Assembly (NCBI GenBank): GCA_029262855.1
Contig: JAJCYP010000103.1
Coordinates: forward strand, 1 to 46,344
Source of the DNA: Bacteroidota bacterium
GTDB taxonomy: Bacteria > Bacteroidota > Rhodothermia > Rhodothermales > UBA10348
DNA: 46,344 nucleotides
Direction: 5' to 3'
This document shows positions 1-46,344 of this stretch, in pieces. The notes beneath the pieces were generated by a model. It made no database searches. It was not told the DNA's origin and worked only from the letters and a program-made list of their open reading frames with translations. The translations under genes and the position numbers were made by a program. How positions within the stretch are numbered: the stretch's first letter is position 1; every line of letters starts with the position of its first letter.

Positions 1-2249
1 GCCTTGCCGCCGGTCAGGCGCATGACCTGGCCCATGAAGAACCCGATCAGTCCCTTCTTTCCCTCGCGATAGGCAGCGGCCTTGTCGGCATTCTGCGTGA
101 TGACCTCCTCGACCGTCTTCTCCAGAGCAGACGTGTCGACGATCTGGCGAAGGCCTCGCTCTTCAACGAGGACACCGGGATCGGCGCCGCTGACGGCCAC
201 CTCGGCCAGTAGTTCTTTGGCAGTCCGGGCGGCGATTTCCTCGGAGTCCACCATGGCGATGAGCGCGGTGAGTGCCTCCGGCGTCAGAACCATCTCCTCC
301 GGCGTAGACTTCCGGATTCTCTGCACATCATGCAGGACCCAGTTCGCGACCGTTACCGGGTCCGCTGACTGTGCCGCGGACTCGAAGAGAGTCAGCAACC
401 AGTGATCCGAAGCCAGAATGGCGCTGTCATCCTCGGCGATTCCGAATGAGGCAACCAGCCTCGCGGCTTCCGCCTGCTGGGCATCGGTGAGGGTCGGTGT
501 TGGCGGGCCCTCCTGGACCTGCTCCTTCCTGTCCCGCCGGGACTTGCGCGCCGAGTTATCGTCAGTCGAGGAGAGCTTCGCCCAGGTGTCGCGAAGGGTA
601 ATCGTGCGGTTGAAGATCGTTTCGTCGGCCGTGCTGTCGTCATCGGCCACGAAGTATCCCTGGCGCTCGAACTGAAAGCGATCGCCGGGAGAGGTATCAC
701 GAACGGAATGCTCGACATACCCCCTGGAAACCACGCGCGAGTCCGGGTTGAGATTGGTCAGGAAGTCCTCGCCTTCCGGGACGTCTTCCGGATCGGGCGT
801 CTTGAAGAGGCGATCGTACAGCCGAATCTCAACCTCACGGGCATGGCTGGCTTCGACCCAATGGATGGTTCCCTTCACGCGCTTTGAGGAGGAGCCTCCG
901 GTCCGCGTATCGGGGTCATGCGAGCAGAGAAGCTCGACCACCTCTCCGGCCTCATCGGTCACCACCTCATCGCAGCGGATGACGTAGCCGTACCGCAGTC
1001 GAACTTCACGGCCGGGGGCCAGGCGGTGGAACTTGGGGGGAGGATCCAGGGCGAAGTCCTCGCGATCGATATACAACGTTCGGCCGAAGGGGACCTGGCG
1101 GGTACCCTCCTGGGGCGCGTCGCCGGGCCAGTTGCTCGCCTCGTTCCACTCGATCTTCTCTTCCGGCCAATCGGTCAGCGTAACCTTGAGTGGATCAACT
1201 ACCGCCATGACACGGGGCGCCTTGTGATTCAGGTCATCACGAATGGCGTATTCCAGGAGGCTGATGTCGACCCGGTTGTCCGCCTTGGCCACACCAATCA
1301 GGTCGCAAAAGCGTCGCAACGCCTCCGGCGTGATGCCGCGCCTCCGCATCCCCGATAGCGTTGGCATCCGCGGGTCATCCCAACCGTCCACGAGTCCGGC
1401 ATTCACCAGCCGGGCTAGCTTACGCTTGCTCATGACGGTATAGTCCAGGTTCAGGCGGGCGAACTCGTACTGGTGAGGTCGGGGGTCTTCGTACAGAGCC
1501 TCGACCAGCCAGTCGTACAGGGGTCGGTGAACCTCGAATTCAAGCGAGCACAGCGAATGGGTGATTCCCTCGATGGCATCAGAGAGGGGGTGCGCAAAGT
1601 CGTACAGGGGATAGATGGGCCAGTCGTTTCCCGTCCGGTAATGCGCCGCGTGCTTGATACGGTACAGCACAGGATCCCGAAGCAGCATGTTCGTAGACGC
1701 CATGTCGATCTTCGCCCTCAACACATGCGCGCCATCCGGAAATTCGCCCGCCCGCATTCGGGCAAACAGGTCCAGGTTCTCGGCAACGCTCCGATCACGG
1801 AATTGGCTGTTTCGACCCGCCTCAGTGACGGTACCCCGATTCTCCCGGATCTCGGAGTCAGACTGCGAATCGACGTACGCCTTGCCGTCCTTGATCAGCG
1901 TCACTGCGTGGGCATACAGCTGGTCGAAGTAGTCGGAAGCATGGAACTGATGCTCTCCCCACTCGAATCCGAGCCACCGGATGTCCCGCTCCATCGCATG
2001 GACGTACTCCATGTCCTCGGTCTCGGGATTGGTGTCATCGAACCGGAGGTGGCATCGACCCTTGTAGTCGTTTGCAATGCCGAAGTTGATGCAAATGGCC
2101 TTCGCGTGGCCGATGTGCGGGTACCCATTGGGCTCCGGAGGAAACCGCGTGACAACCTGCTGAACGCTGCCCTTTTCCAGGTCGCGTTCAACAATCTGCT
2201 CGAGGAAGTTCAGTCCGCCGCTGCGGTCCGAGTCGGTATCCAAGGCCAT
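1..2249 (-). CDS. glnS: Glutaminyl-tRNA synthetase with C-terminal GatB/YqeY domain (3' end beyond window)
   Basis: Charges tRNA-Gln with glutamine in the cytoplasm. Translating the minus strand from the ATG at 2249 gives the class I signature RFPPEPNGYPHIGHAK, with HIGH at residues 45-48, and the second ATP-binding signature VMSKRKLA near residue 272. The anticodon-binding beta-barrel follows, ending near VADDDSTADETIFNRT. The frame then continues for about 200 residues into a GatB/YqeY-type tail that reaches GLIGFFMGQVMRLTGGKA at the window edge. That tail is a known accessory tRNA-binding domain in some bacterial GlnRS. The gene runs off the left edge, so the last few residues and the stop are missing. 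It is the last gene seen in a leftward group with the DUF4097 and SDR genes. A 318-codon ORF on the opposite strand is its shadow. Confidence 0.95.
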   Translation of the reverse strand, partial: MALDTDSDRSGGLNFLEQIVERDLEKGSVQQVVTRFPPEPNGYPHIGHAKAICINFGIANDYKGRCHLRFDDTNPETEDMEYVHAMERDIRWLGFEWGEHQFHASDYFDQLYAHAVTLIKDGKAYVDSQSDSEIRENRGTVTEAGRNSQFRDRSVAENLDLFARMRAGEFPDGAHVLRAKIDMASTNMLLRDPVLYRIKHAAHYRTGNDWPIYPLYDFAHPLSDAIEGITHSLCSLEFEVHRPLYDWLVEALYEDPRPHQYEFARLNLDYTVMSKRKLARLVNAGLVDGWDDPRMPTLSGMRRRGITPEALRRFCDLIGVAKADNRVDISLLEYAIRDDLNHKAPRVMAVVDPLKVTLTDWPEEKIEWNEASNWPGDAPQEGTRQVPFGRTLYIDREDFALDPPPKFHRLAPGREVRLRYGYVIRCDEVVTDEAGEVVELLCSHDPDTRTGGSSSKRVKGTIHWVEASHAREVEIRLYDRLFKTPDPEDVPEGEDFLTNLNPDSRVVSRGYVEHSVRDTSPGDRFQFERQGYFVADDDSTADETIFNRTITLRDTWAKLSSTDDNSARKSRRDRKEQVQEGPPTPTLTDAQQAEAARLVASFGIAEDDSAILASDHWLLTLFESAAQSADPVTVANWVLHDVQRIRKSTPEEMVLTPEALTALIAMVDSEEIAARTAKELLAEVAVSGADPGVLVEERGLRQIVDTSALEKTVEEVITQNADKAAAYREGKKGLIGFFMGQVMRLTGGK

Positions 2250-2326
2250 GGAGGGCAGGGATTCGTGCGAAGGCCCGCTGATACGCCGGGTCTGTGCAAA
2301 AAATCCCGCTGCTCCAGGACAGGTGG

Positions 2327-2372
2327 CAGCGGTGCCACCCTCACGCCGACAGCGGTGCCACCCTCACGCCGG
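2327..2372. repeat. Two tandem 23-bp repeats with a hairpin
   Basis: The unit that starts cagcggtgccaccctcacgc occurs twice head to tail (2327-2349 and 2350-2372) with one mismatch in the last base. Together with the bases just before it, the first unit forms ggtggca-gcgg-tgccacc (2322-2339), a 7-bp stem with a 4-nt loop. It lies between the DUF4097 stop and glnS. It may end or attenuate the leftward transcript, but no U-run follows directly. Confidence 0.6.
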
Positions 2373-2379
2373 CGTAATT

Positions 2380-3486
2380 CTAGCGATTGGAGAGAATGCG
2401 AACATCTCCGTTCACCGTGCGAATCTTAATCAGGTTTGAACCGCCCGCGGCGGTTCCCTGGGCCTTCAGCTGCGTGCGGCGTCCGCCGGACGAGCGCTGG
2501 GGCGCAGACACGTCCAGTGGGAAGTCGCTCTCGATAACATAGTCTGATGCGTCCTTGCCGCGGCCTTCCACCTCAACTTCGATGTCAAACTTCATGGAGA
2601 GACCCGCGGGCACGCGGAGTTCGATATCCCCACCCATGGAGGTGATCGAAACGTGACGATCGCCACTCGTGCCGCCGGTCATGGCGATGGTGACGCTGCC
2701 ACCCATTGTTCGAGCCTCAATCCAGCCATCCACGGCCGAGACGTCAATGTCTCCTCCCATGGTCTCTGCCTCGAAGAACTTGCCTACCTGGCCGGCCGTG
2801 ATGTCTCCCCCCATGGTTTGGAGGTCGGCCCCGCCGGGAGCATCGCCAATCTCCACGTTGCCGCCCATGGTGTGTACCTTGATGGCTGATGAGGGGCTTC
2901 CTGAGCCGCGGTGGCGCACGTTGCCGCCCATGGTGGTGGTCTCGACGCTACCGCGCACGCCGTCCAGATCGATATTGCCGCCCATGGTATGCAGCTTGCC
3001 AGTCAACTCTGAATTCGAAAGCGAGATGGCTCCTCCCATGGTCTGCATATCCACCGTACCGCTGAGATCCCTCAGATCGATCCCGCCTCCCATGGTCTGA
3101 CCCTCGAACGTACCGGTGACACCCGAAATGTCCACACTCCCGCCCGTTGACTCCAGGTCTACGTTGAAGCGGGAGGGCACGCGAATCTCGTACCTGACAT
3201 CGGCATTGTGACTGCCGCGCGTCCTGAATTCGGACCGGACAATGATGCGGTCGCCACTCTGGTCAAAGGTGACTGATATCTCGTCTGCATCGCGGCCGCT
3301 TCGAGTCACTTGAGCGCGGACTTCCGACGCACCGCCAGTAATGATTACGCTTCCGCCGGCCTCGAGTCGCAGGTCGAGCGTTCCACCGGCCGCAGCAGAG
3401 AAGGTGCGGACCTGCGCCTGCCCGGAAAGGGGAAGTGCAAGCAGCGACAGAACTGAGAAAAGGAAAAGCGTGTGCAGGGCCTTCAT
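2380..3486 (-). CDS. DUF4097-type secreted beta-repeat protein (nine MGG repeats)
   Basis: A 368-residue exported protein of unknown function. The ATG at 3486 was chosen because it gives a clean signal peptide (MKALHTLFLFSVLSLLALPL, then SGQAQ); the upstream extension is not signal-like. The mature part is a ladder of short beta-strand repeats with the recurring element [T/S]MGG[x][I/V], nine times between about residues 125 and 285 (for example QTMGGGID, HTMGGNID, ETMGGDID). This is the pattern of the DUF4097/adhesin-like right-handed beta-helix families. It is probably periplasmic or surface-exposed. It lies 77 bp downstream of the SDR gene on the same strand and 130 bp before glnS. Family assignment is fairly sure; its role is not known. 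Confidence 0.8.
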   Translation of the reverse strand: MKALHTLFLFSVLSLLALPLSGQAQVRTFSAAAGGTLDLRLEAGGSVIITGGASEVRAQVTRSGRDADEISVTFDQSGDRIIVRSEFRTRGSHNADVRYEIRVPSRFNVDLESTGGSVDISGVTGTFEGQTMGGGIDLRDLSGTVDMQTMGGAISLSNSELTGKLHTMGGNIDLDGVRGSVETTTMGGNVRHRGSGSPSSAIKVHTMGGNVEIGDAPGGADLQTMGGDITAGQVGKFFEAETMGGDIDVSAVDGWIEARTMGGSVTIAMTGGTSGDRHVSITSMGGDIELRVPAGLSMKFDIEVEVEGRGKDASDYVIESDFPLDVSAPQRSSGGRRTQLKAQGTAAGGSNLIKIRTVNGDVRILSNR

Positions 3487-3563
3487 GACGGGTCGTCTAA
3501 AATGGTGTGCGTGATCAGCGATTGGACACCGCGTGGCGGTAATGGTTTGCACCCACTCGCGCC

Positions 3564-4355
3564 TCACTTCCGCTTGTAGCCCCGGGTAACCCTTCGGACA
3601 AGTGCCGGGGCCAGCCGCGCCAGAGGAACTCCCCAGGTTTCCCGGCCGCCCACGCGAATCAAGGCCTTGCGGCGCCGGACACCTGCCAGGATCTTCCGGG
3701 CGCAGACCTCCGCCGGCATCCCGTACGTGTGGTTGTGGTCAATGACCCCGAATCCCGTGCCGTCGGCCTGCAGCGCGTGAAGCGTGATCTCTGTGTTGAT
3801 GTAGCCGGGACAGACCATCGTGACGTGAAGCCCATCGCCGAACACCTCGCCTCGAAGTGCCTCGAAATACCCGTGGAGCGCGAACTTCGACGCCGAGTAC
3901 GAAGAACTGCCGGGGATGGCCAGCCGCCCCAGCACTGAGGAAATCACCACCAGGTGCCCTGACCGGCGACGGACCATGCGCCTGGCAACCAGGCGGGCCA
4001 GCGACACCGTGCCCGTAAAGTTGACGTCCATGATGCGCCGGACCACGTCCAGATTGGTCTCCAGACCACCACCACGCTGGCCGATCCCCGCATTGAGAAC
4101 CAGGATGTCGATGGGTCCGGCCTTCGACTCAACCTCTTCAGCGGCGGCCTCGTGGGTTTCGAAGGCCGTGGTGTCCAGCGGGAAGACCAAATGCCTCTCC
4201 GGGTGATCGCATTCACTCCGGACCGCCTCCAGACGGTCCTGCCGGCGGGCCGAGAGGACGCAGTGGGCCCCGCCTGCGTCGAACGCTTTGGCCAGCGCGG
4301 CTCCGATTCCAGCGGAGGCTCCGGTAATCCAGACCCGTTTTCCGGAAAATGACAT
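3564..4355 (-). CDS. Short-chain dehydrogenase/reductase
   Basis: A classical SDR of 263 residues, probably an NADP(H)-dependent oxidoreductase in the cytoplasm; the substrate is unknown. The Rossmann motif TGASAGIGAALA is near the N-terminus. NAG follows in LVLNAGIGQRGGG, the catalytic serine in ISSVLGRL, and the YxxxK pair in SSYSASKFALHG, then a PG segment (CPGYINTEI). It starts at the ATG at 4355; an in-frame ATG four codons upstream (4367) is possible. The basic C-terminus (RRVTRGYKRK) resembles SDRs of the DHRS7/lipid-metabolism group, but that is only a hint. It is divergent from the ELWxxDGT gene and probably cotranscribed with the DUF4097 gene. Confidence 0.88.
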   Translation of the reverse strand: MSFSGKRVWITGASAGIGAALAKAFDAGGAHCVLSARRQDRLEAVRSECDHPERHLVFPLDTTAFETHEAAAEEVESKAGPIDILVLNAGIGQRGGGLETNLDVVRRIMDVNFTGTVSLARLVARRMVRRRSGHLVVISSVLGRLAIPGSSSYSASKFALHGYFEALRGEVFGDGLHVTMVCPGYINTEITLHALQADGTGFGVIDHNHTYGMPAEVCARKILAGVRRRKALIRVGGRETWGVPLARLAPALVRRVTRGYKRK

Positions 4356-4487
4356 TGGGTGTACCATGTTGCTTCGGCCGGCCGGTCCAGCGCCGGTGAG
4401 CGAAGAGAGAATGCGGGTCGAGCGTGACGTCGATCCGTTCGGAAAGTAGTCGTTTTGTAATCGACACCCACGTGGTAGGTTGCCGGA

Positions 4488-7421
4488 ATGCGAATCTGCC
4501 CGCTTCCCCTGTCGCTCCTCATGCTGGTCCTGGCGGTCGTGGAGGTGCACGCCCAGGAATTGGTGTTCGACATCAATCGGCAGGGTCTCAGTTCATCGCC
4601 TGCGGGCGCCGCCGCGGTCGGAACGAGGCTGTTCTTCGCAGCCGAGGATCCCGATTCAGGCGGCCGCGAACTCTGGATATCGGATACCACGGAGCAGGGC
4701 ACCACGCTGGTCCGGGACATCCGGCCGGGACCGGCCTCCTCCGATCCGCGGTTGATCACCGCCGTGGGCGACCTGGCCTTCTTCGTTGCCAACGACGGAT
4801 CGCATGGGCGCGAACTGTGGGTGAGCGATGGGACCGAAGGCGGCACCCAAATGGTCCTGGACATCGCTCCGGGTCAGTCTGGCTCGGACGTGGGAGAGAT
4901 GATCGCCTATGGGGACACCCTCTTTTTTTCGGCCGATGATGGCGTCGAGGGACTGGAACTCTGGCGTTCAGACGGCACCGCAACCGGCACGCGCATGGCT
5001 TCCGATATCCGGCCGGGACGGGTGGGCTCGATTCCATCCAAGCTTACGGTGGTCCGCGACACGCTGTTCTTTCGGGCCAGCGACGGTACGACCGGGTTTG
5101 AGCTCTGGCAGAGCGACGGCACAGTTTCCGGCACCCGACTGACATTCGACATCTATCCTGGCGCGGCCAGTTCCGAGCCTGATAATCTGGTGGCGTTCGG
5201 TGACACACTGGCCTTCTCGGCAAACGACGGGGTGGGTCAACGAGAGCTCTGGAAGTCCACCCCGGATACCACGGTGCTGATCCTGGATGTTCGTCCCGGG
5301 AACGTTGGCTCTGACCCGGCCTGGCTGACGGCGCTTGGCGAGACGCTCTATTTCGTGGCCAATGATGGCGTCACCGGCACCGAGCTCTGGGCGACCGACG
5401 GAACGCCTGCCGGGACACGTCAGGCCGCAGACATTTTTGGAAACGGGAGTGGCTTTCCGCGGCAGCTGGTTCGGCTGGGGGATACCCTGGTGTTCACTGC
5501 GGACGACTCGACCAATGGCCGCGAAGTCTGGTCCATCCTTCCCGGATCCGACGCCCGCATGGTGCTGGATATCAATCCCGAGGGCAGCGCGGGTGTGTCC
5601 GTACTGAGACACTCCGGTGGACGCGTTTATTTCCAGGCTTTTCAGGAGGAAACCGGTCGGGAACTGTGGGCCACCGATGGGACCGCCTCGGGCACCTATC
5701 TGGTTCGGGACATCTATCCGGGGGAGGGCGACTCGAGTCCGGATGAATTGCTGGCTCTTGGGGATCGTCTCCTCTTTCGGGCCGACGACGCCCTGAACGG
5801 CCGGGAGCTGTGGCGGACCGATGGCTCGGCCGGGGGAACCCATCTCATAAAGAATATCCGGCCGGGCAGTCGAAGCGCCACGCCGCAGGACCTTACGGTA
5901 ATCGGAGAGCGACTCCTCTTCACGGCCGAAGACGGCGTGCGTGGTCGTGAACCCTGGGTGCTGGCCCTCCGGCAGGGCACACCGCCCGAATTACTGAAGG
6001 ACGTTCGAACCGGTCGCAGCGGTTCCGAACCCCGAAATTTTACGCGCTCCGGAGAGCTGGCCTATTTCACGGCGGCGGACACCTCGCACGGTGAGGAACT
6101 GTGGGTCACGGACGGGACTACTGAAGGTACTCGCCTGCTAAAGGACATCTGGCCGGGCGAGCAGGCCTCCGAGCCGTTTTGGCTGACGGCCCTGGGAGAC
6201 GGGCTGGTTTTCGTGGCAGACGACGGGTTCACCGGTCGCGAGCTCTGGATTTCGGATGGGACCGAGGCGGGCACCGAGCTTCTTCTGGATCTGAGGCCCG
6301 GTCTTCAGGGATCCATGCCGTACGCACTGACCGTGATCGGCAGTGCGCTGTTCTTCGCGGCAGATGACGGTTCAGCGGGTTTCGAGCTGTGGAGGTCCGA
6401 TGGGACGGCCTCCGGCACCGTCCCCATCGTGGACATCAGGCAGGGATCTCTCAGTTCCGATCCATTCTGGCTGACGGCCGCCGGAGACTCCTTGTATTTC
6501 GCCGCATCCAACGGAACCAATGGGAGTGAACTCTGGATCTCGGACGGCACCCTGGATGGCACACACCTGGTCAAGGACATCACGCAGGGCCCAGCCGAAA
6601 CACCGATTTCCTGGGTCACGCCCTACAACGAAGGCGTGCTGTTTCAAGCCAGGCCGGGTGGGGGAGCCAACGAATTGTGGTTCTCCAACGGGACGCCGGG
6701 CGGGACGGTGTCGCTCGGACCCATGACCGCGGGCGCCAGCAGTCTCTCGCCCTGGATCACGGTCGCCTCGGGCCTGGCCTTCTTTGCGGGAGAGGACATT
6801 CTCACGGGGCGCGAGCTTTGGGTGTCCGACGGTTCACCGGGCGGTACCGGTTTGCTCAGCGATCTGAACCTGAGTGGCAGTGGCAATCCCACGGACTTTG
6901 CCGTGGGAGATGGACGCCTTTTCTTTGCAGCCGAGGACGGTACTGCGGGCCGGGAGCTCTGGACTTCGGACGGCACCGCGACGGGGACCTTCATGCTGGC
7001 CGACCTGCGCCCGGGAATCACTGGAAGCGAGCCTGAGGAATTGACAGATGCCGGCGGGATCGTCTACTACCGGGCCAACAACGGATTTCACGGTGAAGAA
7101 CTGTTCAAGCTGGACGCCAGGACCGTCCCCACCCAGACAGATCCCGCGCTTCCGACACATCTCGAACTGACCTCCGCCTGGCCCAATCCATTTTCGACCA
7201 CGACCCGAATCGCCGTGACCGTTCCGGTGACAGGGCTCGTCAGCGCGGATGTTTTTGACATCCTGGGCCGGCGCGTCTCCCGGGCCTTCCAGGGCGTTCT
7301 GGCTGCGGGCTTTCGCCACGAGATGGAAATTGACGGGAGGGGCTGGGCATCCGGGGTGTACTTCGTCCGCGTCCTGGCGGCAGAATCCGTGGCTACCACC
7401 CGGATCGTGTTGAGTCGTTAG
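4488..7421 (+). CDS. Secreted ELWxxDGT-repeat protein with T9SS sorting domain
   Basis: A 977-residue exported protein. It begins with a signal peptide (MRICPLPLSLLMLVLAVVEV, then HAQ). About 17 repeats of roughly 48 residues follow, each with a pattern such as DIRPG-S-P-LT-GD-LFF-A-DG--G-ELW-SDGT--GT, which defines the ELWxxDGT family and probably folds as beta-propeller blades. Some copies are degenerate: one has ELWKSTPDTT, one EVWSILPGSD, and one EPWVLALRQGT. The last 80 residues (SAWPNPFSTTTRI, DILGRRV, GVYFVRVLA, RIVLSR) form a T9SS type A C-terminal sorting domain. It is therefore predicted to reach the cell surface or medium through T9SS. Function is unknown; adhesion or a surface-layer role is a guess. 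It stands alone on the plus strand. Confidence 0.9.
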   Translation: MRICPLPLSLLMLVLAVVEVHAQELVFDINRQGLSSSPAGAAAVGTRLFFAAEDPDSGGRELWISDTTEQGTTLVRDIRPGPASSDPRLITAVGDLAFFVANDGSHGRELWVSDGTEGGTQMVLDIAPGQSGSDVGEMIAYGDTLFFSADDGVEGLELWRSDGTATGTRMASDIRPGRVGSIPSKLTVVRDTLFFRASDGTTGFELWQSDGTVSGTRLTFDIYPGAASSEPDNLVAFGDTLAFSANDGVGQRELWKSTPDTTVLILDVRPGNVGSDPAWLTALGETLYFVANDGVTGTELWATDGTPAGTRQAADIFGNGSGFPRQLVRLGDTLVFTADDSTNGREVWSILPGSDARMVLDINPEGSAGVSVLRHSGGRVYFQAFQEETGRELWATDGTASGTYLVRDIYPGEGDSSPDELLALGDRLLFRADDALNGRELWRTDGSAGGTHLIKNIRPGSRSATPQDLTVIGERLLFTAEDGVRGREPWVLALRQGTPPELLKDVRTGRSGSEPRNFTRSGELAYFTAADTSHGEELWVTDGTTEGTRLLKDIWPGEQASEPFWLTALGDGLVFVADDGFTGRELWISDGTEAGTELLLDLRPGLQGSMPYALTVIGSALFFAADDGSAGFELWRSDGTASGTVPIVDIRQGSLSSDPFWLTAAGDSLYFAASNGTNGSELWISDGTLDGTHLVKDITQGPAETPISWVTPYNEGVLFQARPGGGANELWFSNGTPGGTVSLGPMTAGASSLSPWITVASGLAFFAGEDILTGRELWVSDGSPGGTGLLSDLNLSGSGNPTDFAVGDGRLFFAAEDGTAGRELWTSDGTATGTFMLADLRPGITGSEPEELTDAGGIVYYRANNGFHGEELFKLDARTVPTQTDPALPTHLELTSAWPNPFSTTTRIAVTVPVTGLVSADVFDILGRRVSRAFQGVLAAGFRHEMEIDGRGWASGVYFVRVLAAESVATTRIVLSR

Positions 7422-7436
7422 TCGTAGTTTCCCGCC

Positions 7437-7865
7437 ATGGGAAGGATCATCGAGACGGGCGACACACCGGCCAAGCAGCGGCGGGCCCATATGCGGTCGT
7501 GCGCGGAAGTGCTTCGGCTGCTGGCGGAGCGCCCCATTTTCGACGCCGAGGGCCGCGACATGACCGCGTTTCTGGTCTTCAACCTGCGCGGGATCTACAA
7601 GACCATCGACGAGAGTGCGGCCGCGTGGGACGAGCGCAATTATTGGAAGAAGGCGGAGGGCCTTCGGGAAAAATGGCGTTGGGCCCGAACGAGCGGAGAC
7701 GAACTCGAACGCCTGATCCGGGGGGACGCGTGGCATGAGGTACCGCAGTTCCTGATTGGCCTGATTCAGTATTTCGCGTCGGTTCGCGTGACCACCATGA
7801 CGCGCGACTCGGACTGGTGGGTGGGCGCCTACCGGGCTATAGTTCGGCCGGCACCAGAGGTTTGA
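7437..7865 (+). CDS. Conserved hypothetical protein, 142 aa
   Basis: A small, probably cytoplasmic, mainly helical protein with no signal peptide. It is rich in Trp, Arg and acidic residues (AAAWDERNYWKKAE, REKWRWAR, DSDWWVGAYRA). No domain was recognised with certainty, although the sequence has the evenly conserved look of a real family. It starts at the ATG at 7437, 15 bp after the ELWxxDGT stop. The stop overlaps a possible TTG start of the following yqgE-like gene, which suggests that the two are cotranscribed. Confidence 0.7.
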   Translation: MGRIIETGDTPAKQRRAHMRSCAEVLRLLAERPIFDAEGRDMTAFLVFNLRGIYKTIDESAAAWDERNYWKKAEGLREKWRWARTSGDELERLIRGDAWHEVPQFLIGLIQYFASVRVTTMTRDSDWWVGAYRAIVRPAPEV

Positions 7866-7894
7866 GCGAATCGCCTCATGACGATGGGCCGCCC

Positions 7895-8440
7895 ATGGCC
7901 CCATTTCCGGGGATGGTGCTGGCCGCGGTTCCGATTCTGAGGGATCCCAATTTCTACCGGACGGTGGTGCTCATTTGCGACCACAACGAGGAGGGGACGT
8001 TTGGGCTGGTTCTCAACAGAGAGACCGATTTGGAGCCCGATCAGATCCTGGAGGAACTCGGAAGACCCGGAGTCACTGTCAGGGTTGGAGGGCCGGTTCA
8101 GCCCAACACGCTGCACTACCTGCACGAACTCGGAGCCCAGATCCAGGCATCCATCCCTCTGGTCGAAGGACTCTGGTGGGGAGGCGATTTTGATTCGCTG
8201 AAGGATGAGATGGCCGGCCGGACCTCGGAGGGTGCCATCCGCTACTTCCTCGGGTATTCCGGGTGGGGTGATGGGCAGCTCGAGGTGGAAATCGCCGAGG
8301 GAAGCTGGGCCGTGGCGCGGATGCGGGCGGATTGGCTGTTCAGGACGGACTCGGCGGATCTCTGGCGCCAGGTGATGCTGAGTCTCGGCGGAGATTGGGC
8401 GCTGATGGCGAACTACCCGGATGATCCTCGTCTTAACTGA
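7895..8440 (+). CDS. yqgE: YqgE/AlgH family protein
   Basis: A member of the UPF0301 (YqgE/AlgH) family, about 181 residues, which is the usual length. Family marks are the N-terminal APFPGMVLAAVPILRDPNF, then GTFGLVLNRET, the glycine-rich VRVGGPVQ, and the closing part LGYSGWGDGQLEVEI with a Trp. The ATG at 7895 places the start just before the conserved block. An in-frame TTG at 7862 overlaps the previous stop and is an alternative. The molecular function of the family is unresolved: AlgH was first linked to alginate control, and YqgE folds as a compact cytoplasmic alpha/beta protein. It follows the hypothetical gene by 29 bp. Confidence 0.88.
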   Translation: MAPFPGMVLAAVPILRDPNFYRTVVLICDHNEEGTFGLVLNRETDLEPDQILEELGRPGVTVRVGGPVQPNTLHYLHELGAQIQASIPLVEGLWWGGDFDSLKDEMAGRTSEGAIRYFLGYSGWGDGQLEVEIAEGSWAVARMRADWLFRTDSADLWRQVMLSLGGDWALMANYPDDPRLN

Positions 8441-8500
8441 GGTTGCCGCGAGGCCGAGCCTGGCCCTGGGACCACAGCCTGGAGGAGCCTGGAGGACAGC

Positions 8501-9199
8501 CTACAGATCTCCCAGTTGCGGCCGCAGCAGCATCTCCTCGACGACGGTCCGAGGCGACAGGGCGATCAGCGTCCGCACCGCCTCGGCGATGTCTTCAGGC
8601 GGCATAAACCGATCGGCTGGAATGTCGGCACCGTCCCACGAGGGCGTGAGCGTCGCTCCAGGAAGCAGAGTCGTCACGCGAACCCCGGCCTCGCGGGTCT
8701 CTTCGCGTACGGCCCGGGCCAGTCCCAGGAGACCGTGCTTGCTGGCACAGTACGCCACGCCACCGGGATACCCTCTGACCGAGGCGACCGAACCCATATA
8801 GACCAGCAGGCCCGATCCTCGAAGCGTCATGCCGGGAAGGAATGCGCGCGTTACGAGAAAGGCGGAAGTCATGTTAACCGACAGTTGAGCCCGAAAATCG
8901 TCGAGGGTTGTGTCGACGAGGGACCCCGGGATGAAGGACCCTGCGTTGTTGACGACCACGTCGGGTACGCCGTGTGCATCGGCAACCTGCGCCGCCATGC
9001 GCCTGACAGCATCCTCGTCGGTCACGTCGCACGGGAAGACCGACGCTTCGGCGCCCAAGGCCCGGCAGCCGTCGGCAACGGCTTCCAACTTCTCGGCATT
9101 ACGGGCCACCAGACACACTACATGTCCGTCGGGTGCCACTGCCCGGGCGATGGCCTCCCCAATTCCCTGGCTCGCGCCAGTTATCGCAATCACTGCCAT
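8501..9199 (-). CDS. SDR, probable sepiapterin reductase (last gene of pterin operon)
   Basis: A 232-residue classical SDR with TGASQGIGEAIA (cofactor), VVNNAG, MGSVAS (catalytic Ser), and YCASKHG (Tyr and Lys). Two things point to sepiapterin reductase. First, the C-terminal block MPPEDIAEAVRTL, then SPRTVVEEMLLRPQLGDL, closely resembles, from memory, the end of the Chlorobium tepidum sepiapterin reductase (MPEDIA, then SRTVVEEIILRPTSGDI). Second, its ATG shares one base with the stop of folE (TGATG at 9199-9201), and a PTPS gene lies just upstream. These three enzymes would carry GTP to tetrahydrobiopterin. The Chlorobium enzyme makes the L-threo isomer; which isomer forms here cannot be seen. 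A generic SDR is the alternative. Confidence 0.75.
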   Translation of the reverse strand: MAVIAITGASQGIGEAIARAVAPDGHVVCLVARNAEKLEAVADGCRALGAEASVFPCDVTDEDAVRRMAAQVADAHGVPDVVVNNAGSFIPGSLVDTTLDDFRAQLSVNMTSAFLVTRAFLPGMTLRGSGLLVYMGSVASVRGYPGGVAYCASKHGLLGLARAVREETREAGVRVTTLLPGATLTPSWDGADIPADRFMPPEDIAEAVRTLIALSPRTVVEEMLLRPQLGDL

Positions 9200-9834
9200 C
9201 AGTGGCCGCTGATGAGGCGCATGAATTCCGCCCGGGTGTCGCTGGACTCCAGGAACTGACCAGACATGGCACTGGTCGTGGTCGTTGAGTGCTGCTTCTG
9301 GACTCCACGCATCACCATGCACATGTGTGAGGCTTCAATGACCACCGCAACGCCTTCGGGTTCGAGTACCTGTTGGATGGCGTCCCGGATTTGAATGGTG
9401 AGGCGCTCCTGAACCTGCAATCGCCGCGCAAAGACGTCCACCACTCGCGGCAGCTTGCTCAACCCCACGATCTTGCCGTTCGGGATGTAGGCGATGTGGG
9501 CCTTGCCAAAGAACGGCAGCATGTGGTGCTCACAGAGGGAGTACAGTTCGATGTCCTTCACCAGGATCATCTCGCTGTAGTCCTCATGGAAGACGGCCTT
9601 CTTGAGAATGGCTTCCGGATCCTGCGCATAGCCCTGGGTGAGGAACTGGTAGGCCTTGGCGACGCGCTCCGGGGTCTTGAGGAGACCCTCGCGGTCCGCG
9701 TCTTCTCCCACCAGTTCCAGAATGCTGCGCACGTTCGCCCCGAGCTCCTCGGTGGCCTGGGGATCGTAGATGTGCTCGTTCCGGTAGGCCGGGACGGCGA
9801 ATTCTGCGGGACTATTCACCTCGATACTCGACAT
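9199..9834 (-). CDS. folE: GTP cyclohydrolase I
   Basis: Converts GTP to 7,8-dihydroneopterin triphosphate, the first step to folate and biopterin. The 211-residue product contains the zinc and active-site segment [20 protein letters not shown], the dimer/decamer core [22 protein letters not shown], and the C-terminal [16 protein letters not shown] with the second zinc Cys. The ATG at 9834 fits the family start; an upstream in-frame ATG (9897) would overlap the preceding gene much further. It overlaps the PTPS gene by 23 bp and the downstream SDR by 1 bp, so all three are probably translated as a coupled set. Confidence 0.96.
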
Positions 9835-10225
9835 AGTTGCGGGGGGTCTCGAAAAGCCTGACGGAAGTAAGTCTACCCGACGGGAGCGCATCGACAAGTT
9901 CCCCCCAGATGGCGATGGCGAAGTTCTCAGTCGACGGCATCACGCCCTGAAGGAACGGTACGTCCAGATTCAGATTCGCATGATCACAGATGTCTACCAC
10001 TCGTCGATTCATGATCTGCTTGAGCTCTGAAAGATCCACGACGTAGCCAGTGTCGGCCGAAGGCTCGCCGCTCACGGTTACCTCGAGCTCATAGTTGTGT
10101 CCGTGCCAGTTGGGATTGTTACACTTCCCGAACGTGGCGCGATTCCATTCATCGCTCTTGTCCGGATTGTGCAGTCGGTGGGCGGCGTTGAAGTGCGCCC
10201 GTCTGGTGATGTGGACAACCGGCAT
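9812..10225 (-). CDS. 6-pyruvoyl-tetrahydropterin synthase / QueD family protein
   Basis: Acts on dihydroneopterin triphosphate. The 137 residues contain the zinc histidines (FNAAHRL and WHGHNYEL), a Cys in GKCNNPNW, the catalytic-triad region [14 protein letters not shown], and the conserved glutamate in [11 protein letters not shown], ending [15 protein letters not shown]. The GKCNNPNxHGHNY block and the C-terminal ETxxNxVxYxGE resemble eukaryotic-type PTPS more than a minimal QueD. In this operon (next to folE and a sepiapterin-reductase-like SDR) a PTPS role is more likely than queuosine synthesis, although both are possible. The ATG at 10225 was preferred to upstream in-frame starts (10282, 10270), which add non-conserved residues. 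Confidence 0.88.
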
Positions 10226-10345
10226 GAGGCCCTGAATTGGTGGGATGATTTTGACTGCCGGGTATATCATTTGTTCTGACAAGTGTTGACGTCACCCGAC
10301 CAAGCGCTATCCACCGCGCTCGGCGGTCACTGGCGGCGACAAACC

Positions 10346-10351
10346 TATATT
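10346..10351 (+). promoter_or_regulatory. Candidate -10 element (TATATT) for the HIT gene
   Basis: TATATT lies 18 bp upstream of the HIT start, in the 144-bp divergent gap between the pterin operon and the HIT gene. No convincing -35 box was found, so this is only a weak candidate. Confidence 0.3.
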
Positions 10352-10369
10352 CTGACAACCTCGAGACCC

Positions 10370-10714
10370 ATGGCCGAAAGAACGCTCTTCCAGAAAATCG
10401 AGACCGGAGACATCCCGGCAGACATCATCTACGAGGATGACGTGTGCTTTGCGTTCCGGGACATCGCTCCACAGGCACCGACCCATGTGCTGGTCGTGCC
10501 CCGCAAGCCTATCCCTACGCTCAACGATCTTGAGGCCGAAGACGCGGAACTGGTCGGGCGGCTGCTTCTGGCGGCAAGGAAGATTGCCGCGCAGGAGGGA
10601 CTCGATGGGGGGTACCGCACGGTCTTCAATTGCGGTCCGGATGCCAACCAGACGGTGTTCCACATTCACCTTCACCTCCTTGGCGGACGTTCCATGTCCT
10701 GGCCGCCAGGATGA
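10370..10714 (+). CDS. HIT family nucleotide-binding protein
   Basis: A 114-residue histidine-triad protein of the HINT/PKCI branch, which hydrolyses nucleoside phosphoramidates. It carries the N-terminal TLFQKIETGDIPADIIYEDD, the middle IAPQAPTHVLVVPRKPI, and the catalytic triad HIHLHLLGGR at the C-terminus. The ATG at 10370 gives the normal family length. Its TGA overlaps the ATG of the next gene as ATGA (10711-10714), indicating translational coupling to an exported protein of unrelated type. Confidence 0.94.
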   Translation: MAERTLFQKIETGDIPADIIYEDDVCFAFRDIAPQAPTHVLVVPRKPIPTLNDLEAEDAELVGRLLLAARKIAAQEGLDGGYRTVFNCGPDANQTVFHIHLHLLGGRSMSWPPG

Positions 10715-12711
10715 GGGTTTGGTGCTTCATGATCCTGGTTGTTGGATGCGTGCTCGGTACCAGCGCGGTCGCGGGGCAGACGGTTACCTACGATGGAGCC
10801 TTTGAACGGGCTGTCAATCGCTACCGGTGGACGGCCCAGTTGGCGTCGGCAACCTCGGTAGGCGCCTGGCGGGTACAGGCCATGAACCGGTACCGCTCGG
10901 ATGCCTTCATCCTGTTCGACGATCGGCTGAGTTTTCGTGACGTAAATGCGCTTCGTATCAACGCCGGACGGCCTCTTGGCGAGCGCAGCGAGGTGGTGGC
11001 CAGAGGCCGATCCGATTGGTTCAGTCTCAGCGATGTACTGGCACAGAGCATCTACGGCGGCGTGAAATTCGGCGTGTCCGGCGCAACGTTTGCGCCGCTG
11101 TTGGGGGTGGCCATGGACCGGCGTCCCGGCGTTCGGCTTTCCGACGGAACACTCCCACTCCGCACCGACGCGGGCCCCGCATTCGGAGCCGAAGTCACCA
11201 TCCCCACTCGAGAAGCCTCGGGCTATACCGTTCAGGCATCGGGGCAGGGATTTCGTGAGCAACTGGGGCCGCGGGCCGGCTCGTTCGCGCGATTCGAGGG
11301 GAGTGCTGAACGGGCATTCGAGCGCACCGTGCTTCGTGTGGAGATGCAGGGTGGCGCCGCCCGGCGCGATGCGTATCAGGCCGCATCATTTCTGAATCGC
11401 GACGATGCCGCCCGGCAATCCGAGACCGTCGAGTCCACCCGTAGCGACACACTCGGGGCGACGTTGGTGATAGAGACCCCGGTGACACGCCGACTTCAGG
11501 TCACGGGCAGCCTGGCCTTCAACGCCAACAACCGGAGCGTTCGGACACTGCGTGCGCCGGAGGAGGCGCTGTTCTTCGATTCTGATTTTTCACGGCGCAC
11601 CGTGGACGCCGACGTGTCCTCGGTCTATGAGAGCGGAGCAACCCAGGTCCGGCTGGGCTTTCAAGGGGGAGCCGAGATCGAACGTCGGAATCTGACGAAC
11701 GAAGACGACCTGCCCGCCACGCAGGCCGCCCAGAAGCGGGATCTGCTGAGTCAGGCCAACTACGACAGAGGCTACGTGACGCTACTGGCCAGCGTACGAC
11801 TACCACTCACGTCCAAGACCATGATTGTGTTGGATGGCTCGGCGAATGCCATCCGGCACGACACGCCGATCATCAATCCCGACGATCGGGATGAGATCTT
11901 CTCCAGGGGGCGCGTTTCGCTGCTCTATCGGCCGTCCCGGGTGCTGGAGGCTGATCTTCAGGTGAATGCCACCCATTACCACACGGTGTACCTGAAAGCA
12001 GCCCGGTCGGCCGAAAACAACGTCCAACAGGGGCTCCGGCTTCGTCCCGCCGTCCGCTGGCGTCCCGGACCGCGCACCCGGATCGACCTGAGTTCCGAGG
12101 TCAGGGCCACCTATACCGTTGACGATTTTACGCTGGCCGGGCGGCGACCGACGGATCAGGCCGCCCGAGAACTCCGGTACGACCTGAACGCCGAGCATGA
12201 CCTGGGCGATGGGCTGCGGGTCCTGGCCGAGGCGCGCCTGAGCGATCTGCGTCTCGGGCGATTCCTGGACCAGGAGTTCGCCGAGATTCCCATCGACACG
12301 CTGCGAACCTATGGTGGCTGGTTTCGGGTGCAATCCGGCACCCGCATCGTGGCAGAGATCGGACTGCGTGTCTTCATTCGAACGGATTTCGACCGATCGG
12401 CCACGGTCCGCTATCCCCGCCTGAACGCGGATGGCGAGCAGGACATTGACGCCTCGGGCAACGTCCTCACCACGACCATCAGTCGGCCGGGGCGCCAGCG
12501 AATCGCTCAGATGGGTCCGACCTGCTCATTGACCTGGCCCATGCGAAACGGGGTCCTCCGGTTTGACGGTTGGTATACCGTCCAGCGCGTTTCCAGAACC
12601 CTGTACGGCGACCTCCCCGAAGCCTCGGCCTCGGTTATCAGGCAGGCCGCGAGCCGCGGAGAACGCATCATCATTCCCAACCTGTCACTGTCAATGCGAT
12701 GGGCCATCTGA
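10711..12711 (+). CDS. Probable outer-membrane beta-barrel protein of unknown function
   Basis: A 666-residue exported protein. The signal peptide is MRVWCFMILVVGCVLGTSAV, then AGQ. The rest is long alternating amphipathic strands rich in Arg, Asp, Thr, Ser and aromatics, with many short turns (for example RRLQVTGSLAFNANN, TQVRLGFQGGAEIER, RTRIDLSSEVRATYTV), and it ends LSLSMRWAI. This is the look of an outer-membrane barrel or of a protein that assembles with one. No TonB-receptor plug or OmpA domain was found. The start is fixed by ATGA overlap with the HIT stop. Its own stop lies inside the first codons of the coaE fusion gene (13-bp overlap). A role cannot be assigned. Confidence 0.75.
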   Translation: MRVWCFMILVVGCVLGTSAVAGQTVTYDGAFERAVNRYRWTAQLASATSVGAWRVQAMNRYRSDAFILFDDRLSFRDVNALRINAGRPLGERSEVVARGRSDWFSLSDVLAQSIYGGVKFGVSGATFAPLLGVAMDRRPGVRLSDGTLPLRTDAGPAFGAEVTIPTREASGYTVQASGQGFREQLGPRAGSFARFEGSAERAFERTVLRVEMQGGAARRDAYQAASFLNRDDAARQSETVESTRSDTLGATLVIETPVTRRLQVTGSLAFNANNRSVRTLRAPEEALFFDSDFSRRTVDADVSSVYESGATQVRLGFQGGAEIERRNLTNEDDLPATQAAQKRDLLSQANYDRGYVTLLASVRLPLTSKTMIVLDGSANAIRHDTPIINPDDRDEIFSRGRVSLLYRPSRVLEADLQVNATHYHTVYLKAARSAENNVQQGLRLRPAVRWRPGPRTRIDLSSEVRATYTVDDFTLAGRRPTDQAARELRYDLNAEHDLGDGLRVLAEARLSDLRLGRFLDQEFAEIPIDTLRTYGGWFRVQSGTRIVAEIGLRVFIRTDFDRSATVRYPRLNADGEQDIDASGNVLTTTISRPGRQRIAQMGPTCSLTWPMRNGVLRFDGWYTVQRVSRTLYGDLPEASASVIRQAASRGERIIIPNLSLSMRWAI

Positions 12712-13922
12712 ACGCCAAAACCATCGGCATCACGGGCGGGATCGGCTCCGGCAAGAGCACGGTCTGCCGGATGCTGGAGTCCTGGGGCGCGCACGTCTTC
12801 TACAGCGACGAGGAGGCCAAGAGGCTCATGGTGGAGGATCCCGCGCTGCGTGGCGAATTGGTGACAGCCTTTGGGCCCGAGACGTACAAGGACGACGGGT
12901 CACTCAACCGGTCCTTTCTGGCCGGAAGGGTCTTCGGAGATGCCGAACAGCTCCGTGTCCTGAACGGTCTTGTCCACCCCCGCGTCTACGCATCGTTCGC
13001 GCTCTTCGAGAAAGAGGCCAAGGCGAACGGCGCTCCGCTGGTCGTGCGGGAATCTGCCGTCATGCCGGAGGGCGCCGCCACCAGGGGCCTGGATGCGCTG
13101 GTGGTGGTGACCGCTGCCGAGGATGTGCGTCTGGCCCGTGTCACGCGCAGGGACGGTTCGAAGGAGGCGGACGTCAGAAAGCGGATGGCCCACCAGGACT
13201 CGGAATCAACCTTCGAGGCACGTGCCGATCGTATTTTGCGAAACGACGGCTCGCTGGATGACCTGAAAAGCGCGGCCGCCGAGCTCTACCGGGAATATAC
13301 CGGGATGGAGCCCACGACTGTGACCACCGAATCGCCCTATTCGACACCGCCACCGAACCTGCCCACCTGGGGCAACGCCGTCACCCGGGTCGTCGGCAGG
13401 TTGGCTCTGGGGCTGAGTGGATTTCGGTGGGTCGGCCCCTTTCCCGACCTCAAGAAGTTTGTTCTGATCGGCGCTCCACACACCACCAATTGGGACTTCA
13501 TTCTGGGCATGGCGCTCCTTCTGGCTACCGGAGTGCGCGTCAACTGGATCGGCAAGCATACCATTTTCCGGCCGCCCTTCGGCGGACTCATGCGTTGGAT
13601 GGGCGGCGTAGCCGTGGATCGGTCCCGGGCGGATGGACTCGTGGCCCAGGTCTGCGAAGCCATGCAGGCGGCCGATCGCATGGTGATCGGATTGGCGCCG
13701 GAGGGAACGCGGAAACACGTGGAATGCTGGAAGACTGGCTTCTACCGCATTGCAGTTGGTGCGGGCGTCCCGATCGTCATCGGGATGATTGATTTCGGCC
13801 GAAAGGAGTTGCGGGTTGACTCCGTTTTCGAGCCAACGGGAGACATGGAGGCGGACATCGCCGCCGTTCGAGCCCGGTATGTGGGGGTCCGCGGGAAGTA
13901 CACGGACAAATCCTCGACCTGA
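12699..13922 (+). CDS. coaE: Dephospho-CoA kinase fused to a PlsC-like acyltransferase
   Basis: One uninterrupted 407-codon frame with two domains. Residues about 6-200 are dephospho-CoA kinase, the last step of CoA synthesis: P-loop GITGGIGSGKSTV, then FYSDEEAKRLM, LNGLVHPRVY, VTRRDGSKEADVRKRMAHQ. A short linker (TTVTTESPYSTPPPNLPTW) follows. Residues about 215-400 resemble a small lysophospholipid/1-acylglycerol-3-phosphate acyltransferase: an HxxxxD box in APHTTNWDFILG, GKHTIFRPPFGG, GGVAVDRS, and the EGTR box in LAPEGTRKHVECWKTGFY. CoaE proteins normally end at about 200 residues, so the fusion is unusual. It would couple CoA production to a CoA- or ACP-using enzyme. The ATG at 12699 overlaps the preceding stop by 13 bp. 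No stop or obvious frameshift was seen at the join. Confidence 0.85.
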   Translation: MGHLNAKTIGITGGIGSGKSTVCRMLESWGAHVFYSDEEAKRLMVEDPALRGELVTAFGPETYKDDGSLNRSFLAGRVFGDAEQLRVLNGLVHPRVYASFALFEKEAKANGAPLVVRESAVMPEGAATRGLDALVVVTAAEDVRLARVTRRDGSKEADVRKRMAHQDSESTFEARADRILRNDGSLDDLKSAAAELYREYTGMEPTTVTTESPYSTPPPNLPTWGNAVTRVVGRLALGLSGFRWVGPFPDLKKFVLIGAPHTTNWDFILGMALLLATGVRVNWIGKHTIFRPPFGGLMRWMGGVAVDRSRADGLVAQVCEAMQAADRMVIGLAPEGTRKHVECWKTGFYRIAVGAGVPIVIGMIDFGRKELRVDSVFEPTGDMEADIAAVRARYVGVRGKYTDKSST

Positions 13923-13923
13923 C

Positions 13924-15189
13924 TCAGAGAATCCGGCGGAGAACGCTCTCGTCGTGCGGCGACTCGTCTCCGAGAATGTGGTGTCCCATTCGATCCCGTT
14001 TGGTCTCCAGGTAGCGGGCGTTTACCTCGTTCGGAGGAATCTCGATCGACACGCGCTCCGTGATCTCCAGGCCGTACCCGTTCAGCGCGACACGCTTCTG
14101 CGGGTTGTTGGTCATAAGCCGCATCTTCCGAACACCCAGATCGCGAAGAATCTGGCATCCGATTCCGTAGTCGCGGTGGTCCATCTTGAAGCCGAGCGCT
14201 TCATTGGCCTCCACGGTGTCCATGCCCTCCTCCTGCAGCTTGTAGGCCCGGAGCTTGTTGATCAGGCCAATTCCACGGCCCTCCTGTTTCATGTACAGGA
14301 CCACTCCGCATCCCTCGCGATCCACCTGCTGCAACGCCCGGGCCAGCTGATCGCCGCAATCACATCGCATCGACCCGAAGATGTCTCCAGTCACACACTG
14401 GGAATGGACACGGACCAGAACGGGTGTGTTCTCGTCCCACTCGCCCCGGACCAGGGCCAGGTGGTTGTCGCCGGATAGACGCTCCTCAAAGGCAACCAGT
14501 CGGAAGTCTCCGAACCGCGTGGGCATCTCCACCTCGACCAACCGGTTGATCAGCACCTCGTGCAGCATGCGGTATGCAATCAGGTCCTTGATGGTGATGA
14601 TCTTCATTCCGAACCGCTCGGCGACCGGCAGCAAGTCAGGAACGCGGGCCATGGACCCGTCGCCATTCATGATCTCGACCAGGACTCCGGCAGGCTGGAG
14701 TCCGGCGAGTCGGGCCAGATCGACCGCTGCCTCGGTGTGACCGGCCCTGCGAAGCACGCCGCCGGTCTGCGCGCGCAGCGGAAACACGTGGCCGGGTCTG
14801 CCAAAGTCCGCCGCCTTCGCGCTGGGGTCCGCCAGACCCCGGATGGTCTTCGCCCGGTCCTGAGCCGAAATCCCCGTGGTCGTGCCCTTCGCGTAGTCGA
14901 CCGAGACGGTGAAGGCCGTGTCGTAGAGTGCCGAGTTGGCATCGACCATCATGTCCAGACCCAGCGCCACCGACCGGTCCCGCGTGACCGGGACACAGAT
15001 CAATCCGCGGCCATGGGTGGCCATGAAGTTGACAGACTCGGGAGTCACCAACTCGGCGGCCCCCACGAAATCGCCCTCGTTCTCGCGATCCTCATCATCG
15101 ACCACGATCACCAGGCGCCCATTCCGAATGTCGTCCAGTGCGGCCTCTATGGAATCGAACACGCTGTCAGCAGTAGGGTCCTTGGTCAT
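13924..15189 (-). CDS. ribBA: Bifunctional 3,4-dihydroxy-2-butanone 4-phosphate synthase / GTP cyclohydrolase II
   Basis: Supplies both precursors of riboflavin: DHBP from ribulose 5-phosphate and a pyrimidine from GTP. The N-terminal half has the RibB signature [18 protein letters not shown] and, later, [20 protein letters not shown]. The C-terminal half has the RibA block [20 protein letters not shown] with three zinc cysteines, then [18 protein letters not shown] and [19 protein letters not shown]. Its 421 residues match the family. The ATG at 15189 precedes the RibB domain directly. Its stop lies one base from the stop of the convergent coaE fusion, leaving no room for a separate terminator. 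No other rib genes and no FMN riboswitch were seen here. Confidence 0.96.
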
Positions 15190-15254
15190 CCGGACTGAAC
15201 CACCCCCCCGATAAGAGGTTCGTTGGGTCTGTGTCAATCCGATCCATACGAACC

Positions 15255-16211
15255 ATGCAGCAGAGAGTACTTGGAAACACCGGACTCCATCTCACGACCG
15301 TGGGCCTGGGTACCTGGGCCATCGGGGGTCCCTGGGATTGGGGTTGGGGAGCTCAGGATGACGCAGCGTCGATCCGGACGATTCGCGAGGCACTGGACCT
15401 TGGGATAAACTGGATCGACACGGCACCCTGCTACGGACTGGGCCATTCGGAGCGAGTGGTTGGGCGGGCGATTTCGTCCTGCCGCGACCAGGTCCTGGTT
15501 GCGACCAAGTGTGGACTGGTCTGGGACGATCCCTCGACGGGCATTGCCTATGGACGCCTGACCAGGAACTCCGTCAGGCAGGAGGCCGAGGACAGCCTCC
15601 GGAGACTCGGCGTCGACGTCATCGACCTCTACCAGATTCACTGGCCCGATCCGGAGGAGGACATCCGCGAGGCCTGGGAGGCCATGGCCGGGCTGGTCAA
15701 AGACGGAAAGGTGCGCCACATCGGGGTGTCCAACTTCTCCGTCTCACAGATGAGGGCCGTGGCGGAGATTCACGCCATCGCCTCCCTTCAGCCGCCCTAT
15801 TCCATGCTGGAGCGGGCGTTTGAGGACACGCTTGAGGCCTATTGTCAGGAGGAGCACATCGGCGTTGTCGCCTACAGTCCCATGCAGGCCGGGCTGCTGA
15901 CCGGAAAGTTCAGCGCATCACATCTCGATGGGCTCGCGGGCGACGATTGGCGCCGAAAGAGTCGGCATTTCCGCGAGCCGAGCTTTTCCCGCAACCTGGA
16001 GATCGTCGACTCCCTCCGCCCCATTGCCGCCGATCTGGACTGTTCGCTGGCCGAGTTGGCCATCGCATGGACACTCCGTCGGTCCGTAGTGACTGCGGCC
16101 ATTGTCGGCGCGCGGCGACCGGAACAGATTCGTCAGACCGTGTCCGCCAGTGACATCACGCTTGACGCGGCGACTGTCAGGAAGATCGAGGAGATTCTTG
16201 CTCCGGCATGA
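15255..16211 (+). CDS. Aldo/keto reductase
   Basis: A 318-residue NADPH-dependent aldo/keto reductase with a TIM-barrel fold. The catalytic tetrad is visible: Asp and Tyr in [16 protein letters not shown], Lys in VATKCGLVW, and His in [11 protein letters not shown]. The cofactor-binding C-terminal part follows ([26 protein letters not shown]). It belongs to the broad YhdN/AKR11-12-like group; the substrate is unknown. The ATG at 15255 is followed directly by the family start [11 protein letters not shown]. The last 35 bp overlap the 3' end of the convergent membrane-protein gene. Confidence 0.93.
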
Positions 16212-17163
16212 CCCGTCGGGGCTGGCGGAGCCAAACGGCAGAGCCCACGGCTGCGGGCAGCAGCACGTTCACCGTGTAGATCATCAGGGAAGCATTCAGC
16301 GCGGCTTCCGGTGCGACGCCCAGGGTGCCGAATACCAGCACGGCTGCACCCTCTCGAATCCCGAGTTCGGCGAAACTGAGGAGCGGGAGCAGGAGCTTCA
16401 GACAAAGGGTGATCAGTGCACCGGCTGAAAGGATCAGCAGGGGGCCGGAATCCGGCGCCATCGCCTTGACCAGAAGTCCGAATTGCAGTCCCAGAAGGGC
16501 ATATCTCGCGCCGTGTCCCAGCATTAACCCAACCCGATCCCGAACGGCGAGTCGGTCCATGAACTCCAGTCGCCCCTCAAAACCGAGCGGTCGTGCGAAC
16601 CGGGCCAGCAAGGGCGGCCGGAGAATCGGCAGGAGCGAAATCACGCCGACTGCCACCGCCGCCGCCGCAAACCACCGCACGCCGGTGAAGGCAAACCACG
16701 CGAGCGCGGCAGCGGCAGCAACCCCGAGGGGCACCGGGTGTCTGATCAGGGCCTCCACCGCAACGGCCACCGCCCAGGTCCGCCGGCTTCCACGAGGCAT
16801 CAATTGCGGGCGCGCGGCATAGTCGGCGGCTCTGCCCGGAGTCCAGATGGCGATGGCGTGGCTTCCTACGTAGGCCTTCAGCGCGTCGAAGAAACGAAGC
16901 TGGCTGTCCTGGGCTCGAGCCAACCACAGCCAGAGAAGCCCGCCGGCCAGCACCTGGACGACGGACAGCAACAGCGCCGGGACTACCGGTCGAAAATCAG
17001 CGGAAGCCAGCGCCGCGCGCATCTCGGCCAGATCTACGGAGCGGGCAACGAGAACGAGCACCACTCCGGCCAGCGCGAATCGTACGAGGGCAGCCCACGG
17101 GATCCGTCCTCCAAGCGCGTTGCCGGGAGACGACCACCAATGGCGCCGCTCAGGCGCCGTCAC
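16177..17163 (-). CDS. Flippase-like / UPF0104 (LPG synthase TM-type) membrane protein
   Basis: A 328-residue polytopic inner-membrane protein with about eight hydrophobic segments (for example WAALVRFALAGVVLVLVARS, PALLLSVVQVLAGGLLWLWL, VGVISLLPIL). The pattern RPQLMPRGSRRTW and LLPLLSFAELGIREGAAVLV fits the UPF0104/AglD-like family, some members of which flip lipids or lipid-linked sugars. It starts with GTG at 17163, two bases after the yajC stop, so it is the last gene of a leftward group behind yajC and the flavoprotein. The end overlaps the aldo/keto reductase gene by 35 bp in convergent orientation. Substrate unknown. Confidence 0.8.
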   Translation of the reverse strand: MTAPERRHWWSSPGNALGGRIPWAALVRFALAGVVLVLVARSVDLAEMRAALASADFRPVVPALLLSVVQVLAGGLLWLWLARAQDSQLRFFDALKAYVGSHAIAIWTPGRAADYAARPQLMPRGSRRTWAVAVAVEALIRHPVPLGVAAAAALAWFAFTGVRWFAAAAVAVGVISLLPILRPPLLARFARPLGFEGRLEFMDRLAVRDRVGLMLGHGARYALLGLQFGLLVKAMAPDSGPLLILSAGALITLCLKLLLPLLSFAELGIREGAAVLVFGTLGVAPEAALNASLMIYTVNVLLPAAVGSAVWLRQPRRVMPEQESPRSS

Positions 17164-17165
17164 GA

Positions 17166-17468
17166 TCAGTCCTTGCCAGCGATGTTGGACAGGGCGCTCT
17201 TCTCGACGCGGAGCTTGACGTTTGAGTCCACCTGAAGCAGCACGCTCGTCTCGTCAACCTGCGTGACGGTCCCGTGGACACCACCGATGGTGACCACCTT
17301 GTCGTTCTTCTGAACGGCCGAGATCATTTCCTTCCGCTTGTCTTCCTTCTTCTTCTGGGGTCGGATAATCAGGAAGTAGATGATCAGGAAGATCAGAATC
17401 AGCGGCAGAAACATCTGCAGCGGATTGGCGGGATCGCCCACCTGGGCAAGTGCAAAGAGAGTGTTCAC
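17166..17468 (-). CDS. yajC: Preprotein translocase subunit YajC
   Basis: A 100-residue single-span membrane protein that joins SecDF as an accessory of the Sec translocon. It has a hydrophobic segment (MFLPLILIFLIIYFLIIRPQ), the basic stretch RPQKKKEDKRKEM, and the cytoplasmic part VVTIGGVHGTVTQVDETSVL typical of the family. The start codon is GTG at 17468. It lies between the flavoprotein gene and the UPF0104-type gene on the same strand. Its usual partners tgt and secDF are not here. Confidence 0.94.
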   Translation of the reverse strand: MNTLFALAQVGDPANPLQMFLPLILIFLIIYFLIIRPQKKKEDKRKEMISAVQKNDKVVTIGGVHGTVTQVDETSVLLQVDSNVKLRVEKSALSNIAGKD

Positions 17469-17487
17469 GGTGGCGGGAGTATGGGGT

Positions 17488-18717
17488 TCAGGCGGTCAGA
17501 ACGCGCCAGTAAAAACCGGGGGTCAGGAGCTTCTTTCGTTCGGAAAGATCGTCAAACATGCAGCTGATTGCATCGGCCAGTTCTGTTGACCGCGAGGCTT
17601 TGGCAATCACCGTATTGAGCAGCCACTTCCAGCGGCCCAGCTTCTGCAGCATGTGGCTGAGTCTGAACTCGTTCCTGAGGAGATTCAGCACCTCGTCTTC
17701 GTAGGCCGCGAAAAACGCGGCCGAGTAGTCATTGGCCTCTTCGGCTTTGTCGATCCACTGGGCGGCCAACATCCCGGTGACCATGGCGTTTCCAATGCCC
17801 TCGCCCGTGAAGGGGTCGATGAGGCTTGCCGCGTCCCCGATGAGCATCCAGCCGTCACCGGACATGGTGCGAGGCTTGGATCCCACGGGGAGTCCCCAGC
17901 CTTTTGTGGGCGAGATCTGCCTGGCGTCCTTGAACCGCTCGGCAAACTTCGGCAGTTTGATCATCTCATCCAGAAGCGGCTTCAGTCTTACGTCGCGCTT
18001 CTTGATTTCGGACGAGAGCATGCCAACGCCCACGTTGGCCTTGCCGTTATCCATCGGGAAGATCCAGAAGTAGCCTGGAATGACCTCGTCCACAAAATGG
18101 AGTTCGATGAAATTGCCCTCCGAGAAACCGGAGACCCCTTCAAAATAGGCGCGGACGGCAGCCACATAGTGCTTCTCGTCCAGCTGATCCATCCCCAACT
18201 CCCGAGCGACGACGGAGTAGGCGCCATCGGCCCCGATAACGATAGGGGCCCGCGCTTCCCGCACTTCCTTCTCAGGCGTCTTGTAACGAACACCAACAAC
18301 CTTGCCGTCTTCCCTGAGGAGGTTGGTTACGGTTGTTCTGATCCGCACGTCGGCGCCGGACTCGACGGAGGCGTCGAAGAGCACCTGGTCAAACACCTCC
18401 CGCGCACACACAAATCCCGGCGCGATCTTGCCGGCGATCTGCTTTCCGAAGGGAATCGAAACCTCGTCGCCATAGGGTCCGCTGAATGTGACTCCCCAGC
18501 TACCGAGGCTTTCGTTGGCGCGCAGCCGGTCCTCGAGACCCAGCGCCTTGATGGCGTCCATGCTCTTGCCAGAGATCCCATCGCCACAAATCTTGTCCCG
18601 AGGCCAATCGCTCTGGTCGAGGACGAGCACTTTCTTGCCCTGTCGTGCGAGAAGCGTGGACGTCGTTGCGCCGCCGGGGCCGGCTCCCACAACGATGGCA
18701 TCGAACTGTTCAACCAT
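17488..18717 (-). CDS. FAD-dependent oxidoreductase, geranylgeranyl reductase family
   Basis: A 409-residue flavoprotein. The dinucleotide-binding motif AIVVGAGPGGATTSTLLAR is at the N-terminus. DKICGDGISGKSM follows; the CG[D/G]G pattern marks the geranylgeranyl reductase/ChlP-like group. The second FAD motif is GDGWMLIGDAASLIDPFTGEG. Family members reduce isoprenoid double bonds of lipids, quinones or chlorophyll side chains; the substrate here is not evident. It starts at the ATG at 18717 and ends 19 bp before yajC, so it probably leads that transcript. Confidence 0.86.
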   Translation of the reverse strand: MVEQFDAIVVGAGPGGATTSTLLARQGKKVLVLDQSDWPRDKICGDGISGKSMDAIKALGLEDRLRANESLGSWGVTFSGPYGDEVSIPFGKQIAGKIAPGFVCAREVFDQVLFDASVESGADVRIRTTVTNLLREDGKVVGVRYKTPEKEVREARAPIVIGADGAYSVVARELGMDQLDEKHYVAAVRAYFEGVSGFSEGNFIELHFVDEVIPGYFWIFPMDNGKANVGVGMLSSEIKKRDVRLKPLLDEMIKLPKFAERFKDARQISPTKGWGLPVGSKPRTMSGDGWMLIGDAASLIDPFTGEGIGNAMVTGMLAAQWIDKAEEANDYSAAFFAAYEDEVLNLLRNEFRLSHMLQKLGRWKWLLNTVIAKASRSTELADAISCMFDDLSERKKLLTPGFYWRVLTA

Positions 18718-18814
18718 AAGGAATAGGTAGCCGACTCCGGGCCGGCTCGGGACTTCTTGGGGAGGCAGTTCCGGGAGCGGGGTACCAGCCAGTCAACGCG
18801 CAAAAATAAACCAA

Positions 18815-18914
18815 GGGGCAAGCGATCCGTATCGCACCGCTACGACCTCCTACCGCTGCTGCCTTCCGGCCCTGACGGAGTTCAGAGGGAGCTGGTCGTA
18901 CGGGACTTGCCCCC
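18815..18914 (-). ncRNA. ffs: Signal recognition particle RNA (4.5S-type)
   Basis: The minus strand holds the SRP RNA apical hairpin: GTCAGGGCCGGAAGGCAGCA, with the GGAA tetraloop region and the asymmetric Ffh-binding loop. The ends pair as GGGGCAAG at the 5' side and CTTGCCCC at the 3' side, giving a closed molecule of about 100 nt. A T-rich stretch (TTTATTTTTG) follows the 3' end and may stop transcription. It lies between the flavoprotein and glycosyltransferase genes. The exact ends are inferred from pairing. Confidence 0.9.
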
Positions 18915-18967
18915 TGGCCGCGGCCAACGAGTGCCCCAGATTCAGGTTCCGAGGCACCGCCTCGAAA

Positions 18968-20089
18968 TCAGGCCGTGCCGGGCCCGCGACCCTTCCATCT
19001 GAAGAATCCAAGCACGCCCCCAATAGAAGCGGTCAGGATGTAGGGAAGGTGGAGAATCGCCGCAGGCACGTAGGCCGTCAGCAGGCTGGTTTTGGCAAAC
19101 AGTCGACACCCACGGATCACCACCAGCGCATCCGCCGTGACCTTGACCGCCACGGCGCCAAGAACGGGTTCCGGCGCCATCACGCCGAGCAGGACCAGCG
19201 GAATGCCGACAAGGATTCCCGCGTAGAGCGTGAAGGCCGCGACCAGGAACGCCGTCATGCCCGGCGGATACCGGAAGGCCTTGGAGGCCCACCGCATTCG
19301 CTGGTTGATGAATGCCCCGAGCGTGTGAACGGGCTGGGTGTTCACGACGGTGTCCGGTCCGTAGGCAAACGCCGCCCGCCAGGGCGTTTCCCGGACGATG
19401 CCGTGAAGGAGAAGATCATCGTCTCCCGAGAGAACGCCGGAATCCCGACCGAACCCGCCCGCCTCCTCAAAGGCTTGCCGTCGGTAGGCCAGGTTCATAG
19501 CGGTCGCAATGAGAGGCCACCCGGTCTGCATCGCGCCGGCTGCGCAGAACGTGTATGCGGCAAAGTCCAGATTGCGCATCCTCGCCACGAGGCCGGTTTC
19601 CTCCGGCAGAAACACAGCTCCCGTAACGAGCCCGACATCTTCGGTGAAATGGGACGCCAATCGACTCATCCAGCCTGGCGGTACCACGCAATCGGCGTCG
19701 GTAACGAATACCAGTTCGCCAGAACTCGCCGCCAATCCGGTCGCAAGGGCGTGCTTTTTTGGGGCCGTCCCGTCCAGGGCGGGTGGAACATTGATCAGCC
19801 GAATCCGGGGATCACGTGCCGCATACCGCTCCACTGTTTCGGCTGTCGAGTCGGTCGAACTGTCGTTGAGAACCAGAATCTCCAGGGAGCCTGCGTAGTC
19901 CTGCACCTCGAGGGCGTCGAGGCAGCCCCCAATGTTCTTCTCCTCGTTCCGCGCGGCCACAAGGACGGTCGCCGGGGGCTGACGGTTGACCGTGCCCGGA
20001 GCCAGGCGGCCCAAACCGTACCAGATTCGGACCAGCGCCACCAGGTAGATGAGCGCAGCCAGGCCAAGAATGCCAGTCACTACTTCCAT
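18968..20089 (-). CDS. GT2 family glycosyltransferase, membrane-anchored
   Basis: A 373-residue family 2 glycosyltransferase. After an N-terminal hydrophobic segment (GILGLAALIYLVALVRIWYG) come the nucleotide-sugar motif TVLVAARNEEKNIGGCL, the first Asp in LEILVLNDSSTDST, the DxD-type FVTDADCVVPPGW, and the acceptor-side motif SGDDDLLLH with QRMRWASKAF. Three to four hydrophobic C-terminal segments follow. It probably transfers a sugar to a lipid or carotenoid at the inner membrane. The ATG at 20089 overlaps the end of the preceding glycosyltransferase gene by 10 bp; the two are probably paralogues with successive roles. Confidence 0.88.
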   Translation of the reverse strand: MEVVTGILGLAALIYLVALVRIWYGLGRLAPGTVNRQPPATVLVAARNEEKNIGGCLDALEVQDYAGSLEILVLNDSSTDSTAETVERYAARDPRIRLINVPPALDGTAPKKHALATGLAASSGELVFVTDADCVVPPGWMSRLASHFTEDVGLVTGAVFLPEETGLVARMRNLDFAAYTFCAAGAMQTGWPLIATAMNLAYRRQAFEEAGGFGRDSGVLSGDDDLLLHGIVRETPWRAAFAYGPDTVVNTQPVHTLGAFINQRMRWASKAFRYPPGMTAFLVAAFTLYAGILVGIPLVLLGVMAPEPVLGAVAVKVTADALVVIRGCRLFAKTSLLTAYVPAAILHLPYILTASIGGVLGFFRWKGRGPGTA

Positions 20090-21129
20090 GGAATCCGACG
20101 CGCCATTCCGCCAAGGACAAAGAAGACCAACAGGTACGAGTAGACGATTTCCAGGAGGGGAAAGACGCGCAGCAGCCGCCGCTCGCCCAGCGTCCCCAAT
20201 CCAACCCAGAGGGCTCCAAAATCCGCCGCCGCCTTGACGCCCCACGCCCAGAACACCCACGGCCCGGTCAAGCCGGTGAGCGCCAGGGGGACGCCCACGA
20301 CAATCAGAATGTCCATGGACCTCGATATGACGGCCGCCAGCAGTTTTGGTGGCGAAAAGAGCACCAGCGTGGACAGGTGTCGTCTCTTCTGGGCGAACCA
20401 GGCCCCCACTGTAGCGGGCGGCGCACTCGGTACGTGGGTCGCCGGGTCGACCACATATCGCACCCCGCCGACCCGCGCGATTCGCTGAAGCATGAGCGTG
20501 TCGTCACCCGAGACAACGTGGGCAATCGGTCCGAGTCCGCCGCCGGCATCGTAGGCGCTACGCCTGTAGCCCATGTTGCGTGCGGTGCACATGGAGGGGA
20601 CGCCCAGTCCGATGAGTCCGCGGGCGGTAACCGCATTGCTGCTGGCCTCGGCCGCCACAAGCCTGGCCAGGAGCGTGTTGCGGGGATGATAGGGCCCGTA
20701 GCCAGCTACGAAGGCGGTATCCGGCGAGAACGCGTCAACCATCCCGGCAACCCATCCGGGTCCGGGGGCGCAGTCCGCATCGGTAAAAAGAAGGATCTCT
20801 GTATCTGAAGCCTCAATGCCCTTCATCAGGGCCTGCTTCTTTCCGCCCGCGCCATGCTTTGGTACCCGCAGGACCCGGAGTCTGGAGTCACCCTCGCCGG
20901 CCTTCGTCGCGAGCTCCGCCGTTTCGTCATCGGAGCGGTCATCAACAACAATCAAGCTCAGTTCACGATGGCTCTGAGCCAGGATGGACCGGACACAGGT
21001 GCCGATCGAGCCCCGCTCGTTTCGGGCCGCAACAATAATGGTCACCGGGCCGGCCTCTCCGCCCGTGCCGCTCCAGCCGCCGGATCGCAGGATCCCCCAG
21101 ACGGTGGCCGCGACCGCCACGACGTACAC
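20080..21129 (-). CDS. GT2 family glycosyltransferase, membrane-anchored
   Basis: A 349-residue paralogue of the next gene: TIIVAARNERGSIGTCVRSI, LSLIVVDDRSDDET, LFTDADCAPGPGW, VSGDDTLMLQRI, QKRRHLSTLVLF, then several C-terminal membrane segments. The GTG at 21129 is the only usable ATG/GTG/TTG start after the in-frame TAG at 21180. Reading upstream of it continues the hydrophobic character (SLLQLVIIISG), so the first membrane segment may really start at a non-standard codon. Its function is probably glycosylation of a lipid-linked acceptor. It shares a divergent gap with the TPR-like secreted protein gene. Confidence 0.86.
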   Translation of the reverse strand: MYVVAVAATVWGILRSGGWSGTGGEAGPVTIIVAARNERGSIGTCVRSILAQSHRELSLIVVDDRSDDETAELATKAGEGDSRLRVLRVPKHGAGGKKQALMKGIEASDTEILLFTDADCAPGPGWVAGMVDAFSPDTAFVAGYGPYHPRNTLLARLVAAEASSNAVTARGLIGLGVPSMCTARNMGYRRSAYDAGGGLGPIAHVVSGDDTLMLQRIARVGGVRYVVDPATHVPSAPPATVGAWFAQKRRHLSTLVLFSPPKLLAAVISRSMDILIVVGVPLALTGLTGPWVFWAWGVKAAADFGALWVGLGTLGERRLLRVFPLLEIVYSYLLVFFVLGGMARRIPWK

Positions 21130-21194
21130 GCCCGAAATTATGATGACCAGTTGGAGCAGGGACGGAACGGTTTGGTTCTACGGGGCTTTTGAGG

Positions 21195-21224
21195 CTGAGT
21201 GAATCTGAGTGAGCCTGAGTGAAT
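21195..21224. repeat. Three tandem 10-bp repeats (ctgagtgaat type)
   Basis: ctgagtgaat, ctgagtgagc and ctgagtgaat follow each other without a gap in the divergent space between the glycosyltransferase and the large secreted protein. They end 34 bp upstream of the AGGAGG of the downstream gene. They could be a regulator site or replication slippage. Confidence 0.55.
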
Positions 21225-21268
21225 TTGAGGAAAAAGGAAGCGGGGATTGTGGTAGGCAGGAGGATTGT

Positions 21269-22873
21269 TTGTTCAGACGCGGACTGAAATCGTGCGTGAT
21301 GGCGGTCGTCGTGTCGGGAGGGAGCCTTGCTCTCGCCCTGCCGACCTGGTCGGCCAGTGGACCTGATGGCCCAAACGGGGTGATCCGTTCCGGGGCCGGG
21401 GTGCGCATGGAATCCGGGCCTGCACCCTCACCGGCCATGCTTCTGGAGACGGACGCTTCCTCCGCTCTTCTGGTTCGAGGCAGGGCGGAGGTCCTGGCCG
21501 GGCGATTTGAGGACGGGGAGGAGACCTTCTACGAACTCGCCGGCCGTGCCGATGGCCTGCCAGCCGCATACCACCACCTGGCCTCCACCTCCCTGCTCCG
21601 GGTTCTGATGTTTGACAGGGAGGAGGATTACGCCCGGTTCTTCCAGCGATCCGACTCGCTCCGCGAGCTCCTCGGAGACGTAAAGAAGAGCCCCGGACGC
21701 GCCTTCCTGGAGGGAGAGACGGACTTCCAAAGGGCCCTGGCGTGGTCCAAGCAGGGGCACTACATCCGGGCCGCCATGGCGGGCGTGAGTTCCTATCGCG
21801 CGCTGTCCAACCTGGTGGATGACCAACCGGAGTTCTGGGAGGCCTACAAATCACTCGGCATTGTTCATGCCACGCTCGGGACGCTCCCCCGACGGTATCG
21901 CCGCTTCCTGTCCGTGTTCGGATTCGACACCGACCTGGAGGCCGGACTCGATGAATTGGAAGTGGCCCTGGAGCACAGCGCCTACGGCCGCGAGGAAACA
22001 CTGCTGTTTCTGAGCATTCTGGATTCGTTTGACCTGCCTTCCCGCGTAAACGCGGTCGAAACCCTGACCGAACTCAGGCAGGAATTTGCCGGGAGCCCGC
22101 TTTTTGGTGCCGTGCTTCTGGATGTCCTGGTGCGTAGCCGAAGAGTCTCCGAGGCCGAAGCACTCCTCGTGGATCTGAGAAGCCCCGCGCCGGGGGTGAT
22201 CCATCTGGAATACCTCGAGTACTTCCAGGCAGAGGCCCACTTCAAGCAGGAACGGTGGACGAAGGCATGTGAGGCCTATGCCCGGTACCTGTCCTCGCAC
22301 CAGGGAAACGCCTACCGGGCCGTATCGACGCTCAATCGAGGGCTGGCCCTCGAAATGTCGGGAAATCGCGTAGAGGCGGAAGGCGTCTACGCCTCAGTCA
22401 TCGCGGGACGGGATATGGATGCTGACGAGGCTTCGGAGCGCCAAGCCCGGCTGCGGCTCTCGGCTCCGATGTCTCCGGCACGGCGCCGGCTCCTTGAGGC
22501 ACGCATGGCGCACGATCGCTCGGATTACGTCCGGGCGGACACCCTGCTGGCCCTTCTCGCGTCACAGACGGAGGAGCGCAGTCCGGCCTTCCTTGCGGAG
22601 GTGGCCTATCGGCGCGGCCGGATGTTCGACGTTACCGGGCGGGACAGCCTGGCGTTGGTTCAATACCAACAGGCCATCGATCGGCCTGGAGACCCCTCGG
22701 CCAAGTGGGCGCCGTACAGCCTGTTCTATCTGGGCCAGATCCAGGAGGAGGCGGGCCTTCGGGTTGAAGCACGCAAGGCCTACCGGGCGGTGATCGACTA
22801 CAAGCCGGCCTACGACTACCGTGGGACCAACGAACAGCGGGCCCGATTCGCGCTTGAGCGGCTGGACGACTGA
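21269..22873 (+). CDS. Exported TPR-like repeat protein
   Basis: A 534-residue exported helical protein. The TTG at 21269 was chosen because AGGAGG lies 5 nt upstream (21258-21263) and because it gives a compact signal peptide (FRRGLKSCVMAVVVSGGSLA). A GTG at 21209 is in frame but has no such site. The body consists of amphipathic helix pairs resembling tetratricopeptide repeats, for example ALLVRGRAEVLAGRFEDGEE, YFQAEAHFKQERWTKACEAY, STLNRGLALEMSGNRVEAE, and LFYLGQIQEEAGLRVEARKA. It probably sits in the periplasm or outer membrane as a scaffold. The partner is unknown. It converges with priA, 12 bp away. Confidence 0.8.
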   Translation: MFRRGLKSCVMAVVVSGGSLALALPTWSASGPDGPNGVIRSGAGVRMESGPAPSPAMLLETDASSALLVRGRAEVLAGRFEDGEETFYELAGRADGLPAAYHHLASTSLLRVLMFDREEDYARFFQRSDSLRELLGDVKKSPGRAFLEGETDFQRALAWSKQGHYIRAAMAGVSSYRALSNLVDDQPEFWEAYKSLGIVHATLGTLPRRYRRFLSVFGFDTDLEAGLDELEVALEHSAYGREETLLFLSILDSFDLPSRVNAVETLTELRQEFAGSPLFGAVLLDVLVRSRRVSEAEALLVDLRSPAPGVIHLEYLEYFQAEAHFKQERWTKACEAYARYLSSHQGNAYRAVSTLNRGLALEMSGNRVEAEGVYASVIAGRDMDADEASERQARLRLSAPMSPARRRLLEARMAHDRSDYVRADTLLALLASQTEERSPAFLAEVAYRRGRMFDVTGRDSLALVQYQQAIDRPGDPSAKWAPYSLFYLGQIQEEAGLRVEARKAYRAVIDYKPAYDYRGTNEQRARFALERLDD

Positions 22874-22885
22874 GCCTCAGCCTGT

Positions 22886-25096
22886 CTACAGCATGCCCAT
22901 CGGGTCCACATCGATATTGATACGGTACCCCCGTTGCATGCGTCCAAGAGAGGCGATGGTGTGGTCGATGACCTGGCGCGTGCGCACGCCCGGAAGCTCT
23001 CTGGGTGCCTTCAGGAGGGCCAGGTAGCGCCAGGATTTCCGGACGCGCGCAACGAAGGCGGGCGCCGGACCGATGAGTTCCATGGGCGAAGGCACCTTGG
23101 CGAAGGCGTTGGCAAATCGCTCGGCCAGATTTCTGACGCCCGGTTCCTCAGGCCCCCGAAATTCCACCCGGATTGCCCGTACAAACGGCGGATACTTGAG
23201 AAACTTCCGGGTCGCCAGGCTGGCGTCGGCAAAACCCAGGTAGTTGTGGCGTTTGGCCAGGAGGATCACGGGGTGTTTGGCGTTCCTGGTCTGGAAGAGT
23301 ACCTCCCCCTTGAGATCGGAGCGGCCCGCACGACCGGCCACCTGCGTCAGCAACTGAAACGTCCGCTCGTCGGCGCGAAAATCCGGAAACAGGAGCCCGG
23401 CATCCGCATCGACCACCCCGACAAGGGTGACCCGCTCGAAGTCCAGTCCTTTCGCCACCATCTGGGTGCCCACCAAAATGTCGGCATCCCCTTTCCCAAA
23501 GGCGTTCAGGATCTTGTCGTGGGCGTCCTTGCGGCCCGTGGTATCCAAATCCATCCGGAGAACCCGGGCGCTCGGAAACAGCTCGGCCAGGTCCTCCTCA
23601 ACGCGTTGGGTTCCGGCCCCGACAGGTTCAAGCGAGCCCTTGCCACAGGACCTGCAGTCGCGGTCGGCTCTGAAGGAGCGTCCGCAGTAGTGGCAGCGCA
23701 TCTGATTACGCGCCTTGTGCCAGGTCAGGGAGACCGAGCAGTCGGGACACTCGGGAGATTCTCCGCAGGTATCGCACGAGAGCACCGGCGAGAAGCCGCG
23801 GCGGTTCTGAAGCAGGATTATCTGCTCGGACCGGGCCAGGCTCCGCTCCATCGCGGCCTTCAGTGGTGTCGAGATCACCGAGTCCGGCCGGTCGGGGGAT
23901 CGGTTACCCAGCATGTCCACGATTCGGACGCGGGGAAGCGTCGCCGAGCCTCCACCGTCCAGCGGAACACGGTCCGGCATCGAGAGCAGCGTGTACTTCC
24001 CGGTGCGCGCATTCTGAAAGCTCTCCAGCGATGGCGTGGCCGAGCCGAGAACGCAGACGGCGCCATTCATGGACGCCCGGACGACCGCAACGTCCCTCGC
24101 GTTGTATCGCGGGGCCGGCTCGAACTGCTTGTAGGACCCCTCGTGCTCTTCGTCGACCACCACAAGGCCCAGATCCTCGAGCGGGGCGAAGACGGCTGAC
24201 CGTGGACCGATGACCACGCGAAAATCGCCGCGTCGAATCCGGCGCCAGGTATCGAACCGCGCACCGGCGCTCAGACGGGAGTGCAGAACGGCCACCCGGG
24301 CTCCGAACGAGCGTCGAAAGCGCCGGACCGTTTGCGGCGTGAGCGCAATCTCCGGCACCAGAACGATTCCACTTCGTCCCGAATCCAAGGTGCGTTGAAG
24401 GGCGTCGATGTACACCTCGGTCTTTCCACTACCTGTCACTCCGTGCAGGAGGAAGGTCTTGTAGTCCCCGGTTTCCAAGGCGGCTGCGAGGGCCTCTGCG
24501 GCCTGGCGCTGCGTCGGATGAAAGCGGTCCATCCCGATAGACGCCTTGTCCGGCTGCGGCACGGTCGCGAGCGCCGCGTCCATTTCCGCCACGGTCAGGA
24601 GTCCCTTCGCCTCCAGCGAGCGGATGGTACTGGTTGATCCGCCGGTGGCTGCGACCACTTCCGTGAGGGGCACAGGTTCGCGCCCGGCAAGAAAATCGAG
24701 AATCGCTTTCTGACGCAGACCACGAACCGAGTCCGCGCTTGTGCCGGGAACCAGAACCGCGTGAAGCTGCGTTTTGGCCGCTCCCTCCGGGGGGAGGGCG
24801 GCCCGGGCAGCTTCCCCCCAGGAGCACGCGTAGTACTCTCCGATCCACCGGGTCAGCTGCAGCAACTCGTCCGTCAGGGCCGGCACCTCTGAATCAATAA
24901 CCTCGGTGATGTCGGCCAGCTTTCCCGACGAGGGTGCCGCGGCGTCAAGACCCACCACCACACCCGTGAGGACTCGTCCGGAGAAGCGGACCCGAACCCG
25001 ATTTCCGGTTTCGATGTCCATGCCCGGAGGCACCCGGTACGTGTAGGCACGGTCCAGGGGAAGGGGCAGTATGACGTTGACGAGGCGTTCAGCCAT
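22886..25096 (-). CDS. priA: Primosomal protein N' (replication restart helicase PriA)
   Basis: Reloads the replisome at collapsed forks. The 736 residues hold all parts of PriA: an N-terminal 3'-DNA-binding domain (PLDRAYTYRVPPGM), Walker A in LLHGVTGSGKTEVYIDAL, the DEEH box in LVVVDEEHEGSYKQ, GSATPSLES, a cluster of eight cysteines that bind zinc (CDTCGESPECPDC, then CHYCGRSF and CRSCGKG), and the C-terminal helicase motif TQVAGRAGRSDLKGEV. The ATG at 25096 gives the full family start MAERLVNVILPLPLDRAY. It stands alone on this strand and is divergent from the lipoprotein-recG pair. Confidence 0.97.
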   Translation of the reverse strand: MAERLVNVILPLPLDRAYTYRVPPGMDIETGNRVRVRFSGRVLTGVVVGLDAAAPSSGKLADITEVIDSEVPALTDELLQLTRWIGEYYACSWGEAARAALPPEGAAKTQLHAVLVPGTSADSVRGLRQKAILDFLAGREPVPLTEVVAATGGSTSTIRSLEAKGLLTVAEMDAALATVPQPDKASIGMDRFHPTQRQAAEALAAALETGDYKTFLLHGVTGSGKTEVYIDALQRTLDSGRSGIVLVPEIALTPQTVRRFRRSFGARVAVLHSRLSAGARFDTWRRIRRGDFRVVIGPRSAVFAPLEDLGLVVVDEEHEGSYKQFEPAPRYNARDVAVVRASMNGAVCVLGSATPSLESFQNARTGKYTLLSMPDRVPLDGGGSATLPRVRIVDMLGNRSPDRPDSVISTPLKAAMERSLARSEQIILLQNRRGFSPVLSCDTCGESPECPDCSVSLTWHKARNQMRCHYCGRSFRADRDCRSCGKGSLEPVGAGTQRVEEDLAELFPSARVLRMDLDTTGRKDAHDKILNAFGKGDADILVGTQMVAKGLDFERVTLVGVVDADAGLLFPDFRADERTFQLLTQVAGRAGRSDLKGEVLFQTRNAKHPVILLAKRHNYLGFADASLATRKFLKYPPFVRAIRVEFRGPEEPGVRNLAERFANAFAKVPSPMELIGPAPAFVARVRKSWRYLALLKAPRELPGVRTRQVIDHTIASLGRMQRGYRINIDVDPMGML

Positions 25097-25117
25097 GGGG
25101 TCCGCCTAGAACACCCG

Positions 25118-26152
25118 ATGCCCCGGCGCGTTCGGCGCCCCATGCGACTTTCGTCCCCGGCCCTGCGCTTTGTGCCCGCACTCCTCGCCCTCACCGTGGC
25201 GGGTTGTCTTCCGTATTCGTGTAATCGGGTCGAATCGCGCCTGTTATTTCCCCAGGACTCGACGTCCCGCGCGTTTGCATCGGTGCTTCCGGTGGACACG
25301 CTTCAGGTACTCGAGGCGCCCGATTGGGGCCAGATGGAGTACCCCAGAACCGTGGCATTTGCACCGGACGGAACGCTCTGGGGCGCCGACACGGGGCGTC
25401 ACTCGCTGAACTACCTCGACCCGGACGGGGAGTCCGGGAGCGTGGATCTCGATTCCCTTCGATACCCCTATCTGGCAGGCTTTCGCCAGGGTTTCCCCGT
25501 TGTCTTCAGTCCGGACGCCCACCGAATCGTCGCGGTTGGAGGCGATTGGTCCGTGCCCACGCCGTCTGACGTTCCGCCACGTGTTCTCCAGTATGCGGCC
25601 GCCGATGACTCTGCGGCCTGGATGAAGCTGGCGGGGAAGGACTACGACAGTCGCCTGATCTCTTTGGCCCCAACGGGCGAAGAGCTCTCCCGGATCGGCC
25701 TTCCGGACCCCTATTGGCGCTGGGCAGGTGCTCTGGAACTGCGGGAGGGGAGGCCGGTGAGCCTGTCCGGTTACCGCCCTCAGTTCTACGAATTCGACGG
25801 CGGCATCCTGGATTCAACCAGTTTGTTCGGATTCGATTCGCCCATGCTTCCCCGATCCCGCGCCTTCCTGACCGGCCAATCAGACCAACCGCCACTGTTG
25901 ACTCCGGCCGGCGTATTTGTGGGGAGTAAGTACTACACGCTGAACATCCGCCCGGGGTGGCTTCAGGTGGATATCTACGACGAGAATTTCCGTCTGGAGC
26001 GGATCCTGGTCGAGCCCGATCCCTCTTTTGGACCGGAATTCTATCCCACCGACCTGGCCGTTCGCCTGGAGGCCGACGGCAGTGCAACGCTGGCGATCGC
26101 CGTAGCCAAGCCCGAGCCTTCGGTGAGGATGTACCGGGCCGACGACCGGTGA
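25118..26152 (+). CDS. Lipoprotein, beta-propeller-like
   Basis: A 344-residue lipoprotein: MPRRVRRPMRLSSP, a hydrophobic core FVPALLALTV, then the lipobox AGC. An ATG at 25142 is an alternative start. The mature part begins YPRTVAFAPDGTLWGADTGR and later has SLAPTGEELSRIGLPDPYW and PTDLAVRLEADGSA, a pattern of successive beta-sheet blades like NHL/6-bladed propeller proteins. Function is unknown. Its stop overlaps the GTG start of recG (GTGA, 26149-26152), so the two are translated in tandem. Confidence 0.78.
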   Translation: MPRRVRRPMRLSSPALRFVPALLALTVAGCLPYSCNRVESRLLFPQDSTSRAFASVLPVDTLQVLEAPDWGQMEYPRTVAFAPDGTLWGADTGRHSLNYLDPDGESGSVDLDSLRYPYLAGFRQGFPVVFSPDAHRIVAVGGDWSVPTPSDVPPRVLQYAAADDSAAWMKLAGKDYDSRLISLAPTGEELSRIGLPDPYWRWAGALELREGRPVSLSGYRPQFYEFDGGILDSTSLFGFDSPMLPRSRAFLTGQSDQPPLLTPAGVFVGSKYYTLNIRPGWLQVDIYDENFRLERILVEPDPSFGPEFYPTDLAVRLEADGSATLAIAVAKPEPSVRMYRADDR

Positions 26153-28266
26153 GTGAGGAGCTCGCCACCGGAGATGCCTTTCTGGCGGAGTCGCTCCGCT
26201 ACGTGAAGGGAGTCGGACCCAAGAGGGCCGATGTGTTGGAGGGGGCGGGCATCAGCACGGTTCGAGACCTGCTCCAGTACTACCCCCGGAGGTATCTCGA
26301 CCGCTCGACCGTGACCAGGATTGCCGATATCTCCGACGCCACGGGTTCGGTTTCGATCGTGGCCGAGGTCCTGGTTGCCGGGAGTGCTCCGGGTCGCGGG
26401 AGACAGAAGCGCTTCGAAATGGTGGTCAGCGACGGGTCGGGACGCATCAAGTGCGTGTGGTTTCGTGGCGCCGCCTGGATCGGAAAACTCTTCAAGAAAG
26501 GAGACCGCGTCGCGCTCCACGGAAAGCCCCAGCTGTTCAGGGGCAGTTGGAATCTGACCCACCCCGATTTCGATCGCCTGGACGAGGGGGGTCCCAGTCT
26601 GGACACGGGCCGCATCATGGCCCTCTACCCGGGATCGGCCCCGTTCGAACGAATCGGCCTGAACAGTCGCAGCTTTCGGAAGATCATCTGGGGCCTGTTC
26701 AAGGAGCATGGGCTTCGGCTGCGCGATCCGTTCCCGGAGTCCATACGCTCGCGCTTCAACCTCATGGATGGCCGTGTCGCCCTTCGGGCCGTCCACTTCC
26801 CCAAGTCTCAGGAGGAACTCCACGCGGCCCGGCGGCGACTCATCTTCGAGGAGCTCTTCTTTATCCAGTTGATGTTGGCGAGGCTGCGGAGCGTGCGGAT
26901 TCAGCGGAAGGGTCTGGTATTCGGACCCCGCGGAGGTCTCAGTGCCCGGTTCGAACGTGACGTGCTGCCGTTCATGCTGACGGGCGATCAGTCGGCGGCC
27001 ATACGCGATATCGTTGCGGACACCCAGAGTGGACAGCCCATGAACCGCCTGCTGCAGGGCGACGTGGGCAGCGGGAAGACGGTCGTGGCTGTGGCGGCCA
27101 TGCTGCACGCCGCCGATCACGGATATCAGTCTGTCTTCATGGCCCCGACGGAGATCCTGGCCGAACAGCATTACCGCAATCTGATCTCTTTCATGGAGCC
27201 GCTGGGACTGCAGGTCCGGTTGTTGGTGGGGGCGCAGCGCAAAGCCAATCGCCGCGAAATCCTGGCCGAGCTGGCCAATGGGCAGGTGGCTGTGGCCGTC
27301 GGTACGCACGCCCTGATCGAGGACCCGGTGCAACTCGCGAAGCTGGGCTTGGTCGTGGTGGACGAGCAGCACCGCTTTGGTGTCATGCAGCGGGCCAAGC
27401 TGCTGAAGAAGGGCGATGCCGTGCACACCCTGCTCATGACAGCCACGCCGATTCCGCGTTCGCTGGCCATGACCGTATATGGCGATCTGGACGTGACCGT
27501 CATTCGGGAGAAGCCGGCGGGCCGCAAGCCCGTCAAGACCCTGCTCCGGTCCGAGAAAGGCCGGACGGAAGTCTATGAACAGGTTCGCCGTGAGCTCGCG
27601 GCCGGCCGTCAGTGCTACGTGGTCTACCCGTTGGTGGAAGAGTCCGAAAAGCTGGACCTCAAGGATGCCGAGTCAGGCTTTGCGCAGCTGAGGGAGATCT
27701 ACAGCGAGTTCCGCGTGGACGTGGTTCACGGCCGGATGTCGGGAGCCGAGAAGGACCAGATCATGGAGCGCTTCAAGGCGCGTGAGATCGACGTCCTGGT
27801 CTCGACCACCGTCATCGAGGTGGGCGTGGATGTCGCCAACGCGTCCGTCATGCTGATCGAGCACGCCGAACGGTTTGGCCTGAGCCAACTCCATCAGCTG
27901 CGCGGCCGTGTGGGCCGTGGCTCGGATCAGGCCTTCTGCATTCTTATGGCGGACTACAAGCGCTCTCACGAGGGTCAGGAACGCCTGGAGGCCATGGTCA
28001 GGACGGAAGACGGCTTCGAGATCAGTGAGATCGACCTGAAGATGCGCGGAGCCGGTGATTTCTTCGGCACGCGCCAGAGCGGACTCCCCGATCTCCGCAT
28101 TGCCGATGTGACCCGCGATCAGGCCATCTTGACGGAGGCGCGGGCAGCGGCCAGCGAATTGATAGCCTCCGATGTGGCGCTTCAGGCCCCGGAGCACTTG
28201 GCCCTCGGGCTGTACTATCAGCGGTTCTACCGGGAAGGGCGGGGCGCACTGGCTCGAATCGGCTAG
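26149..28266 (+). CDS. recG: ATP-dependent DNA helicase RecG
   Basis: Remodels stalled forks and D-loops. The 705 residues contain the N-terminal wedge/OB region (YYPRRYLDRSTVTRIADI), LLQGDVGSGKTVVAVAAMLH (Walker A), APTEILAEQHYRNL, VVDEQHRFGVMQRAKL (DEQH), LLMTATPIPRSLAMTVYG, STTVIEVGVDVANASVML, QLHQLRGRVGRGSDQAFC, and a C-terminal DFFGTRQSG. The GTG at 26149 overlaps the lipoprotein stop; the ORF extends upstream inside the lipoprotein gene but has no RecG homology there. It converges with the leftward SDR gene. Confidence 0.97.
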   Translation: MSEELATGDAFLAESLRYVKGVGPKRADVLEGAGISTVRDLLQYYPRRYLDRSTVTRIADISDATGSVSIVAEVLVAGSAPGRGRQKRFEMVVSDGSGRIKCVWFRGAAWIGKLFKKGDRVALHGKPQLFRGSWNLTHPDFDRLDEGGPSLDTGRIMALYPGSAPFERIGLNSRSFRKIIWGLFKEHGLRLRDPFPESIRSRFNLMDGRVALRAVHFPKSQEELHAARRRLIFEELFFIQLMLARLRSVRIQRKGLVFGPRGGLSARFERDVLPFMLTGDQSAAIRDIVADTQSGQPMNRLLQGDVGSGKTVVAVAAMLHAADHGYQSVFMAPTEILAEQHYRNLISFMEPLGLQVRLLVGAQRKANRREILAELANGQVAVAVGTHALIEDPVQLAKLGLVVVDEQHRFGVMQRAKLLKKGDAVHTLLMTATPIPRSLAMTVYGDLDVTVIREKPAGRKPVKTLLRSEKGRTEVYEQVRRELAAGRQCYVVYPLVEESEKLDLKDAESGFAQLREIYSEFRVDVVHGRMSGAEKDQIMERFKAREIDVLVSTTVIEVGVDVANASVMLIEHAERFGLSQLHQLRGRVGRGSDQAFCILMADYKRSHEGQERLEAMVRTEDGFEISEIDLKMRGAGDFFGTRQSGLPDLRIADVTRDQAILTEARAAASELIASDVALQAPEHLALGLYYQRFYREGRGALARIG

Positions 28267-28300
28267 GCTGTGCTGGCCAGCCGAGGCCGGCGGGGCGGCA

Positions 28301-29059
28301 CTACCTCACGTAGCTGCCGGCGTTGATGTCGATCGATGTCCCCGTTGCGTGGTCTGCCATGCCGCTGGCCAGCAGCACGACCATCGGAGCAATATCGTCC
28401 GGCTCGGTAAGCCTGGGCAGAGCCAGCGTTCCGGTCACCTGCTCCTCGCCGTGTCGCTCGATGAATTCGGCCGCCATGTCGGTTCGAACCCAGCCTGGAG
28501 CAATGACAAACGACATGATATTCTGCTTCCCCAGTCCGCGCGCGATGGTCTTCGACAGCGCCACCACGGCGCCCTTCGAGGCCGCGTAGGCCACGTAATC
28601 CGGCGTGTCCCCGCGAAAGGCGGCACGAGATGCGATATGAATCAGGCGTCCTCCCCCGATCTTGCCGAAATGCCGTACGGCTCTCCGGGTCAGGATCTCG
28701 ACAGCGCGGACGTTTACGGCCATGGTCTTTTCCCAGGCCAACTCCCATTTGTCATCGGGCATCGAGATGGGCATCTCAAGCGAAATACCGGCATTGTTGA
28801 CCAGGACATCAACCCGGCCAAATCGGGAGACGACCTCATCGAACAGGATCCCCGGAGCGCGGCGGTCTGCCAGATCGGCGGCGAACGCGTGCGCTCCATT
28901 GCCGGCGGCGGCGGCCACGGCGGTGGCTCTCTCCAGGTTCGAGAATCCGTGCACCGCGACGCGCGCACCCGCCGCGGCCATTCGCAGCGCGATGGCTCGT
29001 CCTATACCACGGCTTGCGCCCGTGACGAGTACGTTCTTCCCGGTCAGGTCCACGTTCAT
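28301..29059 (-). CDS. SDR family oxidoreductase (FabG-like)
   Basis: A 252-residue classical SDR: VTGASRGIGRAIALRMAAAG, NNAG in VDVLVNNAGISLE, the catalytic Ser in IHIASRAAF, the Tyr/Lys pair in YVAYAASKGAVVALS, and IAPGWVRTDM, ending GTSIDINAGSYVR. This is the usual 3-oxoacyl-ACP reductase-like pattern; the substrate cannot be read. The ATG at 29059 shares a base with the stop of the DUF2914 gene (TGATG), and GGAGGAG lies just upstream. It is the last gene of the cysteine desulfurase operon. Confidence 0.9.
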   Translation of the reverse strand: MNVDLTGKNVLVTGASRGIGRAIALRMAAAGARVAVHGFSNLERATAVAAAAGNGAHAFAADLADRRAPGILFDEVVSRFGRVDVLVNNAGISLEMPISMPDDKWELAWEKTMAVNVRAVEILTRRAVRHFGKIGGGRLIHIASRAAFRGDTPDYVAYAASKGAVVALSKTIARGLGKQNIMSFVIAPGWVRTDMAAEFIERHGEEQVTGTLALPRLTEPDDIAPMVVLLASGMADHATGTSIDINAGSYVR

Positions 29060-30204
29060 CAGCCGCTCCTCCATTTCCAGTTCGTGACACGCTCGGAAAC
29101 GGGGATGACGTGGAAGCGAATCCGTGTCAGCAACCTCCCGTTGTTGGTCTCCACGCGCACGCGCCAGAGGCCGGGCTCGATAAAGCGCTTCTGGGTGTAT
29201 CCGCGATACCCGTGATCCCGCCCACCCGAGACGAAATAGCTGATCCGGTCCGACACGACCCACTCGTCAGTCTCGGGTTGATGGCGCTCCCAGACATGTA
29301 CGATCTCTTTGTCGAGCCGACTCGGGGCGAAAACCGCGGTGTAGACGAAAACCGTGTCACCCTGGAAATAGCGGAACGGTTGCTCATCATTGGAAAACGG
29401 CTTGTACCAAACAGGTTTGGCGTACCGCATTCGGTAGTCCGCTCCGGACTTCTCGACAAAGTGATAGACGCCCGACTCGCGGACGGCCATCGGCACCGGC
29501 GGAATCCAATTGAAAACGTAGGAAATCTCGAGCAGCGCCAAGAGGATGGGCACGGTTGCTCCCGCCCAGACCATTTGGGAGCGGTCGCGGAAGACACCAC
29601 GCTTCCACAGGTAGAGCAAGATCAGACCCACGAGCCCGGCAGCCAGAAGTAGTCCGACCAGGAACGTCGCGTGATTCATTATCCCCGTGACGATCGGGAC
29701 CGAGTAGACCAGATAGGAGGCGAGGACGAAGAACAACAACGCCAGACGCAGACGGGCCGAAAACATCCGATCGTGGAGGATCTCATTGGCAATGAGCAGC
29801 CCTACCAGCAAGAACAGGAAGATCGACGTTTCGGTGAGGGAGGCGCTTTGCGAGTAGAAAAAGACGAACATGCTGAACAGTGCGCCCAGGAGAAACTGGC
29901 TCGCCAGGGGATACCAGCGCGTGAATCTGAGCAGGAAGCCATTTCGCAGTTTGCCGGCATCGTGCAGGGTGGCGGCCACGTACAGCACGCAAAGCAACCC
30001 GAGATACGTGACGATGATCACGTTATCCATTACCGAATCTATCCGGAATATCGTGGCCGCGTCGAAGCCGACGCCGACCATGAAGAAGAGCGCGCCAGCG
30101 CGCTTTGGATAGGTCTCATAGAAGGCGAGGAGCCTCCGTGCGGGACGGGATGCGAGCAGGCGCTCAACAGGACCCGGCTTGTGGGTCGTGACCGATGTCT
30201 CCAC
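29059..30204 (-). CDS. DUF2914 membrane protein
   Basis: A 381-residue membrane protein with about seven hydrophobic segments in the first 230 residues (for example VIIVTYLGLLCVLYVA, FLLGALFSMFVFFYSQ, LLVGLLIANEI, LLAAGLVGLILLYLW). A hydrophilic C-terminal part follows that matches the DUF2914 layout: VFVYTAVFAPSRLDKEIVHVW, then WVVSDRISYFVSGGRDHGYRG and GLWRVRVETNNGRLLTRIRF. Function is unknown. The GTG at 30204 was chosen because it lies one base after the stop of the DUF2480 gene (TAG C GTG); an ATG at 30261 would overlap that gene by 56 bp. It couples to the SDR gene by TGATG. Confidence 0.78.
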   Translation of the reverse strand: METSVTTHKPGPVERLLASRPARRLLAFYETYPKRAGALFFMVGVGFDAATIFRIDSVMDNVIIVTYLGLLCVLYVAATLHDAGKLRNGFLLRFTRWYPLASQFLLGALFSMFVFFYSQSASLTETSIFLFLLVGLLIANEILHDRMFSARLRLALLFFVLASYLVYSVPIVTGIMNHATFLVGLLLAAGLVGLILLYLWKRGVFRDRSQMVWAGATVPILLALLEISYVFNWIPPVPMAVRESGVYHFVEKSGADYRMRYAKPVWYKPFSNDEQPFRYFQGDTVFVYTAVFAPSRLDKEIVHVWERHQPETDEWVVSDRISYFVSGGRDHGYRGYTQKRFIEPGLWRVRVETNNGRLLTRIRFHVIPVSERVTNWKWRSG

Positions 30205-30205
30205 G

Positions 30206-30721
30206 CTAGGACGCCTGTTTTGGGCGCCGCCAGATGGGGACCGAAGAGCAGGGTTCGCCAAACATCACCTTGGATGCGACCGATTGAAGCCTGGTCATGG
30301 CCTGCACGAACGCAGCCTCCGGTACCTCGGAGGTACCGCAGCCTTTGACGACAACAATGCGGTCTTCGTGCTGCCTCCAATCGTACTCGTCGGCGGAGCG
30401 GCGGAACCGATCCCGGCGGACGATCTTCTCATCGCCAACCGTGACAGACGCCGCGACTCCGTGGAGACGGCTCGCGATGAGCATGTAGGCCCAGGTCGGA
30501 ACGATCGTGTCCACCGAACAGATAATGCCGACATCTGCGCCCAGATACGAGTCCCAATCGACGGCCTTCACCTCCTCCCGAAAGTGCTTTTCGCGGAGGA
30601 TCAGGCCTCCAAACAGAAAGGGCTCAAGGTTAACGATACGGACCGGATTGGTCGGGATCAGCGAGGCCAGATCCACTACCTCGATTCCCGAACTGGCGAC
30701 CTTGTTGACGATGGGTTCCAC
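30206..30721 (-). CDS. DUF2480 family protein
   Basis: A 171-residue protein of the DUF2480 family, found mostly in Bacteroidota and relatives, often close to iron-sulfur (SUF) genes. Family marks are MEPIVNKVASSGIEVVDL, a tryptophan-containing EEVKAVDWDSYLG, CSVDTIVPTWAYMLIAS, VVVKGCGTSEVP, and the conserved VMFGEPCSSVP near the C-terminus. The cysteines (about residues 69, 128 and 157) could bind a metal or Fe-S cluster, but this is not shown. It starts with GTG at 30721, which shares its G with the TAG of the cysteine desulfurase gene. Biochemical role unknown. Confidence 0.85.
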   Translation of the reverse strand: MEPIVNKVASSGIEVVDLASLIPTNPVRIVNLEPFLFGGLILREKHFREEVKAVDWDSYLGADVGIICSVDTIVPTWAYMLIASRLHGVAASVTVGDEKIVRRDRFRRSADEYDWRQHEDRIVVVKGCGTSEVPEAAFVQAMTRLQSVASKVMFGEPCSSVPIWRRPKQAS

Positions 30722-31869
30722 TAGTGGGCCTCCATAGCCGTTTGCAGCTTCGACACCGCGCGAACGATGGCATCGGACGCCGTTTGGACATCTTCCCGTG
30801 TCGTAAACCGCCCCAGACTGATGCGCAGGGTGGCACTGTCCAGGTCTGAACCGATGGCCTGAAGCACATGGCTGGCCGATCCGCTGCCCGTCGAGCAGGC
30901 GCTGCCCGTCGATACGGCCAGTTCCGGTATCCGCTCGATCAGCTTGGCCGTATCCACGCCGGGAAACGTGAGATTCGAAGTGTTCGGAAGGCGCTCGGCC
31001 CCCAGTCCGTTAATGACTACGTCCACCTCCTCGCGGATTACCTGCTCCAGACCGTCTCGAAGGCCGGCCAGTCGCCTCGACTCCTCCTCCAACTCGGCGT
31101 GGGCTTTGGCCGCCGCGGCGCCGAGGCCGACAATGGATGGGACATTGAGTGTGCCGGCTCGCTGGCCACGCTCCTGTCCTCCGCCGTGTATCATCTGGTC
31201 CAGTCTCAGTCGACGTCGGTTGCCGTTTATCACCAACGCTCCCACACCTTTGGGGCCGTAGAATTTGTGTGCCGAACAGGCCAGCAGGTCGATGTCGCCC
31301 ATTTCCACCGGGACCTTGCCGATGGCCTGCGTGGCATCGACGAGGACCGCGACGCCCTTCCGATGGGCAATCTCCGTCATGCTCGCCACGGGATGCGTGG
31401 TGCCGATCTCATTGTTGGCCCACATGAAGCAGACCAGCACCGTGTCATCCCGAAGCGCCGACTCAAACGCCTCCGGCGAGACCTGGCCGGTCGCGCCAAC
31501 CGGCAATACAGTGATCTCCCAGCCCAGACGCTCAAGCCACCCGCACGACCCGAGGACGGCCTGGTGCTCGGTGGAAACGGCGACTACATGCTTGCCCTTT
31601 GATTCATTGGCGAAGGCGAAGCCCTTGATCGCCCAGTTGATGGCCTCGGTCGCACCCCCCGTGAAGTGTATCCACTCCGGCTCGGCGGCAATCAGCTCGC
31701 CGAGTTGCTCGCGGGCCATGGCCACCGCCTCGTCGGCATTCCATCCATAGATGTGGCGCTTGCTGGAGGGGTTGCCGAAGTGTGTCCCGAAGAACGGGAG
31801 CATGGCATCTACCACATCCGGATCCACGGGCGTGGTGGCATTGTTGTCCAGGTAGATCGGGTCAGTCAT
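30721..31869 (-). CDS. Cysteine desulfurase (NifS/IscS type)
   Basis: A 382-residue PLP enzyme that takes sulfur from cysteine for Fe-S clusters and thiolated tRNA. It shows MTDPIYLDNNATTPVD, THFGNPSSKRHIYGW, the PLP lysine in LLACSAHKFYGPKGVG, and the catalytic cysteine loop in AVSTGSACSTGSGSASHVL. The pattern YLDNNATTP with HKFYGPKG is the IscS/NifS branch rather than SufS. It heads a leftward operon with DUF2480, DUF2914 and an SDR, each with overlapping or nearly touching stops and starts. The ATG is at 31869, 85 bp from the divergent hydrolase gene. Confidence 0.95.
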   Translation of the reverse strand: MTDPIYLDNNATTPVDPDVVDAMLPFFGTHFGNPSSKRHIYGWNADEAVAMAREQLGELIAAEPEWIHFTGGATEAINWAIKGFAFANESKGKHVVAVSTEHQAVLGSCGWLERLGWEITVLPVGATGQVSPEAFESALRDDTVLVCFMWANNEIGTTHPVASMTEIAHRKGVAVLVDATQAIGKVPVEMGDIDLLACSAHKFYGPKGVGALVINGNRRRLRLDQMIHGGGQERGQRAGTLNVPSIVGLGAAAAKAHAELEEESRRLAGLRDGLEQVIREEVDVVINGLGAERLPNTSNLTFPGVDTAKLIERIPELAVSTGSACSTGSGSASHVLQAIGSDLDSATLRISLGRFTTREDVQTASDAIVRAVSKLQTAMEAH

Positions 31870-31954
31870 GAAGCGTCCAACGGTGGGTTTCAGGCGCGGT
31901 TTCGGCCTCGAGGGTAGGCTATCTTAATGTTCTCCTAAACCACCTGTAGCGGTA
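31870..31954. promoter_or_regulatory. Divergent intergenic region with candidate promoters
   Basis: This 85-bp AT-richer gap separates the cysteine desulfurase operon (leftward) and the hydrolase lipoprotein (rightward). It contains TAAGAT on the minus strand and TATCTTAATG on the plus strand, either of which could be a -10. The evidence is composition and position only. Confidence 0.35.
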
Positions 31955-33040
31955 ATGTCCTCGCTCCTCCGTGTCGGCCTTGGCGCCATTCTTTCGGCCA
32001 TTCTCCTGGTCGGCTGTGACTTTACCTACGCCGACATTGAGCCGGATCTTCCGGGCGTGGTCAACGGCATCGACCTCAACCCGCTGTTCGAACCCGCGAC
32101 GGCAGCCGAAATCCAGGCGATCAAGGCAGATTGGGCCACGCGGGACGTCAGTGTGCGGGGTTACCAGCTTGAGCACACTGATCAGGCCGAGTTTGGGGGA
32201 AGGGCGTTCGAAGTCGAAATCGTCTCGCATGTGGTTGCCGGCCAGCGTCACTATGGGGCGATCATGACGCCCGCATCGGCTACAGGCCAGATCCCGGTGC
32301 TGATGTATCTCCATGGCGGCGACGGGGGCGTCTCCGCGGACGGTGAAGTTGGCTTCGTGACGCAGTTCTTCGGGGATCTACGGGATGACTTCGTGATCGT
32401 TGTGCCGTCCTTTCGCGACGAGCCCCTGCGGTATGGAGGTTTAAGTTGGCAATCCGAGGGGCCGGCCTCTCCGTGGAACTACGACGTGGACGATGCGATT
32501 GCGCTGCTCAACGTAGCGCTCGAGACCAACGACCACGCTGACCCGGAACGCGTGGCGTCATTCGGGATGAGCCGAGGCGGTGCGGTCGCCATGCTCATGG
32601 CCGCGCGCGACTCCCGCGTCGACCAGGTGGTGGAGTTCTTTGGTCCAACCGATTTCTTCGGCAAGTTCGTGCAGGACGTGGCCATCGAAACGCTGAGCGG
32701 AAGTCCGAGCCAACTGCCCGGAGTGGTCTACATGAATGACAACTATCTCCTGCCGCTGGCACAGGGCGAGTTGCAGGCGGTGGACCTCAGGCCCCAGCTC
32801 GTCATGCGCTCGGCCGTGCTGTTTGTAAATGACATGCCCGCCCTTCAGATGCACCACGGTGAGGCTGACACGGTGGTACCCGTCTCCCAGGCCCACCTCC
32901 TGCTGGAAGCCATGGAGTCGGCAGGAAAGAGCGCCCCCGACTTTGAGGGCTTCCTCTACGAGGGCGGAGAGCACAATCCTGTGACTCTGGTCGGAGCCTT
33001 CGAGAGGGCCACTGAATTCCTTCGGCCGCTGACGAATTAG
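31955..33040 (+). CDS. Alpha/beta hydrolase lipoprotein (prolyl oligopeptidase-like)
   Basis: A 361-residue lipoprotein (MSSLLRVGLGAILSAILLVG, then C as the lipobox). The hydrolase fold is clear: an oxyanion strand IPVLMYLHGGDGG, the nucleophile elbow GMSRGG in VASFGMSRGGAVAML, a late Asp in MHHGEADTVVPVSQA, and a His in YEGGEHNPV. This suggests a serine peptidase/esterase of the S9 or dienelactone type that acts outside the cell membrane. It is divergent from cysteine desulfurase and convergent with the TonB receptor. Substrate unknown. Confidence 0.87.
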   Translation: MSSLLRVGLGAILSAILLVGCDFTYADIEPDLPGVVNGIDLNPLFEPATAAEIQAIKADWATRDVSVRGYQLEHTDQAEFGGRAFEVEIVSHVVAGQRHYGAIMTPASATGQIPVLMYLHGGDGGVSADGEVGFVTQFFGDLRDDFVIVVPSFRDEPLRYGGLSWQSEGPASPWNYDVDDAIALLNVALETNDHADPERVASFGMSRGGAVAMLMAARDSRVDQVVEFFGPTDFFGKFVQDVAIETLSGSPSQLPGVVYMNDNYLLPLAQGELQAVDLRPQLVMRSAVLFVNDMPALQMHHGEADTVVPVSQAHLLLEAMESAGKSAPDFEGFLYEGGEHNPVTLVGAFERATEFLRPLTN

Positions 33041-33077
33041 GCCCTGAATTGGCCCCGGCGAGCTGGTCCTGGCGAAG

Positions 33078-35489
33078 CTAGAAGCTCGCCCTGAGGCCGG
33101 CCATCAGCGAACGGGGCATTCCGGGCCGGAGTCCGGCCGGGCGCCGTGCGGCCACGTAGAGCTCGTCAGTCAGGTTTCGGATGACCCCAAAGGCGCGGAT
33201 GCCGCCAGCGAGTTCGACATCTGCCGATATGTCCAGCGTGAAGTGACCGTCTATTCGGCTGGCATCAGGAATCGATCCCTGTCCTGCCACCGTCCGTGTC
33301 GCGCCCGTCCAGAAGCCGGAAATGGCCACTTCCCAGCGTTCCCGCTCTACCCCGAGACTGGCGTTCAACTGATTCCGGGCCAGGTACGGGAGTTCGTCGC
33401 CAGAGGAGACGCTACCCCATGGGTCGAAAGACGACTCGAAGTCGCTGGAAAACGTGCCCCGGGTGTGTGTGTAGGCCAGGGCTACAGGCACTGACGCCCG
33501 CCAGTCGGCCAGCGCCCCCAGGTTGTAGGATCCGCTGAGCTCCAGACCCTGGACCAACGCGGCGCCTCCATTGAACAGATCAGAGGAGCCCGTGCCGCCC
33601 GATGCCATCAGATCGGCACCCAGCAAGTTGGCGTAGTCCGAGACAAAGCCTACCACTTCGAACGTGCGCGGGCCGCGATGATACCGGGCCCCCATTTCGA
33701 GATTGAGGCTTGACTCCGGTCGCGCGCCCTCGGTGGTCCCCGGTGGTGCAAAACCCTTGTGGAGACCGGCGAACCCCGTCATGTAGGGTGAGATCGAGTA
33801 GGTAACACCCAGCCCGGGCAGCAACGCCGTCGACGCATTCCGTCGCCGCTTCACATCCAGCGCTTCTCTCAGAGGGTCGGACTTGCCGAAGTCCTTTCTT
33901 CGCTGAACCACAGACTCCAGACGCAGACCCGGTTTGAACGAGACTCGGCCTGCCTTGATCAACACCTGCGCATAGGCCGCGAGGGCGGTTGAGGACTCCA
34001 GTCGATTGGAGTCCGTGCCCTTAACACCGGGACTTGCCAGAACCATCGTTCCTGAATCGATCCGATAGTCGTCCACCCACTGAAACCGGTCCATGTCGTC
34101 GTAATGGATCCGGACTCCGGCATCGATATCCATCACCGGTCGGGTGAGTGAGAAGTCAGTCTGAAGGCCTCTCGATGAGTACTCGCGGTTATTGGCCTTT
34201 ACCAACAGGCGACCGTCAGTCATCTGGCCGGTGACCAGTCCATAGGCCGCCGGGTGTCCGAGAGGCGCATCGAGAAGGGCGCCGATCTTTACCGATTCGT
34301 TCGCGGCGGCGACCGCATCGAGCTTGTACCAGTTTCTCTTGAAGGCCGTCGAATACGCCGTAGTCACAACGCGGAGACTTTCCAGGGGCTGAATCCGGTG
34401 ACGTGCCATGAGCATGTGCTGATCCGCCGCCATCTGATCTTCGGCAGAACCCACGTAGCGGCGCAGCGGTGTAGATCCGAAATCTTCGGCCGTGAGGCCG
34501 AGATACGTCTCATCCGAAATCTCGTCCGTAAACGAAGCCCGGAGCAGGAAGCTCTGCGGAATGCGCGCGCCAGGCCGCGTAGAGAAGCGAACCTTGGCCA
34601 GGTAGTCGTTCTTGTCGAAGCCGGTTCCGCCTCCCGTATCAAGTTCCTTGAACCCGTCCGACCGCTGCTGATGGACCTCAAAGAGGTAGGCAAAACGATC
34701 CGTCCGGTTGCCGGCGTTGGCGTGGACCAACCGGTTGGCTTCGTTGCCCGCCAGCAATGTCAGGCGTCCCGAGAGCCTTTGCGGAATGGGGGTGGACATC
34801 AAATTCACAGCGCCCCCCGTGGTCAGAGGACCGAATCGAATCTGGCTGGCGCCCTTCACGATTTCGATTCCGCTCATCCGGCCAATCGTCGGGAAGTAAT
34901 AGGCCGATGGCGCCGTGTATGGAGCCGGTGCCACCAGCACTCCGTCCTCCATGAGCGTGATCTTGGAGCTGCGTTCCGAGCCCGAGCCCCTGAGACCGAT
35001 GTTGGGGCGCAGTCCGTAGCCATCCTCCTCCTGAATCGACACCCCCGGCACCGCGCGCAGGGCACGATGCACGTCCGTTTGCGCGAACTGCTCCAGGGCA
35101 CGTGTGGAAACGAGGTGCGCCGAACCGGGCATTCCGCGGATCCCTTTCAGCCCTCCCGTCATTGAGGACTGCTCAATAATGATCTCCTGCATGTTTGAGG
35201 TCTCCGCCAGAAGCATCACGTCTACCGGGGCTCCCGTCGAGTCGCCCTGGACGATTCGGGTCACCGATTGGAAACCGACGTGCGAAAAGACCAAGGTCAC
35301 CGTCCCGCGCGCCTCAATCTCAAACGCTCCCGAGCGATTGGTCGTCGTGCCCTGGCCCGTCTCGGCGACCATGACCGTAGCGCCCTCAAGCGGACGCCCT
35401 GTCTCGTACGTCGATACGGTTCCGACAGTTTGAGCATTGCTCGCGGCAACGGCGAAAAGGGAGGCGAGACAGAATGCTATTTTGCGCAT
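33078..35489 (-). CDS. TonB-dependent receptor (siderophore/iron type likely)
   Basis: An 803-residue outer-membrane transporter. The signal peptide is MRKIAFCLASLFAVAASNAQ. A carboxypeptidase-like regulatory domain follows (GRPLEGATVMVAETGQGTTT, LVFSHVGFQSV), then the plug (DVHRALRAVPGVSIQEEDGY, PNIGLRGSGSERSSKITLME, GIEIVKGASQIRFGPLTTGG) and a long barrel ending GMPRSLMAGLRASF. The plug LRGSGxERSxKITLMEDG is common in FecA-like receptors, so iron-siderophore or iron-citrate uptake is the best guess. The ATG at 35489 was chosen for the signal peptide; an ATG at 35504 is possible. A 29-nt palindrome lies 40 bp upstream of the start. Confidence 0.92.
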   Translation of the reverse strand: MRKIAFCLASLFAVAASNAQTVGTVSTYETGRPLEGATVMVAETGQGTTTNRSGAFEIEARGTVTLVFSHVGFQSVTRIVQGDSTGAPVDVMLLAETSNMQEIIIEQSSMTGGLKGIRGMPGSAHLVSTRALEQFAQTDVHRALRAVPGVSIQEEDGYGLRPNIGLRGSGSERSSKITLMEDGVLVAPAPYTAPSAYYFPTIGRMSGIEIVKGASQIRFGPLTTGGAVNLMSTPIPQRLSGRLTLLAGNEANRLVHANAGNRTDRFAYLFEVHQQRSDGFKELDTGGGTGFDKNDYLAKVRFSTRPGARIPQSFLLRASFTDEISDETYLGLTAEDFGSTPLRRYVGSAEDQMAADQHMLMARHRIQPLESLRVVTTAYSTAFKRNWYKLDAVAAANESVKIGALLDAPLGHPAAYGLVTGQMTDGRLLVKANNREYSSRGLQTDFSLTRPVMDIDAGVRIHYDDMDRFQWVDDYRIDSGTMVLASPGVKGTDSNRLESSTALAAYAQVLIKAGRVSFKPGLRLESVVQRRKDFGKSDPLREALDVKRRRNASTALLPGLGVTYSISPYMTGFAGLHKGFAPPGTTEGARPESSLNLEMGARYHRGPRTFEVVGFVSDYANLLGADLMASGGTGSSDLFNGGAALVQGLELSGSYNLGALADWRASVPVALAYTHTRGTFSSDFESSFDPWGSVSSGDELPYLARNQLNASLGVERERWEVAISGFWTGATRTVAGQGSIPDASRIDGHFTLDISADVELAGGIRAFGVIRNLTDELYVAARRPAGLRPGMPRSLMAGLRASF

Positions 35490-35528
35490 GGCGACACGGA
35501 GCATGATGAGTGTGGCCCAATAATACTA

Positions 35529-35557
35529 TTCTTATCTAGACTAAGTCTAAATAAGAA
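35529..35557. promoter_or_regulatory. 29-nt palindromic operator upstream of TonB receptor
   Basis: The sequence is symmetric about position 35543: 13 of 14 base pairs match, the only mismatch being 35536/35550. Its core is TAGACTAAGTCTA flanked by AT-rich arms ttcttat and ataagaa. It lies 40 bp upstream of the receptor ATG, where a dimeric repressor would sit. The TAGACTAAGTCTA core resembles metal-repressor boxes of the DtxR/IdeR style more than a Fur box; that regulator assignment is a guess. Iron control of the receptor would fit. Confidence 0.75.
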
Positions 35558-35684
35558 CACCCTCCCTTTGAGACTTCTGCGTGAAACGGGGCCGGCTACC
35601 CCTTGTGTCGGTCGTCCCGCCTCGAAACCGCCCCCCCGATGAGGCGTATGTGGGCGCTCGATCGGAAAATTGCCGGTCCCCCCT

Positions 35685-35757
35685 GCCGCGTTCGTCTAGG
35701 GGCCTAGGACGCCGCCCTCTCACGGCGGTAACACGGGTTCAAATCCCGTACGCGGTA
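35685..35757 (+). tRNA. tRNA-Glu (anticodon CTC)
   Basis: A full cloverleaf can be drawn. The acceptor stem is GCCGCGT paired with ACGCGGT (one G-U). The D arm is GTC-TAGGGGCCTAG-GAC. The anticodon stem CCGCC/GGCGG carries the loop CTCTCAC with anticodon CTC at 35719-35721. The T arm is ACGGG-TTCAAAT-CCCGT. The discriminator is A at 35757, followed by CAA and not by an encoded CCA. The 3' end is the attachment site of the integrative element. A strong terminator follows. Confidence 0.95.
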
Positions 35758-35758
35758 C
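35741..35758. other. att core copy A (attL candidate, inside tRNA-Glu)
   Basis: The 18-base core aaatcccgtacgcggtac covers the T-stem end and 3' acceptor strand of tRNA-Glu. The same 18 bases occur at 42958-42975 and 43181-43198. A tyrosine integrase gene lies between them, and the 3' end of a tRNA gene is the classical target of such enzymes. Confidence 0.82.
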
Positions 35759-35767
35759 AAAAGCAAG

Positions 35768-35816
35768 CCCTCTTCGTAACTCTCTGCAACGCAGAGGGTT
35801 GTGGAGAGGGTTTTTT
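35768..35816 (+). terminator. Intrinsic terminator after tRNA-Glu
   Basis: The outer stem ccctct/agaggg (35768-35773 with 35805-35810) encloses an inner 10-bp stem aactctctgc/gcagagggtt with loop aac. A run of six T follows (35811-35816). The same fold is present in copy C with compensating base changes. Confidence 0.85.
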
Positions 35817-36168
35817 GCGTTGGGGACGGGGTGTCCCTATGGGTGCCCGATTGGGGTGGCTGCTAGACGCGGGAGGCGGATTGTCTGGGTGCCCGCATTA
35901 GCCCCGCGGTGGGCTTGATATCGCGAAGGACGATATGCGGAGCGGCGATATGTGGGTAGCGCTCGGGGTGCGATTCCTTGATGGTTTGGGCGCAAACAAG
36001 CTTTTACCTAAACTGATCGGATGCTCCAGGCGTGATATCCAGATGGACGTCGGTTTGGGGCTGCTAGTAAATGTGTTATCTGGACTTATCTGGACTCAAG
36101 CCCCGACTGTCGGGCTTCGAAGTGTGTCGTCTCTTTCGCATTGTTTCCAAAGTTGGGTTTGACATCCC

Positions 36169-37983
36169 ATGCGCAATTCTCACCTGACCTCGGCAGGTCT
36201 CTTCGCCTTGTCCACGTTGATTTCAGTCACGGCACTCGTTTCTTCGGCGGGTGCACAAACGCGAAGCTTGCTTTTCAGCCCCGCGACTCAAAACGATGGC
36301 GTCCCCCCGTGGGTTGACACGGCGAACTCTCAAGCGCATGCACGAGACTGGGTTTCAAGCAGCTCCGTGGCCAAGATGCGCGCCTCTGCTGAGTTGCTTA
36401 CAAGTCGCTCGTTTCGCATCCAACTTCCCGGCGGACTGGCAACACTGGCTCATTCGAGAGGCTTCACCAGACACGCCAGCGGGGGTGTAACCTGGGTCGG
36501 AACGTTCGGCGACGACCAGAGACTCCAAGTACTTGCCGCCAGCGAGTATGGCGTTGTGGGAAGGGTGGAGGTTGAAAGCCGGAGCTATTACGTCGAGCCA
36601 ATTGGCGGTGGGTGGCACCTAGTACAAGACGTTGTAGGTGGAGCAGTTGGGCGGGATTCACGAGATGTCCGGAAAAGTGGTGTCACTACCCCCGCCAATT
36701 CTTCGGCCAACAAGGGTGCCAGCAGTGGATCCACAAACATTGAGCTGCTTATCCTATATACACCGCAAGCGGCCGCTGGGATCATCGACGAGATCAATGC
36801 TGCGGAAACCGCTGCCAACACTTCGCTGAGTGCGTCGTGGGCGGTAGGTAGTGTCTCAGCCGCCGTGGTTGAGGAGTGGAACTTTCCTGAGCAGTCAGAC
36901 ACCGAAGCTCTGGTCCACGCCCTCGCATCAGATCCGGCGGTCGCTGCCCGCCGGGACGCAACTCAGACCGATTTAGTGGGCTTGGTTGTCAGCAGTACGA
37001 ATGGTTGTGGATATGCCGAGGTTGTTGGCGCCTCCGCGAGCAACGGGTTCTTTGTCGTCAAGAAGAGCTGTGCGGTTTCAAATCACAGTCTGATCCACGA
37101 GGTAGGTCACCTAGTCGGTGGCCGGCACAATGTAGAAGCTGATCCGATCACTACGCCGTACGCCCACGGTCACGGGTTCTGGGACAAGTTCGAATCTGGC
37201 TTCGGGACTATCATGGCCCTTGATGGCAGCCGCAAACCATACTGGTCTAATCCCGATCTGTACTTGCCCCTAGAGGATCCCGCAGCGATTTGGGGGAGCG
37301 CCACGGCCGACATGGCCACATTGTGGACCCAGCGGTCTGGAACCATGGCTGCGTTCAGGACCTACTCCGGACCGACCTTCACGGTGGACCTGTTGGGTCC
37401 GGATGAGATGAAATGGAAGGAGGAGTGCACGTTCTCGGCCGATGCCTATTGGTACGATCCACGCGATCCTTCGGAGGAAGACTGCCCCAGTTGCACGTAC
37501 AACTGGTACCAGCGAGCACTCGGTGCGCCAACCTGGACAAATACCAATGTTACGACATCGAGTATTTGGCTCACTCTGCTGAATCCGGGGGGAGTTGAGA
37601 TCCGGGTGGACGTGGACAACGGAAATGAGGTCAAGACTGTGACTGAGGTCATCTCCGAGTCCTCTTCGCCCGGCTGCTGGGAGCCGCCTGGAGCAAAGTG
37701 GGCTGGGGAGGTCACACCTTCCTCATTCGCCTTCCACCCACCGTATCCCAACCCGGCCCTTGGCCAGGTCGAGCTCACAATTGATGTCCCGAAGTCAGCC
37801 GATATCCAAATCACTGTCTATGATGCACTTGGACGCGAGGTGGCTCGCCCACACATGGGTGCAGAAGACGCGGGCACGCTTCGGGTGTCGTGGGGAACTG
37901 ACGGTCTGGCCCCTGGTGTGTACAGTGTCCGCGTAGCGGGCGGTGGCTGGTTCGCCACACGAACGGTCACCCTATTGAGGTAA
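36169..37983 (+). CDS. Secreted metzincin zinc metalloprotease with T9SS sorting domain
   Basis: A 604-residue exported protease carried by the integrative element. The signal peptide (MRNSHLTSAGLFALSTLISV, TALVSSAGAQ) is followed by a pro-region. The catalytic domain starts NIELLILYTPQAAAG. The zinc motif HEVGHLVGGRHN fits HExxHxxGxxH, and IMALDG may be the Met-turn; this is the layout of M12B-like/reprolysin-type metzincins. A PKD/Ig-like spacer (TFTVDLLGPDEMKWKEECTF) follows. The last 80 residues (YPNPALGQVELTI, VYDALGREV, GVYSVRVAG, TRTVTLLR) are a T9SS type A sorting domain. It should be released or surface-attached through the host's T9SS. The base composition looks less GC-rich than the core region. 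Confidence 0.88.
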   Translation: MRNSHLTSAGLFALSTLISVTALVSSAGAQTRSLLFSPATQNDGVPPWVDTANSQAHARDWVSSSSVAKMRASAELLTSRSFRIQLPGGLATLAHSRGFTRHASGGVTWVGTFGDDQRLQVLAASEYGVVGRVEVESRSYYVEPIGGGWHLVQDVVGGAVGRDSRDVRKSGVTTPANSSANKGASSGSTNIELLILYTPQAAAGIIDEINAAETAANTSLSASWAVGSVSAAVVEEWNFPEQSDTEALVHALASDPAVAARRDATQTDLVGLVVSSTNGCGYAEVVGASASNGFFVVKKSCAVSNHSLIHEVGHLVGGRHNVEADPITTPYAHGHGFWDKFESGFGTIMALDGSRKPYWSNPDLYLPLEDPAAIWGSATADMATLWTQRSGTMAAFRTYSGPTFTVDLLGPDEMKWKEECTFSADAYWYDPRDPSEEDCPSCTYNWYQRALGAPTWTNTNVTTSSIWLTLLNPGGVEIRVDVDNGNEVKTVTEVISESSSPGCWEPPGAKWAGEVTPSSFAFHPPYPNPALGQVELTIDVPKSADIQITVYDALGREVARPHMGAEDAGTLRVSWGTDGLAPGVYSVRVAGGGWFATRTVTLLR

Positions 37984-37987
37984 CTCG

Positions 37988-38722
37988 ATGCTGCGTCTTG
38001 CTCTGATTGGCGTGATAATGACGGCGGGCGTGGCCTGTGACACGGCTTTAGAGACACCCGGGCCGCCCGAGAGACCCGAGCTGGTGGATCTCCAGTGTCT
38101 GCAGCGCCCAGTCGGCAGTCACCTGATTCCCCTTGCGACGGGAAACACCTGGATCACTGAATCCTTCGTTCGGGGTGAGCTCCAGAGCGTGGGGACGACC
38201 GTGGTCGGCGATACACTGCGGAACTGGCCAAATTGGGACGGCCCTGCGTTCCCATTGAATACCGCGTTTGTAATCAATGGCGTTCTCGTCGATCCCGAGG
38301 ACAGCTACGTCTTCGGAAACAACGGGCTCGGCGTTTCCTTTCTGGGAGGGGTCGCCCCAGAAGATACCATAGTGGTGCGTTGGGACACGTGGCCCTATCC
38401 CACCGAGGTGGGTGCCCGGTCCCACTACCGCCATGTCGGCTACTCGGTCTCCGGTGACTGGGCGGAAGCGCCTGCCACGCTTGAGTGGACGGTTGTGTCG
38501 ACCGACTCGCTTCTATACACCCCACTAGGGGCATTCCGCACGGTCGTATTTCAAAGGGAAGGCAGGTACGACAGTCTTGATTCAACCAAAATCAAGCGAG
38601 ACACCCACTTCTACGCCCCTGGCATCGGTCGCATTCAGATCCAGCAGCATCGGTTGCACGAACCGGAACCCTGGGCTGTGACGTTCTTGAACGAGTACTG
38701 TCTTATGCAGGAGCCACCGTGA
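37988..38722 (+). CDS. Putative lipoprotein, cargo of the element
   Basis: A 244-residue exported protein, not recognised. The N-terminus MLRLALIGVIMTAGVAC has a hydrophobic segment and a cysteine at residue 17, but the box GVAC is a poor lipobox. The mature part contains LIPLATGNTWITESFVRGE, NTAFVINGVLVDPEDSYVFG, WTVVSTDSLLYTPLGAFRTV, and HFYAPGIGRIQIQQHRLHE, a beta-rich composition with several Trp and Tyr residues. The arrangement 'ATGNTW...GxFRTVVFQ...YAPGIGRIQ' is found in bacterial secreted proteins of unknown function. It starts 4 bp after the metalloprotease stop, so it is in the same transcript and may work with it. Confidence 0.72.
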   Translation: MLRLALIGVIMTAGVACDTALETPGPPERPELVDLQCLQRPVGSHLIPLATGNTWITESFVRGELQSVGTTVVGDTLRNWPNWDGPAFPLNTAFVINGVLVDPEDSYVFGNNGLGVSFLGGVAPEDTIVVRWDTWPYPTEVGARSHYRHVGYSVSGDWAEAPATLEWTVVSTDSLLYTPLGAFRTVVFQREGRYDSLDSTKIKRDTHFYAPGIGRIQIQQHRLHEPEPWAVTFLNEYCLMQEPP

Positions 38723-39158
38723 TTGTGGAGGGACGGGTGTCTGGAAGCATGGCGGCGGAGAAGTTCCGCTCCGCCTTTGCCGGCCCGGATCCACAATCGG
38801 AGGTTGCTGCGCTTTCACTGAGGCAAGCTCCCTCCGAACATAACGCAGAGCTACAAACGGGCGTCCAGATAACCCGCGCATGTTGCGGACTCGCGCCAAC
38901 GCTCGGCCTCATGGCCCTCGCTGAGTCAGTCTTGCCGTGTGATCACCCTTGCACTTGCTCGCCGCAAATCCGCCCGCTGTTATGGTGAAGACTTCGAGAT
39001 TCGAACGAGGAAACGAGCCTAGAAAGTTGGCCACCCGGATCGTCGGAAGCGATTTGCTCAACCGGGACGCTGCGGCGGACGAGGCAGCGCTCGGGTAGCC
39101 GCGTCGTCCCACAGGGCATCTTGTGGTCCTTCGATCAATGGCAGGGAGCGCCCTCTGT
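38723..39158. other. 436-bp gap; no gene supported
   Basis: Contains the candidate terminator at 38754 and the convergent end of the cargo and integrase operons. The open frames here are short and lack a ribosome site or homology. Nothing else was recognised. Confidence 0.5.
38754..38778 (+). terminator. Candidate terminator after cargo lipoprotein
   Basis: GGCGGAG (38754-38760) pairs with CTCCGCC (38769-38775) over the 8-nt loop aagttccg, followed by TTT. It lies 31 bp after the lipoprotein stop. The T-run is short. Confidence 0.55.
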
Positions 39159-40325
39159 TCAGAACTCAATGCCAGAAAACCCCGCAACCATTCTCTCAGC
39201 CACCGCCTCGGGGATAAGGTGGGCGTAGCGCATCGTCTGATTGATCTTCGAGTGTCGAAGCACTTCCTGAATGACCTTGAGATCAGTGCCATTCTCTGCC
39301 AACCATGACGCGCACGTGTGCCGGAGGCTGTGGAAATGAAACTGGTCAGGCAGCCTAGCGAGTCTCCTGTATTCTCGGAAGAGGCTGCTAATCCACTCGC
39401 CGTCCAGCTTGCCGCCGCGCGGTCCCGTGAAGACATAGCCCTCCGGGACCCGCTCACTCCGAAGGCCCGCGAGGACAGACTGCGACAGGGGCACAAGCGG
39501 AACGCGGTCCTCGTGACCGGTCTTGGTTAGGCGGGTTCCATCGTGCCGGATACTCAGCCAACCGTACTGGATGCCCGATCGAGACCGCTTCGGCGGGTCG
39601 AAGAGCTCTACGTCCGCCCACTTGAGATTGCATAGCTCCCCTCGGCGGAGACCCGTCGCTACTGCAAGGAGCACCACATCTTTTAACACGGCACGGCCTG
39701 CCCGGCGGCGGTGAACCTCGATGTCGAAGTCAATTGCCGCGAGGAGCCGCCGCACATTCTCCGTCGAGAGGTACTCTGTCACTCGGCGCTTGACCTGCTT
39801 CGTGTGACGGGGCATTTCCTTCAGGAGGACCGCCGCAGGGTTCGAGGTAACCCAACCGCGCGTGGAACAAAACTCCAAGAACTTCCGGCATTCGTAGAGA
39901 TAGCGAAGCCGGGTGCCGGAGTTCAGATCCGGCCGAAGACAATGAGACCGGAGGATATCGGCTGTCAGCCCTGATGCCAGCGTATTTGGATGGGCTCGCG
40001 CTATCGGCTCCAAGCGATGCCTCTTACACTTCCGGGTGCTTTCCCGGATATGCTCGTCTTTTAGGTATTCCCTGATGGCCTCCCCGATCGTCATGTCCTT
40101 TGCGCGGCGTTCGTTCCACGGGTCGAAGACTTCGTTCAAGTATGCCCACCGAAGCTGCTCCGCCGTGCGTTCCGCGGCATCTGCCTTGGTGGTATGAAGC
40201 GAGCGCTCAATCTGCCGCGGCGTCCTGGATGGATCGTAGAACCGGATGTAGAATCGCTTTCCACGCTTCCGAGTTTTCGGTTCGAAGAACGCGCGCCCGC
40301 TTTTGAAGGTTTTTTGACAGCTCAC
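39159..40325 (-). CDS. Tyrosine-type site-specific integrase
   Basis: A 388-residue recombinase of the phage-integrase family. The catalytic residues are visible: Arg in VATGLRRGELCNLKW, Lys in TKTGHEDRVPL, HSLRHTCASWL (His-Arg), the His in VLRHSKINQTM, and the nucleophilic Tyr in TMRYAHLIPEA. The N-terminal half (FKSGRAFFEPKTRKRGKRFY) is a basic arm-binding/core-binding region. It is the third gene of the rep-xis-int operon; its GTG overlaps the stop of the xis-like gene by 4 bp (GTGA). It should recombine the att core with the tRNA-Glu 3' end. Confidence 0.95.
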   Translation of the reverse strand: MSCQKTFKSGRAFFEPKTRKRGKRFYIRFYDPSRTPRQIERSLHTTKADAAERTAEQLRWAYLNEVFDPWNERRAKDMTIGEAIREYLKDEHIRESTRKCKRHRLEPIARAHPNTLASGLTADILRSHCLRPDLNSGTRLRYLYECRKFLEFCSTRGWVTSNPAAVLLKEMPRHTKQVKRRVTEYLSTENVRRLLAAIDFDIEVHRRRAGRAVLKDVVLLAVATGLRRGELCNLKWADVELFDPPKRSRSGIQYGWLSIRHDGTRLTKTGHEDRVPLVPLSQSVLAGLRSERVPEGYVFTGPRGGKLDGEWISSLFREYRRLARLPDQFHFHSLRHTCASWLAENGTDLKVIQEVLRHSKINQTMRYAHLIPEAVAERMVAGFSGIEF

Positions 40326-40618
40326 AGGGCTCCTCCCGGATTCCTCGCGTACCGGAGAAACTCAGCACCCGAAACGAACGGACGTTTTCCGTCGTGGATG
40401 ATCCTGAAAAGGCGCTCGTCAGCTCGACGCCGCAATGTTCTCCCGCTGACTCCGAGGTATTGTGCGGCCTCAGCGAGCGAATAGCGCCTCTTTGGGTCAA
40501 TTATGGTCGAACAGGTGAGGGCATCCTCAATCCTCACTAGGGTGCTCTGCACCTCTGTGACTCGCTCCGAGAGTTCGTCCAACGTCCAGTATGCAAAGTA
40601 GGGTGGTGTGTGCAGCAT
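40322..40618 (-). CDS. Excisionase-like helix-turn-helix protein
   Basis: A 98-residue small DNA-binding protein. Residues about 44-90 are a MerR/excisionase-family helix-turn-helix: RYSLAEAAQYLGVSGRTLRR, then RIIHDGKRPFVSGAEFLRYAR. The N-terminal part is helical. The ATG at 40618 shares its last base with the rep stop (TGATG); a GTG at 40621 is an alternative. It overlaps the integrase start by 4 bp. The position between rep and int fits a recombination directionality factor. Confidence 0.85.
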   Translation of the reverse strand: MLHTPPYFAYWTLDELSERVTEVQSTLVRIEDALTCSTIIDPKRRYSLAEAAQYLGVSGRTLRRRADERLFRIIHDGKRPFVSGAEFLRYARNPGGAL

Positions 40619-42294
40619 CACGACTCACCTCCTTCGGTCGGTCGCGCAGAGAACGGTTTCCTCCCCGGGTGCCTCTTCATCTTCTCTCGGATCTCCCGCA
40701 CCAGCCAGTCCACCAGTTTGCCACGTTCCACGTCGGTTGGTTCTTCTCCGCAGTCACCGACAGTCATTTCGATGTAGTGTCGCAAGAGGCGATCATCAGC
40801 GGTAAGGATCTCCCATCCACGTCTTCGTCCTTGGATTACGATATCGTCAACGACACGTCGCGCTCGCCCGGAGAAGTCATTCAAATCGGATAGCAGGAAT
40901 AACTTTGCGAGTAATCCAATCGCCTGCTTTGCGAGTTGTGATTCGTCCACCTCCACATTGAACTGGGGAGCGGCTGGCTGGAAGTGACTTCCGCACTCCG
41001 CAATGGGCCTCCACTTCTCGCTAAATCCGGCACGACTCAACCGCTTGGATGGGTCGGCTACCAGTACAAAATGCTTCGTCGCAAACCAGTGCCAAAGCTC
41101 TCGGACGGCCTTCGGCGAGAGATGCCGCAATTCTTCAACCCCGGCTCGGCGTAGCTTTTCCCGCTTGAACCGAGCCTCGACCCGCCAAACGGGCAACCCG
41201 CTGGTAATACCGTAGGAACGCCACAAGCCCCGCCAATAGGGATCATTCCCCTTCGTCTGCTGGAGCTGCTTGTCATACAGGCTGTAGATAAGATCCTTCT
41301 GACCGCCCAGGTTTGTGATCCCGGAGAGCAGGCCTTTGGCCACGTGCGTCGTGTAGCTGCCGTTCCGCAGTGCCAAGCCCCGAATAAGATCGAGATCTGC
41401 GTGCACAAAGGGATGGGGGACGTCGCACCGAACGTGTACTTCTGAGAGATCCAGCGCTAGAGGCTCAAATCGGATCAGGGCGAGGAAATCAAGAACCCAG
41501 CGCTCAAGATCCGCAACGCTGTTCTCGACGCACCAACGTGCTCCGAATCGAATAAGTAGCGGGGGACGTGACTTGTTGGGTGATCCCTTGATCTCAGGCG
41601 AGTCGGCACCGCGGAGCAGAACGCGGTAGCCTCCCCGCCCGGCATGAGGGAAGACACGCAGCTCGGTCCCGTCAGGAGCCTCAAAGAACACACCCTCGTC
41701 CGTCAAAGCCGCCTCCTCGGCGGCGGAGCGAAGGTCAAAGAAGCGTTCGGAGGCCTCTGGGTCCGCCCACTCGCCGCGCACCGAAACAGCCAGGGCATCG
41801 AGCGCGAGTCGATGGAAGTATTCAGAGGGTTTGCCCAACGCTGAGGCGTTGCTGAAAGAGAATCCGGTGAAAGAGTCCTTCTTGGCAGAATCGACCCCTG
41901 TGTTACCACGTCCGGGGTCGGCGGGAGAAGTGAGGAATGGATCGCGGGAACGACGATGCGATCCGGCCACGGTCCCCGGCTTGGCCGCGGTCCGGACAGC
42001 CTCACCGTCCCCGCTCTGCCCTGTTTGGCCCTTGGTTGGTTTTCTCGGACCCTTCGCGGCGAGCCCTGAGCCTGCACGCGTCTTCGCCGCGTGCAGCACG
42101 TCGCGGCGTGGGCTGTTTACGGGGAAGGTCTCGCTGGGCGAGCCCTTCAAGGCCTGCTCCGCTTTGCGGAGCTTGCCCGCCGCGTTGCGTCGGGCGCGGA
42201 TTGCGGCCTTTTCGGCCGCGCTGCTCGTGTCAGCCTTCCGGCCGCTCGCCGAGGTGGTGCCGGGAACTGCCGGGTGGTCAGATGCTTTGGACAT
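40618..42294 (-). CDS. Putative replication initiator (Rep_trans-like) of the element
   Basis: A 558-residue protein. The first 150 residues are low-complexity and rich in Ala, Lys, Ser and Gly (AEKAAIRARRNAAGKLRKAE). The body shows features of the Rep_trans/replication initiation factor fold: RIFGARWCVENSVADL-type text (RFGARWCVENSVADL), EVHVRCDVPHPFV, a Tyr-rich block LIYSLYDKQLQQ, and WRVEARFKREKLRRAGVEE, resembling the YxDK and RxE motifs of such proteins. This would support autonomous circular replication or maintenance. The assignment rests on motif memory only; a different DNA-processing protein is possible. It is the first gene of the operon with xis and int. Confidence 0.6.
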   Translation of the reverse strand: MSKASDHPAVPGTTSASGRKADTSSAAEKAAIRARRNAAGKLRKAEQALKGSPSETFPVNSPRRDVLHAAKTRAGSGLAAKGPRKPTKGQTGQSGDGEAVRTAAKPGTVAGSHRRSRDPFLTSPADPGRGNTGVDSAKKDSFTGFSFSNASALGKPSEYFHRLALDALAVSVRGEWADPEASERFFDLRSAAEEAALTDEGVFFEAPDGTELRVFPHAGRGGYRVLLRGADSPEIKGSPNKSRPPLLIRFGARWCVENSVADLERWVLDFLALIRFEPLALDLSEVHVRCDVPHPFVHADLDLIRGLALRNGSYTTHVAKGLLSGITNLGGQKDLIYSLYDKQLQQTKGNDPYWRGLWRSYGITSGLPVWRVEARFKREKLRRAGVEELRHLSPKAVRELWHWFATKHFVLVADPSKRLSRAGFSEKWRPIAECGSHFQPAAPQFNVEVDESQLAKQAIGLLAKLFLLSDLNDFSGRARRVVDDIVIQGRRRGWEILTADDRLLRHYIEMTVGDCGEEPTDVERGKLVDWLVREIREKMKRHPGRKPFSARPTEGGES

Positions 42295-42349
42295 GAGAAT
42301 CGCCTATGTGTGTTTTTGCTTACCAGAGTGAGAAACCAAGCGATTTCCA

Positions 42350-42381
42350 GGGCCTCGCTGTTGCACCAGCGGGGCCCTTTT
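42350..42381 (+). terminator. Plus-strand hairpin with T-run in the rep leader
   Basis: gggcc-tc-gctg (42350-42360) pairs with cagc-gg-ggccc (42367-42377) and TTTT follows (42378-42381). Both flanking genes are leftward, so a plus-strand terminator here has no obvious gene to end. It could terminate an antisense RNA that regulates rep. Confidence 0.5.
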
Positions 42382-42386
42382 CGCTT

Positions 42387-42716
42387 CTACAAATCGGATT
42401 TGGGGCGGCCAATGAGGTAGTCCGGCGCGTAGTCCGGGATTCGCATTACCGCAGGGTTGATTACTCCCAGTGACGAGGTCAAGACTTCGAAGACGAACGC
42501 CTCCAGCTTGACAAGCCGCTCTCGGATGCCCTTGTCGTCATCCTCGTCCTTCGAAGGCATGGCGGTTCCAGCGGGATAATTGTCCCGCTCCGCCACGGCG
42601 CGGTACTGGGAGACGGCGCTTCTGACAATTTCAGAGACCGGCTTCCCGTGCACTTCGCTGGCCTCATAGAGCCATTGGAAATCGTCGTCAGGGAGCAAGA
42701 CGTGGAAACGTTTCAT
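42387..42716 (-). CDS. Ribbon-helix-helix/CopG-like DNA-binding protein
   Basis: A 109-residue protein whose N-terminus MKRFHVLLPDDDFQWLYEAS, then HGKPVSEIVRSAVSQYR, is a typical ribbon-helix-helix fold: one beta strand, then two helices. The rest is acidic linker plus a C-terminal helix (RERLVKLEAFVFEVL). The ATG at 42716 was chosen because it begins the strand. It is probably a transcriptional regulator of the element or an antitoxin-like protein; no toxin gene was seen beside it. A clear sigma70-type promoter precedes it. Confidence 0.8.
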   Translation of the reverse strand: MKRFHVLLPDDDFQWLYEASEVHGKPVSEIVRSAVSQYRAVAERDNYPAGTAMPSKDEDDDKGIRERLVKLEAFVFEVLTSSLGVINPAVMRIPDYAPDYLIGRPKSDL

Positions 42717-42765
42717 GCGATTATTCAGGTTGGGTGTAGCGCGCACAACGCATGCGACACCCAAT

Positions 42766-42794
42766 AATAAACAAGCCTCAAGCCAGAGTGTCAA
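42766..42794 (-). promoter_or_regulatory. Sigma70-type promoter for the ribbon-helix-helix gene
   Basis: On the minus strand TTGACA (42794-42789) is followed after 17 nt by TTTATT (42771-42766). The ATG is about 50 bp downstream, with a small palindrome (cgcatgcg) in the leader that could be an autoregulatory site. Confidence 0.65.
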
Positions 42795-42957
42795 CTAAAA
42801 GGCTCACAAATGCGGAATCAGGGATGGGACTTTGCCTGAGCGCTTTCCCTACAGCTGCCCTACAAAGAGTCCAGAACAGTCCACCCTTGTCCTCCGGTGC
42901 GCAGACGAATCTGCACTAGTGGCCTCAAGAGGCGTGATTGGCTATTCCGACGCCAAT

Positions 42958-42975
42958 AAATCCCGTACGCGGTAC
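42958..42975. other. att core copy B (attR candidate with encoded CCA)
   Basis: aaatcccgtacgcggtac followed by cataaa, so the acceptor strand ACGCGGT, discriminator A and an encoded CCA (42974-42976) are complete. Five bases further a strong tRNA-type terminator begins. This is what the original tRNA-Glu 3' end should look like, so this copy is the best attR candidate. Confidence 0.75.
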
Positions 42976-42979
42976 CATA

Positions 42980-43014
42980 AAGCCCCGGTCCAGCTCAGTG
43001 CCGGACTGGGGCTT
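42980..43014 (+). terminator. Terminator downstream of att copy B
   Basis: aagccccggtcc (42980-42991) pairs with ggactggggctt (43003-43014) over 12 bp with one G-U; the loop has 11 nt. It is followed by gctatgttt. Probably the native terminator of tRNA-Glu, now 7.2 kb away from the gene. Confidence 0.75.
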
Positions 43015-43180
43015 GCTATGTTTGGGAATGGGGGGATTTTAACCCGTGAGGGTTCTGCCGAGCAATAAGCAAGCGCAGCTTGCGCATGCGACGCACGACG
43101 GGGCCCCCGGCCCCGGAGTAAATCCCGTACCCCCGATCTATCTCGTTCGGCCAGACGAAGATCAGGGTGCAAGGGCTGCA

Positions 43181-43198
43181 AAATCCCGTACGCGGTAC
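43181..43198. other. att core copy C
   Basis: The third copy of aaatcccgtacgcggtac. Bases after it (aaaagcaagccc) match copy A, not copy B; bases before it do not form a tRNA. It is either a second integration junction or the left end of an older related element. Confidence 0.75.
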
Positions 43199-43207
43199 AA
43201 AAGCAAG

Positions 43208-43256
43208 CCCTTCTCGTAACTCCCTGCCGGCCAGGGGGTTGTGGGGAGGGTTTTTT
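43208..43256 (+). terminator. Terminator hairpin in module copy C
   Basis: cccttc (43208-43213) pairs with ggaggg (43245-43250), enclosing a 9-bp stem aactccctg/cagggggtt; six T follow (43251-43256). Several stem positions differ from copy A but stay paired, which supports a selected RNA structure or terminator. Confidence 0.75.
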
Positions 43257-43541
43257 GTGTTGGGGAAGGGGTATCCCTATGGGTGCCCGGTTGGGGTCGT
43301 TGCTAGCGCGAGAAGCGAGTTGGTTGGGTGCCCATAATGGCCCCGCCGGGGGCGTGATATCGCGAGGGACGATATGCGGAGCGGCGATATGTGGATAGTG
43401 CCCGTGGCGTGAGCTTGATGGTTTGGGCACAAACAAGCTTTGACCTAAACTGATCGGAGGCTCAAGGCCTGATATCCAGACGGACGTCGTTTTGAGGTCG
43501 CTTGTAAATGACCTGTTATACAACTATACCAGAGAGAACCG

Positions 43542-44129
43542 ATGCGCTTCATTTCTGTCGTTCTTGTCGCTCTGGCGATCCAATCGACTTCCGGTAATGC
43601 TCTTGCCCAAACCAGCGAACGCCCTCACTCTCTCAAGCAGGGCACCTGGGCGGTGCTCTACCAGCTCGATGGTGTCCGCCTTAGCTTCTTCAATGGGATG
43701 CTGGCCTTCAAGTACCATCTGACGGACAGACGGGCGCTTCGCTTCGGAATCGGAGGTAATGTGGCAACGAATAGCGACCGTCAAGATCTAAATGGAGGGA
43801 TCAGCAGCCAGGCTCACTACGTGCTTTATCTGCATCCGGAGCGAGAAGTGAAGTTTTATCTTGGCGCAGGACCCTACATCGGATACAGTCTTAGCCGAAG
43901 CGACGGGGACTCGACGAGGCGTCGCCATGATGCGCGCTGGACGATTGGCATAGGCGGGCGGCTCGGCACGGAATGGTTCGCCACCAAGAGCATCAGTGTG
44001 TTGGCAGAATTCGGCAACCTACTCTCGGCTTCTATCTTGAGAGCAGAGGATGGAGCCATTGAGGAAAGGACATGGCGAGACTACTCCTACGGTAGCACGG
44101 TGACAGTCGGCCTGTCGGTCTACCTTTAA
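43542..44129 (+). CDS. Outer-membrane beta-barrel protein, second cargo gene
   Basis: A 195-residue exported protein. The signal peptide is MRFISVVLVALAIQSTSGNA, then LAQ. The mature part alternates short amphipathic strands and glycine turns (LAFKYHLTDRRALRFGIGGN, FYLGAGPYIGYSLSRS, WTIGIGGRLGTEWFATKS) and ends TVTVGLSVYL with a hydrophobic C-terminal strand. This is the outer-membrane-beta-barrel (OmpW/OMP_b-brl-like) pattern. Function unknown. The ATG at 43542 is 32 bp after the end of the att-proximal module. Confidence 0.78.
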   Translation: MRFISVVLVALAIQSTSGNALAQTSERPHSLKQGTWAVLYQLDGVRLSFFNGMLAFKYHLTDRRALRFGIGGNVATNSDRQDLNGGISSQAHYVLYLHPEREVKFYLGAGPYIGYSLSRSDGDSTRRRHDARWTIGIGGRLGTEWFATKSISVLAEFGNLLSASILRAEDGAIEERTWRDYSYGSTVTVGLSVYL

Positions 44130-44156
44130 GCACACGAGAAGAAGCTGTATAATGTC

Positions 44157-44627
44157 ATGCAAAACACCCTCATTCTGCTTCTCGCGTTTATCTTCGGCGC
44201 AACCCCCTCGCTTGCCCAGTCCAACCTCGTTGACATGGCCCGGAACATGGCCGACTCAACCCTGCTAGGCGAATTGAGTAATTTGTCGTCTGGTGAATTG
44301 AAGGCAGAGTATGAGGCTTTCGCGCTTGCCAAGAAGGGCGCAAAGGTTGACCGCTCGGTGGCTGAAGCACGCGAGACACTTCGTGAATCTGCTGAATCGG
44401 CGACCGTGTCCAAGGCGGAGCTCAAGGCGGCCATCGAACAGGCGATGCAGGCTGGCTCTATCAAGGCGGATATGGCTTTCTTGGCGGCCATTCTCACTTG
44501 TGAGAGGCCGGAAACCCTACAGCTCGACTATTCGACTCCTCAGTGGTCTCAGTCGGTCCTACTGGCGTTTTCCCAGACGCCGGAGGTTTTTCGCTGTGGG
44601 CCCGACGCCGAAGCCGGGGAGCGATAG
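44157..44627 (+). CDS. Small exported helical protein, unknown
   Basis: A 156-residue protein with a signal peptide (MQNTLILLLAFIFGATPSLA, then Q) and a mainly helical mature part (LSSGELKAEYEAFALAKKGA, SKAELKAAIEQAMQAGSIKA) with two cysteines (CERPET and FRCGP). Not recognised. It starts 27 bp after the barrel gene and is probably cotranscribed. A TATAAT hexamer ends 3 bp before the ATG, too close for an ordinary promoter with a leader. A perfect hairpin follows the stop. Confidence 0.68.
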   Translation: MQNTLILLLAFIFGATPSLAQSNLVDMARNMADSTLLGELSNLSSGELKAEYEAFALAKKGAKVDRSVAEARETLRESAESATVSKAELKAAIEQAMQAGSIKADMAFLAAILTCERPETLQLDYSTPQWSQSVLLAFSQTPEVFRCGPDAEAGER

Positions 44628-44678
44628 CTATAGTCATCAAGTAAGAGACTTGACCCACTGGGAGCCCGAGTCTGACGA

Positions 44679-44714
44679 GAGAGAGGCTCAGCCATGAAGG
44701 GCTGAGCCTCTCTC
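44679..44714 (+). terminator. Perfect 15-bp hairpin after second cargo operon
   Basis: 44679-44693 pairs perfectly with 44700-44714 (gagagaggctcagcc / ggctgagcctctctc) around the loop atgaag. Only a short T-run (ATTTC) follows. Its location 52 bp after the stop fits a terminator working in either direction. Confidence 0.65.
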
Positions 44715-44809
44715 GCCATTTCAGTTTGACCGCAGGGGTTAAGCGCCGCCCTAATCCGGCGATGTTTCGACACATCCGCAAGACCGGTCAATCCTTGGGC
44801 GTTCTCATG

Positions 44810-44907
44810 GTAGGGGTCGAACCGGGGCGCCCTGCCAGGCTCTCGCCCGGTGGGTTTCCCCGGCCCGCCCTCCGAACCGGACGTGCGACTTCCACCGCAT
44901 CCGGCTC
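44810..44907 (-). mobile_element. Group II intron remnant (domains V and VI)
   Basis: On the minus strand 44907-44874 reads as a 34-nt domain V: GAGCCGGATGCGGTGGAAGT and then the complementary CGCACGTCCGGTTC, with the GAGC start that holds the catalytic AGC triad. A GC-rich domain VI-like part follows down to about 44810, ending CGACCCCTAC, similar to the 3' end of bacterial group II introns. The intron-encoded reverse transcriptase is absent. The 3' boundary is approximate. Confidence 0.72.
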
Positions 44908-45251
44908 TCCACATGCTCAGCGAAAGGGGATCCGCGGAGAAGGCCGTGGGCCGTGGGGACACCCCGGCGCGGGGGGGAGGCTTCTTGGCGGCCAACATCC
45001 GGGATCTATAGTGGTCCTGTCGCCTAGTTCGATGGCGAGGATGGCAGATCCGATGAACTCAGGAGTAGACCAGACTTGCAAGCCCATCGTCCGCGGCAAG
45101 GGGAGACCTCGGCCCGCCACCGACAGCGTTTCTTTGTGATTCCACCGCCAGTGACGACCATAGAGCCCTACAGAAGAGGGGGGGCATCGCAAACAACAAT
45201 CCATATCCGGCACGACAGGCAAAGAGGCGCAAACGAGTTCAGTCTGGAGAC
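44908..45251. other. 344-bp gap without recognised gene
   Basis: Lies between the intron remnant and the first phage-like ORF. The frame of the following ORF stays open far upstream of its GTG, without an ATG or GTG, so an N-terminally truncated gene may extend into this region. Nothing else was recognised. Confidence 0.4.
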
Positions 45252-45452
45252 GTGACTGACCTTAGGGCGCGCCTGTGGTCGGCCGTGGAGACCGCGACGG
45301 AGGTGCTGGAGGACGCTGACAATCCGCCCGAACTGCGACTGTGGGCGTGCCACTGTATTACCCAGGCCTCGATGGCCTGCCAGAAGCTCATCGCGTCGAC
45401 GGAGTGGGAGAGCCGCCTCCGCGCCATCGAGCTAGAACTCGAGTCCAGATGA
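45252..45452 (+). CDS. Small helical ORF, possible terminase-small-subunit-like remnant
   Basis: A 66-residue ORF (GTG start, 45252) with a long helix: LRARLWSAVETATEVLEDAD, NPPELRLWACHCITQASMAC, and LRAIELELESR. It resembles the C-terminal part of small phage/HTH proteins such as terminase small subunits, with a helical pair ending in a coiled coil. The frame is open further upstream (basic stretch RQAKRRKRVQSGD), so this could be the tail of a larger broken gene. Its TGA overlaps the ATG of the next ORF as ATGA. Weakly supported. Confidence 0.45.
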   Translation: MTDLRARLWSAVETATEVLEDADNPPELRLWACHCITQASMACQKLIASTEWESRLRAIELELESR

Positions 45453-45991
45453 AGGACCTTGAGAAGAGACTGGCAGCGGCCGAAGAGCGTGTGGTGCCCA
45501 ACTACGGGGCCCTCGGGCTATTCACCGTGAAGGACGGGATGTACATCAACGTCTTCAACCAGAAGGCCTACACCGGTGAGGAGCACGTTGAGCTTGTCAA
45601 CAGACACACGGAGACTGCGTTTTACGCTCTGGACCCGGATCGCGAAGACCATCCCCATCCTTCGACCACCTGGACCATAGAGGACATCCGGAAACAGAAT
45701 GCAGCCATGGACCTGGCCGAAGCAGAAGGCCGGCCTTACGACCCGGTGACAGACCCCGATCCACGCGTCAGGGAATTGGAAGCCCAGGAAGCGAAGTACA
45801 AGGCCGAGGAAAGGGAGCGACTGATTACTTCATGGCCCCACAGGGAAGAGATGCTGCGCCGCGGCGGCCGGCACGAGACCATCGCGGCCAACAAGGAGAT
45901 GCTCAGGAGGGAGTGGGGGATTGAGTTTGGCGATGAGCGTGACGCAGCCGCCGAAGTGCAAGAGCGCGGACCCTTAAAAAGGAACCAATGA
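45449..45991 (+). CDS. Hypothetical protein, charged, phage-like context
   Basis: A 180-residue hydrophilic protein with an N-terminal coiled-coil-like start (MKDLEKRLAAAEERV), a middle segment VKDGMYINVFNQKAYTGEEH, and long charged helices (ELEAQEAKYKAEERERLITS, MLRRGGRHETIAANKEMLRR). It was not recognised. The ATG at 45449 overlaps the stop of the previous ORF (ATGA), a pattern common in phage and plasmid gene strings. Probably a real accessory gene; function unknown. Confidence 0.5.
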   Translation: MKDLEKRLAAAEERVVPNYGALGLFTVKDGMYINVFNQKAYTGEEHVELVNRHTETAFYALDPDREDHPHPSTTWTIEDIRKQNAAMDLAEAEGRPYDPVTDPDPRVRELEAQEAKYKAEERERLITSWPHREEMLRRGGRHETIAANKEMLRREWGIEFGDERDAAAEVQERGPLKRNQ

Positions 45992-46078
45992 AGCGCTGCG
46001 GCAAGCGTGCAATGCGCCCCCAATACCGCATCTCCGGGACCAGTCTCGCCGCGAGACTACTTTCTGAAGCCCCGGGCG

Positions 46079-46344
46079 CTACATGAGGTAGTCTTCGTTC
46101 CGGTTGTTCTTGGTCTTGCCGCCGTGGACGGCTTTCATGTAGAGCGCGTGACCGAGTACGAACTCGATCCCTTCGGCCCGGCATAGGTCGGCGAGCCAGT
46201 ACCAGCAGAAGACACACTCACTGGCGACAACCAGGCCTTCTCGGAAGGGCTGAACGGCCTCAAGGAACGGTCCGGGGCGACTCCGTATATTCTTGTGAAG
46301 CTGGACCTGTCCAGCCTGATCTTGCACGCAGAGATACATCGTGC
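46079..46344 (-). pseudogene. IS110-type transposase fragment (5' end beyond window)
   Basis: The minus-strand frame reads TMYLCVQDQAGQ, then FREGLVVASECVFCWYWLAD, EGIEFVLGHALYMKAVHGGK, which is the N-terminal DEDD-type region of IS110-family transposases. Normal family members continue past GGK(A/T)KN into (D/N)xID. Here the frame ends KTKNNRNEDYLM and a stop, so the C-terminal part is lost. The upstream part lies outside the window. The transposase is almost certainly inactive. Confidence 0.75.

Follow-up and report, generated by a model that had tools for sequence, protein, structure and literature searches.

A dephospho-CoA kinase joined in one reading frame to a small PlsC-superfamily acyltransferase in a genus of Rhodothermales

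Introduction

Dephospho-CoA kinase (CoaE) is a widespread and usually essential enzyme whose product is free CoA, not acyl-CoA. In the eukaryotic CoA synthase COASY, two consecutive reactions of the CoA pathway are carried out by one chain. Lysophospholipid acyltransferases of the PlsC type belong to lipid metabolism, and PlsC itself has N-terminal hydrophobic helices that a small form of the enzyme lacks; AT denotes here this small PlsC-type acyltransferase, the C-terminal half of the fused protein described below.

Partners of CoaE have also been described in bacteria. As given in the accessible part of PMC2765170, the mycobacterial protein consists of an N-terminal CoaE followed by a UPF0157 domain. 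In a cluster of coaE with a DNA glycosylase gene, the accessible part of PMC3711429 describes translational coupling and programmed frameshifts. CoaE with a C-terminal partner is a known kind of architecture; an acyltransferase as that partner appears to be new, and a literature search of titles and abstracts, with most subscription journals outside its coverage, returned no description of a CoaE-acyltransferase fusion. Here we analyze such a gene in a 46,344-nucleotide stretch of DNA, referred to as the window.

Results and discussion

Architecture of the fused protein

The gene translates into 407 residues with zero internal stops, and the original prediction of one frame running through the join without a stop was correct. 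Pfam places PF01121 (130.5 bits, cut-off 27, E 7e-38) ahead of PF01553 (45.4 bits, cut-off 23, E 9e-12). The join falls at about residues 202-222 (13302-13364), a linker that is short, as had been proposed, and that forms neither helix nor strand in the AlphaFold model (mean pLDDT 92.8, pTM 0.68), which consists of two confident domains in uncertain mutual placement. Between the window's protein and that of G002, another genome of the genus, 8 of 22 linker residues (201-222) are identical. In a comparison of junctions, the linker takes the position at which unfused relatives have the leader of their separate AT gene.

Table 1. Features of the fused gene and of the genes preceding it, in window positions
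Feature	Position	Strand	Remark
HIT-family gene	10283-10714 (ORF)	+	Head of apparent operon; PF01230, 95.4 bits
Upstream gene, 666-aa protein	10711-12711	+	Likely ATG at 10711; outer-membrane-like by eye; same apparent operon
Fused gene CoaE-AT	12699-13922	+	407 aa plus stop; single open frame
CoaE domain (dephospho-CoA kinase)	12720-13259	+	Residues 8-187; PF01121
P-loop GGIGSGKST	12735-12761		Residues 13-21
Linker	13302-13364	+	Residues 202-222; proline/threonine rich, variable
In-frame ATG	13305-13307	+	Codon 203; possible relic of old AT start or possible internal start
N-terminal helix of AT domain	13377-13418	+	Residues 227-240; helix in both AlphaFold models
Acyltransferase domain by Pfam	13464-13778	+	Residues 256-360; PF01553
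HTTNWD box	13479-13496		Residues 261-266
EGTR box	13701-13712		Residues 335-338

Compared with stand-alone bacterial CoaE (PF01121, TIGR00152), the fused protein has the same full domain and the same top structural matches but adds a C-terminal acyltransferase. Like the bifunctional COASY (mouse 2f6r), it carries dephospho-CoA kinase in a chain that probably has two activities; however, its second half is an enzyme of lipid metabolism and sits C-terminal, and none of the 11 Pfam matches of the protein (E up to 1) is a PPAT (CoaD-like) domain. NF002879, a model of 395 positions that we take to represent the two-domain CoaE-UPF0157 form, gives 135 bits against a cut-off of 215, its match being confined to the CoaE part and ending at protein residue 236 and model position 233, and GrpB is not matched at E up to 1. 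The partner here is an acyltransferase with catalytic motifs, which sets the protein apart from the mycobacterial form as it is presented in the accessible part of PMC2765170. The coaE-DNA glycosylase cluster resembles our locus in that coaE is coupled to a neighbor, but the partner differs and, as far as the accessible part of PMC3711429 goes, a one-frame fusion is found only here.

The CoaE domain

The P-loop is accompanied by Asp 37, Glu 118, Arg 144, Arg 147, Arg 162, Gln 166, and Asn 182. Presumably these take the usual CoaE roles, with a GxxGxGKS/T P-loop, Asp 37 as the acidic residue after strand 2, the LID arginines and glutamine, and the conserved asparagine. In an alignment of 35 rows, including 32 non-redundant of 37 coaE rows, residues Gly 13 to Gly 18, Lys 19, and all seven others are kept in 33-35 rows, and Ser 20 and Thr 21 in 27. 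TIGR00152 scores 105.1 bits against a cut-off of 65.55, which assigns the domain to the CoaE family, and 28 of the first 30 Foldseek matches of this half bear the title dephospho-CoA kinase; the remaining two are Thermus thermophilus TT1252 and mouse CoA synthase. The fused gene is the single PF01121 match over cut-off in the genome, in which no other dephospho-CoA kinase was detected.

The acyltransferase domain

Both boxes named in the original prediction, HTTNWD and EGTR, are present, together with Lys 286 and a GGVAVDR motif at residues 302-308. The AT alignment comprised the four fused proteins and 47 rows hand-picked for spread from 92 non-redundant ones (102 in total); alignment rows run past the match by as many as 12 codons upstream and 20 downstream, and their ends may therefore be non-coding. 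His 261, Thr 262, Asn 264, Trp 265, Asp 266, Lys 286, Gly 302, Pro 334, Gly 336, and Arg 338 occur in 51/51 rows, Thr 337 in 50, and Glu 335 in 48. Position 263 is threonine in only four of the 51 and mostly serine elsewhere. The CDD name LPLAT_ABO13168-like, by which we understand the small HTSNWD type of LPLAT, was not found in a literature search.

The PF01553 score and the HX4D and EGTR motifs place the domain within the LPLAT/PlsC superfamily, and the nearest solved fold is PlsC of Thermotoga maritima (5kym, E 5e-7), followed by PatA. A search of the sequence against structures at E up to 1 matched no acyltransferase; two weak matches on the AT side to photosystem subunits were taken as chance. 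Judged by its sequence, this half of the protein is a small PlsC-superfamily enzyme of the lysophospholipid acyltransferase type. It differs from PlsC in being the small form, in being fused to CoaE, and in falling below the curated cut-off of TIGR00530 (102.95 bits) with 35.1 bits, or 37.7 in the genome search. This cut-off is strict, because only 5 of the 10 genomes that gave matches in a 14-genome control passed it; another gene of the same genome (C30) lies just at it, with 102.9-103 bits. With six other PF01553 matches over cut-off, a PlsY, and a gene that fits the PlsC subfamily model better all encoded in the same genome, AT is unlikely to be the main PlsC.

AT is probably membrane-associating, and its N-terminal helix may touch the membrane; hydrophobicity and moment were calculated for residues 227-242 without a control.

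Both halves are under purifying selection. Between G000, the window's genome, and G002, pN/pS is 0.41 for CoaE, 0.21 for AT, and 0.78 for the 22-codon linker, and the AT half is under the stronger purifying selection in six of six pairs compared.

Distribution of the fusion

The fusion is real: it is complete in all three genomes of the genus examined (G000, G001, and G002), the copies of the latter two being 57% and 70% identical to that of the window. The fused join is also present in G005, of genus g4, where a contig end removes the start of CoaE and the match covers residues 127-404.

Among the matches listed for 114 genomes of the order, those spanning both halves came from these four and from G009, which was set aside because a single TGA separates its halves into two genes. 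Fused genes are consequently found in 4 of the 114 genomes, among the matches listed. Five of 395 genomes sampled from the phylum matched at E 1e-58, with both domains spanned in G000 and G001 only, both of the window's genus. The expectation that such a fusion is not common is borne out by these counts, and a widespread fusion was dismissed, as spanning matches are confined to a few genomes in the order, phylum, and two-phylum searches. The last of these, 398 and 400 genomes from the phyla of the genomes of a Pseudomonas and a Chloroflexi locus at E 1e-54, gave no spanning match, which is a weak negative because the sets had no positive control. None of eight genomes with stand-alone AT loci gave one.

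A scan of named genomes found coaE near AT at 3 of 80 loci among the matches listed (L060, L118, and L119), which are the already counted family members G025, G022, and G018. Two candidate fusions were rejected. The Chloroflexi locus L062 matched residues 127-405, but there is no coaE there and a stop precedes AT; in G025, one open frame was first listed for both halves, but a stop was found between the genes.

Origin of the fusion

The locus was compared across 27 genomes of the family. Besides the four with a fused gene, 16 have coaE and AT as adjacent genes on one strand, six have no AT match, and one has no match. The original prediction counted relatives with two separate genes against a fusion. 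Such relatives do occur outside the genus, but they do not overturn it because the fused form is conserved within the genus. Given the 16 adjacent pairs, the fusion most likely arose by merging two neighboring operon genes.

In 10 of these 16 genomes, a candidate AT start overlaps the coaE stop, lying 3 bases (seven genomes) or 7 bases (three genomes) before its last base. The frame of coaE relative to AT is +1 in the -3 overlaps, +2 in the -7 overlaps and in G010 (genus g9), and the same in G009 and G025. In the ancestor, the operon would have read HIT, outer-membrane-like protein, coaE, and AT, with an overlap or almost no gap between the last two genes. These would have come to encode one chain in g4 and the window's genus through a shift of frame close to the coaE terminus or, for genes already in a common frame, through loss of the stop, and the linker would be the former leader of the acyltransferase gene. 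All four fused genes have a +1-frame stop 18-26 codons past a conserved NxG, near the end of unfused coaE. This is a hint at most, because the closest relatives with separate genes lack the -3 overlap.

The gene trees, which cover 36 genomes, comprise 31 coaE rows and 27 AT rows, the remaining stretches being without the gene in question. The AT of G010, which is unfused, pairs with that of the fused G005 (95/91 support), implying that fusion occurred twice, or once with a later split. The AT topology fits both equally well, and the coaE tree does not separate these branches. With overlapping separate genes, same-frame genes split by a stop, and fused genes, the family offers a natural series toward fusion.

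Alternative explanations and function

We favor a genuine two-domain, probably bifunctional enzyme derived from merged operon genes, with a probability of roughly 0.8. Two real genes could also have been joined by an error of sequencing or assembly that hid a stop or shifted the frame, as relatives outside the genus have two genes at the locus and the window's genome is in 146 contigs with 4.29% estimated contamination. However, G001, a genome of 20 contigs, has the same fusion on a contig of 2.09 Mb, G002 has it too, and the join recurs in G005. Its recurrence in other assemblies at 57 and 70% identity makes a shared error very unlikely, and we regard this explanation as negligible. A spurious open frame is likewise very unlikely, since all four fused genes read through the join without interruption despite high synonymous difference (pS over the two domains 0.60-0.72, depending on the pair). 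There is a small but real chance that the gene yields at least two products, the fusion and a free AT from an internal start at ATG codon 203 or GTG codon 208. That ATG lies in frame at the old gene border and recurs at the same aligned position in G001, and the candidate AT starts of unfused relatives are at about the equivalent place. Yet G005 lacks it, and G002 has an ATG only some codons farther along; no clear Shine-Dalgarno sequence precedes codon 203, as judged by eye, and an internal start would no longer be fed by coupled termination, which has been lost.

Two further explanations concern what AT does for CoaE. It is improbable that AT serves mainly as a folding or anchoring partner with catalysis secondary, on the pattern of the mycobacterial UPF0157 domain. 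Soluble mycobacterial CoaE needed its C-terminal fused domain, or GST, according to the accessible part of PMC2765170, but here AT is the more constrained half in every pair with its motif residues kept, and six family members have CoaE without any AT match. Metabolic coupling, in which a membrane AT would sense or use acyl-CoA and tune CoA synthesis, or released CoA would feed back on the kinase, seems doubtful. In its favor, the pair mostly remains linked on the same strand, with adjacent genes in 16 and a fused gene in 4 of the 27 family genomes, and it forms a single chain in at least one lineage; from the accessible part of PMC2765170, human CoA synthase is reportedly activated by membrane phospholipids, and such activation was not seen for mycobacterial CoaE. 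Against this, CoaE yields free CoA rather than acyl-CoA, the linker is variable, domain placement is not confident (pTM 0.68), AT at the loci examined outside the family adjoins genes unrelated to it, among them mutM, prfC, and transporters, and merger of neighboring operon genes is the simplest origin.

In the merged, bifunctional protein that we favor, both enzymes are probably active, as the conserved residues suggest. They would act largely independently, with the fusion fixing their ratio and co-expression and perhaps bringing CoaE near the membrane. The functional link of CoA supply to acyl-CoA or acyl-ACP use in lipid acylation, put forward in the original prediction, is hypothetical. 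It is unlikely that the fusion physically couples the final reaction of the CoA pathway to membrane phospholipid acylation with the AT half setting the activity of the sole CoaE through membrane contact, acyl-CoA, or released CoA; were this true, it would be a new regulatory architecture of CoA metabolism. In either case, the sole CoaE copy detected must carry a lipid acyltransferase. If the activities are coupled, CoA supply and membrane lipid synthesis would be directly linked; if not, the protein would be a clean case of a fusion retained for co-expression.

Genomic context

Among 76 stand-alone AT loci there is no shared partner gene, the largest neighbor cluster comprising 12 loci (single linkage), nor are genes of CoA or lipid metabolism consistently associated with AT. 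The nine neighbor proteins scanned there are PrfC, an AI-2E transporter, MutM, a gamma-glutamyltranspeptidase, TauE, a DUF1295 protein, a second acyltransferase, an ABC ATPase, and a sulfotransferase.

In the window, the stop of the HIT-family gene overlaps the likely start of the 666-aa gene (ATGA, 10711-10714), which in turn runs into the first codons of coaE and ends there with TGA at 12709-12711. The 666-aa protein has no Pfam or NCBIfam match and a single PHROGs match (E 0.097); its gene is found upstream of coaE in 24 of the 25 family loci examined.

Architecture of the fused gene

The fused gene joins dephospho-CoA kinase (CoaE) to a small PlsC-type acyltransferase (AT). As the original prediction held, a single frame carries both, with all 407 codons open, no stop codon in the translation between the domains, and both Pfam domains above their cut-offs; the HTTNWD and EGTR boxes that it described lie at residues 261-266 and 335-338. 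Across a 51-row AT alignment, H261, T262, N264, W265, D266, K286, P334, G336 and R338 are invariant, with E335 found in 48 rows and T337 in 50. In the CoaE alignment, the P-loop glycines and lysine, D37, R144, R162, Q166 and N182 are present in 34 or 35 of 35 rows, S17 in 33, and S20 and T21 in 27.

Features of the fused gene and its upstream neighbours (nucleotides refer to the window, residues to the fused protein)
Feature	Position	Strand	Details
HIT gene	10283-10714	+	upstream
666-aa protein gene	10711-12711	+	no Pfam or NCBIfam match
Fused gene CoaE-AT	12699-13922	+	single open frame, 407 codons + stop
CoaE domain	residues 8-187	+	Pfam E 7.4e-38, above curated cut-off
Linker	residues 202-222 (13302-13364)	+	
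Acyltransferase domain (PF01553)	residues 256-360	+	Pfam E 9.1e-12, above curated cut-off

AlphaFold predicts the whole fusion (mean pLDDT 92.8, pTM 0.68) as two good domains whose mutual placement is unsure; the AT half modeled alone reaches a pLDDT of 94.5 and a pTM of 0.89. In structure searches with the model, the CoaE half retrieves CoaE structures, and the nearest structure to the AT half is PlsC of Thermotoga maritima (5kym; E 5e-7), followed by PatA, with TM-scores no higher than 0.58.

The fusion is genuine, and rare in the genomes searched

The fusion is present in full in all three genomes of the genus, namely that of the window (G000), G002 (70% identity) and G001 (57%), and in G005, a member of another genus, the fused join lies on a contig whose end truncates CoaE. 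An artefact arising from a missed stop was rejected, as three assemblies sharing one is very unlikely; the fusion is not an assembly artefact. Among the four fused genes, pS over both domains is 0.60-0.72 and the protein is nonetheless conserved. Between G000 and G002, pN/pS is 0.41 for CoaE, 0.21 for AT and 0.78 for the linker, the last value coming from 22 codons only.

Relatives with separate genes, which the original prediction had set against a real fusion, do exist, but the fusion stands. In the 27 genomes of the family surveyed for coaE and AT, four are fused, 16 have separate coaE then AT on the same strand (G004, G006, G007, G009-G011, G013, G015, G017, G018, G020-G025), six have CoaE without an AT match (G003, G008, G012, G014, G016, G019), and one, G026 (62% complete), has no match to either.

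Within the genomes searched, the fusion is rare and lineage-specific, in keeping with the earlier view of it as uncommon. Among the matches listed for 114 genomes of the order it occurs only in those same four, and in a phylum sample of 395 genomes only in G000 and G001. Searches of two other phyla, run without a positive control, found it in none of 398 and none of 400 genomes, and a literature search judged on titles and abstracts found no report of a CoaE-acyltransferase fusion. The general type, CoaE with a C-terminal partner domain, is already known.

Origin of the fusion

The window's HIT, 666-aa protein and coaE-AT genes overlap at both borders (ATGA at 10711-10714; 12699-12711), forming a fully overlapping string at 10283-13922 (+) with the fusion as its last step. 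Of 25 family loci examined, 24 carry the 666-aa protein gene ahead of coaE and 19 carry HIT; where they are missing, the sequence examined ends before that point. In another family, G047 has both upstream, and G036 has neither in the 3.6 kb upstream examined. Relatives of the 666-aa protein, in the 24 loci and G047, share 44-76% identity; its start is signal-like by eye, and it probably represents an unnamed family of outer-membrane proteins.

Ten of the 16 unfused pairs have a putative AT start (starts being guessed from sequence) that overlaps the stop codon of coaE; in seven this is a four-base ATGA/GTGA overlap, and in three the start lies seven bases upstream of the stop's final base. Because the neighbors overlap in the window, and given the family's gene arrangements, the fusion appears to be the final state of a closely packed row of genes. 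Relative to AT, coaE lies in frame +1 for four-base overlaps and +2 for seven-base overlaps and in unfused G010; in unfused G009 (L033) and G025 (L045) the two genes are in the same frame, separated by a stop. Given these three states, either an insertion or deletion close to the 3' end of coaE or stop loss from a same-frame ancestor would suffice to merge the genes. A +1-frame stop lies 18-26 codons past the conserved NxG in all four fused genes, though chance could give the same. The linker matches by position the leader of the free AT of unfused relatives, and G000 and G001 retain an ATG at the old gene border.

The AT tree groups the fused genus with G005 (genus g4) and unfused G010 (genus g9) in one clade (support 100/99), within which G010 pairs with G005 (95/91). 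Since an unfused gene thus pairs with one bearing the fused join, the history would involve either two fusions or a single fusion followed by a split.

Possible function

In the genome of the window, an assembly of 146 contigs with 98.95% completeness and 4.29% contamination, one place passes the PF01121 cut-off, the fused gene; two weaker places fall below it, and no second CoaE is found above it. PF01553 has seven matches, fused AT included. The fused AT scores 37.7 bits against the PlsC subfamily model TIGR00530, short of the cut-off of 102.95; another gene in the genome only just attains that cut-off, and the genome also has a PlsY gene. For these reasons, the AT half probably serves as an accessory LPLAT rather than as the main PlsC. 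The roles of accessory LPLATs have been established in a few instances; paralogs of Shewanella livingstonensis are described in one report as putting particular fatty acids into phospholipids (PMC9541089); by analogy, fatty-acid-specific acylation of lysophosphatidate is a fair guess, no more, for its role.

Most likely, both halves are active and largely independent, with the fusion fixing their co-expression. The product of CoaE is CoA, whereas the acyltransferase needs acyl-CoA or acyl-ACP; because another enzyme must stand between them, direct channeling between the halves is unlikely on general grounds. The AT half may also place CoaE at the membrane. The metabolic link between CoA supply and lipid synthesis put forward in the original prediction is a hypothetical one. 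Possibly AT instead serves CoaE as a folding partner, much as the UPF0157 domain of mycobacterial CoaE is reported to have a folding role (PMC2765170), but this leaves the strong conservation of the AT motifs unexplained.

Acyltransferase neighbors elsewhere

As single genes, AT relatives are widespread (at least 591 confirmed stretches in named genomes, 80 of these kept), and Rhodothermales MAGs (L060, L119) are among the named relatives within the family, suggesting a source in the same order for the window. A second related acyltransferase gene adjoins the small one in L065 (Simiduia), identified by Pfam scan, and in L076, L087 and L099 (Porticoccaceae), identified by clustering. A gene of the gamma-glutamyltranspeptidase cluster lies within about 2.5 kb of the small acyltransferase in all six of L081, L082, L086, L088, L092 and L097. 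A DNA glycosylase/dephospho-CoA kinase pair is described in one account as a coupled cluster (PMC3711429). In two Pseudomonas loci, a gene belonging to the mutM cluster immediately precedes the small acyltransferase (L086, by Pfam scan; L088, by membership of the same cluster).
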